Source: a virus. From it: a stretch of 43,204 nt of DNA. The stretch spans positions 1 through 43,204 of IMG/VR virus record IMGVR_UViG_3300031963_000308, one strand, 5' to 3'. The notes beneath the pieces were generated by a model that saw nothing but the letters and a program-made list of their open reading frames with translations, searched no databases and was not told the DNA's origin. The first letter of the stretch is position 1, and each line of letters starts with the position of its first letter. The position numbers and the translations under genes were made by a program. Below are positions 1 through 43,204 of the stretch, one piece after another.

Positions 1-112
1 GTTGACGGTCATGTCATCGGCTGCGTGAATTACGTCCTAAAGCTTGCTGCTAGCGATTACTTGGAATTGATCTGGTCAACAACCAACGTTGCGGCCAGCA
101 TTCAATCCTTGC
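1..112. repeat. Terminal direct repeat, left copy
   Basis: These 112 bases are identical to 43093-43204. The repeat lies inside a structural gene whose reading frame stays open across the join, and it is far from the terminase genes. It is most simply the overlap left when a circular or circularly permuted genome is assembled as a linear contig. A true short terminal repeat of packaged DNA cannot be excluded from sequence alone. Confidence 0.95.
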
Positions 113-183
113 CATCGTCGCCATCGGAACCAGCGCATCCTTCCATCCCTGGCATTATCCTTACAGCAGTGCAGGTTGCCTGA
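1..183 (+). CDS. C-terminal part of join-spanning virion protein
   Basis: This is the 3' end of the gene that begins at 42742. Joining 42742-43204 to 113-183 gives 177 aa. The frame is open from base 1 and stops with TGA at 181-183, overlapping the ATG of the next gene (TGATG). The full product has an N-terminus MAFKLNPFTSNLDT and then a beta-rich region with alternating hydrophobic residues. It resembles the C1q/TNF-like jelly-roll domains found in phage head and tail decoration proteins. That fold is inferred from pattern only. Position just before the head-tail connector genes suggests a head or neck accessory protein. Confidence 0.75.
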   Translation, partial: VDGHVIGCVNYVLKLAASDYLELIWSTTNVAASIQSLPSSPSEPAHPSIPGIILTAVQVA

Positions 184-539
184 TGGCATTAGCTAGCCCG
201 CTACGCAAGGTTGCCAGCAAACTGATGGCAAAGTTTGGCGGTGAGGCGACGATCCGTACAGTCACGCCAGGCGTCTACAACCCAACGACAGGCACCATCA
301 GCCAAGTCGAAACCGACACCGTAGTGCGTGGCGTACTGGAAGATGTCAATGCACGTGAGGTCAACGAGCTAGTGCAAGCTGGCGACAAGCGGCTTGCTAT
401 TGCTGCTGCTGATGTCGCTACCGCTCCAACCACTACTGACCGCGTGGTTATTGGCGGCGTGCTGCATCAAGTGATCCGCGTTATTACGATTGAACAGGAC
501 AACACGGCAATCACTTACGAGCTGATCCTGAGGGCATAG
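183..539 (+). CDS. Head closure / head-tail joining protein
   Basis: A 118-aa protein with a short helical N-terminus followed by a beta barrel. The stretch TIRTVTPGVYNPTTG is typical of head-closure proteins of the SPP1 gp16 / HK97 gp7 type. These form the ring between the portal-connector and the tail and close the filled head. The ATG overlaps the previous stop (TGATG), and the next gene follows after 2 bases, so the neck genes are translationally coupled. The family call rests on motif, size and position between the connector-like gene at 41742 and the gp10-like gene at 542. Confidence 0.7.
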   Translation: MALASPLRKVASKLMAKFGGEATIRTVTPGVYNPTTGTISQVETDTVVRGVLEDVNAREVNELVQAGDKRLAIAAADVATAPTTTDRVVIGGVLHQVIRVITIEQDNTAITYELILRA

Positions 540-541
540 CC

Positions 542-943
542 ATGGCACGCCGCATCAACCTAGCTGATATCGGCAACTACTCCACTGAGAAGTACGAACA
601 GCTACTGCGTGTAACGGTGCTGGAGACTGATAGCAGGTTGAAGCAAGCCAGCCCGGTTGACACTGGCCGATTCCGGCTGAGTTGGGCAATCAGCGAGCAA
701 GGCACACCTGGCTACGACGCTGGACCGCAAGCCAGCCCTAGCGGCATTACGCCACCACGCCGACTTGACTACCAAGTGGAACGGGCAGGCAATGTTTATC
801 ACATCCACAACAACCTGCCATACGCGGAGCCATTGGCGAATGGGCATAGCATCCAGGCTCCTGCAGGCTGGACTGATGTGATCGCCCGCGAGATGACCAA
901 CTGGGCGCAGCAGCAAGCTAGCCGTATTGCGAGGCAAGACTAA
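542..943 (+). CDS. HK97 gp10-like neck/tail completion protein
   Basis: A 133-aa protein. The segment SPVDTGRFRLSW near residue 38 and the later NNLPYAEPLANGHS are hallmarks of the HK97 gp10-like / tail-completion family: a helix, the VDTG.LR.S. turn, and an aromatic-rich barrel ending in a LE.G.S-like motif. Members sit at the neck between the head-closure and tail-terminator proteins. The stop TAA overlaps the ATG of the next gene by one base. Order (closure, gp10-like, terminator, tube) matches standard siphovirus synteny. Confidence 0.75.
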   Translation: MARRINLADIGNYSTEKYEQLLRVTVLETDSRLKQASPVDTGRFRLSWAISEQGTPGYDAGPQASPSGITPPRRLDYQVERAGNVYHIHNNLPYAEPLANGHSIQAPAGWTDVIAREMTNWAQQQASRIARQD

Positions 944-1368
944 TGGCAGCCGTCAACCTGAACACCATACGCGCAACCATTGAGTCACGGCTGGCGGCTG
1001 AGCTAACGCAAGCGCCAGTTCTGCCGGTGGTATTTCATAATCAGCCCTACATGCCAACGCCCGGTAGCTCGTGGGTGCAATGCCTAGTGAGTTTTGGCAA
1101 CAACAACTTTCTCACGATGGGTGGCAGCACGGGCAGCAGCAATAGCGTGATTGGCGTGATCGTGGTCAATATCTTTACTGCAGTAGGCGTAGGATCTGGC
1201 GCTAACTACACGATCGGCAAACGCATTCGTGACCTTTACAATAGGGTCATAGTGAGCGGTGTTCATTTTGACCCGCCAACTGGCCCAGAGGTGGTGGCTG
1301 CGCCAGCTCCTGAGGGTTACTTCCAAACTCAGGTCAGAATGACCTTTGAAACCTTCGAGGATCTCTAG
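943..1368 (+). CDS. Tail terminator protein (lambda gpU-like)
   Basis: A 141-aa protein with an N-terminal helix (LNTIRATIESRLAAEL) and then beta strands and a helix (IGKRIRDLYNRV). This is the alpha/beta layout of tail terminator proteins (gpU / DUF4128-type), which cap the growing tail tube and fix its length. It lies directly before the tail tube genes, as expected. Sequence similarity within this family is low, so the call depends on fold pattern and synteny. Confidence 0.65.
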   Translation: MAAVNLNTIRATIESRLAAELTQAPVLPVVFHNQPYMPTPGSSWVQCLVSFGNNNFLTMGGSTGSSNSVIGVIVVNIFTAVGVGSGANYTIGKRIRDLYNRVIVSGVHFDPPTGPEVVAAPAPEGYFQTQVRMTFETFEDL

Positions 1369-1370
1369 CC

Positions 1371-1787
1371 ATGGCTTTTTACCGAGGGCAGCAAGGCAGC
1401 GTCAAGTTTGACGATGCTGGCACTACTGCAGCAACCATCACTAGCACCCGCTCGTGGTCGCTGACTGTCGAGAAAGAATCGCTCGACACCACGGCGCTAG
1501 GCGCTACATATCGCGCCAACGTGGGCGGCTTAATCAGCGGCAGCGGCACTTGCGAGATCCTTTACACCGCAAGCAGCGCCGATGAGACTAACGTCTTCAT
1601 CGAGCACATCAACACTGCTAACGATGCTGGTGAGGCTCTGTTTGAGCTGTACCTTGATACCAGCGGCACCAAGAAGATTAGCTTTGACGGCGTGATCACT
1701 TCGGCTGAGTATTCTGCCACCGTAGGCGAGATCGAAGTCATTACTTTGAACTTCGTGACCAACGGAACCATTTCGCTGGACATCTGA
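1371..1787 (+). CDS. Major tail tube protein, copy 1
   Basis: A 138-aa beta-rich protein beginning MAFYRGQQGSVKFDDAG. It should form stacked hexamer rings of the tail tube. It is a close paralogue of the next gene: both share the MAFYRGQQG start, the WS-TVEKES motif, the ATYRANVGGLISGSGT block, and a C-terminal EYSATVGEIEVITLNF-type block. It sits between the terminator and the chaperone pair, the normal place for a tube gene. Two tandem copies are unusual: one may be the main tube subunit and the other a variant or decorating form. Confidence 0.8.
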   Translation: MAFYRGQQGSVKFDDAGTTAATITSTRSWSLTVEKESLDTTALGATYRANVGGLISGSGTCEILYTASSADETNVFIEHINTANDAGEALFELYLDTSGTKKISFDGVITSAEYSATVGEIEVITLNFVTNGTISLDI

Positions 1788-1789
1788 TC

Positions 1790-2209
1790 ATGGCTTTCTA
1801 TCGCGGGCAACAAGGCACGGTCTTCTTTGATAAGGCTGGCAGTGGTGGTCTTTCCGAGATCGCAGCAGTGCGGTCTTGGAGTATGACTGTTGAAAAGGAG
1901 TCGTACGACGCAACCTCTCATGGCGCTACCTATCGCGCCAACGTGGGCGGCTTAATCAGCGGTTCTGGCACCATTGAGGTGATGTACGACGCGCCTGGAT
2001 CTGGCGACAAGCTGGATCTGATCAAGGACGCTAACCAAGCCACTGATGAAGCCGATGCAGCCGTTGAGCTGTATCTGGATGAGACCGGCGGCAAGAAGAT
2101 CACGGGCACCATTGTGGTGACGAGCACTGAATACGGTGCTACGGTTGGCGAGATCGAGATTGTGACGATTAACTTCGTCTCAAGCGGTACTCTCACACTT
2201 AGCATCTGA
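1790..2209 (+). CDS. Major tail tube protein, copy 2 (tandem paralogue)
   Basis: A 139-aa paralogue of the preceding gene. The two proteins are alignable end to end. The DNA coding the central ATYRANVGGLISG block (1500-1540 and 1922-1962) is almost identical, with one mismatch in 41 bases, while the flanks have diverged more. This pattern fits tandem duplication followed by gene conversion or strong local selection. The stop TGA overlaps the ATG of the chaperone gene. Which copy makes the tube cannot be decided from sequence. Confidence 0.78.
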   Translation: MAFYRGQQGTVFFDKAGSGGLSEIAAVRSWSMTVEKESYDATSHGATYRANVGGLISGSGTIEVMYDAPGSGDKLDLIKDANQATDEADAAVELYLDETGGKKITGTIVVTSTEYGATVGEIEIVTINFVSSGTLTLSI

Positions 2210-2568
2210 TGCCTGCCAACACACAGCGCCCGGTTGATCTACTCACGGGTGCTTTTGATCTGAACCAGCGCCGTAAATTCAGCGTCACCAATGACGCTGG
2301 CGATGCGGTGCTGGATCTGTATTTCAAGCCCATTACCCGTGCTGATCGCAAGAAGGCAACTACGCTTGCCGGTTCTGATGAGGCGCTAGAGATCAGCACG
2401 CAGATGCTGTGCCAGATGGCAGAGCTTGAAAATGGCACCAAGGCATTCGCCGCTGCTGATGCTGCCAAGCTGCAACGAGAGCTGCCTGAGCGTGTACTGA
2501 ACGAACTAGAGCTATTCCTGTTTGGCCTTGGCGGTGAAGCCAACATTGAAGAAGCAAAAAACGACTAG
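2209..2568 (+). CDS. Tail assembly chaperone (lambda gpG-like)
   Basis: A 119-aa protein, the normal (unshifted) product of a lambda G/GT-type pair. These soluble chaperones coat the tape measure protein during tail assembly and are not in the finished virion. It is helical and acidic at its end (GGEANIEEAKND). Its last codons carry a canonical A AAA AAC slippery heptamer just before the stop, and the -1 frame stays open to 2738. Its place between tail tube and tape measure genes matches the family. Confidence 0.85.
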   Translation: MPANTQRPVDLLTGAFDLNQRRKFSVTNDAGDAVLDLYFKPITRADRKKATTLAGSDEALEISTQMLCQMAELENGTKAFAAADAAKLQRELPERVLNELELFLFGLGGEANIEEAKND

Positions 2569-2738
2569 AGGAAGACTCCTGGCTATTCTTTGAGTTCTTC
2601 CTGGCAACTGAACTTGGCATGACAGTTAGCCGGTTGCGCACTGAGCTGACTGATGCTGAGTTCATACATTTTGCAGCCTACTATGAGGTCAAGGGCAAGC
2701 GCGAAAAGATAGAGATAGACAAGGCGCGGCACCGGTAG
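2209..2738 (+). CDS. Frameshifted tail assembly chaperone (lambda gpGT-like)
   Basis: A -1 shift at 2556-2562 joins 118 residues of the G-like protein to 58 residues read from 2562 to the TAG at 2736-2738, giving 176 aa. The added domain starts RLEEDSWLFFEFF and contains LRTELTDAEFIHFAAYYE, the helical acidic/aromatic pattern seen in T domains of such chaperones. The -1 frame has no start codon placed to explain it as a separate gene and fills the gap before the tape measure gene. In lambda the GT form binds the tape measure and recruits tube subunits. Confidence 0.85.
2556..2562 (+). promoter_or_regulatory. Programmed -1 ribosomal frameshift site
   Basis: AAAAAAC sits in the zero frame as A AAA AAC, the classic X XXY YYZ slippery heptamer, and is followed by GAC TAG. 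Slippage by -1 bypasses the stop and enters the open T-domain frame. I did not find an obvious strong downstream stem-loop by eye. Confidence 0.88.
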
Positions 2739-2763
2739 ACTGATCACATAGGGAGGTGCCGCT

Positions 2764-4833
2764 GTGGCTGTTGCTGTTGTTGACGTACAGGTAAACAGCC
2801 AAGGTGCTGTACGCAATCTTCAGCAAGTCAACGCAGCGTCAAAGGCGGCTACAGCTGGCATCGGCACTCTGCGCAATGCAGTCGCCGGGCTAGCGGCAGG
2901 ATTTGGCACGATTCAAGCAGCCAAGTTCGTATTCGCCAAAACTGCAGAGCTTGAATCTCAAACCAGAAGCATTCAAACGCTGACCGGCAGCGTTCAGCAA
3001 GCAAAGCAAATCATCCAAGAGCTGCAGCAACTTGGAGCAGCAACGCCATTCACAGGCACCGAGCTAATCGAAAGCGCTAAGCGCTTGACGGCTTTTGGTG
3101 TTAGCGCCAAAGACGTGGCAGAAACCACCCGTCGGCTTGGCGATGTTGCCGGAGCAACTGGCGCCAACCTAGGCGAGCTGACCCTTGCCTACGGTCAAGT
3201 CATCGCTAAGGGCAGACTGCAAGGCGAGGAGCTGCTGCAGTTCCAAGAGCGTGGTGTTGCGCTGCAGGATGAGCTGCGCAAGATGTATGGGCTCACCGGT
3301 GAGGAATTTAGCAAGGCGTTGAGTAAAGGACAGATCAGCGCAGAAGCCGTTGAAGTTGCGCTGCAACGGCTAACAGATACAGGTGGCAAATATGCTAACG
3401 GCGCTATCGCTCAAAGCGACACGCTAAATGGGCGATTTAGCACGCTGCAAGATGGCATTGAGTCATTGGCGCGAACCGTTGGATCCGCGCTAACTCCAGC
3501 AATTAAGGCAGTGCTGAATGAAGCTATATTTGCGCTTAATACAATCAATCAGCTAATCGCAACTGGCGCTAGGGCTAAATCATTCGGCATGGGGCAAGCG
3601 CAGCGTCAGCAAGTGCTGCGTCAAGCGCAAAGCGAAGCAGAGCGAATTGTCAACATGCGCCGAATCAAAGATCCATTCGAGCGCAATCGACAATTTCAGC
3701 AGCTTGCTGCGCAACGCGAACGTGATCTAATCGAATCGTTTGGCATCAGCACTGGACAAGTCAAGCCGCAAGTCACTGCACCCCAAGGATCACGTGGGGT
3801 GCCGGAATTGCTTGGGGGGGACAGCGGCAGCCGCAAGGGCAAATCCGACGCTGAAAAAGCAGCCGACAAAGCAAAGCGCGAAGCAGAACGCGCCGCAGAA
3901 GCCGCCAAGAAAGAAGCCGAGCGCGTTGCTGAAGTCATCCGGGCACGGATTGCTGAGACTGGTTTGATTCGCGCTAAGTCCGAGCTGCAGGACAAGATTG
4001 CGGCAGCAGAAGCAGCGCGAGATCCGATGCTCGTTGCGCGTTTGCAAGGTCAGCAACGTGAGCTTGATCTGCAATATCAATACGCCGAACAGTTGGTCAA
4101 GGAAACAAACGAACAGGCTAAAAAGGCAATTATCTTTGAACAGCAAACTGCGCTAGTTGCCAACCAGCGCGAAGTGCAGCGCGATCTAAACGAGCTGCAA
4201 GCAAGGGCTGATCAGGACAGATTCAATGCACTGCAAAAGCACATCGAGCAGCAGTACGAGCTAAACACAGCAGCCCAGAATCAGCTCAAGCTTGCAGATG
4301 GTATCTCTAATACTCTTGGTCAAGGCATTGGCGGTGCATTTGATGCGCTGATTGCTGGATCCGAGGCATTTGGCGCAAGCCTCAAGCGGATTGCATCTGG
4401 CGTACTGATCGACATCGCAAAGCAACTGCTGCAGATCTTTGTGATTGAGCAGGCAATTAATGCATTAAAAGGCGTGCTAACACCATTCAGCGCCGCAACA
4501 CCACTAGGTGCAGGCGGTGGCATGGTCGGCAAATTTGGCACGCTCGGCCCCAACTTCGGCATCCCACAGCGTGCCCAAGGCGGCAGCGTTATGGCAGGGC
4601 AGCCATACCTCGTGGGCGAGCGTGGACCGGAGCTATTCATGCCAGGGCGCAGCGGCGGCATTGCCCGCGCTGGCAGCTTTGGTGGTGGTGCCAATATCGT
4701 GGTCAACGTCGATGCAGGAGGCACCAACGTGCAAGGCAACCAGCCCGAAGGACAGGCGCTTGGCCGTGTCATTGCTGCTGCGGTGCAGGCAGAATTGATT
4801 AAGCAGAGGCGACCCGGAGGCATCCTCGCGTAA
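2764..4833 (+). CDS. Tape measure protein
   Basis: A 689-aa protein, the longest tail gene after J, that sets tail length and travels down the tube. Residues about 55-240 match the tape-measure N-terminal domain: ATPFTGTELIESAKRL, then a GRLQGEELLQFQERGV segment. The middle (about 355-500) is coiled coil rich in Ala/Lys/Glu. Near 575-630 there is the Gly-rich turn and GQPYLVGERGPELFMPGRSG, a very common tape-measure C-terminal motif. It uses GTG as start with a strong GGGAGGTG ribosome site at about 2751-2758. The size suggests a tail of moderate length, roughly 100 nm by the usual residue-to-length rule. Confidence 0.95.
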   Translation: MAVAVVDVQVNSQGAVRNLQQVNAASKAATAGIGTLRNAVAGLAAGFGTIQAAKFVFAKTAELESQTRSIQTLTGSVQQAKQIIQELQQLGAATPFTGTELIESAKRLTAFGVSAKDVAETTRRLGDVAGATGANLGELTLAYGQVIAKGRLQGEELLQFQERGVALQDELRKMYGLTGEEFSKALSKGQISAEAVEVALQRLTDTGGKYANGAIAQSDTLNGRFSTLQDGIESLARTVGSALTPAIKAVLNEAIFALNTINQLIATGARAKSFGMGQAQRQQVLRQAQSEAERIVNMRRIKDPFERNRQFQQLAAQRERDLIESFGISTGQVKPQVTAPQGSRGVPELLGGDSGSRKGKSDAEKAADKAKREAERAAEAAKKEAERVAEVIRARIAETGLIRAKSELQDKIAAAEAARDPMLVARLQGQQRELDLQYQYAEQLVKETNEQAKKAIIFEQQTALVANQREVQRDLNELQARADQDRFNALQKHIEQQYELNTAAQNQLKLADGISNTLGQGIGGAFDALIAGSEAFGASLKRIASGVLIDIAKQLLQIFVIEQAINALKGVLTPFSAATPLGAGGGMVGKFGTLGPNFGIPQRAQGGSVMAGQPYLVGERGPELFMPGRSGGIARAGSFGGGANIVVNVDAGGTNVQGNQPEGQALGRVIAAAVQAELIKQRRPGGILA

Positions 4834-5174
4834 TGGCTACATTCCCTGCAATCACGCCTGCCTATGGCGCCAATAAATCATCAGCGCCCAAGGTGCGCAA
4901 GACGCAGTTTGGCGATGGCTACGAACAGCGGATCACGTTTGGCCTGAACCAAAACCCAAAGACGTGGGATCTGACTTGGCAAAACATCACAGAAGCCAAC
5001 AGCGATACCATCGAGACATTCTTGGACGCCCGCGCTGCCGATGGCGCCAGTTTTGACTGGACACCACCGGGCGAATCGTCTGCTAAGTGGGTGTGCGAAA
5101 CATGGCAGAAGACAATCCCGTACACCGGACGCGCAACGATCACGGCAACATTTCGGCAAGTATTTGAGCCATGA
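4833..5174 (+). CDS. Minor tail protein (lambda gpM-like)
   Basis: A 113-aa beta protein. It contains KTQFGDGYEQRI near residue 22 and WDLTWQNIT near 46, with an ARAADGASFDWTPP segment. These are signatures of the Phage_min_tail / lambda gpM family, which attaches at the distal tail between the tube and tip. The gene follows the tape measure with an overlapping stop/start (TAATG), and overlaps the L-like gene by 4 bases. Confidence 0.88.
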   Translation: MATFPAITPAYGANKSSAPKVRKTQFGDGYEQRITFGLNQNPKTWDLTWQNITEANSDTIETFLDARAADGASFDWTPPGESSAKWVCETWQKTIPYTGRATITATFRQVFEP

Positions 5175-5848
5175 CCGTACCCGTCTCAGCCCTACAGGAA
5201 GTAGCGCCCAGCGCTGTCATTGAGCTATTTGAGCTGGAGCTAAACACTGCCCAACACGGCACGACTGATATCTACCGCTTTCACGCTGGCACTAGTCTCA
5301 ACAACAATGGCGAGGTGGTGTGGAATGGCAACAGCTACCAGCGCTTTCCAGTCGAGGCTGATGGCTTTGAATACAGCGGCAACGGTCAACTGCCGCGTCC
5401 AAAGATTCGCGTGAGCAACATCCTCAGCACCATCACGGCACTGCTGCTGACGCTGCCGGATGGACTGGAGGGTGCCAAGTTCACCCGCATCCGCACGCTG
5501 GCCCGCTACATCGACGCGGTCAACTTTCCCGGCGGTGTTAGCCCCTACAGCCCAGACCCAACGGCGGAGTTTCCGCGCGAGATCTACTACCTCGACCGCA
5601 AAACCATCGAAAACCGCGAGGTGGTGGAGTTCGAGCTTGCGGCAGCGTTTGACCTTGCTGGTGTTAGCGCACCCAAGCGGCAGTGCATCGCCAATATCTG
5701 CCAGTGGGTGTACAAGTCCACTGAGTGCGGCTACAGCGGCGGGCTGCCGACATGCCTCAAGACACTGACTGACTGCAAAGCGCACTTTGGCGCTACGGCT
5801 GAGCTGCCATTTGGCAGCTACCCGGGCATCGGAGCCTTCAGCGGATGA
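5171..5848 (+). CDS. Minor tail tip protein (lambda gpL-like, likely Fe-S)
   Basis: A 225-aa tail-tip protein. The N-terminal half carries a gpL-type beta domain ([17 protein letters not shown]). The C-terminal part has five cysteines at 172, 177, 186, 195 and 202 in the order C-x4-C-x8-C-x8-C-x6-C. Lambda gpL binds an iron-sulphur cluster through C-terminal cysteines, so a cluster is likely here. Sits in the conserved M-L-K-I-J order with 4-base overlaps on both sides. Confidence 0.88.
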
Positions 5849-6570
5849 CCTGGCGCACTGATGCTCTTGACCACGCCAAAGCCGAGGATCCGCGCGAGGC
5901 ATGTGGCCTGCTGGTAGTGATCAAAGGGCGCGAGCACTATGTGCCATGCCGCAATCTGAGCACCGGCAGCGATCAGTTCATCCTCGATCCTGACGACTAT
6001 GCCGCTGCGGAAGACAAAGGCGAGGTGGTAGCCGTCGTCCACTCTCACCCGATGACGCCACCTGTCCCCAGTCAGCCAGACCTGATGGGCTGCGAAGCAA
6101 GCGGCTTGCCGTGGTACATCGTCAACCCCAAGCTTGAGACATGGGGCGAGTGCAAGCCAAGCGGCTTTAAGGCACCGCTTATCGGCAGGCAGTGGACATG
6201 GGGCGTCAGCGACTGTTGGACACTGGCGCGAGATTGGTACGCAGAGCACAGCCTGCACCTCCCAGATTGGGAGCGCCCGCTAACGCCAGAGCAGTTTGAG
6301 GCGGCACCAATGTTTGACGACTGCTGGCGCGCGGCTGGATTCCGAGAACTGGAAGAAGAGCAAGAGCTGCAAAAAGGCGACTTCCTGCTGATGAACATTT
6401 CAGGCAGTGGCTTGAACCATTGCGCTGTCTACATCGGCGACAGCATGGTGCTACATCACCTGCGCGGACGCCTCAGCAGCCGTGACCTATACGGCGGCGG
6501 CGGTTGGCTGCAAAAATGCACAGGCCGTAGATTGCGACACCCCAAGTTCGTTACGATAGGTGGAGGTTGA
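5845..6570 (+). CDS. Tail tip assembly protease (lambda gpK-like; JAMM + NlpC/P60)
   Basis: A 241-aa two-domain protein. Residues 1-100 form a JAMM/MPN metallopeptidase: Glu18, then HSHP at 66-69 and Ser76/Asp79. Residues 105-235 form an NlpC/P60 cysteine peptidase: SDCW with Cys124 and NHCAVYIGD with His192. In lambda, gpK acts in tail-tip assembly, and the P60 domain may also cut peptidoglycan during DNA entry. Both sets of catalytic residues look intact. Overlaps its neighbours by 4 bases. Confidence 0.92.
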
Positions 6571-7181
6571 GTCGAGTCATGCTGCGGAAGATCCGGGTAT
6601 ATGGACGACTTGCCAAGTTTCTGGGGCAGCGTGTGTTTGAGGCAGATGTTGCCAGTGCCGCTGAGGCTGTGCGATTTCTGGTGGTGAACTTCCCGCAACT
6701 TGAAAAGCACATGGCGGATCAGCACTACCGCGTGAGCGTGGGGAAATATGCGCTGACCATGGACGAGCTGCACGATCCAGCTGGGCAGCAGGAGATCAAG
6801 GTAGTGCCGGTGTTGGTGGGTGCTGGTGGCAATGTGGGGCGTATTTTGATTGGGGCTGCATTGATTGCCGGTGCATTTTTCACTGGCGGCGCAACTATCG
6901 GATTGCTTGGGCTTGCTGCACCTGTTGCAGTCAGCACAGTTCTGGCTGGTATTGGCGTAAGCCTTGTTCTTGGTGGGGTTGCTGGCCTGCTCACCCCGAC
7001 GCCAAAAATCAACCAACCCGGCACACCACAAGACAACAACGATCCACGCAAGAGCTACAGCTTCAGCGGCATCCAAAACACCAGCAGGCAAGGCACACCG
7101 GTGCCGATTGTTTACGGCGAAACCTTAGTCGGATCTGTCACCATCTCGGCTGGTATTGATACCGTAGAGGTGTACGGCTGA
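6567..7181 (+). CDS. Tail tip assembly protein (lambda gpI-like)
   Basis: A 204-aa protein. The N-terminal 80 residues resemble the ubiquitin-like domain of gpI ([20 protein letters not shown]). A Gly/Ala-rich hydrophobic stretch follows (about 90-140, two membrane-like segments). The C-terminus [18 protein letters not shown] is a short motif shared with tail tip proteins. In lambda gpI is needed for tip assembly but is absent from virions. It starts at the stop of the K-like gene (GTTGAGTCG region; the start may be ATG at 6579 instead). Confidence 0.85.
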
Positions 7182-10100
7182 TGGCCCGCATTTATGGCGC
7201 TGGCGGCGGTGGCGGTAAAGGCGGCGGCGCACAATCGCAACCCGCACCACGCACTCCTGTTACTGAAACCGACAGTCTTAATTCCAAGCAATATGCGCAA
7301 GTCCTCGATTTGATCAGCGAGGGCGAGATCGAAGGGCTGAAGAATGGCTACCAATCTATTTTCATTGATAACACGCCGCTGCAAAATGCAGACGGTACAT
7401 ACAACTTCCAGAACGTTTCCATTGCCACGCGCAATGGCACGCAAAATCAGACTTACATCCCTGGCACATCTGACGTAGAGGATGAGAAGTCAGTAGGCGT
7501 TGAGGTGCAGTACGCATCGCCAGTGGTGCGCACCATCACAGACACCAGCGTTAATGCTGCACGTATCACCATTACGGTGCCGCAACTGCAAACCTTCACC
7601 AACGAAGGCGATGTGCTCGGTTCGCAAGTTGGTTTGCGCATTTACGTGCAGTACAACGGTGGCGGCTACAACTTGGCCGTTACCGGCACCATCAGCGGAC
7701 GCACTGGTGACGCCTATCAGCGTGACTACCTAATCAACCTTGCCAGCACGTATCCGATCGACATCAAGATCGAACGCGACCGGCCAGATAGCACCGACCC
7801 AAAAGTCGTCAACGCCTTCAACTGGACCAGCTACACCGAAATCATCTACGCCAAACTGCGCTATCCCAACAGTGCCCTGGTTTGGACGCGCATTGACGCC
7901 GAGCAGTTCAACCGCATCCCATCGCGGTCCTATCTGATCCGTGGCATCAAGGTGCGCATCCCAAGCAATGCCACCGTTGATAGCGTTACCGGCAGGCTGA
8001 TCTATGCCGGCATCTGGAACGGCACCTTTGGTGCAGCGCAATGGTGCAGCGACCCTGCGTGGATCTTGTGGGACTTGCTCACATCAACGCGCTATGGCTT
8101 TGGTGATCACATTGAAGCTGCGCAACTTGATAAGTTCGCCTTCTACGCAGCCAGCCAGTATTGCTCCGAGCTGGTGCCTGATGGCTTCGGCGGACAGGAG
8201 CCGCGCTTCTCCTGCAACGTCAACATCCAAACTGCAGAAGATGCGTACAAGCTAATCAACGACATGTGCAGCGTAATGCGCTGTATGCCGTATTGGAGCA
8301 CTGGCGCACTGACAATCAGTCAAGACAGGCCCGCTGATACTGCCTACCTGTTCACGCTGGCGAATGTAACCGAGGAAGGCTTCAGCTATCAAGGTGGCAG
8401 CCGCAAGACGCGTCCCACGGTCTGCGTTGTTAGCTACCTCGATCTGCAGTCGCGTGACATTGCCTACGAAGTCGTAGAAGACGCAGAAGCCATCCAGAAA
8501 TATGGCGTCGTCAAAACTGAAATCAGCGCCTTTGCTTGCACCAGTCGCGGGCAGGCGTATCGCATCGGCGAGTGGCTGCTGTATTCCGAACGCTACGAAA
8601 GCGAGATCATCAGCTTCACGGCCTCCATTGATGCTGGCGTGTTGGTGCGCCCTGGGCAGATCATTGAAGTAGCCGATCCAGTCAAGGCTGGCGCACGTCG
8701 CGGTGGCCGCATCTCTGCTGCAACGACCACAGCCATCACCGTTGATGATGCCACTGGATTGACAGCAGCAGGCGCTGATCTGTCTGTGATCATGCCTGAT
8801 GGCAGCGTCCAGACGCGCACCATCGCAACCATCGCTGGTGATGTGATCACTGTGTCGTCGGCATTCTCAACAGCACCTAACGCCAACAGCGTCTGGATTT
8901 ATCAAACCAGAGCCATCCAAACGTCAACGTGGCGCGTGCTTACCGTTCAAGAGCAAGACGGTAGCAACTATGCCATCAGCGCCATTGCTTACAACGCCAG
9001 CAAATACGACTACATCGAGCGTGGCACGGCGTTAGAAGAGCGCGACATCACTGACCTCAACAAGCCAGCCAGCGCACCACGTGCGCCAATCTTTCAAGAG
9101 GTGCTGTACGAAGAGTCTGGGCAGGTGCTGTCCAAGCTCATCATCAACTGGCTTGCATCCATTGATGAAAATGGGCGCACCAATGCTGTGCAATACCTGG
9201 TGCAATGGCGCAGGGTAGACGGCAACTGGGCGCAGAGCTACGTCACAACGCAGGAATACGTCATCTATGACACCACGCCTGGCGATTATGAAGTGTTGAT
9301 CTATGGCGTCAATCCTGGCTTGCGGCCATCAGCGCAAGCAGCACGTCTTGATGTATCAGCACGCGGCAAATTAGCTGAGCCCGCCAATGTACAGAATCTG
9401 ACGATTGAGCAGATCAGCGCCAACTCTGCACGCTTGCGTTGGGGCGCCTCAACTGATCTTGACGTGAAGATCGGCGGTCGCGTCCACATCCGCCACACCA
9501 GCATCACAGACGGCACCGGCTCATGGACTAATTCGCAGGATCTCATCCCTGCAGTGCCTGGCTACAGCACCGAGGCGATCGTGCCGATGGTCGAGGGTGA
9601 ATACATCGTCAAGTTTGAAGACAGCAGCGGCAAACAAAGCCTTGGTGAGGCCAGCGTCATTGTTGATCTTCCCGATCCACTTAGCGCCTTTTTGGTGCTG
9701 GATAAACGCGAAGACATAACCGACCCGCCATTCCAAGGCGAGTTCACCAACCTGTTCTACAGCGTCGAATATGACGCCATTACGCTTGGCGGTTCAGCAC
9801 TGTTTGACACCATCGCAGACCTTGACCTGCTGCTAGACCTTGACTATTACGGCGACATTGCCACTACTGGCAGTTATGTGTTTACTGAAGTGCTGGATCT
9901 AGGCGCTAAGTATTCGCTAGACCTGCGGCGTCATCTTGTTGCTGGCGGCTTCTACCCGTCTGATTTGATCGACGAACGCACCGACCTGATTGATACGTGG
10001 GTTGACTTTGAAGGTGCAGTGGCGGATCAGGTGAACTCCAAGGTCTGCGTGCGCACCACCGACGACAACCCCACTGGATCGCCAACGTGGAGTGACTACC

Positions 10101-10498
10101 AAGAATTCGGCAACGGCACCTTCACCGCGCGAGCGTTCCAGTTCAAGCTAGATGCCGCCGCCTTTACGCTGTCGCAGGCGTTTGCCTGCTACGAGCTGGG
10201 ATACAAAGCATCATTCCAGCGGCGCATTGAAAGCTCGGTGGTAGCCGAGGCAAGCGGCGCTGGCACAAAAAGCGTTGCGTTTGCCAATCCTTACTGGACT
10301 GGCTCTGCTGTGCTCGGCGGCGTCAACAGCATCTTGCCATCCATCGGCATCACCGCTCAGAATTTGCAATCTGGTGACTACTTCAATGTGACCAACGTCA
10401 GCAGCAGCGGTTTTGATGTGACTTTCCGCAATAGCAGCGGCACTGCAGTTGATCGCCTGTTTGCGTGGTCAGCGGTAGGATACGGTAAAGGCGCATAA
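7181..10498 (+). CDS. Tail tip / host specificity protein (lambda gpJ-like)
   Basis: A 1105-aa central tip protein, the largest in the genome. After a Gly-rich start (GAGGGGGKGGGAQ), residues about 20-640 follow the gpJ hub pattern: LDLISEGEIEGLKNG, the DPAWILWDLLTSTRYGFG block near 290, and VLVRPGQIIEVADP near 485. Fibronectin type III-like modules follow at about 640-830, and then a C-terminal beta-rich region of unknown fold. gpJ trimers form the tail tip and bind the receptor with their C-terminal parts. The ATG overlaps the I-like stop. Confidence 0.93.
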   Translation: MARIYGAGGGGGKGGGAQSQPAPRTPVTETDSLNSKQYAQVLDLISEGEIEGLKNGYQSIFIDNTPLQNADGTYNFQNVSIATRNGTQNQTYIPGTSDVEDEKSVGVEVQYASPVVRTITDTSVNAARITITVPQLQTFTNEGDVLGSQVGLRIYVQYNGGGYNLAVTGTISGRTGDAYQRDYLINLASTYPIDIKIERDRPDSTDPKVVNAFNWTSYTEIIYAKLRYPNSALVWTRIDAEQFNRIPSRSYLIRGIKVRIPSNATVDSVTGRLIYAGIWNGTFGAAQWCSDPAWILWDLLTSTRYGFGDHIEAAQLDKFAFYAASQYCSELVPDGFGGQEPRFSCNVNIQTAEDAYKLINDMCSVMRCMPYWSTGALTISQDRPADTAYLFTLANVTEEGFSYQGGSRKTRPTVCVVSYLDLQSRDIAYEVVEDAEAIQKYGVVKTEISAFACTSRGQAYRIGEWLLYSERYESEIISFTASIDAGVLVRPGQIIEVADPVKAGARRGGRISAATTTAITVDDATGLTAAGADLSVIMPDGSVQTRTIATIAGDVITVSSAFSTAPNANSVWIYQTRAIQTSTWRVLTVQEQDGSNYAISAIAYNASKYDYIERGTALEERDITDLNKPASAPRAPIFQEVLYEESGQVLSKLIINWLASIDENGRTNAVQYLVQWRRVDGNWAQSYVTTQEYVIYDTTPGDYEVLIYGVNPGLRPSAQAARLDVSARGKLAEPANVQNLTIEQISANSARLRWGASTDLDVKIGGRVHIRHTSITDGTGSWTNSQDLIPAVPGYSTEAIVPMVEGEYIVKFEDSSGKQSLGEASVIVDLPDPLSAFLVLDKREDITDPPFQGEFTNLFYSVEYDAITLGGSALFDTIADLDLLLDLDYYGDIATTGSYVFTEVLDLGAKYSLDLRRHLVAGGFYPSDLIDERTDLIDTWVDFEGAVADQVNSKVCVRTTDDNPTGSPTWSDYQEFGNGTFTARAFQFKLDAAAFTLSQAFACYELGYKASFQRRIESSVVAEASGAGTKSVAFANPYWTGSAVLGGVNSILPSIGITAQNLQSGDYFNVTNVSSSGFDVTFRNSSGTAVDRLFAWSAVGYGKGA

Positions 10499-10501
10499 TC
10501 C

Positions 10502-11935
10502 ATGGCCACGTACGACTGGACGGGCACGGACATAATTCCAAACGGCAGTGGTTCGGCTGTACGCGCTGACCTGAACGACGCACTGCTGGCATTGTTCTCG
10601 CAAAACAGCAGCGCCACTGCGCCGCCTGAGACCGTCGCCTACATGCCGTGGGCGGATACTTCAACTGGCCTGTACAAAATTCGCAACGCAGCCAACAGCG
10701 GCTGGATCACGCTGTACCAGCTTGATGGCGAGTGGACAACGATCGCGCTGGAGAACGGCACCGCTGCTGCACCGTCGCTGTATTTCAAGGACAGCGGCAC
10801 CGATACCGGCTTCTACAGCCCCGGCACCGACCAAGTAGCCATCACCACAGCTGGTGTTCAACGCGTCAACTTCAACGGCTCCACCGAGGTGGTGTTCAAT
10901 GATGGTGGCGCTGACGTTGACTTCAGGATTGAAGGCGACACCGAGCCAAACCTGTTCAAGATCGACGCCGGCACCGATCAGGTGCAGGTGGCAAACCTCA
11001 ACGGCGGACCGCTCAGTGGCACCCGTAACCGCATCATCAACGGTGACTTTTCCGTTGCGCAACGGGGCACAAGTTTTGTAAGCGCTGCCAATAATGACGA
11101 CGCCTACACGCTCGACCGCTGGTACATTCTGAGCGATGGCAACGATGCTATTGACGTAACGCAGGAAACATCAACCGTACCGACCAATCAGAAATATGCC
11201 ATTGCGCTTGATGTTGAAACAGTAAACAAGAAGTTTGGCATTGCTCAAATTATTGAAAACGTCAACTGCGTTGGGCTAACAGGTGGCAATGTCACGCTGA
11301 GTTTTAAGGCAAAAGTTAGCTCTACTACCAAGCTCGACAACGTAAAAGCCGCGATTGTTGCGTGGTCTGGCACTGCTGATACAGTGACAAGCGACATTAT
11401 CAGCGCATGGGGCGCAGAAGGCACCAATCCAACGCTGATTGCCAATGCCACCTACGAGAACACGCCTGCGAATTTAAGCGTCACAACAAGCTACGCCACT
11501 TATTCGCTGTCTGCAAACATTGATACAGCCAGCACTAACAACATTATCGTATTCATTTGGTCTGATGTGACAGATACGACTGCAGGCGATTTCTTGTATA
11601 TCACTGATGTGCAACTAGAACCCGGAACCGTCGCCACCCCGTTTGAACGCAGGAGTTACGGGCAGGAGCTGGCGCTTTGTCAGAGGTATTACGAGATTTT
11701 TGGCCCGGTCGCAATCATGCTGCCTTGGAGTTCTGGAACGCAAATTATACGCGGGCAAGGTCAATTTGTGGTCAGCAAAAGAACTATACCCAATGTAACT
11801 ATGGGATCAAAAATAGCAGGGACCGGCACCGTAACGGCCAATAGTGTTTACGCTAACGGAGTAGAATTTTCCGCATCGGGGAGCCAGCAAGATGTGATTG
11901 TTTATGTTAATAACATTGCTGCTGTGGAGCTTTGA
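10502..11935 (+). CDS. Tail fibre protein with carbohydrate-binding-like domain
   Basis: A 477-aa fibre-like protein. The N-terminal 170 residues are short beta repeats (SLYFKDSGTDTGFYSPGTD) as in trimeric fibres. From about 180 comes NRIINGDFSVAQRGTSF, and near 375 QLEPGTVATPFERRSYGQEL; both are typical of a beta-sandwich, sugar-binding-like domain widespread in phage fibres. The final 90 residues may be a tip or intramolecular chaperone. It follows gpJ directly and is likely involved in host surface recognition. The exact ligand is unknown. Confidence 0.78.
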   Translation: MATYDWTGTDIIPNGSGSAVRADLNDALLALFSQNSSATAPPETVAYMPWADTSTGLYKIRNAANSGWITLYQLDGEWTTIALENGTAAAPSLYFKDSGTDTGFYSPGTDQVAITTAGVQRVNFNGSTEVVFNDGGADVDFRIEGDTEPNLFKIDAGTDQVQVANLNGGPLSGTRNRIINGDFSVAQRGTSFVSAANNDDAYTLDRWYILSDGNDAIDVTQETSTVPTNQKYAIALDVETVNKKFGIAQIIENVNCVGLTGGNVTLSFKAKVSSTTKLDNVKAAIVAWSGTADTVTSDIISAWGAEGTNPTLIANATYENTPANLSVTTSYATYSLSANIDTASTNNIIVFIWSDVTDTTAGDFLYITDVQLEPGTVATPFERRSYGQELALCQRYYEIFGPVAIMLPWSSGTQIIRGQGQFVVSKRTIPNVTMGSKIAGTGTVTANSVYANGVEFSASGSQQDVIVYVNNIAAVEL

Positions 11936-11938
11936 TCC

Positions 11939-12184
11939 ATGACCTACCAACTAACCACCAACACCAGCATCAAACTGCCCCTTGAAAATGGCAGCATCAT
12001 GTTCCTGCCGCCACAAAACAATGGCACCCCCGAATGGCGGGAATACCAAGCATGGCTCGATGAAGGCAACACTCCCGAGCCTGCCCCTGAACCACCTGCC
12101 CCTCCAGTGCTCACCACTGAGCAGAAGCTGGAAGCCGCTGGGTTGACGGTTGCAGAATTGAAAGAGCTGTTTGGCCTGAGCTGA
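11939..12184 (+). CDS. Small fibre-associated protein
   Basis: An 81-aa protein with three parts: an N-terminal beta segment (TNTSIKLPLENGS), a Pro/Glu-rich linker (PEPAPEPPAPP) and a C-terminal helix (LEAAGLTVAELKELFGL). Similar short proteins with an EYQAWL-type motif and a linker occur beside fibre genes in cyanophages and pelagic phages. It may be a fibre chaperone or an adaptor, but I cannot assign a function. Confidence 0.65.
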   Translation: MTYQLTTNTSIKLPLENGSIMFLPPQNNGTPEWREYQAWLDEGNTPEPAPEPPAPPVLTTEQKLEAAGLTVAELKELFGLS

Positions 12185-12186
12185 TC

Positions 12187-12525
12187 ATGGCAATCTCACC
12201 CGGCACCTACAACATCAGCCTGCAGCGCCGGGCGGACTACAGCATCACGCTGCAGTTCAAGGACAGCACTGACGCTGCCATCAACCTGACCGGCTGGACC
12301 GTTGCAGCGCAATCCTGGAACCAAGGGCGCACCACCAAATACGGCGACTTCACCGTTACCTACACCAACCGCAGCACTGGAACAGTCGCCATCGCGTTGA
12401 CGGATGACCAGACTGCAACGCTGCCCAATGAGGCGTACTACGACGTACTGCTGACCAACCCCTCCGGCCTCAAAGAGTATTACCTCGAAGGCATCATTTA
12501 CGTCAGCGAGGGGTATACGGGATGA
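12187..12525 (+). CDS. Beta-sandwich tail/baseplate-type protein
   Basis: A 112-aa beta-rich protein. The layout (YNISLQRRADYSITLQFKD, then LTGWTVAAQSW and GTVAIALTDDQTATL) resembles the N-terminal domain of BppU-like baseplate proteins, which carry receptor-binding parts. It overlaps the next gene by 4 bases in the fibre cluster. The match is by pattern only. Confidence 0.62.
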   Translation: MAISPGTYNISLQRRADYSITLQFKDSTDAAINLTGWTVAAQSWNQGRTTKYGDFTVTYTNRSTGTVAIALTDDQTATLPNEAYYDVLLTNPSGLKEYYLEGIIYVSEGYTG

Positions 12526-12848
12526 CGACCGTCAACGTCAGCTCTGTAACTAATACGGTCACCGTCACCGAAAACGGCAGCAGCACTGTTGTCACCGTAC
12601 CTGTTACCAGCACCGTCACCGCAATCACGCAAGGTCCGCAAGGACCATCAGGGGCGGCTGCGTTTGTGTACCAACAAATTGCACCAGCAACAACTTGGAC
12701 TATTAACCACAATCTTGGCTATAAACCATCTGTTGAATTACTTGATAGTGGTAGTCAAGAAATTGATGGTGATGTGGCGCATCCAAGTGATAACCAAACC
12801 GTTGTTACACTGAACCCAGCATCCGCTGGCCTCGCTCGCTTGATCTGA
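12522..12848 (+). CDS. Small fibre protein with short collagen-like turn
   Basis: A 108-aa protein. The first 35 residues are almost only Thr/Val/Ser (NTVTVTENGSSTVVTVPVTS), a beta-prism-like repeat. GPQGPSG (about residues 38-44) is a short collagen-like triplet run, which in phages often joins fibre domains in a trimer. The C-terminal half (WTINHNLGYKPSVELLDSG) is the common INHNLG beta domain of phage tail proteins. It probably trimerises as part of a tail fibre. Confidence 0.68.
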   Translation: MTTVNVSSVTNTVTVTENGSSTVVTVPVTSTVTAITQGPQGPSGAAAFVYQQIAPATTWTINHNLGYKPSVELLDSGSQEIDGDVAHPSDNQTVVTLNPASAGLARLI

Positions 12849-12849
12849 C

Positions 12850-13641
12850 ATGGCTCGCAAGTTTTTTACCGACCTAGACCTGCAAAGCGTCTCGAAGGTC
12901 ATCAATGTCCCGACGCCAACTGCATCTGGCGACGCAGTGCCCAAGTCCTACGTGGACTCTGCGGTTGAAGGTCTGGCATGGAAGGACAGCGCCCGCGTTG
13001 GCACGCAAAGCAATATCAACCTGAGCAGTCCTGGCGCCACGGTTGATGGCGTGACCATGGCGTCACAGGATCGGGTGCTGGTGCGCAACCAATCCACGCA
13101 AAGCGAGAACGGCATTTATGTGTGGAATGGCAGCGCGGTTGCCATGACCCGCTCGCTTGATGCCAGCACCTTTGCTGAGCTTGAACAGGCGATCATCACC
13201 GTCGAGGAAGGCACCGACGCTGGTACGACGTGGCGTCAGACGCAGGTCAACGGCACTATTGATAGCAGCAATGTCATTTGGACATCGTTTGCCGCTGCAG
13301 CACCTGCAGCCAGTGAGACGACTGCTGGTATCGCCGAACTTGCCACGCAGGCCGAGGTTGACGCTGGCACCGACGACCTGCGTATCGTCACACCGCTGAA
13401 GCTGGCCAGCTGGTCCGGGCGGATCAAGAAGTACAGCACCAACATCGGTGACGGCAGCGCAACCAGCTATACGATCACGCACAGCTTGAACACTCGTGAC
13501 GTGATCATTCGCGTGTTTCCCAACTCCGGCACCTATGACGACGTGGAAGTGGACGTGCAACGCACCAGCACAACCACCGCCACGTTGGTGTTTGCCACGG
13601 CACCTGCTTCTAACGCCTATCGCGTCGTGGTGATCGGCTGA
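12850..13641 (+). CDS. Tail fibre/appendage protein
   Basis: A 263-aa protein. It opens with FFTDLDLQSVSKVINVP and DAVPKSYVDSAVEG, a head motif common in phage fibre proteins (PTxxxDAVNKxYVD). A region near 75-150 (RVLVRNQSTQSENGIYVW) is a frequently repeated appendage domain. The C-terminal 70 residues again contain an ITHSLNTRDVIIRVF domain, related in pattern to the INHNLG domain of the preceding gene. The shared motif suggests these fibre genes exchange domains. Confidence 0.75.
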   Translation: MARKFFTDLDLQSVSKVINVPTPTASGDAVPKSYVDSAVEGLAWKDSARVGTQSNINLSSPGATVDGVTMASQDRVLVRNQSTQSENGIYVWNGSAVAMTRSLDASTFAELEQAIITVEEGTDAGTTWRQTQVNGTIDSSNVIWTSFAAAAPAASETTAGIAELATQAEVDAGTDDLRIVTPLKLASWSGRIKKYSTNIGDGSATSYTITHSLNTRDVIIRVFPNSGTYDDVEVDVQRTSTTTATLVFATAPASNAYRVVVIG

Positions 13642-13907
13642 TGGCACGGGCTTTTGAAACTGACATAACGCTCAACGCTCAACGCGAGCTGCGGCTGGCT
13701 GATGCGGACTCATCCGCCTATGTCGGCTTCAAGGCCCCGTCGACCATCACGACCAACCGCATCTGGACACTGCCTGCCGCTGATGGCACCACCGGCCAAG
13801 TGCTCAGCACCAACGGCTCTGGTGTGCTGTCATGGGCAACAGCAGGTGGCGGTGGCGGAGGCAGCTCCGTTGGTGACAACCTCTACCTCAACGTCAACTG
13901 CATCTAA
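13641..13907 (+). CDS. Short fibre protein
   Basis: An 88-aa protein. STITTNRIWTLPAADGTTG followed by GQVLSTNGSGVLSW is a very common short repeat of phage fibres and appendages. It ends in a GGGGGGSS linker and a short tail. It could be a domain of a modular fibre encoded as a separate chain. The ATG overlaps the preceding stop (TGATG). Confidence 0.65.
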   Translation: MARAFETDITLNAQRELRLADADSSAYVGFKAPSTITTNRIWTLPAADGTTGQVLSTNGSGVLSWATAGGGGGGSSVGDNLYLNVNCI

Positions 13908-13910
13908 GCC

Positions 13911-14306
13911 ATGGCAGCCTCACCCTCTTTCATCTCCACCCCGCGCATCGGGCGACTGTCGCTGAGCACGGCGAACACCGCAACGGATGGCACCGGCACA
14001 ATCAACGACCTCATCGTGGGCGCCAGCGCTGGCACCCGGGTGCTGAGCGTCAACGTGCAAGGCACCGCCACTACCGTCGCAGCACTGGTCAACCTGTTCC
14101 TGTGGGACGGCACGCAGTGGGACCTATTTGATCAGGTGACGATCAGCGCCACCACCGGCAGCAACACCGTCAAGGGCTATCGCCTGGTGACGGCATACAC
14201 GGATCTGGTGCTACCGAGCGCGAGCTACAAGCTGGGCGCCACGATTAGCGTTGCGCCAACCACCGGCACGGTTCGTGTCAGCGCATGGGGCGGTGACCTG
14301 ACATGA
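13911..14306 (+). CDS. Beta-rich structural protein of fibre cluster
   Basis: A 131-aa protein starting MAASPSFISTPRIGRLSLS. Its alternating pattern (LVNLFLWDGTQWDLFDQV, ATISVAPTTGTVRVSAWGG) suggests a single beta sandwich. I do not recognise a named family. It is flanked by fibre genes and ends overlapping the beta-roll protein gene by 4 bases, so it is most likely a virion protein. Confidence 0.6.
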   Translation: MAASPSFISTPRIGRLSLSTANTATDGTGTINDLIVGASAGTRVLSVNVQGTATTVAALVNLFLWDGTQWDLFDQVTISATTGSNTVKGYRLVTAYTDLVLPSASYKLGATISVAPTTGTVRVSAWGGDLT

Positions 14307-15412
14307 ACCTGAATACTGGAGGGTGGGCGTCACGTGCCGCTCTGTCTATTGTTACTCGGCTATTTTCAACAGGCACCAATGCAACCCGTCCTGTTGTTGC
14401 TGTTTTGCCTCCTGAAGACAGAGAGACAATCCTGCGAACCAACTTAGATGTAGCTCTAGTTGCCAAGGGATTCGGGGCGACTATTGCTCAAGTGCCTGAC
14501 GAAACAACGACAGGCGGCAATCTACGCGGACAAAGATCTACGGATTTTCAAAAAAACAGAGGGACCGCAGCGCAAGTTGCAAGTGGAACAACTTCAGGCA
14601 TCTTGGCGGGAGTTTCAAATCAAGCCTCTGGTGTGTCTTCCGTGGTTGTCGGTGGAGATAGCAACACCGCCTCCAGCACCTACTCCTTCGTCGGCGGCGG
14701 CCAGAGCAACACCGCCCAAACCAACACCCACGCTGCGGTTTGTGGGGGGAGTGGTAATACGGCGAGTGGGCAGTATTCGTTTGTGGGGGGTGGGATTGGC
14801 AATATTGCAAGTGGACTGCGTAGTATTGTCGTAGCGGGTGACACCAACGCAGCATCTGGATCTAATTCTTGTATTGTTGGCGGAATAGATAATATTGCAA
14901 ACGCTTCGCAATCTTTTGTCGCTGGAGGAAGAAGGGGCACCGTAAGATCTATTGTTGGAAATCACATATTTCCTGCTTGTTCTATCCCTATCGCCAACGC
15001 GCAAGGCGCCACCCAATCCGCCCTCCTACTCTTAGGCCGCCAAACCACCGACGCCACCGCCACAGTCCTCTGCAGCGACAGCAGCGCCGCCAGCACCACC
15101 AACCAAGTCATCCTCCCCAATAACGCGGCCTACAGCTTCAGCGGTGAGGTGATCGCAGGCGTCACAGCCGCAGGCAACACCGCCCGCTGGACAATCAACG
15201 GTGCCATCAAACGTGGCGCTAACGCAGCATCTACCGCGATGGTTGGCACGCCGACTGTCACCATGACCCACAACGACGCCGGTGCTGCAGCATGGGCTGT
15301 TGCCGTCACGGCAGACACCACCAACGGCGGCATTAAAGTTGAAGTCACTGGCGCATTAGCTACCACCATCCGCTGGGTGGCCAAAATTGAAACCACGGAG
15401 ATGACCTACTAA
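14303..15412 (+). CDS. YadA-head-like beta-roll fibre protein
   Basis: A 369-aa protein. Residues about 95-215 hold repeats of about 14-18 residues such as SVVVGGDSNTASS, SFVGGGQSNTAQ, CGGSGNTASG and SFVGGGIGNIASG. This is the pattern of the left-handed parallel beta-roll of YadA-type trimeric adhesin heads (Hep/Hag repeats). The C-terminal 150 residues (NQVILPNNAAYSFSGEV onward) form a separate domain also found after such rolls in phage fibres. The N-terminal half uses more G/T-rich codons (runs of GGG, ATT, TTT) than its neighbours, suggesting recent transfer. Probably the distal, host-binding fibre. Confidence 0.75.
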   Translation: MNLNTGGWASRAALSIVTRLFSTGTNATRPVVAVLPPEDRETILRTNLDVALVAKGFGATIAQVPDETTTGGNLRGQRSTDFQKNRGTAAQVASGTTSGILAGVSNQASGVSSVVVGGDSNTASSTYSFVGGGQSNTAQTNTHAAVCGGSGNTASGQYSFVGGGIGNIASGLRSIVVAGDTNAASGSNSCIVGGIDNIANASQSFVAGGRRGTVRSIVGNHIFPACSIPIANAQGATQSALLLLGRQTTDATATVLCSDSSAASTTNQVILPNNAAYSFSGEVIAGVTAAGNTARWTINGAIKRGANAASTAMVGTPTVTMTHNDAGAAAWAVAVTADTTNGGIKVEVTGALATTIRWVAKIETTEMTY

Positions 15413-15687
15413 TGGCCCTCACAACTTCCTTGGCTCAGACCAACATCGGCATCCCTATGGCCGATACCTACGCCCGCATCACCCTGATGCGCTGCGACAA
15501 GGAGCAAACGCTGATTCAGATTTCGCATTACGCGAACGCTGATGCCCGCAACGAGAATGCCAGTCCGGTCTGGGACCGCACAATGTTTGCGCCCACCGGC
15601 GAGCTGCAGCCCGGCGATAACCCGCTGGCCATCGGTTACACCTGGCTCAAGGGCCAACCCGAGTACGCCGACGCGGAGGACTGCTGA
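15412..15687 (+). CDS. Small structural protein, fibre cluster end
   Basis: A 91-aa protein (MALTTSLAQTNIGIPMADTYARI) with a strand-rich middle (QTLIQISHYANADAR). No family recognised. It overlaps neighbours at both ends by one base, so it is co-translated with the fibre cluster and the small basic protein that follows. Confidence 0.6.
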   Translation: MALTTSLAQTNIGIPMADTYARITLMRCDKEQTLIQISHYANADARNENASPVWDRTMFAPTGELQPGDNPLAIGYTWLKGQPEYADAEDC

Positions 15688-15821
15688 TGGCTGTTAAAGC
15701 AAAAAGCGGCACTGGGCGGCTGGATCATCAAGCTGGTAAGCCCAAGCTCACCCGGCAAGGCAACGGAAAGCGCAGTAAGCCGCGCGGCACTCGAAAGCTT
15801 CGTAAGGGCCAGGGTCGCTAA
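15687..15821 (+). CDS. Small basic protein
   Basis: A 44-aa protein, ATG overlapping the previous stop (TGATG), ending with TAA at 15819-15821. It is extremely basic, with most positive charge in the C-terminal half (GKRSKPRGTRKLRKGQGR), and has few hydrophobic residues. It is probably disordered and could bind nucleic acid. Function unknown. Confidence 0.6.
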   Translation: MAVKAKSGTGRLDHQAGKPKLTRQGNGKRSKPRGTRKLRKGQGR

Positions 15822-15845
15822 GCTATACCCGTAGCCAATGCTGCC

Positions 15846-16097
15846 ATGATTGAAGTCATAGCCGCAGTGGCCGGCGCAAGTATCTCAGTTGCCGCTATGG
15901 GCGCAATGGGGTTTAGTCGCAAGTCAGACGAAGCACGTGATGCGGTTATTCGCCTCACGAGCGCCGTTGAACATATTGCAACGCAATTAGAAGTATTGCA
16001 TTCGGATATTAAGGAAGATCGCAAGGAGTTTTTCTCTCGCCTTAATACCGTTGAGCAAAGGGTATCTAAGCTGGAAGTACGTCCACCGTCCTGCTAG
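15846..16097 (+). CDS. Membrane-anchored coiled-coil protein, possible lysis factor
   Basis: An 83-aa protein with an N-terminal membrane segment (residues about 2-22, VIAAVAGASISVAAMGAMGF) and a C-terminal amphipathic coiled coil (AVEHIATQLEVLHSDI; NTVEQRVSKLEV). This layout resembles XhlA-type haemolysin/holin partners, though the topology here is reversed (membrane segment first). It precedes a second small membrane protein and the endolysin, so a role in lysis is likely. Confidence 0.62.
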   Translation: MIEVIAAVAGASISVAAMGAMGFSRKSDEARDAVIRLTSAVEHIATQLEVLHSDIKEDRKEFFSRLNTVEQRVSKLEVRPPSC

Positions 16098-16099
16098 CC

Positions 16100-16285
16100 A
16101 TGGATCGCGTCACTGATTACATCGCCTTAGCGGTTGCAGTCCACGGCGTGGCATTGATCGTGGTCAATCTGACGCCAACACCAAAAGACGATGCAGCACT
16201 GACTGCTGCTGCTAAGACTGTCGTCAAGATTTATAGGGCCATTGAGATCCTTGCCGGTGTAATCACCCCATTCGTCAAGCGATGA
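16100..16285 (+). CDS. Candidate holin (small membrane protein)
   Basis: A 61-aa protein with one clear membrane segment (about residues 5-23, TDYIALAVAVHGVALIVVN) and a second hydrophobic helix near 46-58 (IEILAGVITPFV). It lies immediately before the endolysin and overlaps it by 4 bases. Size, hydrophobicity and position fit a small holin. No family signature is certain. Confidence 0.6.
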   Translation: MDRVTDYIALAVAVHGVALIVVNLTPTPKDDAALTAAAKTVVKIYRAIEILAGVITPFVKR

Positions 16286-17340
16286 TCAAGCTATCCGATC
16301 TGTTTAAGTATTACAAGCACGGCACACCGCATCAAATGGCGGCGGTGTCTGAGCTTGAGGCAGAGCTAATAAAAACAGCGCCGCAAGTGTTTGATCGCAG
16401 CCAAGCATGGTACAAGACTTGGCAGGCTGGCGGCAAGTTGCATAATTATGACGCAGCGGTAAAACTCATTAAAGAGTTTGAGGGCGTGCACCTAAGCGCC
16501 TACCCCGATCCACTACATGGATGGGATGTAGCAACCATCGGCTATGGCACCACGCGCTATCCAGATGGCCGCAAGGTGCAACGCGGTGACAAGATTACTG
16601 TGATTGACGCCGATCAATTGCTTGATGTTGAAGTAGAGCGCATTGCAGAAAAGCTCCGCAGCAGCGTGCCTTTTTGGGGTGCAATGAGCGGCAACAAGCA
16701 ATGTGCGTTGCTGTCATTTGCCTACAACCTTGGCGCTGGCTTTTACGGCAGCGCTGGCTTTGAGACCATCAGCAGATGCTTGCGGGATAAGGATTGGGCA
16801 GCAGTACCAGAGGCAATGGAGCTATACCGCAATCCAGGCAGTGCCGTAGAGGCAGGCTTGCTGCGTCGTCGCCGCGCAGAAGGCAGGCTATGGGCTGGTG
16901 AGCAGCAACAGGATCCGGCCAAGCTCAGCACGGATAGCGCCTTCACTGCGCGCATTACGCCGCATGTGCAGCTCGGAGAGTTTGCATTGTTTCAAGAAGC
17001 ACGACGCTTTGACCATCAATATCAGCTCGACACGGCAGCAGAGCTAGCGGCATTTCTTGAGCGTGCTCGCGTTAGGTTTGGCGGCAAGCCTGTTGTGATT
17101 ACAAGTGGCTACCGTCCGCGTGCCATCAATGCAGCAGTCGGAGGGGCTAGTGGTAGCGAGCACCTATACGATGCGCCCAATGTCGGAGCTGTTGATTTTT
17201 ACATCCGCGAGGTCAACATCAACCACGTGCAGGATTGGTGCGATGATCACTGGCCCTATTCACTCGGCTACGGCGCACCTAAAGGATTTGTGCATTTAGG
17301 GGTGCGACGCGGCAAGCCCAGAGTGCGTTGGGATTACTAG
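16282..17340 (+). CDS. Bifunctional endolysin (GH24 lysozyme + M15 peptidase)
   Basis: A 352-aa peptidoglycan hydrolase. Residues about 55-207 form a phage-type GH24 lysozyme: the catalytic Glu67 in EFEGVHLSAYPD, and TIGYGTT at 86-92. Residues about 225-352 form a D-Ala-D-Ala peptidase/M15-type domain: ITSGYRP, zinc ligands His294 (SEHLYD), Asp305 (GAVDFYI) and His338 (FVHLG). The first 50 residues are an added helical part of unknown role, and there is no signal peptide, so a holin should release it. Two different bond specificities in one chain would cut both glycan and peptide. Confidence 0.92.
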   Translation: MIKLSDLFKYYKHGTPHQMAAVSELEAELIKTAPQVFDRSQAWYKTWQAGGKLHNYDAAVKLIKEFEGVHLSAYPDPLHGWDVATIGYGTTRYPDGRKVQRGDKITVIDADQLLDVEVERIAEKLRSSVPFWGAMSGNKQCALLSFAYNLGAGFYGSAGFETISRCLRDKDWAAVPEAMELYRNPGSAVEAGLLRRRRAEGRLWAGEQQQDPAKLSTDSAFTARITPHVQLGEFALFQEARRFDHQYQLDTAAELAAFLERARVRFGGKPVVITSGYRPRAINAAVGGASGSEHLYDAPNVGAVDFYIREVNINHVQDWCDDHWPYSLGYGAPKGFVHLGVRRGKPRVRWDY

Positions 17341-17367
17341 ACTGCAGTGTAAGCCGCTACCAACGGC

Positions 17368-18219
17368 ATGGCGATTACATCCACGCGATTATCGCCAGAG
17401 CTGCTAGAGGTGCGCATTCCTTACACCAGCGTCAAGGAACCAGTCACATTCCTGCTAGCGTCTGACATTCACCTAGACAATCCAAAGTGCAACCGTGGAT
17501 TGCTCAAGCAACATTTAGAAGAGTGCAAGTCCATCGGTGGCAAGGCATTGTTCTTTGGTGATGTGATGTGCTTGATGCAAGGCAAGAAAGATCGTCGCGG
17601 CAGCAAAGGCGACATCAGGCCAGAGCACTTAGGCGGCAACTACTTTGATCTGGTTTTTCGTGAGTCAGCGGATTTCCTGAACCCCTACGGCGAGATGATC
17701 CTGATGATGGGTGACGGCAACCACGAAACTGCCGTGCTCAACAATCAAGAGATCGACCCACTAGAAAACGTAGTCCGGCTCATGCGCAACGATGGCGCAG
17801 TCACTGAGCACATGGGCTATCAAGGATTTGTGCGCTTTGTCTTTGAGCGTGAAGGTGGCGGCGTCCGCCGCTGCACGTTGTTCTTCCACCATGGTGCATG
17901 GGGCGGTATTGTCACCAAGGGCACGATGGGCGGCGGGCGCTATGCGCAGATCGCACCTGATGCTGACATCGTATTAAACGGTCACAACCACGAACGCAGC
18001 ATCGTGGCGCATCCGTGCTATCGCATCAGCGATAACGGCAAAGCATGGGTTGAGCAGCGTTGGCACCTGCAGACCGGCACTTACAAGCAAGAGTTTGGTG
18101 GCACTGGCGGATGGGCAGTGGAGCGCATCGTAATGCCAAAATCACTTGGTGGCATCTGGCTTGATTTAACACCACGCGCTCGGGGCGGCGTTGATGTTAC
18201 GTGTCGCCCGACGGTCTAA
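17368..18219 (+). CDS. Calcineurin-like metallophosphoesterase
   Basis: A 283-aa protein with the full metallophosphoesterase motif set: ASDIHLD (Asp33, His35), FFGDVM (Asp65), GDGNHE (115-120), FFHHG (His174/175) and NGHNHE (His206, His208). The family includes nucleases (Mre11/SbcD), cyclic nucleotide phosphodiesterases and protein phosphatases; the substrate cannot be told from sequence. It follows the endolysin after 27 bases and immediately precedes an HNH gene. Lengths and motifs are complete, so it should be active. Confidence 0.88.
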   Translation: MAITSTRLSPELLEVRIPYTSVKEPVTFLLASDIHLDNPKCNRGLLKQHLEECKSIGGKALFFGDVMCLMQGKKDRRGSKGDIRPEHLGGNYFDLVFRESADFLNPYGEMILMMGDGNHETAVLNNQEIDPLENVVRLMRNDGAVTEHMGYQGFVRFVFEREGGGVRRCTLFFHHGAWGGIVTKGTMGGGRYAQIAPDADIVLNGHNHERSIVAHPCYRISDNGKAWVEQRWHLQTGTYKQEFGGTGGWAVERIVMPKSLGGIWLDLTPRARGGVDVTCRPTV

Positions 18220-18537
18220 GTGGATCATTGCATTGATGGCGCAAACCTCGTACCAAAACGCAGTGCAAAACACAAATTCAGACAAGAAATCTTTGGGGCT
18301 TGGCAACATCAATGCGCCTATTGCGGCGAGTCAGCAGACACGTTGGATCACGTCAGACCGCGCCATAAAGGTGGCGCTACGGTAACTGCAAACTTGGTGC
18401 CAGCGTGCCGTAATTGCAACCGCCGCAAAGGCAGTGAAGAATGGCAGCAGTGGTTCAATCGGCAGGATTCTTATCTGCTTGATCGTGAACTTGCGGTGTT
18501 GCGATGGATTCAAGCATCTGATGATAGAACACTTTAG
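18220..18537 (+). CDS. HNH endonuclease
   Basis: A 105-aa protein with a compact HNH/zinc centre: CAYC (Cys32, Cys35), LDHVRP (Asp43, His44), and NLVPACRNCNRRKGS (Asn58, Cys63, Cys66). GTG at 18220 directly follows the previous stop and is the likely start. HNH proteins of this size act in phage DNA packaging (next to terminase) or as free-standing homing nucleases; here it is not near the terminase. It ends overlapping the opposite-strand sigma factor gene by 4 bases, so no room is left for a terminator. Confidence 0.88.
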   Translation: MDHCIDGANLVPKRSAKHKFRQEIFGAWQHQCAYCGESADTLDHVRPRHKGGATVTANLVPACRNCNRRKGSEEWQQWFNRQDSYLLDRELAVLRWIQASDDRTL

Positions 18538-19487
18538 CCTGCCATTCCTGCTGGTGATCCTTGCACATCCCCGCTAGGCATACCCTCCACATATTCCCTA
18601 TCTTTTGTATCGTTGGCGCCAAGTGGGGTGCCTGCCAGCGGATTGCCTATCAGCATACGAAGCCGATTGATGCCGCGCAGCTGCAGTTGGCACATATGGC
18701 CGCGTGAGATGCCCAAACGCTTTTCAAGGTCATTCCACGGCACAGGGTTGCGGCTGTTGCGTGCATAGATAATTTCACGAGTGCGTTCGTCTAGGTATTG
18801 TTCGCAATGATCACGGAGCACCTCAAGCTGCCAGTCGTATTCAACGTCATATTGCTTCTCGTCTGCGATTAGGTCCAAGATGTTAGATGTATCTTCTTGC
18901 GTTGGCTTGTCGAGGCTGGTGACACGGTACGCTTGACGCAATGTGTCAGATATGATTTCTGGCGTCACATCAAGCATTGCAGCAAGCTCTGACATGCTTG
19001 CGGTGCGGCCATGATCCTGCGCAAATAGCTGTGCAGTCTTGTTGATCTTGACCAGCATCTCGTGAATACCAAGCGGCAGCCTGATGATCGGGTCATATTG
19101 CACCAATGCACGGCCAATGGCTTGACGAATCCACCAATAGGCGTAGGTGCTGAACTTGTAGCCGCGGCTGTAATCAAACAGTTCTACAGCACGCGCAAGG
19201 CCGATGTTGCCTTCTTGGATCAGATCAAGCATCTCCAGTGTCTGATTGTTGCGCTTGCTGTACTTGCGGGCTACATGCACCACCAACTGCAGGTTTGACT
19301 GCATAAACCGCTGGCGGGCGCGTTCACCACTGCGCAACTCACGGCGTTCTTGAGTGGTTAAGGGTCTATCAAGATCCTTAAGTTCTTTCCACCTTGCGAC
19401 GCGTCGACCCAGTTGTATCTCTTGTTGCGGTGTTAAAAGTGGATAGCGAGCGATACTGTTTAAGTAGTCGCCAATGGCATCAGACAT
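18534..19487 (-). CDS. RpoD-type sigma factor (cyanobacterial group-2-like)
   Basis: A 317-aa sigma-70 factor with full domains. Region 1.2 is at 5-32 (YLNSIARYPLLTPQQEIQLG). Region 2 is at about 55-130: DLIQEGNIGLARAVELFDY for core binding and -10 recognition, then FSTYAYWWIRQAIGRAL. Region 3 is at about 135-195. Region 4 is at about 220-280 with a helix-turn-helix (WNDLEKRLGISRGHMCQLQ). It lacks the long region 1.1 of housekeeping factors. The arrangement resembles cyanobacterial group-2 sigma factors. It likely binds host RNA polymerase and directs it to phage promoters. It is the last gene of the leftward block and has a C-terminal extension (about 290-317) that is Gly/Pro-rich. Confidence 0.93.
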   Translation of the reverse strand: MSDAIGDYLNSIARYPLLTPQQEIQLGRRVARWKELKDLDRPLTTQERRELRSGERARQRFMQSNLQLVVHVARKYSKRNNQTLEMLDLIQEGNIGLARAVELFDYSRGYKFSTYAYWWIRQAIGRALVQYDPIIRLPLGIHEMLVKINKTAQLFAQDHGRTASMSELAAMLDVTPEIISDTLRQAYRVTSLDKPTQEDTSNILDLIADEKQYDVEYDWQLEVLRDHCEQYLDERTREIIYARNSRNPVPWNDLEKRLGISRGHMCQLQLRGINRLRMLIGNPLAGTPLGANDTKDREYVEGMPSGDVQGSPAGMAG

Positions 19488-19509
19488 GGAGAATCCGTTA
19501 GTTCACACA

Positions 19510-19731
19510 ATGGAAGCACAATTTCATGGCGCTGCCAATGCTGCGCAGTTGCGTGCGTTACATGCTGCAGCAGATTGGGCTGGCCTGTTGGAGTATGCGC
19601 TGCTACTTGCTGAGCAAGAAGCAAGCCAGCGGTCTCAAATCCACTGGCTAGCGCAAGAGGCATCAGCAGCGCTACGCAGCGGTTTGGAGCAATGGCACCT
19701 AGATGCCGCGCGTGAGTTAGGCGGCCACTGA
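19510..19731 (+). CDS. Small helical protein, opposite strand
   Basis: A 73-aa helical protein (start chosen at ATG 19510; in-frame ATGs at 19474 and 19486 are possible but would overlap the sigma gene). The sequence is amphipathic (LEYALLLAEQEASQRSQIHW). It lies divergently 22 bases from the sigma factor start and overlaps the 3' end of the dCTP deaminase by 15 bases. Its composition looks more protein-like than the antisense frame. Function unknown. Confidence 0.55.
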   Translation: MEAQFHGAANAAQLRALHAAADWAGLLEYALLLAEQEASQRSQIHWLAQEASAALRSGLEQWHLDAARELGGH

Positions 19732-20280
19732 GCCCATCACGCTGCCGTGCTGGTTGTAGTGGCCAACCTCGGCGTAGCTGGTGAGAGGCTGCTGGCTCAT
19801 GCGGAAGAACACCATCTGCCCGATCTTTAATCCAGGCCATAGCGGCAGCGGCAGTATCTGGCGACTGTTCTTCAGCTCTAGGGTCAAAACGCTGCCATGC
19901 CAGCCAGGGTCGGCATAGCCGGCGTGCAGGTTTTCGTAGCCTTCGCGTGCGCGGCTGGACTTGAGGAAAAACAAGCCAGCGATATTCTCCGGCATGTTGA
20001 ACACCTCGATGGTCTGAGCAAGGATGAACTGTCCAGGCTTCAACTCGTAGGGATTCTCTGCCGTGCGTCCTGCAATGCTGAGCGGGCGCATGTCTAGGTT
20101 TTCTGCCGACTCGATCATGATCGTGTCACCCAGCCGTAGGTCAAGGCTGGCGGGATTGATCAATGCCTCGTCATAGTTCTGCACCATGCCGCCATTGCAC
20201 AGCGCTTTGATCTCGTAGTCGCAGAGGATGGTCATTGGTTGAGTAGGTGAACTGTCCGGAAATTCCGGAATGTTTGACAC
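19717..20280 (-). CDS. dcd: dCTP deaminase (possibly bifunctional dCTP deaminase/dUTPase)
   Basis: A 187-aa protein from the GTG at 20280; an ATG at 20235 gives 172 aa and matches the usual family start (ILCDYEIKAL). Family motifs are present: INPASLDLRLG at 41-51, LKSSRAREGY at 106-115, HAGYADPGWHGS at 119-130, and catalytic Glu135 in TLELKN. The enzyme makes dUTP from dCTP, or dUMP directly if bifunctional, feeding dTMP synthesis. No thymidylate synthase gene is seen, so it would supply the host enzyme. Palindromic DNA lies between the two possible starts. Confidence 0.92.
   Translation of the reverse strand: MSNIPEFPDSSPTQPMTILCDYEIKALCNGGMVQNYDEALINPASLDLRLGDTIMIESAENLDMRPLSIAGRTAENPYELKPGQFILAQTIEVFNMPENIAGLFFLKSSRAREGYENLHAGYADPGWHGSVLTLELKNSRQILPLPLWPGLKIGQMVFFRMSQQPLTSYAEVGHYNQHGSVMGSVAA
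20255..20269. promoter_or_regulatory. 15-bp palindrome near dcd start, possible operator
   Basis: TCCGGAAATTCCGGA: two 7-base arms with a single central A. It lies just upstream of the in-frame ATG at 20235 and inside the longer GTG reading of the dcd gene. A perfect palindrome of this kind is typical of a dimeric repressor or activator site. No protein is assigned. Confidence 0.4.
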
Positions 20281-20308
20281 GTTCGGGCAACGTGTAAGTA
20301 CGGCTTAC
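20277..20308. repeat. Tandem stem-loops before dcd
   Basis: Two adjoining inverted repeats: ACACGTT-CGGGC-AACGTGT (20277-20295) and GTAAG-TACGG-CTTAC (20294-20308). They occupy the 40-base gap between dcd and the gene upstream of it. They could act as an RNA processing or attenuation site, or as operators. There is no T-run after them on the minus strand, so they are not a standard terminator. Confidence 0.4.
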
Positions 20309-20320
20309 AAGTTGATCGGA

Positions 20321-20653
20321 CTAATCGGGCAGGGATTCAAGAGCGCGGCGGATGATGTCGATGTTGCATGTGCCCATACCTTCAAAGACGCCTACTTCTT
20401 CCAGCGCCTGCTCCTTCAAGCTCGGCGGCTTGGGGCGGCGGTGGCGGCGAAGCTTATCGGCACAGTCGGTTGAGTAAACCGTTGCATCAAACTCACAGCA
20501 CGCCTCCAGCTCCTGGTCGGCACCCCAGCGGGAGGCCTGGCGCGCGATGAATAGCTCATACACCCACAACTCATCCGAGTGCTGAATCGGGCTTGAGATA
20601 GCCCACTGCTTTACCAGCTCAGGCGGCGGAGTAATCGGGTGTTCTTGAGTCAT
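20321..20653 (-). CDS. Conserved phage hypothetical protein
   Basis: A 110-aa protein (MTQEHPITPPPELVKQW). It has a helical middle with Trp residues (DELWVYELFIARQASRWGAD) and a basic, Pro-containing segment (RRHRRPKPPSLKEQALE). Proteins with this N-terminus and the PPSLKEQAL motif occur in phages of cyanobacteria and related phages as far as I recall, with no known role. Overlaps the upstream gene by 4 bases, so it is part of the leftward operon. Confidence 0.62.
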   Translation of the reverse strand: MTQEHPITPPPELVKQWAISSPIQHSDELWVYELFIARQASRWGADQELEACCEFDATVYSTDCADKLRRHRRPKPPSLKEQALEEVGVFEGMGTCNIDIIRRALESLPD

Positions 20654-20841
20654 ACCTGTTGCTCAGCGTTCTTCCAGCGTTTGCGGTTTACGATGTCGCT
20701 CACGTGCGCTATGGAGATGCCATAGGTGATGGCAATGCTCAGCATGGTCTCGCCGCCAGCTGCACGTTGGCGGATGTCAATAGCGTTCTGCGGCGTCAGC
20801 ACCGCAGTGCCTGGGATGTGGCCAGCTCTAAACCTGCTCAT
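20650..20841 (-). CDS. Small helix-turn-helix protein
   Basis: A 63-aa protein; ATG at 20841 is chosen because upstream residues lie over the gene before it. The sequence IRQRAAGGETMLSIAITYG followed by SIAHVSDIVNRKRW is a resolvase-type helix-turn-helix, close to the DNA-binding tails of HNH and homing nucleases. No nuclease domain is present, so it is probably a small DNA-binding regulator or a remnant of a homing enzyme. Overlaps the upstream gene by 14 bases. Confidence 0.65.
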   Translation of the reverse strand: MSRFRAGHIPGTAVLTPQNAIDIRQRAAGGETMLSIAITYGISIAHVSDIVNRKRWKNAEQQV

Positions 20842-21049
20842 GATGCAATAGCAAACGACGCATGTACCAGTCAGCTTTGCCGTAGTCTTCATCGGCATTG
20901 CCCTTGTGCTCGGCACGCCACAGGTACTTGATCACATTGCCCTTGCAGTAGGCGCTGAATCCAGTATCACCAAGCGCTGACTTGATGGCTTGAATGCACT
21001 CAATGTCGCCGTGCTTGTAATGCGGCGGGTGGTTAATTAGGTCGCTCAT
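20828..21049 (-). CDS. DUF3310 family protein
   Basis: A 73-aa protein with the DUF3310 signature: HPPHYKHGDIECIQAIKSAL, then CKGNVIKYLWRAEHKG and DYGKADWYMRRLL. The family is common in phages among replication and nucleotide metabolism genes; it is sometimes called nucleotide-kinase-like, but the biochemical role is not firmly known. It overlaps both neighbours (17 bases upstream, 14 downstream). Confidence 0.88.
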   Translation of the reverse strand: MSDLINHPPHYKHGDIECIQAIKSALGDTGFSAYCKGNVIKYLWRAEHKGNADEDYGKADWYMRRLLLHHEQV

Positions 21050-21185
21050 CTTGCATCAGCTCCAAGAGTTCAAGAATGTGCGCGGCAAACGCCACGTGTG
21101 TCATGACTGCATGGGTGCCGGGAGGGCGCCCGTAGGACGCCTCCCACCACTCCTTGAATGCAATATCAAGTGTGGTTTGATTCAT
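21033..21185 (-). CDS. Small acidic protein
   Basis: A 50-aa protein (MNQTTLDIAFKEWWEASYGR, ending HILELLELMQDERPN). The ATG at 21185 overlaps the stop of the SSB gene (TGATG), and the stop overlaps the DUF3310 start. It fills an otherwise empty gap in a tightly packed operon, so it is probably real. No family recognised. It has a Trp-rich first half and a leucine-rich helix at the end. Confidence 0.62.
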   Translation of the reverse strand: MNQTTLDIAFKEWWEASYGRPPGTHAVMTHVAFAAHILELLELMQDERPN

Positions 21186-21535
21186 CAGAACACAGGCTCC
21201 TCGCTGGTGGTTGCTGCGCCGCGTGGCATGAATTCAAAGCGCTGGATGCTGAGCACATGCTTGCTGCGCTTGGCACCGGTTTCTTTGTCATTCCATTCTT
21301 GGCGACGCACGGCTCCGGTCACAAGGATGCTGTCGCCTTTTTTGAGCTTATCGACGATCAGCTCAGCGGACTTACCCCAGATCTCGCAGTCGATGGCGTT
21401 ATTGATCCAGTTGCCGTCTTTGTCTTTACCCTCCTGGATACCACCTGCGAAGTTGGCAACCATGGTGCCAGATTCGAAGGCACGCAGTTGCAGGTCGGTG
21501 ATGATGCGAACGATGCCGGTTGCGTAAAGGCTCAT
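21185..21535 (-). CDS. ssb: Single-stranded DNA-binding protein
   Basis: A 116-aa SSB OB-fold (YATGIVRIITDLQLR; WINNAIDCEIWGKSAELI; KGDSILVTGAVRRQEW). It coats single-stranded DNA during replication and recombination. It is shorter than bacterial SSB (about 150-180 aa) because it lacks the long linker, yet it ends in SEEPVF, similar to the acidic tip that recruits partner proteins in bacterial SSB. It sits two genes after the annealing protein in the recombination operon. Confidence 0.93.
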   Translation of the reverse strand: MSLYATGIVRIITDLQLRAFESGTMVANFAGGIQEGKDKDGNWINNAIDCEIWGKSAELIVDKLKKGDSILVTGAVRRQEWNDKETGAKRSKHVLSIQRFEFMPRGAATTSEEPVF

Positions 21536-21536
21536 G

Positions 21537-21746
21537 TCAGTTCAGTGGTGTGATGCCATTGGCTTCCTCAAAAGCCAAGACTTGAGCAAGGGGATAACGG
21601 ACGCGTGGTGTGCCGGCTGGCAAGCCAATGCGTGATGCGGTGACATAGGCAGGGCCAATGCCGCGTGCACGTTGGTTTTTGATAGCTGCTGGCTTCAGCC
21701 CCCAACGTGCAGCCAGTTCATCAGTGGTCAGGAATGGCTCAGTCAT
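21537..21746 (-). CDS. Excisionase/MerR-like helix-turn-helix protein
   Basis: A 69-aa protein; start ATG 21746 overlaps the end of the bet-like gene by 8 bases. LTTDELAARWGLKPAAIKNQ is a winged-helix/MerR-type DNA-binding segment, followed by a basic region and a RVRYPLAQVLAFEEANG tail typical of small phage DNA-binding proteins often annotated as excisionase-like. There is no integrase, so it is more likely a transcription regulator. Confidence 0.68.
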   Translation of the reverse strand: MTEPFLTTDELAARWGLKPAAIKNQRARGIGPAYVTASRIGLPAGTPRVRYPLAQVLAFEEANGITPLN

Positions 21747-22497
21747 CAGCAAATGGATCCTCCGATGGCGTGTCGGATAGCACCGCCTCGCGCTCTACGG
21801 CAAGGCGCAGCAGCTCGTCGTTCTGTTCGTCGCTTAGCTCAGGCTTGCGCTTATCCATGCGTGCTACCACCTCCTGCAGCTTGGCCAGTGTGTCGGCTTT
21901 GGCGATTGCAGCCTTGCCGGCTTGGAACAGCTTGGCATCGCCTGCGGGTAGTGCTGGCGCAGCAGTGGTAACCGTCACCGGCTCCACCTCGGCCTGCTGC
22001 ATCTCATCAGTGCTGTAGACGCCGGACATGTCAGCGGGAAACGCCTTACGCAATGCCAGCGCCTCAGAGCATTTGGCAATCATCGCGGCACCCATCTTGG
22101 ACCAGAGCCCTTGGCCGGCGTTGTAGTCAGCAAAGCGTGCAACGCCAACAAAGGGATGCTGGCTGCCCTTGCGATGGATGATGGTCTTGGCCGCGGCAGG
22201 TGGCTTGCTGCCAAGCCATACGTCAGCCCATACGCCGTCGTCACCGCACCAGTAGGTTTCGCTGCCGTCCAGTTGGCCGGTGCGCTCGGCAATGGCACGC
22301 AAGCCGTCGATGCCGGCTTGGATGGTCATCTTGCCGCCACGCTTGATGGCGTAGATCTGCTTGCTGAATGGATCCAGCCCAGTGCGCTGGCAGGCGTAGG
22401 CAAACAGGCGCAACTCGTCATTGCTGCAGCCAGGCGCAATGGTGGTTGAGATCAGCTGCGTTTGCTCTGGCGTCCAGAGCGTGATGCTAGAAGTCAT
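21739..22497 (-). CDS. Single-strand annealing protein (Bet/RecT family)
   Basis: A 252-aa recombinase. Residues about 8-165 fit the Bet domain: NDELRLFAYACQRTGLDPF, then QIYAIKRGGKMTIQAGIDGL, and MIAKCSEALALRKAFP. It anneals complementary strands, usually after the exonuclease that lies directly upstream. The C-terminal third (about 170-252) is Ala/Glu-rich and variable, as in other Bet proteins. It overlaps the exonuclease gene by 11 bases. Confidence 0.93.
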   Translation of the reverse strand: MTSSITLWTPEQTQLISTTIAPGCSNDELRLFAYACQRTGLDPFSKQIYAIKRGGKMTIQAGIDGLRAIAERTGQLDGSETYWCGDDGVWADVWLGSKPPAAAKTIIHRKGSQHPFVGVARFADYNAGQGLWSKMGAAMIAKCSEALALRKAFPADMSGVYSTDEMQQAEVEPVTVTTAAPALPAGDAKLFQAGKAAIAKADTLAKLQEVVARMDKRKPELSDEQNDELLRLAVEREAVLSDTPSEDPFADD

Positions 22498-23278
22498 CGG
22501 ATGTGATGGTTGGGTTGGCAGTTAATGCCCATGAAGGCAGGCTGAGCGCTTGGCACGTGTCGCCGTAACCGGGCCACTCCTTGGCGGCCTGGCAGTCGGC
22601 GATCACGCGCATGTCACGTTGCCGCAGCTCATCACCAGCAGCCATGGCCGCGGCGTCAAGCTCGTAGACCGCAACCGCGTACGGAGCAGTCTTCTCAACG
22701 GCAATGAACACAAACCGCTCAGCACCGTGCAAGCCGGCTAGGTAATGGCTCGCTTGCACATGGTAGCGGAAGGTAGCCACGCTGCGGGCAAAGCCGGCGG
22801 GGCTGGCGTCCGTGGTGGTCTTGAGATCTACCACAGTGCTGCCGGCGTACCAGTCAGGGCGGCACTTGCACCGCAGCCCAGTGGCGGCGTCACCCCACCA
22901 GAAGGACTGCTCAGCCTTGCCATGGGCAAGCAGTGCTGCTGCTGCAGGGTGCTGCCTGACGGCATTGTTCATGGCAATCGCCAGCGACCAATCTGCATCA
23001 GTCACGGCTTCAATGTCACGCGCTGCAAGCTCTGCCGCTTGCTCCTTGCCGGCTTTGGTGTTGCGTGGACCGCAGACGCCGTAGCGCTGCAGCAGCTCAT
23101 CGGGCTCCAGTACAGCGCAATGCACCAAGCTGCCAAGTCGCATTGCAGCAGTCGGTTCGGGTGCGCTGCGCTTGGGGTCGAGGTAGCGGCTCCAGTAGTG
23201 GTAGGGCGACTTAGCCACTGCGTGCAGGTGACTAGCGCTGACGGCTGGGTCGGCGTGGTAGTCGGCGTTGCTGGTCAT
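22487..23278 (-). CDS. RecE-like exonuclease (PDDEXK nuclease)
   Basis: A 263-aa nuclease. It opens with the ADYHADPAVSASHLHAVAKS segment typical of phage exonuclease VIII/RecE-like proteins. The catalytic core is His53, Glu123, Asp142 (CRPDWY), Asp151 and Lys153 (VVDLKTT), then QASHYLAG at 175-182. It resects double-stranded ends to give single strands for the Bet/RecT protein encoded next. It overlaps its neighbours by 4 and 11 bases. Confidence 0.9.
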   Translation of the reverse strand: MTSNADYHADPAVSASHLHAVAKSPYHYWSRYLDPKRSAPEPTAAMRLGSLVHCAVLEPDELLQRYGVCGPRNTKAGKEQAAELAARDIEAVTDADWSLAIAMNNAVRQHPAAAALLAHGKAEQSFWWGDAATGLRCKCRPDWYAGSTVVDLKTTTDASPAGFARSVATFRYHVQASHYLAGLHGAERFVFIAVEKTAPYAVAVYELDAAAMAAGDELRQRDMRVIADCQAAKEWPGYGDTCQALSLPSWALTANPTITSDDF

Positions 23279-23475
23279 ACCGCTGCTCCACTGCGCAGCT
23301 GGCGGTGCATCCGGCTGGCGGTGCCGTACGTGGCGACCATCTCGGGGAACGCATCCAGCAGGCGGCGCTTGTTGCCGGGATCGGCCTTGATGCCAGCGGC
23401 AGCTAGCGCTTGGAAGAATCCACCGCCGTGCTGGTAGGCGGTGGCAAATGTCCAGTAGATGTCTGATTCAGTCAT
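23275..23475 (-). CDS. Small conserved phage protein
   Basis: A 66-aa protein (MTESDIYWTFATAYQHGGGF) with a helical second half (NKRRLLDAFPEMVATYG) and a basic C-terminus. It ends overlapping the exonuclease start by 4 bases. I recognise no family; its operon position suggests a recombination or replication accessory role. Confidence 0.6.
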   Translation of the reverse strand: MTESDIYWTFATAYQHGGGFFQALAAAGIKADPGNKRRLLDAFPEMVATYGTASRMHRQLRSGAAV

Positions 23476-23597
23476 GGCTTGAGTTGCTCTTGGCAGGCGT
23501 GATGGCTGTAGGCGGGTTGCTGGCGGCCGGTGTCGTAGGCCATCGCCCAGACACCGAAGATGATTGCCAGCACGGCAAAGCGGTTCAGGTTGTTCAT
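23472..23597 (-). CDS. Tiny membrane protein
   Basis: A 41-aa protein with one N-terminal membrane segment (LNRFAVLAIIFGVWAMAYD) and a polar tail (HHACQEQLKP). ATG at 23597 overlaps the upstream stop and the TGA overlaps the downstream start, so it fits the operon exactly. It could be a spacer peptide, a membrane regulator or an anti-defence factor; nothing in the sequence decides. Confidence 0.55.
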   Translation of the reverse strand: MNNLNRFAVLAIIFGVWAMAYDTGRQQPAYSHHACQEQLKP

Positions 23598-23776
23598 GCC
23601 AGTGCCCTCCGCACTGCGTAACGACTGATGTTCATGTGATCGGCAATGCGTCGCTGGCTCCAGCCGTAGCTGCGGCGTAGGCGGCGTGCGCGTTGCTCAG
23701 TGCTCTCGGTTGCCCAGAGCAGGATCAGGACTGGCAGTAGGAGCAGTGCCAGCAATAGAGCAAGTGTTGTGGTCAT
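23594..23776 (-). CDS. Membrane-anchored helix-turn-helix protein
   Basis: A 60-aa protein; ATG 23776 is chosen because it gives an N-terminal membrane segment (TTTLALLLALLLLPVLILLW) at residues 2-21. The rest is a basic helix-turn-helix (RRLRRSYGWSQRRIADHMNI, then SRYAVRRALA), like a resolvase-type DNA-binding end. A DNA-binding domain tied to the membrane is unusual; it may tether phage DNA to the membrane or act as a membrane-bound regulator. Stop overlaps the next start by 4 bases. Confidence 0.6.
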   Translation of the reverse strand: MTTTLALLLALLLLPVLILLWATESTEQRARRLRRSYGWSQRRIADHMNISRYAVRRALA

Positions 23777-23835
23777 GGTTGGGGTCGCAATGTGTGGTTG
23801 CCGGATTGGGAGCGGCTCCGTCGGGCCGCGTGGGG

Positions 23836-23982
23836 TCAGGCGGGTTGCAGGGCTTCCCACACTTCGCCGGCCAATCGCTTGTAAGCGCCTTCGCCGATCA
23901 CGGCATCAAAGGCTTGCTCAATGGTTTTACCCTTGGCAACTTCGGCAAGGATGAAAGCGGAGATGGCTTGAGTTTTAGTCAT
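23836..23982 (-). CDS. Small hypothetical protein
   Basis: A 48-aa protein (MTKTQAISAFILAEVAKGKT, IEQAFDAVIGEGAYKRLAGE, VWEALQPA) with helix-rich, soluble composition. ATG 23982; stop TGA at 23836-23838. A candidate promoter lies 43-70 bases upstream. No family recognised. Confidence 0.6.
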   Translation of the reverse strand: MTKTQAISAFILAEVAKGKTIEQAFDAVIGEGAYKRLAGEVWEALQPA

Positions 23983-24024
23983 GGTTTTCGGGTTGGGGTG
24001 GAAGCTCTCGCCTCCTGTCCCCGT

Positions 24025-24052
24025 ATCCTACACCATGCGCCGCCGTGGTCAA
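24025..24052 (-). promoter_or_regulatory. Candidate sigma-70-type promoter, leftward
   Basis: On the minus strand: TTGACC, a 16-base spacer ending ATGGTG, then TAGGAT. The -35 has 5 of 6 consensus matches and the -10 has 4 of 6. It would drive the 23982 gene and those downstream. The whole 28-base element resembles another at 24512-24539 at 19 of 28 positions, which suggests a shared phage promoter motif. Judged by eye only. Confidence 0.4.
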
Positions 24053-24058
24053 CCCAGC

Positions 24059-24373
24059 TCAGTAACGGATCGACACAGTTGCGGTGCCGTCTAGCGGCAC
24101 GCCCAGTCGATAGGCGGCGCCAGCGCTGAGATCCAGCGACCCGCAGTCGCAGCGGTCAGTGACTGGCACGGTGAGCAGGCGCCCGCGGTGCTGCACTGTG
24201 ACGCGTGTGCCGCAGGGCAGCCATGGATGCGCGGCGGACACGTCCCAGTGGCGGTAGGTGCCGCCGCACGCCGTTTGGCGCCCGTGATACCAGCCGTCGT
24301 AGACGGTGGCAGTCACCTGCCGGGCTTGAGCAGGCGACAGCAGCAGCAATGCTGCGGCGATGAATGCACGCAT
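24059..24373 (-). CDS. Secreted RlpA-like double-psi beta-barrel protein
   Basis: A 104-aa protein; ATG 24373 gives a signal peptide (MRAFIAAALLLLSPAQA) with a cleavage site near residue 17. The mature part follows the RlpA-like DPBB fold: ATVYDGWYHGRQTACGGTY, SAAHPWLPCGTRVTV, VTDRCDCGSLDLSAGAAYRL, with the DRC...DLS...A..LG pattern. RlpA proteins cut naked glycan in bacterial walls. Four cysteines may form disulphides. In a phage it may help lysis or wall remodelling in the periplasm, but it lies in the leftward metabolic block rather than beside the endolysin. Confidence 0.78.
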   Translation of the reverse strand: MRAFIAAALLLLSPAQARQVTATVYDGWYHGRQTACGGTYRHWDVSAAHPWLPCGTRVTVQHRGRLLTVPVTDRCDCGSLDLSAGAAYRLGVPLDGTATVSIRY

Positions 24374-24512
24374 GATGCTCGGTTTAGTGGTGTGCCGGGC
24401 CAACCGGCGATGCAGCCTTACTCAGGGCGTGTTGGGCTCGTGGTGACGCGTCGTGTGCCCGGTTCCGCAGCGGTTGAGTTTTGCGAGTGGTTCCGCTCCT
24501 CTCGTGCAACCA
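24374..24512. other. Intergenic stretch before RlpA-like gene
   Basis: About 139 bases between the VRR-NUC stop and the RlpA-like start. Apart from the promoter-like element that overlaps its edge (24512-24539), I see no gene, no RNA feature and no strong hairpin. It probably serves as the leader of the RlpA-like transcript. Confidence 0.5.
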
Positions 24513-24539
24513 CTATACACCATCGGCAACCGTGAGCAA
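24512..24539 (-). promoter_or_regulatory. Candidate promoter with shared phage motif
   Basis: On the minus strand: TTGCTC, the spacer ACGGTTGCCGATGGTG, then TATAGT (5 of 6 to the -10 consensus). It overlaps the 3' end of the VRR-NUC gene and would drive the RlpA-like gene, about 140 bases away. The spacer matches that of the 24025 element at 12 of 16 positions, which is not expected by chance in unrelated DNA. Confidence 0.38.
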
Positions 24540-24866
24540 CCGCTCTGCATCACTGACCGACCGCGCTACGCCTGCAATGCCACCAGCCGCCTGGACCGCA
24601 TCTAGCCACTGCTGCTGCTCAGCGCGCAGCCTGCCGGTTGCGGTCTTCACCTCAATGCTGGTGAACACCGCCACAGTGCTGCCGACCATCTCGGGTGTAA
24701 TAGTGAGGCGCTTCCAGCCGATCAGGTCAGCTGAGCCGGGCTGCAAGCCGTAGCTCACGGGCACGCCACGCCGATCGCGCAAGACACCACAGTTATTCCG
24801 AAAAAGTCGCACCGGGCCTTGACTGCAGGCGATGCGGATCTCTTGCTGTATCCGCTGCTCGCTCAC
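24513..24866 (-). CDS. VRR-NUC domain nuclease
   Basis: A 117-aa VRR-NUC nuclease, a small PD-(D/E)XK family that includes Holliday-junction resolvase-like and structure-specific nucleases. The motif is GSADLIGW (Asp47), then FTSIEVKTATG (Glu72, Lys74), and RLRAEQQQWLDAV with AGG after it. GTG at 24866 starts right after the helicase stop, so the two are likely co-translated. Such a nuclease next to a helicase is a common replication/recombination pairing in phages. Confidence 0.9.
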   Translation of the reverse strand: MSEQRIQQEIRIACSQGPVRLFRNNCGVLRDRRGVPVSYGLQPGSADLIGWKRLTITPEMVGSTVAVFTSIEVKTATGRLRAEQQQWLDAVQAAGGIAGVARSVSDAERLLTVADGV

Positions 24867-26225
24867 CTAAATGCCGTGTCGCTTAGCCAACCTAGCCTGA
24901 TAAACCCGCTCAGCCCATCCTCGCTTGTAGCCGCGTTGCTGCGCTAGCTCGCGGAGGGCTTCAAGGTCACGGGCACTGCCTTGCTCACGCTTGCGCTCAC
25001 GTGCAGCCATCTCCACCAACTCACCATCCACCTGCTGCAGCTCACGCCGTTCCTGTGGTGCAAACACATGACCGCATTCGCGGCATACCTGCACGGTGCT
25101 GGCGCTAGTGGCGAAGCACTGCGGGCAGACCTTCACGCTGGGTGCTTGCTCGCGGTCCCTGCGGGCGACCCCATCTAGCGACCAGTCGCGCGGCTCTAGA
25201 TGGTGGCCAAGTCGTAACGTGTTGCCCACGTGGTCGAGGACCACGGCACGCTTACTCGGTTGCGGGCGCAGGCAACGGCCAATCATCTGCAGGTGCAATG
25301 CCACGCTTGCGGTGGGGCGCAGCAGGATGCAGCCACCAACGCTTGGCACGTCTACGCCTTCACCGATTAGCGCGCAACTGGTGAGCACCTTGAGCCTCCC
25401 GGCGCCAAGGTCGCTGAGCAACTGCCGGCGCTGCGCAGTATCCATGCTGCCGTCAATACTTGCAGCGGCGATGCCTGCTGACTGAAAAAGTGCAGCCACT
25501 GCCTCTGCATGTGCCACGGAGCAGCAGAACGCAATCGCCGTTTGCCCTGGCAGATGCTTGCGGTAATGCCCCAAGCAGTCGCCCATGATGGTGCCGACGC
25601 GCTGCTCAGCCTCCTTGGGGTCGAAGTCACCCATGCGCTTGCGCAGGCCGGTTGAGTCAAAGCCAGGCGGTGCCAGCACCTTGGCAGCAGCAAGGAAGCC
25701 TTGATCGGTCAGTTGCTGCGCGGTTGGACCTTCCACCATGCACTGATAGTGCTCGCCTAGGCCGCGGCCATCACTGCGGATCGGTGTGGCGGTGACGCCG
25801 AGCAGTTTGGCTTGGGAGAAGTGCTCGATGACCTTGGCCCATGTGCCGGCGCTGGTGTGGTGTGCCTCATCCACCACCAAGAGCTGGAAGAAATCCCTCG
25901 GCAGCAGATGCAACCTGCGGGCAAGGGTCTGCACGCTGGCAACCTGCACCGCATGGCTTAGGTCCATGCTCTTGCCGGCGCTGATGCGGCCATGCGGTAC
26001 ACCCATGCTGCGTAAGCTGCGGCTTGCTTGGTCAAGTAGTTCCGCTCTGTGAACGAGAATTAAAACCCTGTTGCCTTTGATGCTTGCCTGTTGGGCGATG
26101 TAGCTGAAAATGTAAGTCTTGCCGCCGCCAGTGCTGAGCACAGCAAGAACTGACTTGCGGCCTAACTGATACTGGCCGCGTATCTCGTTGACTAGTTGTT
26201 GCTGATATGGGCGAAGAGCAATCAT
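24867..26225 (-). CDS. DEAH-box superfamily 2 helicase
   Basis: A 452-aa superfamily 2 helicase (start ATG 26225, which overlaps the upstream HNH stop as ATGA). Motif I is STGGGKT (31-37), motif II VVDEAH (117-122), motif III GVTATPIR (143-150) and motif VI QMIGRCLRP (313-321). A zinc finger of four cysteines (367, 370, 381, 384) follows the helicase core, and a basic helical tail ends the protein. The type resembles ERCC3/restriction-subunit-like unwinding or remodelling helicases used in phage replication. Its first 34 codons are duplicated upstream at 26772-26875, on the other side of the HNH gene. Confidence 0.93.
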   Translation of the reverse strand: MIALRPYQQQLVNEIRGQYQLGRKSVLAVLSTGGGKTYIFSYIAQQASIKGNRVLILVHRAELLDQASRSLRSMGVPHGRISAGKSMDLSHAVQVASVQTLARRLHLLPRDFFQLLVVDEAHHTSAGTWAKVIEHFSQAKLLGVTATPIRSDGRGLGEHYQCMVEGPTAQQLTDQGFLAAAKVLAPPGFDSTGLRKRMGDFDPKEAEQRVGTIMGDCLGHYRKHLPGQTAIAFCCSVAHAEAVAALFQSAGIAAASIDGSMDTAQRRQLLSDLGAGRLKVLTSCALIGEGVDVPSVGGCILLRPTASVALHLQMIGRCLRPQPSKRAVVLDHVGNTLRLGHHLEPRDWSLDGVARRDREQAPSVKVCPQCFATSASTVQVCRECGHVFAPQERRELQQVDGELVEMAARERKREQGSARDLEALRELAQQRGYKRGWAERVYQARLAKRHGI

Positions 26226-26737
26226 TGCTTGGCCCACTTGCGAATTGGTGTTGATGCAATGCGCTCCATAGACCAACCAGCGCGGCGTCTGCCGTAAAAG
26301 CGCTGAACGCTAATACCAAACTCTGCCGCCCAATCTTTGGGATACATAGCGCGCCCATTCCACTCAATAGGTTCGGCATCAGGCGCTAAATGCTCTCTAA
26401 TGTGATAGTCTTGCGTCATCACCATCAGGTTTGACGGATCATTGTTGTGCTTGTCGCCATCAATGTGATGGACAATCTCGCCGCGCTCAAGCGGTCGGCC
26501 AATCATCTGCTCAGCCACAACGCGATGCTCGTGGCGACCATGCCGTTTGCGGTAAGTCGTTTTCTTGACGGAATCAAACCGAGCAAGTTGAGCTGCGCGG
26601 TTGCTGGCCCTTCGTTGCTGTTCTGGCGTGATGTAATGCGGATCGCCGTAGCGACGCACTCGTTGGGCGTGCATTCCGCACATGCCATGGCTGTCCACTG
26701 GTTTGTCGCAGCCTTCGATTTTGCAGGTGCCGGCCAT
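26222..26737 (-). CDS. HNH homing endonuclease inserted at helicase
   Basis: A 171-aa HNH nuclease (ATG 26737). A zinc motif lies at the start (Cys5, Cys10, Cys20, His23). The nuclease core is HRVVAEQMIGRPL, then VHHIDGDKHNN (His90, His91, Asp93) and PSNLMVMTQDYH. The C-terminus is a DNA-binding part (WAAEFGISVQRFYGRRRAGW). It lies between a broken helicase N-terminus and the intact helicase, and the upstream fragment is fused in frame to it, so a 217-aa fusion from ATG 26875 is also possible. Homing HNH genes insert next to conserved codons of essential genes, and Walker A is such a site. Confidence 0.85.
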   Translation of the reverse strand: MAGTCKIEGCDKPVDSHGMCGMHAQRVRRYGDPHYITPEQQRRASNRAAQLARFDSVKKTTYRKRHGRHEHRVVAEQMIGRPLERGEIVHHIDGDKHNNDPSNLMVMTQDYHIREHLAPDAEPIEWNGRAMYPKDWAAEFGISVQRFYGRRRAGWSMERIASTPIRKWAKQ

Positions 26738-26771
26738 CGTCCAACAGTTGCGGGCAACTAAATCATAAGGG

Positions 26772-26875
26772 TTGCCGCCGCCGGTGGGCAGCACCGCTAG
26801 GACCGACTTATGCCCTAGCTGGTACTGCAGGCGGATATCGGTGATCAGTTGCTGCTGATAGGGGCGGAGCTGCAT
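26772..26875 (-). pseudogene. Truncated helicase N-terminus (disrupted copy)
   Basis: From ATG 26875 the codons read MQLRPYQQQLITDIRLQ and on to LAVLPTGGG, the same as the first 34 residues of the helicase at 26225 with 7 differences. Nucleotide identity is about 74%, with most changes at third positions. After GGCGGCGGCAA the similarity stops and the HNH-side sequence begins. The ATG is coupled to the methyltransferase-fusion stop (TGATG), so this copy sits at the original operon position. It is a non-functional helicase piece or the leader of the HNH fusion. Confidence 0.8.
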
Positions 26876-29133
26876 CACACCAGCACCCCTTGACGGTTGC
26901 TGGCAACCTCAGTCAGGTTCTTCACTGCACAGTTGAAATACGACGGCTTCAGCTCAAACCCGACAAACTGGCGCCCGGCTTGGATGCTGCAGTAGCCCTC
27001 GCTGCCGATACCAGCGAATGGGCTGAGCACCACGTCGCGGGGGTTGCTCCATAGCTGCAGGCCGCGGCGGATCACCTCCAGCTGCAGCGGGCAGATGTGG
27101 CGCTCATCCTCATTGGCGCGTGCGCTGCGGTATTGGAGCGTGTCCGATGGGTTGATGTCCATCCATACGGGGCTGGCGTACCGCTGCCAGATGTTGATCG
27201 AGTCCTTGATCGGATCCTTGGTCTTAGCTGGTGGATTCTCACCGGCAAACTCCGTGAACGGGCCAGCCACTGGCTCTGGATTGTCGCCCAGCTTGCGCAC
27301 GGTCACCAGGTAGTCAGGGATGCCCTGGCGGCTGAGCGCAGAGTCCTTGCGCACTTGCTTGTGAAGCAACCCGATCGCTTTGGTGCGTTGCATGGCGGTC
27401 ACCGGATCCTTCCAGATGCACACCTCGCTATGGAACACGAAACCAGCAGCCTGGAAGATGCGCAGCATGTCGCCGCGAAAGTCCTTCACGCCGATGAAAC
27501 CATCGCGCTCCTTGCTGCTGGGCAGATTCATGCAATGGAAGCTGATCAACCTGCCTGGCATCATCACGCGGTGCAACTCGCTGGCAAGGAAGCCGAAGTG
27601 ATCAAAGAACTCCTGTTCAGTGCGGCTGTTGCCCATGTCTCGGTCGCTGTTGCTGTAGGTGTAAAGCGACGCAAATGGCGGGCTGAAGATGCTGTAGTGG
27701 ATGGAGTTGTCATCTAGCTGCTTGATGCTCTCCACGCAGTCACCCATGTACATGTCCCAGCCGTCGCCGGACTTGTGCTCAGTGACATGCGGCGCCACTT
27801 GGCGCTGGATCTTTTTGAGTTGTTCCATGGTTTGTTGCTTCATGATTTCAACCATTGATTGAGCCATCTGGATGCTGTCCGCTTCCTTGCGGCGGATGTT
27901 GTCGATCACGCGGCCTTCTGCCACGTCGTAGATGATGTGCGCATTAACCGGTTGCTCTTGCCCGAAGCGCCAGCAGCGGCGGATGGCTTGATAGAACGCC
28001 TCATAGCTGTGTGACAGGCCGACGAATGCGACGTTGTGGCACCGCTGGAAATTAAGCCCAAAGCCAAAGATGCTGGGCTTGCTGACTAGGACGCGGATCT
28101 TGCCATCTTGAAAGTCGATAGCAGCCTGCCGCTTGTGGTCGTCGGTGTCAGATCCTGACACATCAACCGCGCCATCAATCGCAGCAGTCAGCGCTTTACT
28201 CTCATCATTGAGATCACACCACACCAGCCATTGCTCGGTGTTGCTGTTGGCAAGCTTGGCAGCAGCGGCCACGCGAAGGGTGAGCGATGCCTTGCGCACC
28301 TTGCGTTGGTCGTTGAGCGTACGGGCCTCCATGGCAAACAGCGCCATCTGGCCGTCATCACCTGCTGTTGCCTCGCGCGGCGTCTCCACCGTGCAGTCTT
28401 GGATCCGCAGCGCTGGCAGCACGAAGCTGCCGTCCTCATAGCCAAGGTCTGATGGCTTGCGGATAGTGACTGCCCAACTGCACACCCACTCCCAGAACTT
28501 GTCCCGCGCGTGACCTTTGAGCCGCCACTTGGCAGTGTCGCCGCCGTCATGCACGAAGAACATGGCCAGCATCTCGGTGCGGGTCATGACGCCGATGAAC
28601 TCAGCATGGTTGCCAAGCTCCATGTGGTCGTTCGGTGCTGGTGTTGCCGAGCAGGCCAGTCGGTATGGCGTCAGCGCGAACGATTCAATGATCTGGTTGC
28701 GGATCTTGCCGGTGTACGCCTTGAGGATGCTTGATTCATCTAGGACCACGCCTTGGAAGCTGCCGGGATTGAAGTGGCTCAGCTTCTCGTAGTTGGTCAC
28801 CGTGATGCCGGGCTGCACGTCGGCTTGCGTGGCAGCAAATGCGCATGGGATGCCGAACTTGGCACCCTCGCGCACGGTTTGATGCGCCACGGCAAGCGGC
28901 GCCAGCACCAGCACGTTGCCGCCGGTCTCTTGGTGCACCTGATGCGCCCACTCGAGCTGCATGGCGGTTTTGCCCATGCCGCAGTCGGCCCAGATGCAGA
29001 ACTTGCCGACACGGCAAGCCATGGTCACGATGTCCCGCTGAAACGGGAACAACGGCGCGGTGAACTGCTGCGGGTCAAAGCCGGCAACAGGTGCTGCAGT
29101 GGATTTGGAGGCTAGGAAGTCTTGGTAGGTCAT
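26875..29133 (-). CDS. SNF2-type helicase-DNA methyltransferase fusion
   Basis: A 752-aa fusion. Residues about 25-440 form a superfamily 2/SNF2-like helicase: CGMGKT (51-56), LDES (131-134), SATP (162-165) and RRCWRFGQEQPV (385-396). Residues about 455-745 form a class-beta DNA methyltransferase: SPPF catalytic motif at 484-487 and the AdoMet-binding motif SPFAGIGSEG at 704-713, in the permuted beta-class order. SPPF fits N4-cytosine or N6-adenine modification. It may methylate phage DNA against host restriction while the helicase part moves along it. No partner restriction nuclease is seen. Confidence 0.92.
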   Translation of the reverse strand: MTYQDFLASKSTAAPVAGFDPQQFTAPLFPFQRDIVTMACRVGKFCIWADCGMGKTAMQLEWAHQVHQETGGNVLVLAPLAVAHQTVREGAKFGIPCAFAATQADVQPGITVTNYEKLSHFNPGSFQGVVLDESSILKAYTGKIRNQIIESFALTPYRLACSATPAPNDHMELGNHAEFIGVMTRTEMLAMFFVHDGGDTAKWRLKGHARDKFWEWVCSWAVTIRKPSDLGYEDGSFVLPALRIQDCTVETPREATAGDDGQMALFAMEARTLNDQRKVRKASLTLRVAAAAKLANSNTEQWLVWCDLNDESKALTAAIDGAVDVSGSDTDDHKRQAAIDFQDGKIRVLVSKPSIFGFGLNFQRCHNVAFVGLSHSYEAFYQAIRRCWRFGQEQPVNAHIIYDVAEGRVIDNIRRKEADSIQMAQSMVEIMKQQTMEQLKKIQRQVAPHVTEHKSGDGWDMYMGDCVESIKQLDDNSIHYSIFSPPFASLYTYSNSDRDMGNSRTEQEFFDHFGFLASELHRVMMPGRLISFHCMNLPSSKERDGFIGVKDFRGDMLRIFQAAGFVFHSEVCIWKDPVTAMQRTKAIGLLHKQVRKDSALSRQGIPDYLVTVRKLGDNPEPVAGPFTEFAGENPPAKTKDPIKDSINIWQRYASPVWMDINPSDTLQYRSARANEDERHICPLQLEVIRRGLQLWSNPRDVVLSPFAGIGSEGYCSIQAGRQFVGFELKPSYFNCAVKNLTEVASNRQGVLV

Positions 29134-29327
29134 TTGGCAACGGCAATCTTGTCGTGGCGCTCAAGCACAAGCCTTGCGGCTTCAATCAAGACAAAAGAGT
29201 CGTCGATGCCAATGGATTTCAGGCCAATTTGCACATTTTCAAAAGTGTCGATCACGTCAATCAAAGGATCGCGCCATTCAGGCGACACAAGCTCAAGCCG
29301 TTTATCAAAGGCCGTGATGGCGTCCAT
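29130..29327 (-). CDS. Small acidic protein at start of leftward operon
   Basis: A 65-aa protein. ATG 29327 is preferred over upstream TTG because of a GGAG ribosome site 5 bases before it (TGGAGTCACATG). It is helical and acidic (DKRLELVSPEWRDPLIDVID, then SIGIDDSFVLIEAARLVLER). It is the first gene of the leftward block and overlaps the helicase-methyltransferase gene by 4 bases. No family recognised. Confidence 0.65.
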   Translation of the reverse strand: MDAITAFDKRLELVSPEWRDPLIDVIDTFENVQIGLKSIGIDDSFVLIEAARLVLERHDKIAVAK

Positions 29328-29396
29328 GTGACTCCATGGGGTACCTTGCAACTCTAGCAGCTCCCACTAGACTGCGCAAGACTTCCGCTAGAAACC
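29328..29396. promoter_or_regulatory. Divergent control region between the two gene blocks
   Basis: About 69 bases separate the leftward and rightward operons, so both promoters must lie here or overlap the first genes. Rightward: TTGCAA (29346-29351), 16-base spacer, TAGACT (29368-29373). Leftward (minus strand): TTGCGC, 17-base spacer, TAGAGT. Each matches the consensus only moderately. A ribbon-helix-helix gene starts at once downstream and could regulate both sides. Confidence 0.45.
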
Positions 29397-29549
29397 GTGG
29401 CATTGTCCCATCCGTTATCGGTTCAGTTCACCCCAGAGCAGATGGCTTGGCTGGATCGTCGGCGCATAGCCGGCATATCCCGCAGCACGGTGCTCAGGCT
29501 GGTGGTTGAGGAGGCAATGCGCCGCGAGCAGGAGCCGCAGCGCAAGTGA
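29397..29549 (+). CDS. Ribbon-helix-helix DNA-binding protein
   Basis: A 50-aa protein from GTG 29397 (no nearer ATG). A beta strand (PLSVQFTPEQMAWL) and two helices (LDRRRIAGISRSTVLRLVVE, EEAMRREQEPQ) match the CopG/Arc ribbon-helix-helix pattern. Dimers of this fold bind short palindromes or repeats. It is the first gene of the rightward block, beside the divergent control region, so autoregulation is likely. Its stop overlaps the start of the primase gene (GTGA). Confidence 0.75.
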   Translation: MALSHPLSVQFTPEQMAWLDRRRIAGISRSTVLRLVVEEAMRREQEPQRK

Positions 29550-31918
29550 AAGAGATCGACTTTTCAGAAGCCCGTCGGTTCATTGCCCTGCTTGGCAAAC
29601 CGGCGGGCACCATCCGCTTGCGTGCTTTTTTGCACCGGCTGCACCCAGAGAAGCCCAACGACAAAGGCCGCAAAGGTGGCGCCAGCAAGCCATTGATCAA
29701 GCAGTGGCAGGCTGAAGGGCGCGGCGTTTATGTGGTCGTCAACGATGGCGGTGACACCAACGCTGAAATCACAGCCTGCCGTGCCTTCTTCGCTGAATGG
29801 GACGATCGCTCGCGCGAGTGGCAACTCACCGCATGGCAAGAGCTAGGGCTGCCGGAGCCTACCTTCCAAATCAATACCGGCGGTAAATCCATCCACAGCT
29901 ATTGGGTGCTAGCAGACCCGATCACACCTGCGCATTGGGAGTTGGTGCAGGGGCGGTTGCTGGATTACTGCGATGCAGACCGCAGCATCAAGAACTCATC
30001 CCGCGTCATGCGGCTACCCGGCAGCTACTACGCCGAAGCTGATGGCAGCCTTGGTGAGATGTGCCGCATGGTCACCAGCGCAGGCCATCGCTACAGCGTT
30101 GCTGATATTGAAGCGGTGCTGCCCAATGAGGTTTACTACCAGCACGAAAAACCCGCGGAGCGTTACATCGAGCCTGCCGAGCGGGGCATCGACGAAATCC
30201 GTGAAGCCCTAGCCGCTATACCGCCTCGCGTACCAGGGTCCGGCACCTATCACATCTACCGCAATATCTTTTGGGGTCTGATTCAAGCTTGCGGTAGCGC
30301 TGATCTAGCCATTGATCTGATGCAACAGCACAGCCCGCAATGGCAAGGGCTGCAGCAGATCGCCGCATCAGGTGGTGATCGCATCAGCGCCGGCACGTTC
30401 TGGTACTGGGCGCGGCATCACGGATGGCGTCCAGCAACGCCTATGCCGCGCTCACGCCAGCAGCCAACTCAGCCTGCTGCTGATGGCGAAGCGGTCAATC
30501 TGCAGCTCTACGACAAGACCGGCACCGAATGGCTGGAGCTTGCCGTAGAGCATGTCTTCTGCCATCCACAGGAGCGTTGGATTTGCGTGGATGGCGTTCT
30601 CCACCTATGGAATGGCACGCACTACCAAGCCAAGCCCGATGAAGAGCTAGCACCCAAGCTTGCAGCGTTTCTATCCATGCTGCACGTCATTAACCAGCAA
30701 GGTGCCACCACTTACCCATGGCGCAGGCCCCGATACGTGGATGAAGCGCTGCAATGGATGCGCCGGCTACTGAAGCCGGTTGAGGTCAACCCAGCTAATG
30801 CCATCAACTGCCGCAATGGCGTCGTGTCGTGGTCATGGTCTGGCCGCAATCTGGATCTGACTTTTGCACCGCATGATCCAGCGGTTGCCTTCACCTACGT
30901 CACTGCCTACGACTATGACCCAGAAGCCAATGCCCAGCACCTATGGCGGCTGCTTGAAGCCGTAGAGCCTGGCGACCGCGACACGCTGCAACGCATCCTC
31001 GGCAGCGGACTTGACCTCATCAAATACCGCGCCACACGTGGCAGACCGCGTGCTGTCCTGATGATCGGTGAGGGCAGCAACGGCAAAGACACCATCCGCA
31101 CGGCACTGCGCGACACCCTCGGCAGTCGTAATTTCACCAGCTGCACGCTAGCCGACTTCCGCCAATACGACCAAGGACGCAAGTTTCCTATTGCGCCATT
31201 GCGTGGTGCATCAGTGAACTGGTCAAGTGAAAACTCGCAGTTTGTCAGTATTGACAACCTGCAATCATTAAAAGCTGCCATTAGCGGCGAGGAGCTGTCA
31301 TATGAGCTGAAGGGCGTACAGGAATCTCAGTTTGTTCCGTCGTCTTTGTTTGTGTTCAACCTCAACAAAGACCCGTCGCTGACTGGTGAGCAGGCTGCCA
31401 TCGAAACGCGGTTTCACGTGTTCAAATTCCGCAAGACCTTCATGGCGACGCCTACAGAACCGAACCACTTACAAGCTGATCCCAAGCTGAAGGATGACCC
31501 TGATTTCATCCAGCAGCAGATATGTCCTGCATTCCTGAATTGGCTGCTGGAAGGTATGTCCCTCAGCATTGCAGATGGCATTGATTACACAACCGGAAGC
31601 CAAGCAATGCAGGACGTACGTAGAGCTAGCTGCCACCTATGGGACTTCTGTGACTCTATCGGACTGACCTACCAAGAAGGCTCTCAGGTATCAACAAAGC
31701 GGGTATGGGATGCGCTGCAAGAGTGGTATCGAGAGGAGGGTTATTTGGACGACAAAGGTAGGTGGTTGATGGATCCGCCAAGTGATCGCACGGTCAAGGC
31801 GCCCAGGCTTCTGGTGCTGGCATTGCGGCAGATCTTCCCAAAACTTGCGTCCGACAGAGGCTCGGGTAAGACCCGTGAGCGTCTCATCTCGGGTCTGAAG
31901 CTGGACTTGTGGTCGTGA
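29546..31918 (+). CDS. Primase-helicase (AEP primase + D5/SF3 helicase)
   Basis: A 790-aa bifunctional replication protein with GTG start. Residues about 60-200 form an archaeo-eukaryotic primase domain: FFAEWDDRS (Glu84, Asp86/87), GGKSIHSYW (His117), and DADRSIKNSSRVMRLPG (143-159). Residues about 320-470 are D5_N-like. Residues about 500-640 form the SF3 helicase: Walker A GEGSNGKDT (508-516) and downstream VNWSSEN. It would unwind and prime phage DNA. It lies just left of the repeat cluster, whose first iteron falls inside its 3' end, so it is the likely initiator. Confidence 0.92.
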   Translation: MKEIDFSEARRFIALLGKPAGTIRLRAFLHRLHPEKPNDKGRKGGASKPLIKQWQAEGRGVYVVVNDGGDTNAEITACRAFFAEWDDRSREWQLTAWQELGLPEPTFQINTGGKSIHSYWVLADPITPAHWELVQGRLLDYCDADRSIKNSSRVMRLPGSYYAEADGSLGEMCRMVTSAGHRYSVADIEAVLPNEVYYQHEKPAERYIEPAERGIDEIREALAAIPPRVPGSGTYHIYRNIFWGLIQACGSADLAIDLMQQHSPQWQGLQQIAASGGDRISAGTFWYWARHHGWRPATPMPRSRQQPTQPAADGEAVNLQLYDKTGTEWLELAVEHVFCHPQERWICVDGVLHLWNGTHYQAKPDEELAPKLAAFLSMLHVINQQGATTYPWRRPRYVDEALQWMRRLLKPVEVNPANAINCRNGVVSWSWSGRNLDLTFAPHDPAVAFTYVTAYDYDPEANAQHLWRLLEAVEPGDRDTLQRILGSGLDLIKYRATRGRPRAVLMIGEGSNGKDTIRTALRDTLGSRNFTSCTLADFRQYDQGRKFPIAPLRGASVNWSSENSQFVSIDNLQSLKAAISGEELSYELKGVQESQFVPSSLFVFNLNKDPSLTGEQAAIETRFHVFKFRKTFMATPTEPNHLQADPKLKDDPDFIQQQICPAFLNWLLEGMSLSIADGIDYTTGSQAMQDVRRASCHLWDFCDSIGLTYQEGSQVSTKRVWDALQEWYREEGYLDDKGRWLMDPPSDRTVKAPRLLVLALRQIFPKLASDRGSGKTRERLISGLKLDLWS

Positions 31919-32205
31919 TGTCGGACGCAACTTGCGTCCGGGTCGGACGCAAATCGGACGCAAATTTCGGACGCAAAAACCCAGTCCCTATCTATCTTTT
32001 CTTCTGTTCGGACGCAAATAGGGGTAAATCAAGTCAAGTACAGAAACAAGAGGCGAAATGTAACGGCGTGAACAAAAACACACATATAGGGGGGGGATAG
32101 GGAAAATCCCGATTTTGCGTCCTCCCTTGGTATGACTGGGTTTTTTGCGTCCGACTTGCGTCCGCTTGCGTCCGAACCCAGTCGTGGACAGGGTTTTTGC
32201 GTCCG
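31845..32205. repeat. Inverted iteron cluster, candidate replication origin
   Basis: The 9-mer TTGCGTCCG occurs eleven times and an 8/9 version once. Plus orientation: 31845, 31932, 32145, 32156, 32166, 32197, and 32115 (TTGCGTCCT). Minus orientation: 31922, 31944, 31955, 31968, 32009. Minus copies cluster on the left and plus copies on the right, in a mirror layout centred near 32060. Adjacent copies are often 10-13 bases apart, about one helix turn. The central 120 bases are A/T-richer, with an eight-G run at 32089-32096. A longer inverted repeat, CGGACGCAAAAACCCAGTC (31968-31986) with its partner at 32134-32153, frames the core. I see no gene from 31919 to 32236. Confidence 0.75.
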
Positions 32206-32236
32206 ACCTACTATTTGCACCATCCACACACCAGAA

Positions 32237-32518
32237 ATGCCTGAAATCAAACTCAATGTCACCAACGCCGACTTGGCGCGACTCAACGCCGAAGCAGCGG
32301 CGCATGGCATCCCACGTGCGCACCTGATTCGGCAGCGTGCTCTAGGCGACGGTGGTGTTGCACGATTGACTACGGCGGCGTACCATGCGCTGGTGGCGGA
32401 CGCCTGCGCATTTATGCGCGGTGACCTCAACCGCCGTCATGTTGAAACTCTCGTCGCATATGTCATCGCTCATTCACATCCCAGCCAAGCAACAACCGGT
32501 GATCAACCGGCTGCATGA
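32237..32518 (+). CDS. Ribbon-helix-helix-like DNA-binding protein
   Basis: A 93-aa protein from ATG 32237 (the longer reading begins inside the repeats and is poor). PEIKLNVTNADLARLNAEAA followed by HGIPRAHLIRQRAL is a ribbon-helix-helix-like start, as in mobilisation and plasmid-control proteins. The C-terminal half is helical (YHALVADACAFMRGDLNRRH). Placed directly after the iterons, it may bind them. It overlaps the next gene by 59 bases. Confidence 0.65.
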   Translation: MPEIKLNVTNADLARLNAEAAAHGIPRAHLIRQRALGDGGVARLTTAAYHALVADACAFMRGDLNRRHVETLVAYVIAHSHPSQATTGDQPAA

Positions 32519-32669
32519 CGTCATGACGCAAGCCGTTGCGTATGCCGCAGCCATTGCCGATAACGCCATTGATGACGGCGTACCGCTACCCATGGATCTC
32601 GTGGATAGCTTCGCCGCTGATTACGAACGCATCATCACCAGCCTCGTCACTGCCGCCACCGTCAAATGA
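32460..32669 (+). CDS. Small helical protein before the clamp gene
   Basis: A 69-aa helical protein from ATG 32460 (VINRLHDVMTQAVAYAAAIA, VDSFAADYERIITSLV). It overlaps the preceding gene by 59 bases in another frame and the clamp gene by 4 bases (ATGA). No family recognised. Confidence 0.58.
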   Translation: MSSLIHIPAKQQPVINRLHDVMTQAVAYAAAIADNAIDDGVPLPMDLVDSFAADYERIITSLVTAATVK

Positions 32670-33706
32670 AAGCCACTACCTGCCAAGCTGATCTCGATCA
32701 CGCGCTCCGCACCATTGCGCCTGCTGTTGGCCATCGCAGCTCACACCCGATCCTTGATTGCTGCCTGATCAATGCCGCTGCTGGCACCCTCACTATCACC
32801 GGCTTCAACCTTGATCTCGGCATCACCGTCACCATTCCTGCTGCAGTGGACACTGATGGCGCCGTAGCGCTGCCGTATCGGCTGCTAGCTGGCCTTGTAA
32901 GCCGCTTTGATGGCGATGAGGCTCTGACCCTCGCAGATGGCGCTCTGACGGCCTCTAGCGGCTCCTACGGGCTTGCAGCGGCGGATGCGGCGGATTACCC
33001 CGCCATGCCGGTTGTAGACGCTGCTACGAGCGATCTGCACCTATCCGCTGGTATCCGCGCTTGCATGGCAGCCGCCAGCACCGATGCCAGCAAGCAGATG
33101 CTCCAAGGCATCCACCTTGGCAGCGGTCACATGGAAGCGACTGACGGGCATCGCCTCATGCGCTACCCGATCGACCTGCCCACTGGCCTCGACGTGGTAT
33201 TACCGGCCAGCACCATGCGCCTGTTGCAGGATCGCGTGGTCACCATCGCCATGGCAGCCGGTCAAGCCGTCATTGATGCCGGCGATGGCATCACCATCTA
33301 CAGCCGCGTGCTAGATGGCACCTACCCAGATGTGGCTAAACTGCTGCCCACTGACTTCACCAGCACCATCACCGCTGATCGTCGCCGCTTGACACGTGCA
33401 CTAGAGCGTGTTGCCGTCATCGCAGATGCGCACAACTCGATCGTCAAGATCGAGGCAGTAGGTGGCACCATCGCCATCACCGCCGAAGCCGATGCCAACA
33501 ACGGCAAAGAGCTGCTCAAGGTAGACGGCACCGCAAAGGGCGCATGGGCGTTTAACGTCCACTACCTGCTAGACGGCATCAAGGCGTTCAAGCCCGCAGA
33601 AGCCATCACCATGCACGCCAATACGGCAACCACACCCGTGGTGCTGACACCTAGCGGCATGGATGGTGTAACGTATCTTGTAATGCCTGTGCAAATTAAG
33701 GGCTAA
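32666..33706 (+). CDS. dnaN: DNA polymerase III sliding clamp (beta subunit)
   Basis: A 346-aa clamp, slightly shorter than bacterial DnaN (about 365-380 aa). All three clamp domains fit: first ALRTIAPAVGHRSSHPILDC with LTITGFNLDLGITV; second LTADRRRLTRALERVAVIAD-type helix; third VVLTPSGMDGVTYLVMPVQI, which is the typical DnaN C-terminus. Dimers encircle DNA and hold the polymerase. No phage DNA polymerase is visible, so it probably recruits host polymerase III. It is the last gene before terminase, beside the candidate origin. Confidence 0.92.
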   Translation: MKATTCQADLDHALRTIAPAVGHRSSHPILDCCLINAAAGTLTITGFNLDLGITVTIPAAVDTDGAVALPYRLLAGLVSRFDGDEALTLADGALTASSGSYGLAAADAADYPAMPVVDAATSDLHLSAGIRACMAAASTDASKQMLQGIHLGSGHMEATDGHRLMRYPIDLPTGLDVVLPASTMRLLQDRVVTIAMAAGQAVIDAGDGITIYSRVLDGTYPDVAKLLPTDFTSTITADRRRLTRALERVAVIADAHNSIVKIEAVGGTIAITAEADANNGKELLKVDGTAKGAWAFNVHYLLDGIKAFKPAEAITMHANTATTPVVLTPSGMDGVTYLVMPVQIKG

Positions 33707-33709
33707 TAG

Positions 33710-34033
33710 ATGGCAAAGAAGAGCACCAAGGATGAGATTCAGAACCGCGTCAATGTGGTTTATGAACTCATCCTGCGTGCTCACAGCCACCATCAGATCG
33801 TTCAACACGGTTCCGAGCTGTGGGGCGTCAGCGAGCGCCAAGTGCGCGATTACATGGCGGAAGCGCGCAAGCTGATTGCCCTTGATTCGGAACTAGAACG
33901 CCCGCAATGGCTGCAAGCCGCACTAGCGAGGCTGCAGGATTACGAACGCGAAGCACGCGCTAAAGGCAATCTCAGCATTGCAATTAAAGCGCTAGAAGAC
34001 CAGGCCAAGCTGTTGCGGTTTGAGATCTCGTGA
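33710..34033 (+). CDS. Terminase small subunit
   Basis: A 107-aa protein. An N-terminal helix-turn-helix-type region (IVQHGSELWGVSERQVRDYM) is followed by a helical C-terminal part (LSIAIKALEDQAKLLRFEI), the layout of small terminase subunits that recognise the packaging site. It ends overlapping the large subunit start by 4 bases, which supports the call. Confidence 0.88.
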   Translation: MAKKSTKDEIQNRVNVVYELILRAHSHHQIVQHGSELWGVSERQVRDYMAEARKLIALDSELERPQWLQAALARLQDYEREARAKGNLSIAIKALEDQAKLLRFEIS

Positions 34034-35379
34034 GCTTGCTCGCCGGCATTGTTGAACCCGGCAAGCTGCTTGGGTTTATGGATGTTGCTACGCAAGAAGA
34101 CACGGGCGATCTGCTCAACCGCATCCGGGCTGATCTGCACCCTGGCCAGCTTGCGTTTGTAGATGACACTGCAACAGAGATCATTGGCATCTCAGCCGGT
34201 TATGGCGCCGGCAAGACACGTGCATTGTGCGCTAAAGCTGTCATGCTTGCAGCCGCTAATCAAGGCTTCATCGGCGCAGTAATGGAGCCGACTGGCCCAT
34301 TGATCCGTGATATCTGGCAGAACGACTTCGAGCAATTTCTGGAGGCGTATGAGATCCCGTACACCTTCAGGGCAAGCCCGCTGCCGGAATACATGCTGCA
34401 CCTACCAGGCGGCGACACGAAGATCCTGTGCCGTAGCTTCGAGAACTGGAGCCGCATCATCGGCTTGAACCTTGCATGGGTGCTGGCTGATGAGATCGAC
34501 ACGGTGACGCCAAGCATTGCCAACAAGGCATTTCCTAAGATCCTTGGCCGCTTGCGGTCAGGCAATGTGCGGCAGTTTGGGGCTGCATCCACACCGGAGG
34601 GCTTCCGCTGGATGTGGAACACATTCGGCAGCGAGGATGCCAAAGGTCGCAATGACCGCAAGCTGATCAAGATGCGGTCAGCGGATAATCCGCACCTGCC
34701 GCCGGACTTTATCGAGCGACTAGAGGCCAACTACGACCCCAACCTGTTGCGGGCCTATTTGGATGGAGAGTTCGTCAACCTCACCACGGGCACCATCTAT
34801 GACCGCTTCAGCCGTGAGAAGCACGTGGTGGCTGAGCTGCCCGACCTTGACCGCGAGCCCTTGCGTATTGGCGTTGATTTCAACGTTGGCAACATGTCTG
34901 CTGTGATCGGCGTCCGCAGCGGCAGCAGCCTGCTAGTGATTGATGAGATTAGCGGCGCCCATGACACCGACGCATTGGCGCAAGAGATCCAAGCGCGTTA
35001 CCCGCAGCGGCGCATCTACATCTACCCAGATGCCAGCGGCGGCAACCGCAGCACCAACGCAAGCCAAACCGACATCCAAATCCTGGAGTCCTACGGCATG
35101 TCAAACCAGTCACCACGGGCAAATCCTCCCGTCCGTGATCGCGTGGCTGCTGTTCAGGCTTTGCTGGAAAACGGCAAGGGTCAAGTCCGGCTCACCATCC
35201 ACCAGCGCTGCAAGCGGCTGATCGAATGCCTAGAGCTGCAGTGCTACACCGACAAGGGTGACCCAGATAAGGATGCCGGCCATGACCACATGAACGACGC
35301 ACTGGGCTACCTTGTATGGCGCGAATTCAACCCATTGCACGCAGGTGCTGGCCGCAGCACTGGCATCAGACTATATTGA
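34030..35379 (+). CDS. terL: Terminase large subunit
   Basis: A 449-aa packaging motor and nuclease. ATPase: Walker A GYGAGKT (57-63) and Walker B VLADEID (151-157), with GAASTPEGF coupling near 184-192. Nuclease: Asp283 in GVDFNVGN and Asp334 in YIYPDASGG, and a C-terminal HDHMNDALGY. GTG start. It should translocate DNA into the prohead and cut it. It lies directly behind the small subunit and before cyAbrB. Confidence 0.96.
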   Translation: MSLLAGIVEPGKLLGFMDVATQEDTGDLLNRIRADLHPGQLAFVDDTATEIIGISAGYGAGKTRALCAKAVMLAAANQGFIGAVMEPTGPLIRDIWQNDFEQFLEAYEIPYTFRASPLPEYMLHLPGGDTKILCRSFENWSRIIGLNLAWVLADEIDTVTPSIANKAFPKILGRLRSGNVRQFGAASTPEGFRWMWNTFGSEDAKGRNDRKLIKMRSADNPHLPPDFIERLEANYDPNLLRAYLDGEFVNLTTGTIYDRFSREKHVVAELPDLDREPLRIGVDFNVGNMSAVIGVRSGSSLLVIDEISGAHDTDALAQEIQARYPQRRIYIYPDASGGNRSTNASQTDIQILESYGMSNQSPRANPPVRDRVAAVQALLENGKGQVRLTIHQRCKRLIECLELQCYTDKGDPDKDAGHDHMNDALGYLVWREFNPLHAGAGRSTGIRLY

Positions 35380-35403
35380 TTCCGCCAACCATTACCCCTA
35401 CCC

Positions 35404-35724
35404 ATGCTCAAGGGTGCTGAACTACTCGCCAAGGTCAAAGAACTGGGCGATGCGCCTAAGTCCGAACTGGTGCGCGCTTGCGGCTACCTCATCAAGGATC
35501 GTCTGGCATTCACGCAGTTTTATGAGGCGCTGCTGGAAGCCAAAGGTGTTGACCTAGGCGGCAAGCCCGCTAGCAAAGGCCGCAAGTTGACCTATAAAGC
35601 CAAGGTGCAATTCAACGGCAAGCTGCAGATCGGTGACGGCTACATGCGCGAGATGGGCTATGAACCCGGCGCTGAGTTTGACATCAAGATACGCGGCAAC
35701 AGCATTACGCTGACTGCTGCTTAA
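35404..35724 (+). CDS. cyAbrB-type transcription regulator
   Basis: A 106-aa protein that follows the cyanobacterial AbrB (cyAbrB) pattern closely. N-terminal: GAELLAKVKELGDAPKSELV, RACGYLI, FTQFYEALLEAKGVDLGG. C-terminal AbrB/SpoVT-like fold: RKLTYKAKVQFNGKLQIGDG then MGYEPGAEFDIKI. cyAbrB proteins are global regulators of nitrogen and carbon metabolism in cyanobacteria, and their normal length is about 120-130 aa. It lies alone between terminase and portal, with 24-26 bases on each side. This is the main evidence for a cyanobacterial host. Confidence 0.9.
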   Translation: MLKGAELLAKVKELGDAPKSELVRACGYLIKDRLAFTQFYEALLEAKGVDLGGKPASKGRKLTYKAKVQFNGKLQIGDGYMREMGYEPGAEFDIKIRGNSITLTAA

Positions 35725-35750
35725 ACTGCACCTATGACTGCGGCGCTGTA

Positions 35751-37196
35751 ATGTACACCGGCTTTAACGCATACGACCGGCCAATTGCGCAGCGCCGCGT
35801 TACTCGCGTGCAGGATGCCAATACTGCATGGTACGCACAAGAGGCGCATTGGATCCTGATTGAAGATCTGATGCAGGGCACCTATGGGATGCGCCGCAAG
35901 CATCGCCGTTACCTGCCGCAGGAACCCCGCGAGCTGGATGAGTCCTACGACAACCGCCTAGCGCGTAGCGTATGCCCGCCGTTCTATCAACGCTTAGAGC
36001 GGATGCTGGCCGGCATGTTGACGCGCAAGCCCGTAAGGCTGGATGACACCGCTGATGTGATCCGCGAGCAGCTGTTTGATGTTGACCTCCAAGGCAATGA
36101 CCTCAACGTCTGGACCTACGAAACCACCCGCAAGATGGTCCGTTATGGCCACGTTGGTGTACTGGTGGATGCACCTGCTGATGGGGGGAGACCCTACTGG
36201 GTGAGCTACACACCACGGCAGATCCTTGGCTGGCGTGCTGAGCAGCAGGAAGGCCGGCAGGTGCTAACGCAGCTGCGACTGGCTGAGATGGTCACCGTGC
36301 CTGATGGCGAGTTCGGCGAGAAGGCAGTGGAGCAGATCCGCGTACTGACGCCAGGTGAGTTTCAACTTCACCAGAAACAAGACAACGGCGAGTTTGAAAT
36401 TGTCGACGAAGGCCGCACCAGCCTTAGCGAGATCCCGTTTAGCGTCGCCTATGCGCAACGCCATGGATTCATGGAGTCACGTCCGCCGTTGGAAGATATC
36501 GCCGAGCTAAACCTCAAGGCGTATCAGATCCAGAGCGACCTCGACAACCAGCTCCACATCAGCGCTGTGCCGATGCTGGCGTTCTATGGCTTCCCGTCTG
36601 CAGCAGAGGAAGTCAGCGCTGGACCCGGTGAAGCCATCGCATTCCCTGCTGATGGTCGAGCTGAATACATCGAGCCTCAAGGACGCAGCTTTGATTACCA
36701 GTTCCGCAGGCTTGAGCAGCTTGCACTGCAGATCAACGAGCTAGGGCTATCGGCAGTGCTCGGCCAGAAGCTATCGGCTGAAACTGCTGAGGCAAAGCGC
36801 ATTGATCGCAGTCAAGGCGACAGCACCATGATGGTGATCGCGCAGAACGTACAGGACATGATCGACAACTGCCTGCAGTTTCATGCGCAGTACATCGGCA
36901 ATAACACATCACCTGGCAGCAGCTATGTCAACCGCGACTTCCTCGGCACACGCCTTGAGCCGCAGGAGATCCAAGCACTGCTGCAGCTTTACACTGCAGG
37001 CACCATCACGCAGGAAACCCTACTGCGTGAGCTTGCCGAGGGCGATGTCTTGGGCGATGACTTTAACGTAGACGAGGAGCTTGAGGCTACAGCCAATGCG
37101 GGGCTTGATCTTCAACCTGCTGGATTGGATAACGGATCAACTAGTGGAACTGATGATCTGGATGGAACCGAGGAAACCGAGGAAGCAGGAGCTTGA
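35751..37196 (+). CDS. Portal protein (DUF4055-like)
   Basis: A 481-aa portal. It has the DUF4055 pattern: RKHRRYLPQEPRELDESYDN near 47, GMLTRKPVRL near 90, GHVGVLVDAP near 133 and YTPRQILGW near 151. The long helical middle (VNRDFLGTRLEPQEIQALLQ) is typical, and the acidic tail ends in EETEEAGA. Twelve subunits form the ring through which DNA enters. It lies after cyAbrB and before the Mu F-like head gene. Confidence 0.9.
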   Translation: MYTGFNAYDRPIAQRRVTRVQDANTAWYAQEAHWILIEDLMQGTYGMRRKHRRYLPQEPRELDESYDNRLARSVCPPFYQRLERMLAGMLTRKPVRLDDTADVIREQLFDVDLQGNDLNVWTYETTRKMVRYGHVGVLVDAPADGGRPYWVSYTPRQILGWRAEQQEGRQVLTQLRLAEMVTVPDGEFGEKAVEQIRVLTPGEFQLHQKQDNGEFEIVDEGRTSLSEIPFSVAYAQRHGFMESRPPLEDIAELNLKAYQIQSDLDNQLHISAVPMLAFYGFPSAAEEVSAGPGEAIAFPADGRAEYIEPQGRSFDYQFRRLEQLALQINELGLSAVLGQKLSAETAEAKRIDRSQGDSTMMVIAQNVQDMIDNCLQFHAQYIGNNTSPGSSYVNRDFLGTRLEPQEIQALLQLYTAGTITQETLLRELAEGDVLGDDFNVDEELEATANAGLDLQPAGLDNGSTSGTDDLDGTEETEEAGA

Positions 37197-37416
37197 CTAT
37201 CACGTCAGTGCACTGCCTGAAGAAGTCTTAGCCATCGTGCGAATCACCTGGTACAAAGATGGCAAGGCAGATGAAGTGGATCAAGTCACCTTGATGGAAG
37301 ACGGACAAAACGGTTATGACGCATTTGCATCATTGGTGAGCACTGCCTTGAAGCAAGGCGCTAATGTCAGCATCCGCAGCGGCTATCAACCCGAAGATCT
37401 GGGCATCTATCAATGA
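37162..37416 (+). CDS. Small protein between portal and head morphogenesis gene
   Basis: An 84-aa protein; ATG 37162 is chosen since earlier codons lie over the portal gene (overlap 35 bases). Sequence MEPRKPRKQELDYHVSALPE, then VRITWYKDGKADEVDQVTLM, forms a small mixed alpha/beta domain. It overlaps the next gene by 4 bases. No family recognised. Confidence 0.6.
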   Translation: MEPRKPRKQELDYHVSALPEEVLAIVRITWYKDGKADEVDQVTLMEDGQNGYDAFASLVSTALKQGANVSIRSGYQPEDLGIYQ

Positions 37417-38636
37417 GCACACCGGAGTCTCTGTATCGCAACGCAATTGACCTGAACCGCTACAGCAATAGCGTTGCGCGGCGTGTGATCAATGCTTACA
37501 ACGACATCATTATTGATGCGGTCAATCAGCTGCGCACCATTGATGAGCTGTCCGCGCCAGTCAAGGCAGCACGGCTGCGGGCGATACTTGCGCAGCTCAA
37601 AGACTCGCTAGGCACATGGGCAGGCGACGCAACGGAGATCACGGCAACTGAGCTACAGGGCATTGCGCAGTTGCAATCGGAATTTGTAGCCGATCAGTTA
37701 GCACGTGCCCTACCAACAGGTGCACGCGATGCAGTGCGTACCGTTGAGATCAGCCCGCAATTTGCGCAGTCGGTTGTCACCACTGATCCGACGCAGATCA
37801 ACGTGGTGGCGCTGAGCGATGACCTATTTGCCGCAGTGCAAGGTGCACCGGCAACATTCAGTCTCACTGCAGCGCAAGGCGCCACGATCACGCTGCCCAA
37901 TGGCGAAGTGGTCACCAAAGCATTCCGCGGCATTGCCGTTGATCAGGCTGAGCAGTTCTCGCAAGTCGTGCGGCAAGGGTTGCTGACGGGCGAGCCCACG
38001 CCAGCCATCGCCAAGCGGCTGATCGGAAATCTTGAATTTGGCGAGCAGGCCAAGACCGTCAAGCAGTTGGTTGCAGCAGGCGGCCAGGCAACAGCAGTTG
38101 CCGACAATCAGATCGTTAGCCTTGTGCGCACCAGCATCAACCAAGTCGCCAATGCAGCTAGTCAGCAGGTGTATGAGGCCAATCAAGACATCACTAAGAA
38201 GTATCGTTATGTGGCAACACTGGACACCCGCACCAGCAGCATTTGCCGTGCATTGGATGGCCGCGAGTTTGAATACGGCAAAGGCCCGACACCGCCGCAG
38301 CACTTCAACTGCCGATCAACAACGGTCCCGGTAATCGACTACAAAGAGCTGGGCTTTGACCCACCACCACCCAGCAAACGCGCAGCAGCAGGTGGTCAGG
38401 TGCCGGCGGATGTGTCTTATGGCGACTGGCTGGCAAACAAACAAAAGGGCGAATCCAACGCAGATCTCTTGGCCCGGCAAGCGAAAGCGCTAGGCGCTCA
38501 GAAGGCGAAATACTTTAGAAGGCTTGCCGAAGATCGCGGGCCTGATCAAGCCATCGCCAAGCTAGTCCGCGATGACGGGTCAGAGTTAACCTTAGATCAA
38601 CTACGCGCTCGGTACGGTGCCGTTAAAGAAGGGTAG
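37413..38636 (+). CDS. Minor head protein (Mu gpF-like)
   Basis: A 407-aa minor head/morphogenesis protein. The N-terminal part is helical. The C-terminal Mu F-like domain contains [20 protein letters not shown] (near 275) and [16 protein letters not shown] (near 300), the conserved zinc- or metal-site motif of the family. Such proteins sit near the portal inside the head, and some are injected. The last 90 residues ([17 protein letters not shown] onward) are lysine-rich. Confidence 0.9.
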
Positions 38637-38760
38637 CTCTCAGAAGACCATCTCGGCCAACATCAAAGCTGAGATGAAGGCAGGCAAACCGCAGAAGCAG
38701 GCCATCGCCATTGCGCTTAGCAAGGCTGGCAAAACACGCAAACCCAAAGGTAAAAAGTGA
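38617..38760 (+). CDS. DUF6496-like small basic protein
   Basis: A 47-aa basic protein from GTG 38617 ([39 protein letters not shown]). It resembles the very common small phage proteins with the [15 protein letters not shown] motif. It overlaps the Mu F-like gene's end by 20 bases and ends on the start of the next gene (TGATG). Likely nucleic acid binding or virion-associated; role unknown. Confidence 0.72.
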
Positions 38761-38921
38761 TGGCTAAGAAACCTGGCCTTTACGCCAACATCGCCGCTAA
38801 GCGCAATCGCATTGAAGCTGGCAGCAAGGAGCGCATGGCACGCAAGGGTGACCCTGATCGTCCTAGTGCTGCTGACTTCAAGGCTGCTGCTAAGACTGCA
38901 AAGAAACCAAAGCGCAAATGA
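38760..38921 (+). CDS. Small basic phage protein ([11 protein letters not shown] type)
   Basis: A 53-aa basic protein starting [20 protein letters not shown] and ending SAADFKAAAKTAKKPKRK. This pattern is common next to portal/head genes of marine and freshwater phages, with no assigned function. Start overlaps the previous stop (TGATG) and stop overlaps the next start (ATGA). Confidence 0.72.
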   Translation: MAKKPGLYANIAAKRNRIEAGSKERMARKGDPDRPSAADFKAAAKTAKKPKRK

Positions 38922-39193
38922 GCATCACCTACCGCGGCGAGCAGTTTGACGGCTACAACAAGCCCAAGCGGACGCCAAAGCATCCGAACAAATCGCACGC
39001 GGTGCTCGCCAAGGAAGGCGACAAGGTAAAACTGATCCGCTTCGGGCAGCAGGGAGTTAGCGGCAGTCCATCACGCGAGGGCGAGTCCAAAGCAGCAGCA
39101 GCACGCCGTGCATCATTCAAGGCGCGTCATGCCAGCAACATCGCTAAGGGCAAGATGTCTGCTGCGTATTGGGCTGACAAGGAGAAGTGGTAG
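38918..39193 (+). CDS. Conserved head-module protein
   Basis: A 91-aa basic protein: FDGYNKPKRTPKHPNKSHAV, then KLIRFGQQGVSGSP and FKARHASNIAKGKMSAAYWA. It belongs to a widespread small family found near head genes of marine and freshwater podo- and siphoviruses. Function unknown; it may be DNA-binding or virion-associated. Confidence 0.75.
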   Translation: MSITYRGEQFDGYNKPKRTPKHPNKSHAVLAKEGDKVKLIRFGQQGVSGSPSREGESKAAAARRASFKARHASNIAKGKMSAAYWADKEKW

Positions 39194-39377
39194 CCTCTTG
39201 GCAATGAATCCAATCCTTTAATTCTGCGACATACCAGCGCAGATCTTGCGCTTTTGCAGCGTGCCAGCCATTGCCATCTTGGCGATATAACCGCTCATGG
39301 CGATCGATTGCATTTAGCAGTTCCTTAATCAACGGATTCCAAGGTTCGCGGATTGGTGTATTCCACTCGCGGGCCAT
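39144..39377 (-). CDS. Antisense small protein inside head module
   Basis: A 77-aa protein on the minus strand (MAREWNTPIREPWNPLIKEL, RHERLYRQDGNGWHAAKAQD, LRWYVAELKDWIHC). Its aromatic, amphipathic make-up looks like a real protein. It fills the only sizable gap of the head block (39194-39427), overlapping the neighbour's end by 50 bases. It would be the only leftward gene in this region, so it may be an independently regulated accessory gene. No family recognised. Confidence 0.6.
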   Translation of the reverse strand: MAREWNTPIREPWNPLIKELLNAIDRHERLYRQDGNGWHAAKAQDLRWYVAELKDWIHCQEATTSPCQPNTQQTSCP

Positions 39378-39427
39378 TGTCCTGGCTGCTGGTACGATGA
39401 CAGCGTAATTAAGCCTGCGGCTTATCC

Positions 39428-40102
39428 ATGTCTGATGAACAACAAACCAAAGAGCCTGCGGCTACTGAGGGTGCAACTGCCGACGCACTGCAGCGCAGTG
39501 TTGAGGCGCTAGAACGCAAGAATCAAGAACTGATTGCAGAGCTGCGTGCAGCAAAGAAATCCAAGGCGCCAGATGGAGTAAATGTTGATGAACTGCTGGA
39601 GTTCAAGCGCAACTACGAGCAGCAGCAGCTCGAATCACAAGGCAAGTACCAAGAAGCCCGGCAGGCTCTGGAGCAGCAGTTCCGTGAGGCGACGGCTCAA
39701 AAGGACCAGCGCATCTCAGAACTTGAAGCCCGAGTCCGCGAGCTAGAACTCGTGACGCCGGCAGTCACGGCACTGGCCGAGATCGTGCATGACCCCGACA
39801 TGGTGCTTAAGACCAAGCTGAAGCCGGAATCCATCGAGCGTGAAGCTGATGGCACTGTCGTCGTGGTTGACGGCTATGAGCGCAAACCCGTCGCCGAGTG
39901 GGCCAAGACGCTACCCGCATGGATGCAAAAGCAGCCGAAGCCGCAGGGCAGCGGTGCACCAACTAGCGGCAGCAGTGGCGCCATCCCATCTGGCATGAGC
40001 AATCCATTCAGCCGCGAAACCTTTAACTTGACCGAGCAATCACGCCTGTTCCGTACAGACCGTGATCTTTATGAGCGCATGAAGGCAGCAGCTAACCGTT
40101 AG
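39428..40102 (+). CDS. Scaffolding protein
   Basis: A 224-aa acidic, coiled-coil protein (LQRSVEALERKNQELIAELR; QKDQRISELEARVRELELV). It lies just before the major capsid gene, the standard place. The middle has a small beta segment (EREADGTVVVVDGYERKPV), and the C-terminus is Gly/Ser-rich, then a short helix (LFRTDRDLYERMKAAA) that probably binds the capsid. It would guide capsid assembly and then leave. Confidence 0.88.
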   Translation: MSDEQQTKEPAATEGATADALQRSVEALERKNQELIAELRAAKKSKAPDGVNVDELLEFKRNYEQQQLESQGKYQEARQALEQQFREATAQKDQRISELEARVRELELVTPAVTALAEIVHDPDMVLKTKLKPESIEREADGTVVVVDGYERKPVAEWAKTLPAWMQKQPKPQGSGAPTSGSSGAIPSGMSNPFSRETFNLTEQSRLFRTDRDLYERMKAAANR

Positions 40103-40185
40103 TATTTCAGTGTCTGCTCGTGATGGCTGCGCCGCATTGAGCCTAGGGCTGCGCCCACACCCGTAAACATCCCAGGTGATTCATC
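40103..40185 (+). promoter_or_regulatory. Leader of the major capsid gene
   Basis: A gap of 83 bases, large for this compact block. It holds a 9-base direct repeat GGCTGCGCC (40125-40133 and 40147-40155) and a good ribosome site AGGTGA 6 bases before the ATG. It may contain a capsid-specific promoter or RNA signal, but I see no convincing -35/-10 pair. Confidence 0.4.
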
Positions 40186-41217
40186 ATGGCGACTCTTCGC
40201 TCTGACATCATCATCCCCGAGATTTTTACTCCGTACGTTATTGAGCAAACCACTCAGCGCGATGCCTTCTTGGCTAGCGGCGTGGTGCAGCCCATGGCGG
40301 AGTTGAACGCTACCGAGGGTGGTGATTTTATCAACGTCCCCTTCTGGAAAGCCAATCTTTCCGGTGACTTCGAGGTGCTGACCGATAGCTCCTCCCTGAC
40401 CCCCGGCAAAATCACCGCTGACAAGCAAGTCGGCGTGATCCTGCACCGTGGCCGCGCCTTTGAGGCTCGTGACCTTGCAGCCCTTGCTGCTGGTTCTGAC
40501 CCGATGGCCGCTATCGGCGCCAAGATCGCTGATTACATCGCTAACCAGCGCCAAAAGGATCTGCTGTCCTGCCTAAGCGGTGTGTTCGGCACACTCGGCA
40601 CCACCTCCAGCTCTGCTGCTTTCTTTGGCCTGACCATCGACGGCGAATCGGGTGATACCCCTACCACCCTGTCGCCTCGTCACGTTGCTGAAGCCCGCAG
40701 CCTGCTGGGTGATCAAGGTGACAAGCTCGCTGCCGTTGCAATGCACAGCAAGGTCTATTACGACCTGGTTGAGCGCAAGGCTATCGATTATGTGACCGAG
40801 ACCGACGCCCGTCTGACCTCTTCGGTGACTGATTTCGTTGGTGGCAGCATTGCTGGTGCCTATGGCAATCCCACTGTTCCTACCTACATGGGTCTGCGTG
40901 TGATCGTGTCTGACGACGTGCAAACCGAAGGCAGCGGCTCTTCGACCGAGTATGCCACCTACTTCTTCACTCAAGGCGCTGTCGCCAGCGGTGAGCAGAT
41001 GGCAATGCAGACCGAAACCGATCGTGACATCCTCGCCAAGAGCGATGCCATGTCGATTGACCTGCACTACTGCTATCACCCGGTCGGCGCTAAGTGGGGA
41101 GTGACCACCACCAACCCGACTCGCGCTCAACTGGAGACCGTGAGCAACTGGTCGAAGGTGTACGAGCTGAAGAACCTCGGCATCGTGCGTGCCACCAACA
41201 CCTCCAACTTCGATTGA
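40186..41217 (+). CDS. Major capsid protein
   Basis: A 343-aa major capsid protein of HK97 fold type. Recognisable are IIIPEIFTPYVIEQTTQRDA, NVPFWKANLSGDFEVLTDSS, RHVAEARSLLGDQGDKLAAV and AMHSKVYYDLVERKAIDYV, all typical of phage coat proteins. There is no N-terminal protease gene, and a separate scaffold is encoded upstream. Codon choice (GCT, CGT, ACC, GGT) is more biased than in neighbours, as expected for high expression. Confidence 0.95.
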   Translation: MATLRSDIIIPEIFTPYVIEQTTQRDAFLASGVVQPMAELNATEGGDFINVPFWKANLSGDFEVLTDSSSLTPGKITADKQVGVILHRGRAFEARDLAALAAGSDPMAAIGAKIADYIANQRQKDLLSCLSGVFGTLGTTSSSAAFFGLTIDGESGDTPTTLSPRHVAEARSLLGDQGDKLAAVAMHSKVYYDLVERKAIDYVTETDARLTSSVTDFVGGSIAGAYGNPTVPTYMGLRVIVSDDVQTEGSGSSTEYATYFFTQGAVASGEQMAMQTETDRDILAKSDAMSIDLHYCYHPVGAKWGVTTTNPTRAQLETVSNWSKVYELKNLGIVRATNTSNFD

Positions 41218-41228
41218 GGTAACTAACC

Positions 41229-41627
41229 ATGGCACAACCTTCCCAGTTTGAACTGTCCACCGAGCAGTATCTCGAAGCCACTTTTTACGGCGCATCCTCT
41301 ATTGCAGACGTGCAATTTTGGACTGCTCCCGTTAAGTGTCAAGTGGTTGCAGTGCGTGAAGTTCACGCCACTGCTGGCACCGATGCTGGCGCTGTAACCG
41401 GCACCGTTCGTCGTTGCCAAGGCACTGAGGCCGCCACTGCTGGTGACGACCTTCTGAGCACCACCATCAACTTCAAGGGGACTGCTCTTACCGAGCAAAC
41501 CCCTGCTCTGACCACTACCAACGGCGACCTCACTCTTGAGGCTGGCAACCGCCTGTCTCTTGATGTGACTGGCACCACCACCGCTCTGGCCGGTGTGATC
41601 CTGACCGTGCTGCTTAAGCGCGTCTGA
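41229..41627 (+). CDS. Probable head decoration/stabilisation protein
   Basis: A 132-aa Thr/Ala-rich beta protein (YLEATFYGASSIADVQFWTA; GNRLSLDVTGTTTALAGVIL). It follows the capsid gene by 11 bases and has the same biased codon use, suggesting an abundant virion protein. Position and composition suggest decoration of the head surface. No direct family match. Confidence 0.65.
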   Translation: MAQPSQFELSTEQYLEATFYGASSIADVQFWTAPVKCQVVAVREVHATAGTDAGAVTGTVRRCQGTEAATAGDDLLSTTINFKGTALTEQTPALTTTNGDLTLEAGNRLSLDVTGTTTALAGVILTVLLKRV

Positions 41628-41824
41628 TGGGCATGTTCGCCTTTCGGCGACTGCGTGAACTGGAGGCTGCTGCTAACGCAGTGGCCTCTTTTCCTATTGC
41701 AGAGCCTGAACCTAAACTAGAAACACAGGAGCCACCGAACGATGGCAGTCGTAATCGTAGCCACCGTCGGGTCGGCAAGCGCAAACTCGTATCTGACGCT
41801 GGCAGCAGCGCAGGAGATCATTGA
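41627..41824 (+). CDS. Small protein between decoration and connector genes
   Basis: A 65-aa protein (MGMFAFRRLRELEAAANAVA; AEPEPKLETQEPP). The first 38 codons fill the gap of 115 bases between head genes; the remainder overlaps the next gene in another frame. Similar MGMFAFRRLRE starts occur in phage head modules. Its ATG overlaps the previous stop (TGATG). Confidence 0.58.
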   Translation: MGMFAFRRLRELEAAANAVASFPIAEPEPKLETQEPPNDGSRNRSHRRVGKRKLVSDAGSSAGDH

Positions 41825-42305
41825 TGGCTTTGTGCAGGATGCTGATGTAACTGCATGGGCATCAGCGACCACAGACCAGAAGAATCGGGCATTGTTTACC
41901 GCTACCCAGCGATTGGACCGTGAACGGTTTCTAGGCGCTCGCGCAACTGACACGCAGGCATTGCAGTGGCCGCGTACTGGCGTGCGCAAGCCTGACACCT
42001 ACATCAATACCTACGCTGTCGGGTTTCCGTTTCGCATCACAACGGATTACTACACCGAGACTGAGATCCCGCAGCAGGTGCAATATGCGCAAGTGGTGTT
42101 GGCGGTCTATCTGCATAACAATCCAGACGGCATTGGCCTGAGCGGATTGGAGGATTACAAGAACGTCAAGATCGGCAGTATCGACGTGACGCCTAATCTT
42201 GGCTATGGCGCAGTGGGCGCTGACAAGATCCCGCCGATCGTGGAGCGATATCTAACCGGGCTTAGAATTAGCGGACCAGGCAACTTTGCCATCCGCAGAT
42301 CATGA
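41742..42305 (+). CDS. Head-tail connector/adaptor protein
   Basis: A 187-aa protein. The pattern SANSYLTLAAAQEIIDGFV followed by DRERFLGARATDTQALQWPR and QVQYAQVVLAVYLHNN is that of the head completion/adaptor family (often misannotated as DnaT-like). It joins the portal to the head-closure protein. Overlaps the next gene by 4 bases. Confidence 0.82.
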   Translation: MAVVIVATVGSASANSYLTLAAAQEIIDGFVQDADVTAWASATTDQKNRALFTATQRLDRERFLGARATDTQALQWPRTGVRKPDTYINTYAVGFPFRITTDYYTETEIPQQVQYAQVVLAVYLHNNPDGIGLSGLEDYKNVKIGSIDVTPNLGYGAVGADKIPPIVERYLTGLRISGPGNFAIRRS

Positions 42306-42529
42306 GCTACGCATACCCCGGCGCTGAGTTTATCGACGACACCGCAGCGCACGCCGGACGCTTCGGCAAGATCGTTGCGCTTGAGGATTCTGTGATTGCC
42401 AGCCTGACCGCGCAAGACTGGACCGGCAACACGCTGAGCGCTATCCCCTTCAAGGCCAGCACTGAAATCGAGGGTGTGTTTACCAGCATCACCCTGACCA
42501 GCGGCACTGTCATCGCTTACAGGCTCTGA
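42302..42529 (+). CDS. Small beta-rich virion-type protein
   Basis: A 75-aa protein (MSYAYPGAEFIDDTAAHAGR; GVFTSITLTSGTVIAYRL). The pattern DDTAAHAGRFGKIVALEDSV recurs in phage head modules. It is probably a virion or assembly protein. It overlaps both neighbours by 1-4 bases. Confidence 0.6.
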   Translation: MSYAYPGAEFIDDTAAHAGRFGKIVALEDSVIASLTAQDWTGNTLSAIPFKASTEIEGVFTSITLTSGTVIAYRL

Positions 42530-42738
42530 TGGCTTACGTTCTTCCTGGTGGTGGTGATGCGGTTAGCCGCGACGGGCTGGAGATCCCGACGCATGACTAC
42601 ATCGTCAACACCTACGATGGCGCCAATAACCTATTGACCGCAACGTATAAGCGCGGTGGTGCTAGCGGCAGAACCGTGGCAACGCTGACGATGACCTACG
42701 ACGGCAACAATAATCTGATGACCGTGACACGGAGTTGA
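42529..42738 (+). CDS. Small structural protein with YD-like repeats
   Basis: A 69-aa protein. IVNTYDGANNLLTATYKRGG and LTMTYDGNNNLMTVTRS contain two copies of a YDGxNNLxT repeat, similar to short beta-strand repeats in wrapping or virion proteins. It begins on the previous stop (TGATG). No named family. Confidence 0.6.
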   Translation: MAYVLPGGGDAVSRDGLEIPTHDYIVNTYDGANNLLTATYKRGGASGRTVATLTMTYDGNNNLMTVTRS

Positions 42739-42741
42739 GTA

Positions 42742-43204
42742 ATGGCTTTTAAGCTCAACCCGTTCACGAGCAATCTCGATACAGTCCGCAATCAAATGCT
42801 GTGGGGGTCGTTCTACGACACAACACAACAAATTGCTGCAGCAGCAAATACGGCATACTCGGTTGGCATTAACTCAACAGATCCAGACAGCCAAGGCATC
42901 AGCATTGCCAGTGGATCGCGCGTTACATTTTCCCGTGCTGGTGTTTACAGCATTACCTATTCGGTCCAATTTGTAAATACCAGCACATCGATTCACGATG
43001 TCAATATTTGGGTGCGCAAAAACGACAGCGGCACTAGCGGTGACGTACCAGCATCGGATAGCAGGTTCAGCATTATATCCAGTCATGGCGGCGTTGACGG
43101 TCATGTCATCGGCTGCGTGAATTACGTCCTAAAGCTTGCTGCTAGCGATTACTTGGAATTGATCTGGTCAACAACCAACGTTGCGGCCAGCATTCAATCC
43201 TTGC
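42742..43204 (+). CDS. Join-spanning virion protein, N-terminal part
   Basis: ATG at 42742 follows the previous stop by 3 bases. Its frame runs open to the window end and continues in frame at base 113 to the stop at 181-183, giving 177 aa in total. Beginning MAFKLNPFTSNLDTVRNQ, it then has the pattern GSRVTFSRAGVYSITYSVQF, which resembles the first strands of C1q/TNF-like jelly-roll domains found in phages and secreted proteins. Likely a head or neck decoration, perhaps a binding module; not proven. Confidence 0.75.
   Translation, partial: MAFKLNPFTSNLDTVRNQMLWGSFYDTTQQIAAAANTAYSVGINSTDPDSQGISIASGSRVTFSRAGVYSITYSVQFVNTSTSIHDVNIWVRKNDSGTSGDVPASDSRFSIISSHGGVDGHVIGCVNYVLKLAASDYLELIWSTTNVAASIQSL
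43093..43204. repeat. Terminal direct repeat, right copy
   Basis: Identical to bases 1-112. Together they show that the contig ends overlap and that the genome closes into a circle of 43,092 bases. Confidence 0.95.

Follow-up and report, generated by a model that had tools for sequence, protein, structure and literature searches.

A mirrored iteron cluster at the 3' end of a PrimPol-helicase gene is a probable replication origin in a group of uncultured phages

The window, meaning the whole stretch of DNA that was analyzed, comprises the 43,204 bases of virus record IMGVR_UViG_3300031963_000308. A gene encoding a large primase-helicase, the putative initiator, carries at its 3' end a dense cluster of short repeats, which extends into the adjacent noncoding DNA. 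A ribbon-helix-helix-like gene, an unknown gene, a beta-clamp gene (32666), and a terminase gene (34030) follow in that order on the 3' side. The features of the locus are as follows.

29397 to 29549, plus strand: small ribbon-helix-helix-like gene, 50 residues, recognized by sequence pattern; overlaps the start of the initiator gene
29546 to 31918, plus strand: putative initiator gene, 790 amino acids, with a PrimPol (AEP) domain at about residues 1 to 300, a P4/D5-type SF3 helicase, and a C-terminal winged helix
31634 to 31909, plus strand: predicted RFX-type winged-helix DNA-binding domain, codons 697 to 788, from an AF2 model
31845 to 31853, plus strand: iteron 1, inside the coding sequence, codons 767 to 770
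31922 to 31930, minus strand: iteron 2, forming a 19-bp palindrome with iteron 3
31932 to 31940, plus strand: iteron 3
31944 to 31952, minus strand: iteron 4
31955 to 31963, minus strand: iteron 5
31968 to 31976, minus strand: iteron 6, which begins the extended unit CGGACGCAAAAACCCAGTC
32009 to 32017, minus strand: iteron 7, the inner edge of the left array
32018 to 32114, no strand: core and candidate unwinding element, A+T- and purine-rich, with a run of eight G at 32089 to 32096
32115 to 32123, plus strand: iteron 8, the near copy TTGCGTCCT
32145 to 32153, plus strand: iteron 9, which closes an extended unit (reverse complement)
32156 to 32164, plus strand: iteron 10
32166 to 32174, plus strand: iteron 11
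32185 to 32214, plus strand: sigma-70-like promoter for the downstream operon, TGGACA-18-TACTAT, a consensus match only
32197 to 32205, plus strand: iteron 12, in the promoter-like spacer; closes the third extended copy (reverse complement)
32237 to 32518, plus strand: ribbon-helix-helix-like gene; a sub-threshold NikA-like match (E value, 0.0035) was obtained on the longer open reading frame from 32132
32666 to 33706, plus strand: phage sliding clamp (DNA polymerase III beta-like), from profile matches

The iteron, TTGCGTCCG, is present in 11 exact copies in the 43.2-kb record, all of them within 31845 to 32205, and the near copy at 32115 is the twelfth. No other 9-mer in the record reaches 11 copies per 400 bp, and in ten Markov shuffles the best 9-mer had only 2 to 4. 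The recount agrees with a preliminary description of the window, which had noted eleven perfect copies and one near copy in about 360 bases and had named frequent occurrence of the word elsewhere in the genome as evidence against its reading; the word is absent elsewhere.

The copies are arranged as two arrays facing away from each other. Seven copies, five of them on the minus strand, lie to the left of the 97-bp core in the orientation + - + - - - -, and five lie to the right, all on the plus strand. Thus, the left copies mostly point left and the right copies all point right, away from the core, as had been described. Measured along one strand, successive minus-strand copies of the left array are 22, 11, 13, and 41 bases apart, and those of the right array are 30, 11, 10, and 31 bases apart; a spacing of 10 to 13 bases in places had been noted earlier. 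The palindrome made by iterons 2 and 3 comes after the stop codon of the primase-helicase gene. There are three copies of an extended unit, CGGACGCAAAAACCC(A/T)GTC: one at 31968 and two, reversed, at 32134 and 32186 (the third copy spanning 32186 to 32206). The 19- to 20-base inverted repeat that had been reported to bracket the core (31968 to 31986 with 32134 to 32153) is real, with a one-base insertion.

The core is A+T rich, as also noticed before together with its eight-G run, with 57% A+T compared to a genome mean of 43%; 1.5% of windows of equal size reach this value. Its purine content (71%) is reached by only 0.03% of windows. The A+T content of the core was also higher than the locus average in the relatives that were measured. 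A search of Rfam yielded no RNA family.

The adjacent protein, the putative initiator, combines a PrimPol domain with a helicase of the P4/D5 type. The PrimPol half matches the PrimPol of cyanophage S-2L (PDB 6zp9; E value, 2e-32). The protein also matches PDB 7ola (E value, 5e-5). The helicase matches the Pfam families D5_N and DUF5906 above their gathering scores, which places it among the SF3 helicases of the P4/D5 family, and matches TIGR01613 (E value, 4e-25) with 88 bits, below the curated cutoff of 108.7. The C-terminal domain gave no Pfam hit above the cutoff. An AF2 model of residues 640 to 790, of moderate confidence (mean pLDDT, 71), predicts that the C-terminal 95 residues form an RFX-type winged helix. 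In VIA-align comparisons, this model matched RFX5 (Z score, 9.9; 76 residues; root mean square deviation, 1.9), the RFX1 DNA-binding domain (Z score, 9.6; also at 1.9 Å), and African swine fever virus (ASFV) C962R (Z score, 7.5). The tail of C962R has been likened to the origin-binding domain of phage P4 and to RFX1 (PMC10516667). The P4 origin-binding domain itself was absent among the fold matches listed, which proves nothing. A full-length model, in which the helicase core was unreliable, was used solely to plan the modeling of the C terminus. The 30 open reading frames scanned included no further polymerase or initiator, although the record may be incomplete.

Iterons beside a primase-helicase gene had been pointed out before. 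This holds for the array but not for the copy at 31845, which lies inside the 3' coding end of the gene. The codons of this copy, AAA-NTT-GCG-TCC, were kept in all 53 distinct regions compared. The 9-mer stays constant although residue 767 may be L, V, or I, and neighboring invariant residues are encoded by two to five different codons. A word that is constant despite an amino acid change, amid such codon variety, is under selection as DNA, and the embedded iteron is therefore constrained at the DNA level.

The host is probably cyanobacterial. Part of a methylase gene matches Synechococcus phage S-CBS3 at the DNA level, and this match, the similarity to S-2L, and a phage-encoded RNA polymerase sigma factor (18534 to 19487, minus strand; phrog_351) suggest a cyanobacterial host, probably Synechococcus-like. 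The methylase is a fusion of a helicase and an N6/N4 DNA methylase (26875 to 29133, minus strand); the matching part is ∼79% identical in DNA to S-CBS3, the replication module of which differs. At 24867 to 26878 (minus strand), an SF2 helicase gene has in front of it an open reading frame in which the N terminus of the helicase is repeated and then runs on into an HNH endonuclease; it looks as though an HNH element had split or duplicated the start of the gene. A search of genome contigs found no relatives of the primase-helicase and so gave no information on a host or prophage setting.

Dozens of distinct contigs with this helicase were found in IMG/VR, and the collection of phage isolates held no helicase relative above 60% identity. 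Repeats are present at the 3' end of this gene in the relatives, down to ∼60% identity, whose sequence continues far enough beyond it. The mirror orientation is conserved wherever the repeats are not degenerate, as they are in the most diverged group (L147/L148, L155, L161, and L162); among the relatives that were measured, the sole exception is L047, where one match counted on the right side is reversed, and this is a poor copy. The preliminary description had proposed searching related phages for the 9-mer and its inverted layout; the cluster and the layout are conserved there, following the primase-helicase gene. Loci that share only the PrimPol half (L078 to L081) have no such array. In L078 (4998 to 8594), the PrimPol-half relative is fused to a different helicase, apparently with an intein. 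Regions downstream of P4-type primases in phages Attoomi and Ascela contain no comparable array.

When a 20-base double iteron was searched for across the whole viral collection, 37 stretches matched, and those inspected belong to this replicon, with the exception of L231 and L238. These two are near-copies of each other with one TTGCGTCCG pair and without this replicon; with two copies only and no visible reading frame, they were rejected as unrelated.

The iteron word changes between clades in a concerted manner. Clade-specific words are TTGCGTCCG (followed by A or CC), TTGCCTTCG, TTGCCTCCG, and TTGGGTCCG, and in well-formed arrays nearly every copy carries the word of its clade, all copies having changed together. 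The words follow the helicase tree, in which TTGCGTCCG has a single origin (support, 98) and the seven iteron labels require six changes, the minimum, compared with an average of 13.3 for shuffled labels. TTGCCTTCG, which two deep clades share, may be the ancestral word. The TTGCC within the TTGCCTTCG iteron (L059/L061 type, e.g., L061 3383 to 3665) is the core of GTTGCC, the half-site of the eukaryotic RFX X-box (PMC2375033). This match beside a predicted RFX-fold binder may be a coincidence.

Two kinds of protein at the locus could bind the iterons. The region is flanked by small ribbon-helix-helix-like genes, and iteron 12 lies in the spacer of the promoter-like site at 32185 to 32214. The array might therefore be an operator through which one of these proteins (29397 or 32237), or another regulator, controls the clamp and terminase operon, with no function as an origin. 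We consider this unlikely. Homologues of gene 29397, which gave no Pfam hit above the cutoff, sit upstream of the initiator in most TTGCGTCCG relatives, yet this gene is ∼98% identical in L012 and only 34% identical in L010, L011, and L013, with the same 11 iterons throughout. The downstream gene was not found in L025, L026, L057, L060, L075, or the L061 group, all of which keep the array. Thus, no ribbon-helix-helix gene accompanies every array, 32237 being absent and 29397 swapped or absent in places. Because these genes are swapped or lost while the repeats are unchanged, they are not the main binders, which weakens the operator array that had been raised as the alternative to an origin. 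Furthermore, 12 sites on both sides of the core are many for one promoter. An additional, secondary operator role is plausible, given the iteron in the promoter-like spacer, and gene 29397 is a possible copy-number or operon repressor.

The L061 group narrows the choice of binder. Its members share with the window the initiator (61% identity), the SF2 helicase, an exonuclease, and a VRR-NUC-like gene, whereas neither ribbon-helix-helix gene nor the clamp, terminase, or portal of the window was seen in the flanks examined; the mirrored array is kept. Because only replication and recombination genes are shared in the flanks examined, the initiator is the best candidate for the binder, with the reservation that other replication genes nearby also track the array in part.

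Residues of the initiator that separate the TTGCGTCCG class from the rest are concentrated in the predicted DNA-contacting elements, with 6 of 39 columns in the predicted recognition helix and wing compared with 7 of 420. The enrichment persists when the iteron-coded column 768 is left out (5 of 38; P = 0.0016) and when column 766 is also removed (4 of 37; P = 0.008). Groups with equal iterons showed no such enrichment, apart from a weak B2-B3 signal. Since TTGCGTCCG arose once, the enrichment rests on a single evolutionary event, and as evidence that the initiator binds the iterons this comparison of sequences is only supportive. Two candidates for specificity residues were set aside: an Arg in the helix at 717 to 731, which varies within the TTGCGTCCG class, and column 768, the codon of which is the iteron itself.

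It could also be argued that the region is an origin in which a stem-loop or cruciform formed by the mirrored arrays is the recognized element and the repeats are a by-product, as proposed for pRN1 and phage BIP-1. A stem-loop element has been proposed for AEP-SF3-winged-helix proteins (PMC4234260). The region folds far above shuffled sequences (z scores, −8.0 and −8.6), and the spacers pair beyond the iterons in most relatives. However, mirrored iterons necessarily pair, so most of the folding signal is automatic. There was no pairing excess in L155, and by inspection the AAACCC extensions on the left and right are frequently unlike each other in a single genome, which means that strict pairing is not maintained. 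These two observations suggest that the stem-loop is probably not the conserved element, and the embedded iteron is conserved as sequence. We give this explanation slightly less credit than the operator array. Short-repeat arrays and ribbon-helix-helix proteins are typical of some partition sites, and terminase genes lie ∼1.5 to 2 kb downstream, but a partition (ParR/parC-like) or packaging (cos/pac) site instead of an origin is highly improbable, as the array follows the primase-helicase, no ParA, ParM, or TubZ was present among the 30 open reading frames scanned, and the window's terminase was not seen in the L061 group flanks examined.

The cluster is probably the replication origin of the phage, an iteron origin of the P4/SaPI type, with the adjacent PrimPol-helicase as its own initiator acting through the C-terminal winged helix. 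The restriction of the 9-mer to the cluster, the conservation of the mirrored layout, and its position after the primase-helicase all support, at the level of sequence, the candidate origin of the preliminary description. The GC-skew check suggested there gave no switch at the array; the extremes of cumulative skew were at ∼15.7 and 24.5 kb rather than 32 kb, and skew is uninformative in this genome, where changes in gene strand dominate.

Our inference is that the iterons are bound by the C-terminal domain, that a pair of helicases is loaded head to head, and that this is where replication begins. The RFX-type winged helix of the initiator would bind the 9-bp iterons in both arrays, and the left and right arrays would seed two oppositely oriented helicase assemblies. 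The A+T- and purine-rich core would be opened by these assemblies, and priming, perhaps also extension, would then be the work of the fused PrimPol with the phage clamp encoded just downstream. A stronger version, for which we hold out a limited chance, is that one polypeptide recognizes the origin, unwinds it head to head, primes, and polymerizes with the clamp, while the DNA that encodes its wing is one of its own binding sites. In that case the bases in which the protein evolves would also be those of the site, and the series of clade words would be a natural record of an initiator and a dozen sites switching specificity together.

The locus offers a likely origin for widespread uncultured phages that have no isolate of this replicon, and a compact, testable pair of initiator and origin. 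With more than 50 distinct related origins and several coordinated iteron changes, coevolution of initiator and site is directly testable, and the specificity comparison singles out individual residues of the predicted recognition helix and wing.

Among isolated phages, cyanophage S-2L has the PrimPol nearest to the PrimPol half of the phage protein (40% identity). The C-terminal half of the S-2L protein did not align, and S-2L is without TTGCGTCCG-type iterons, having a GTGCC cluster in the equivalent gap. This 360-bp gap after the PrimPol gene (L088 8167 to 8526) contains eight GTGCC/GGCAC words (mean, 1.3 per window) and a purine-rich stretch with GTAACAGGGTGA, similar to GTAACGGCGTGA in the core of the window. 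On this basis it is a candidate for the S-2L origin. In mycobacteriophage TM4 (L261 3917 to 4180), ∼10 TGACGG words, facing both ways, are spread over the 3' end of gp70, the primase gene, and gp71; five of them read TGACGGA, compared with 1.0 expected in 6.3 kb. This cultured phage may thus have an origin of the same kind.

The crenarchaeal plasmid pRN1 (orf56/orf904) resembles the phage locus in having a small DNA-binding regulator, a PrimPol-SF3-winged-helix protein, and a region downstream, and its essential region lies downstream of the PrimPol-SF3-winged-helix gene (PMC4234260). The pRN1 element is a stem-loop of poorly conserved sequence, whereas the phage array is dominated by iterons highly conserved in sequence. 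In satellite phage P4, as putatively here, primase, helicase, and origin binder are combined in one protein (gp-alpha, acting with ori/crr). The primase of P4 is of another type than that of this phage, and the layout of its repeats differs. The phage helicase matches the P4-family model TIGR01613 at the subcutoff score given above, and the RFX-type winged helix reported for the P4 origin-binding domain (PMC10516667) is predicted in the phage protein.

Close known parallels are staphylococcal pathogenicity island (SaPI) Rep with its ori and SCCmec Cch2, in which, as here, an SF3-type initiator helicase is combined with short repeats directly downstream of its gene. In both, the C-terminal domain recognizes repeats directly downstream of the protein's own gene, and SaPI5 Rep also has a primase domain (PMC7581432). 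The PDB relative 7ola of the phage protein is annotated as a DNA primase. Host, PrimPol type, and iteron sequence differ from the SaPI and Cch2 systems; the phage arrays are mirrored over a purine-rich core with one iteron inside the gene, and binding would be by analogy. Iteron origins that a P4/SaPI-type initiator reads with its C-terminal winged helix are already known; the present candidate would add one in PrimPol phages that have no isolate of this replicon, with mirrored arrays and an iteron inside the gene.
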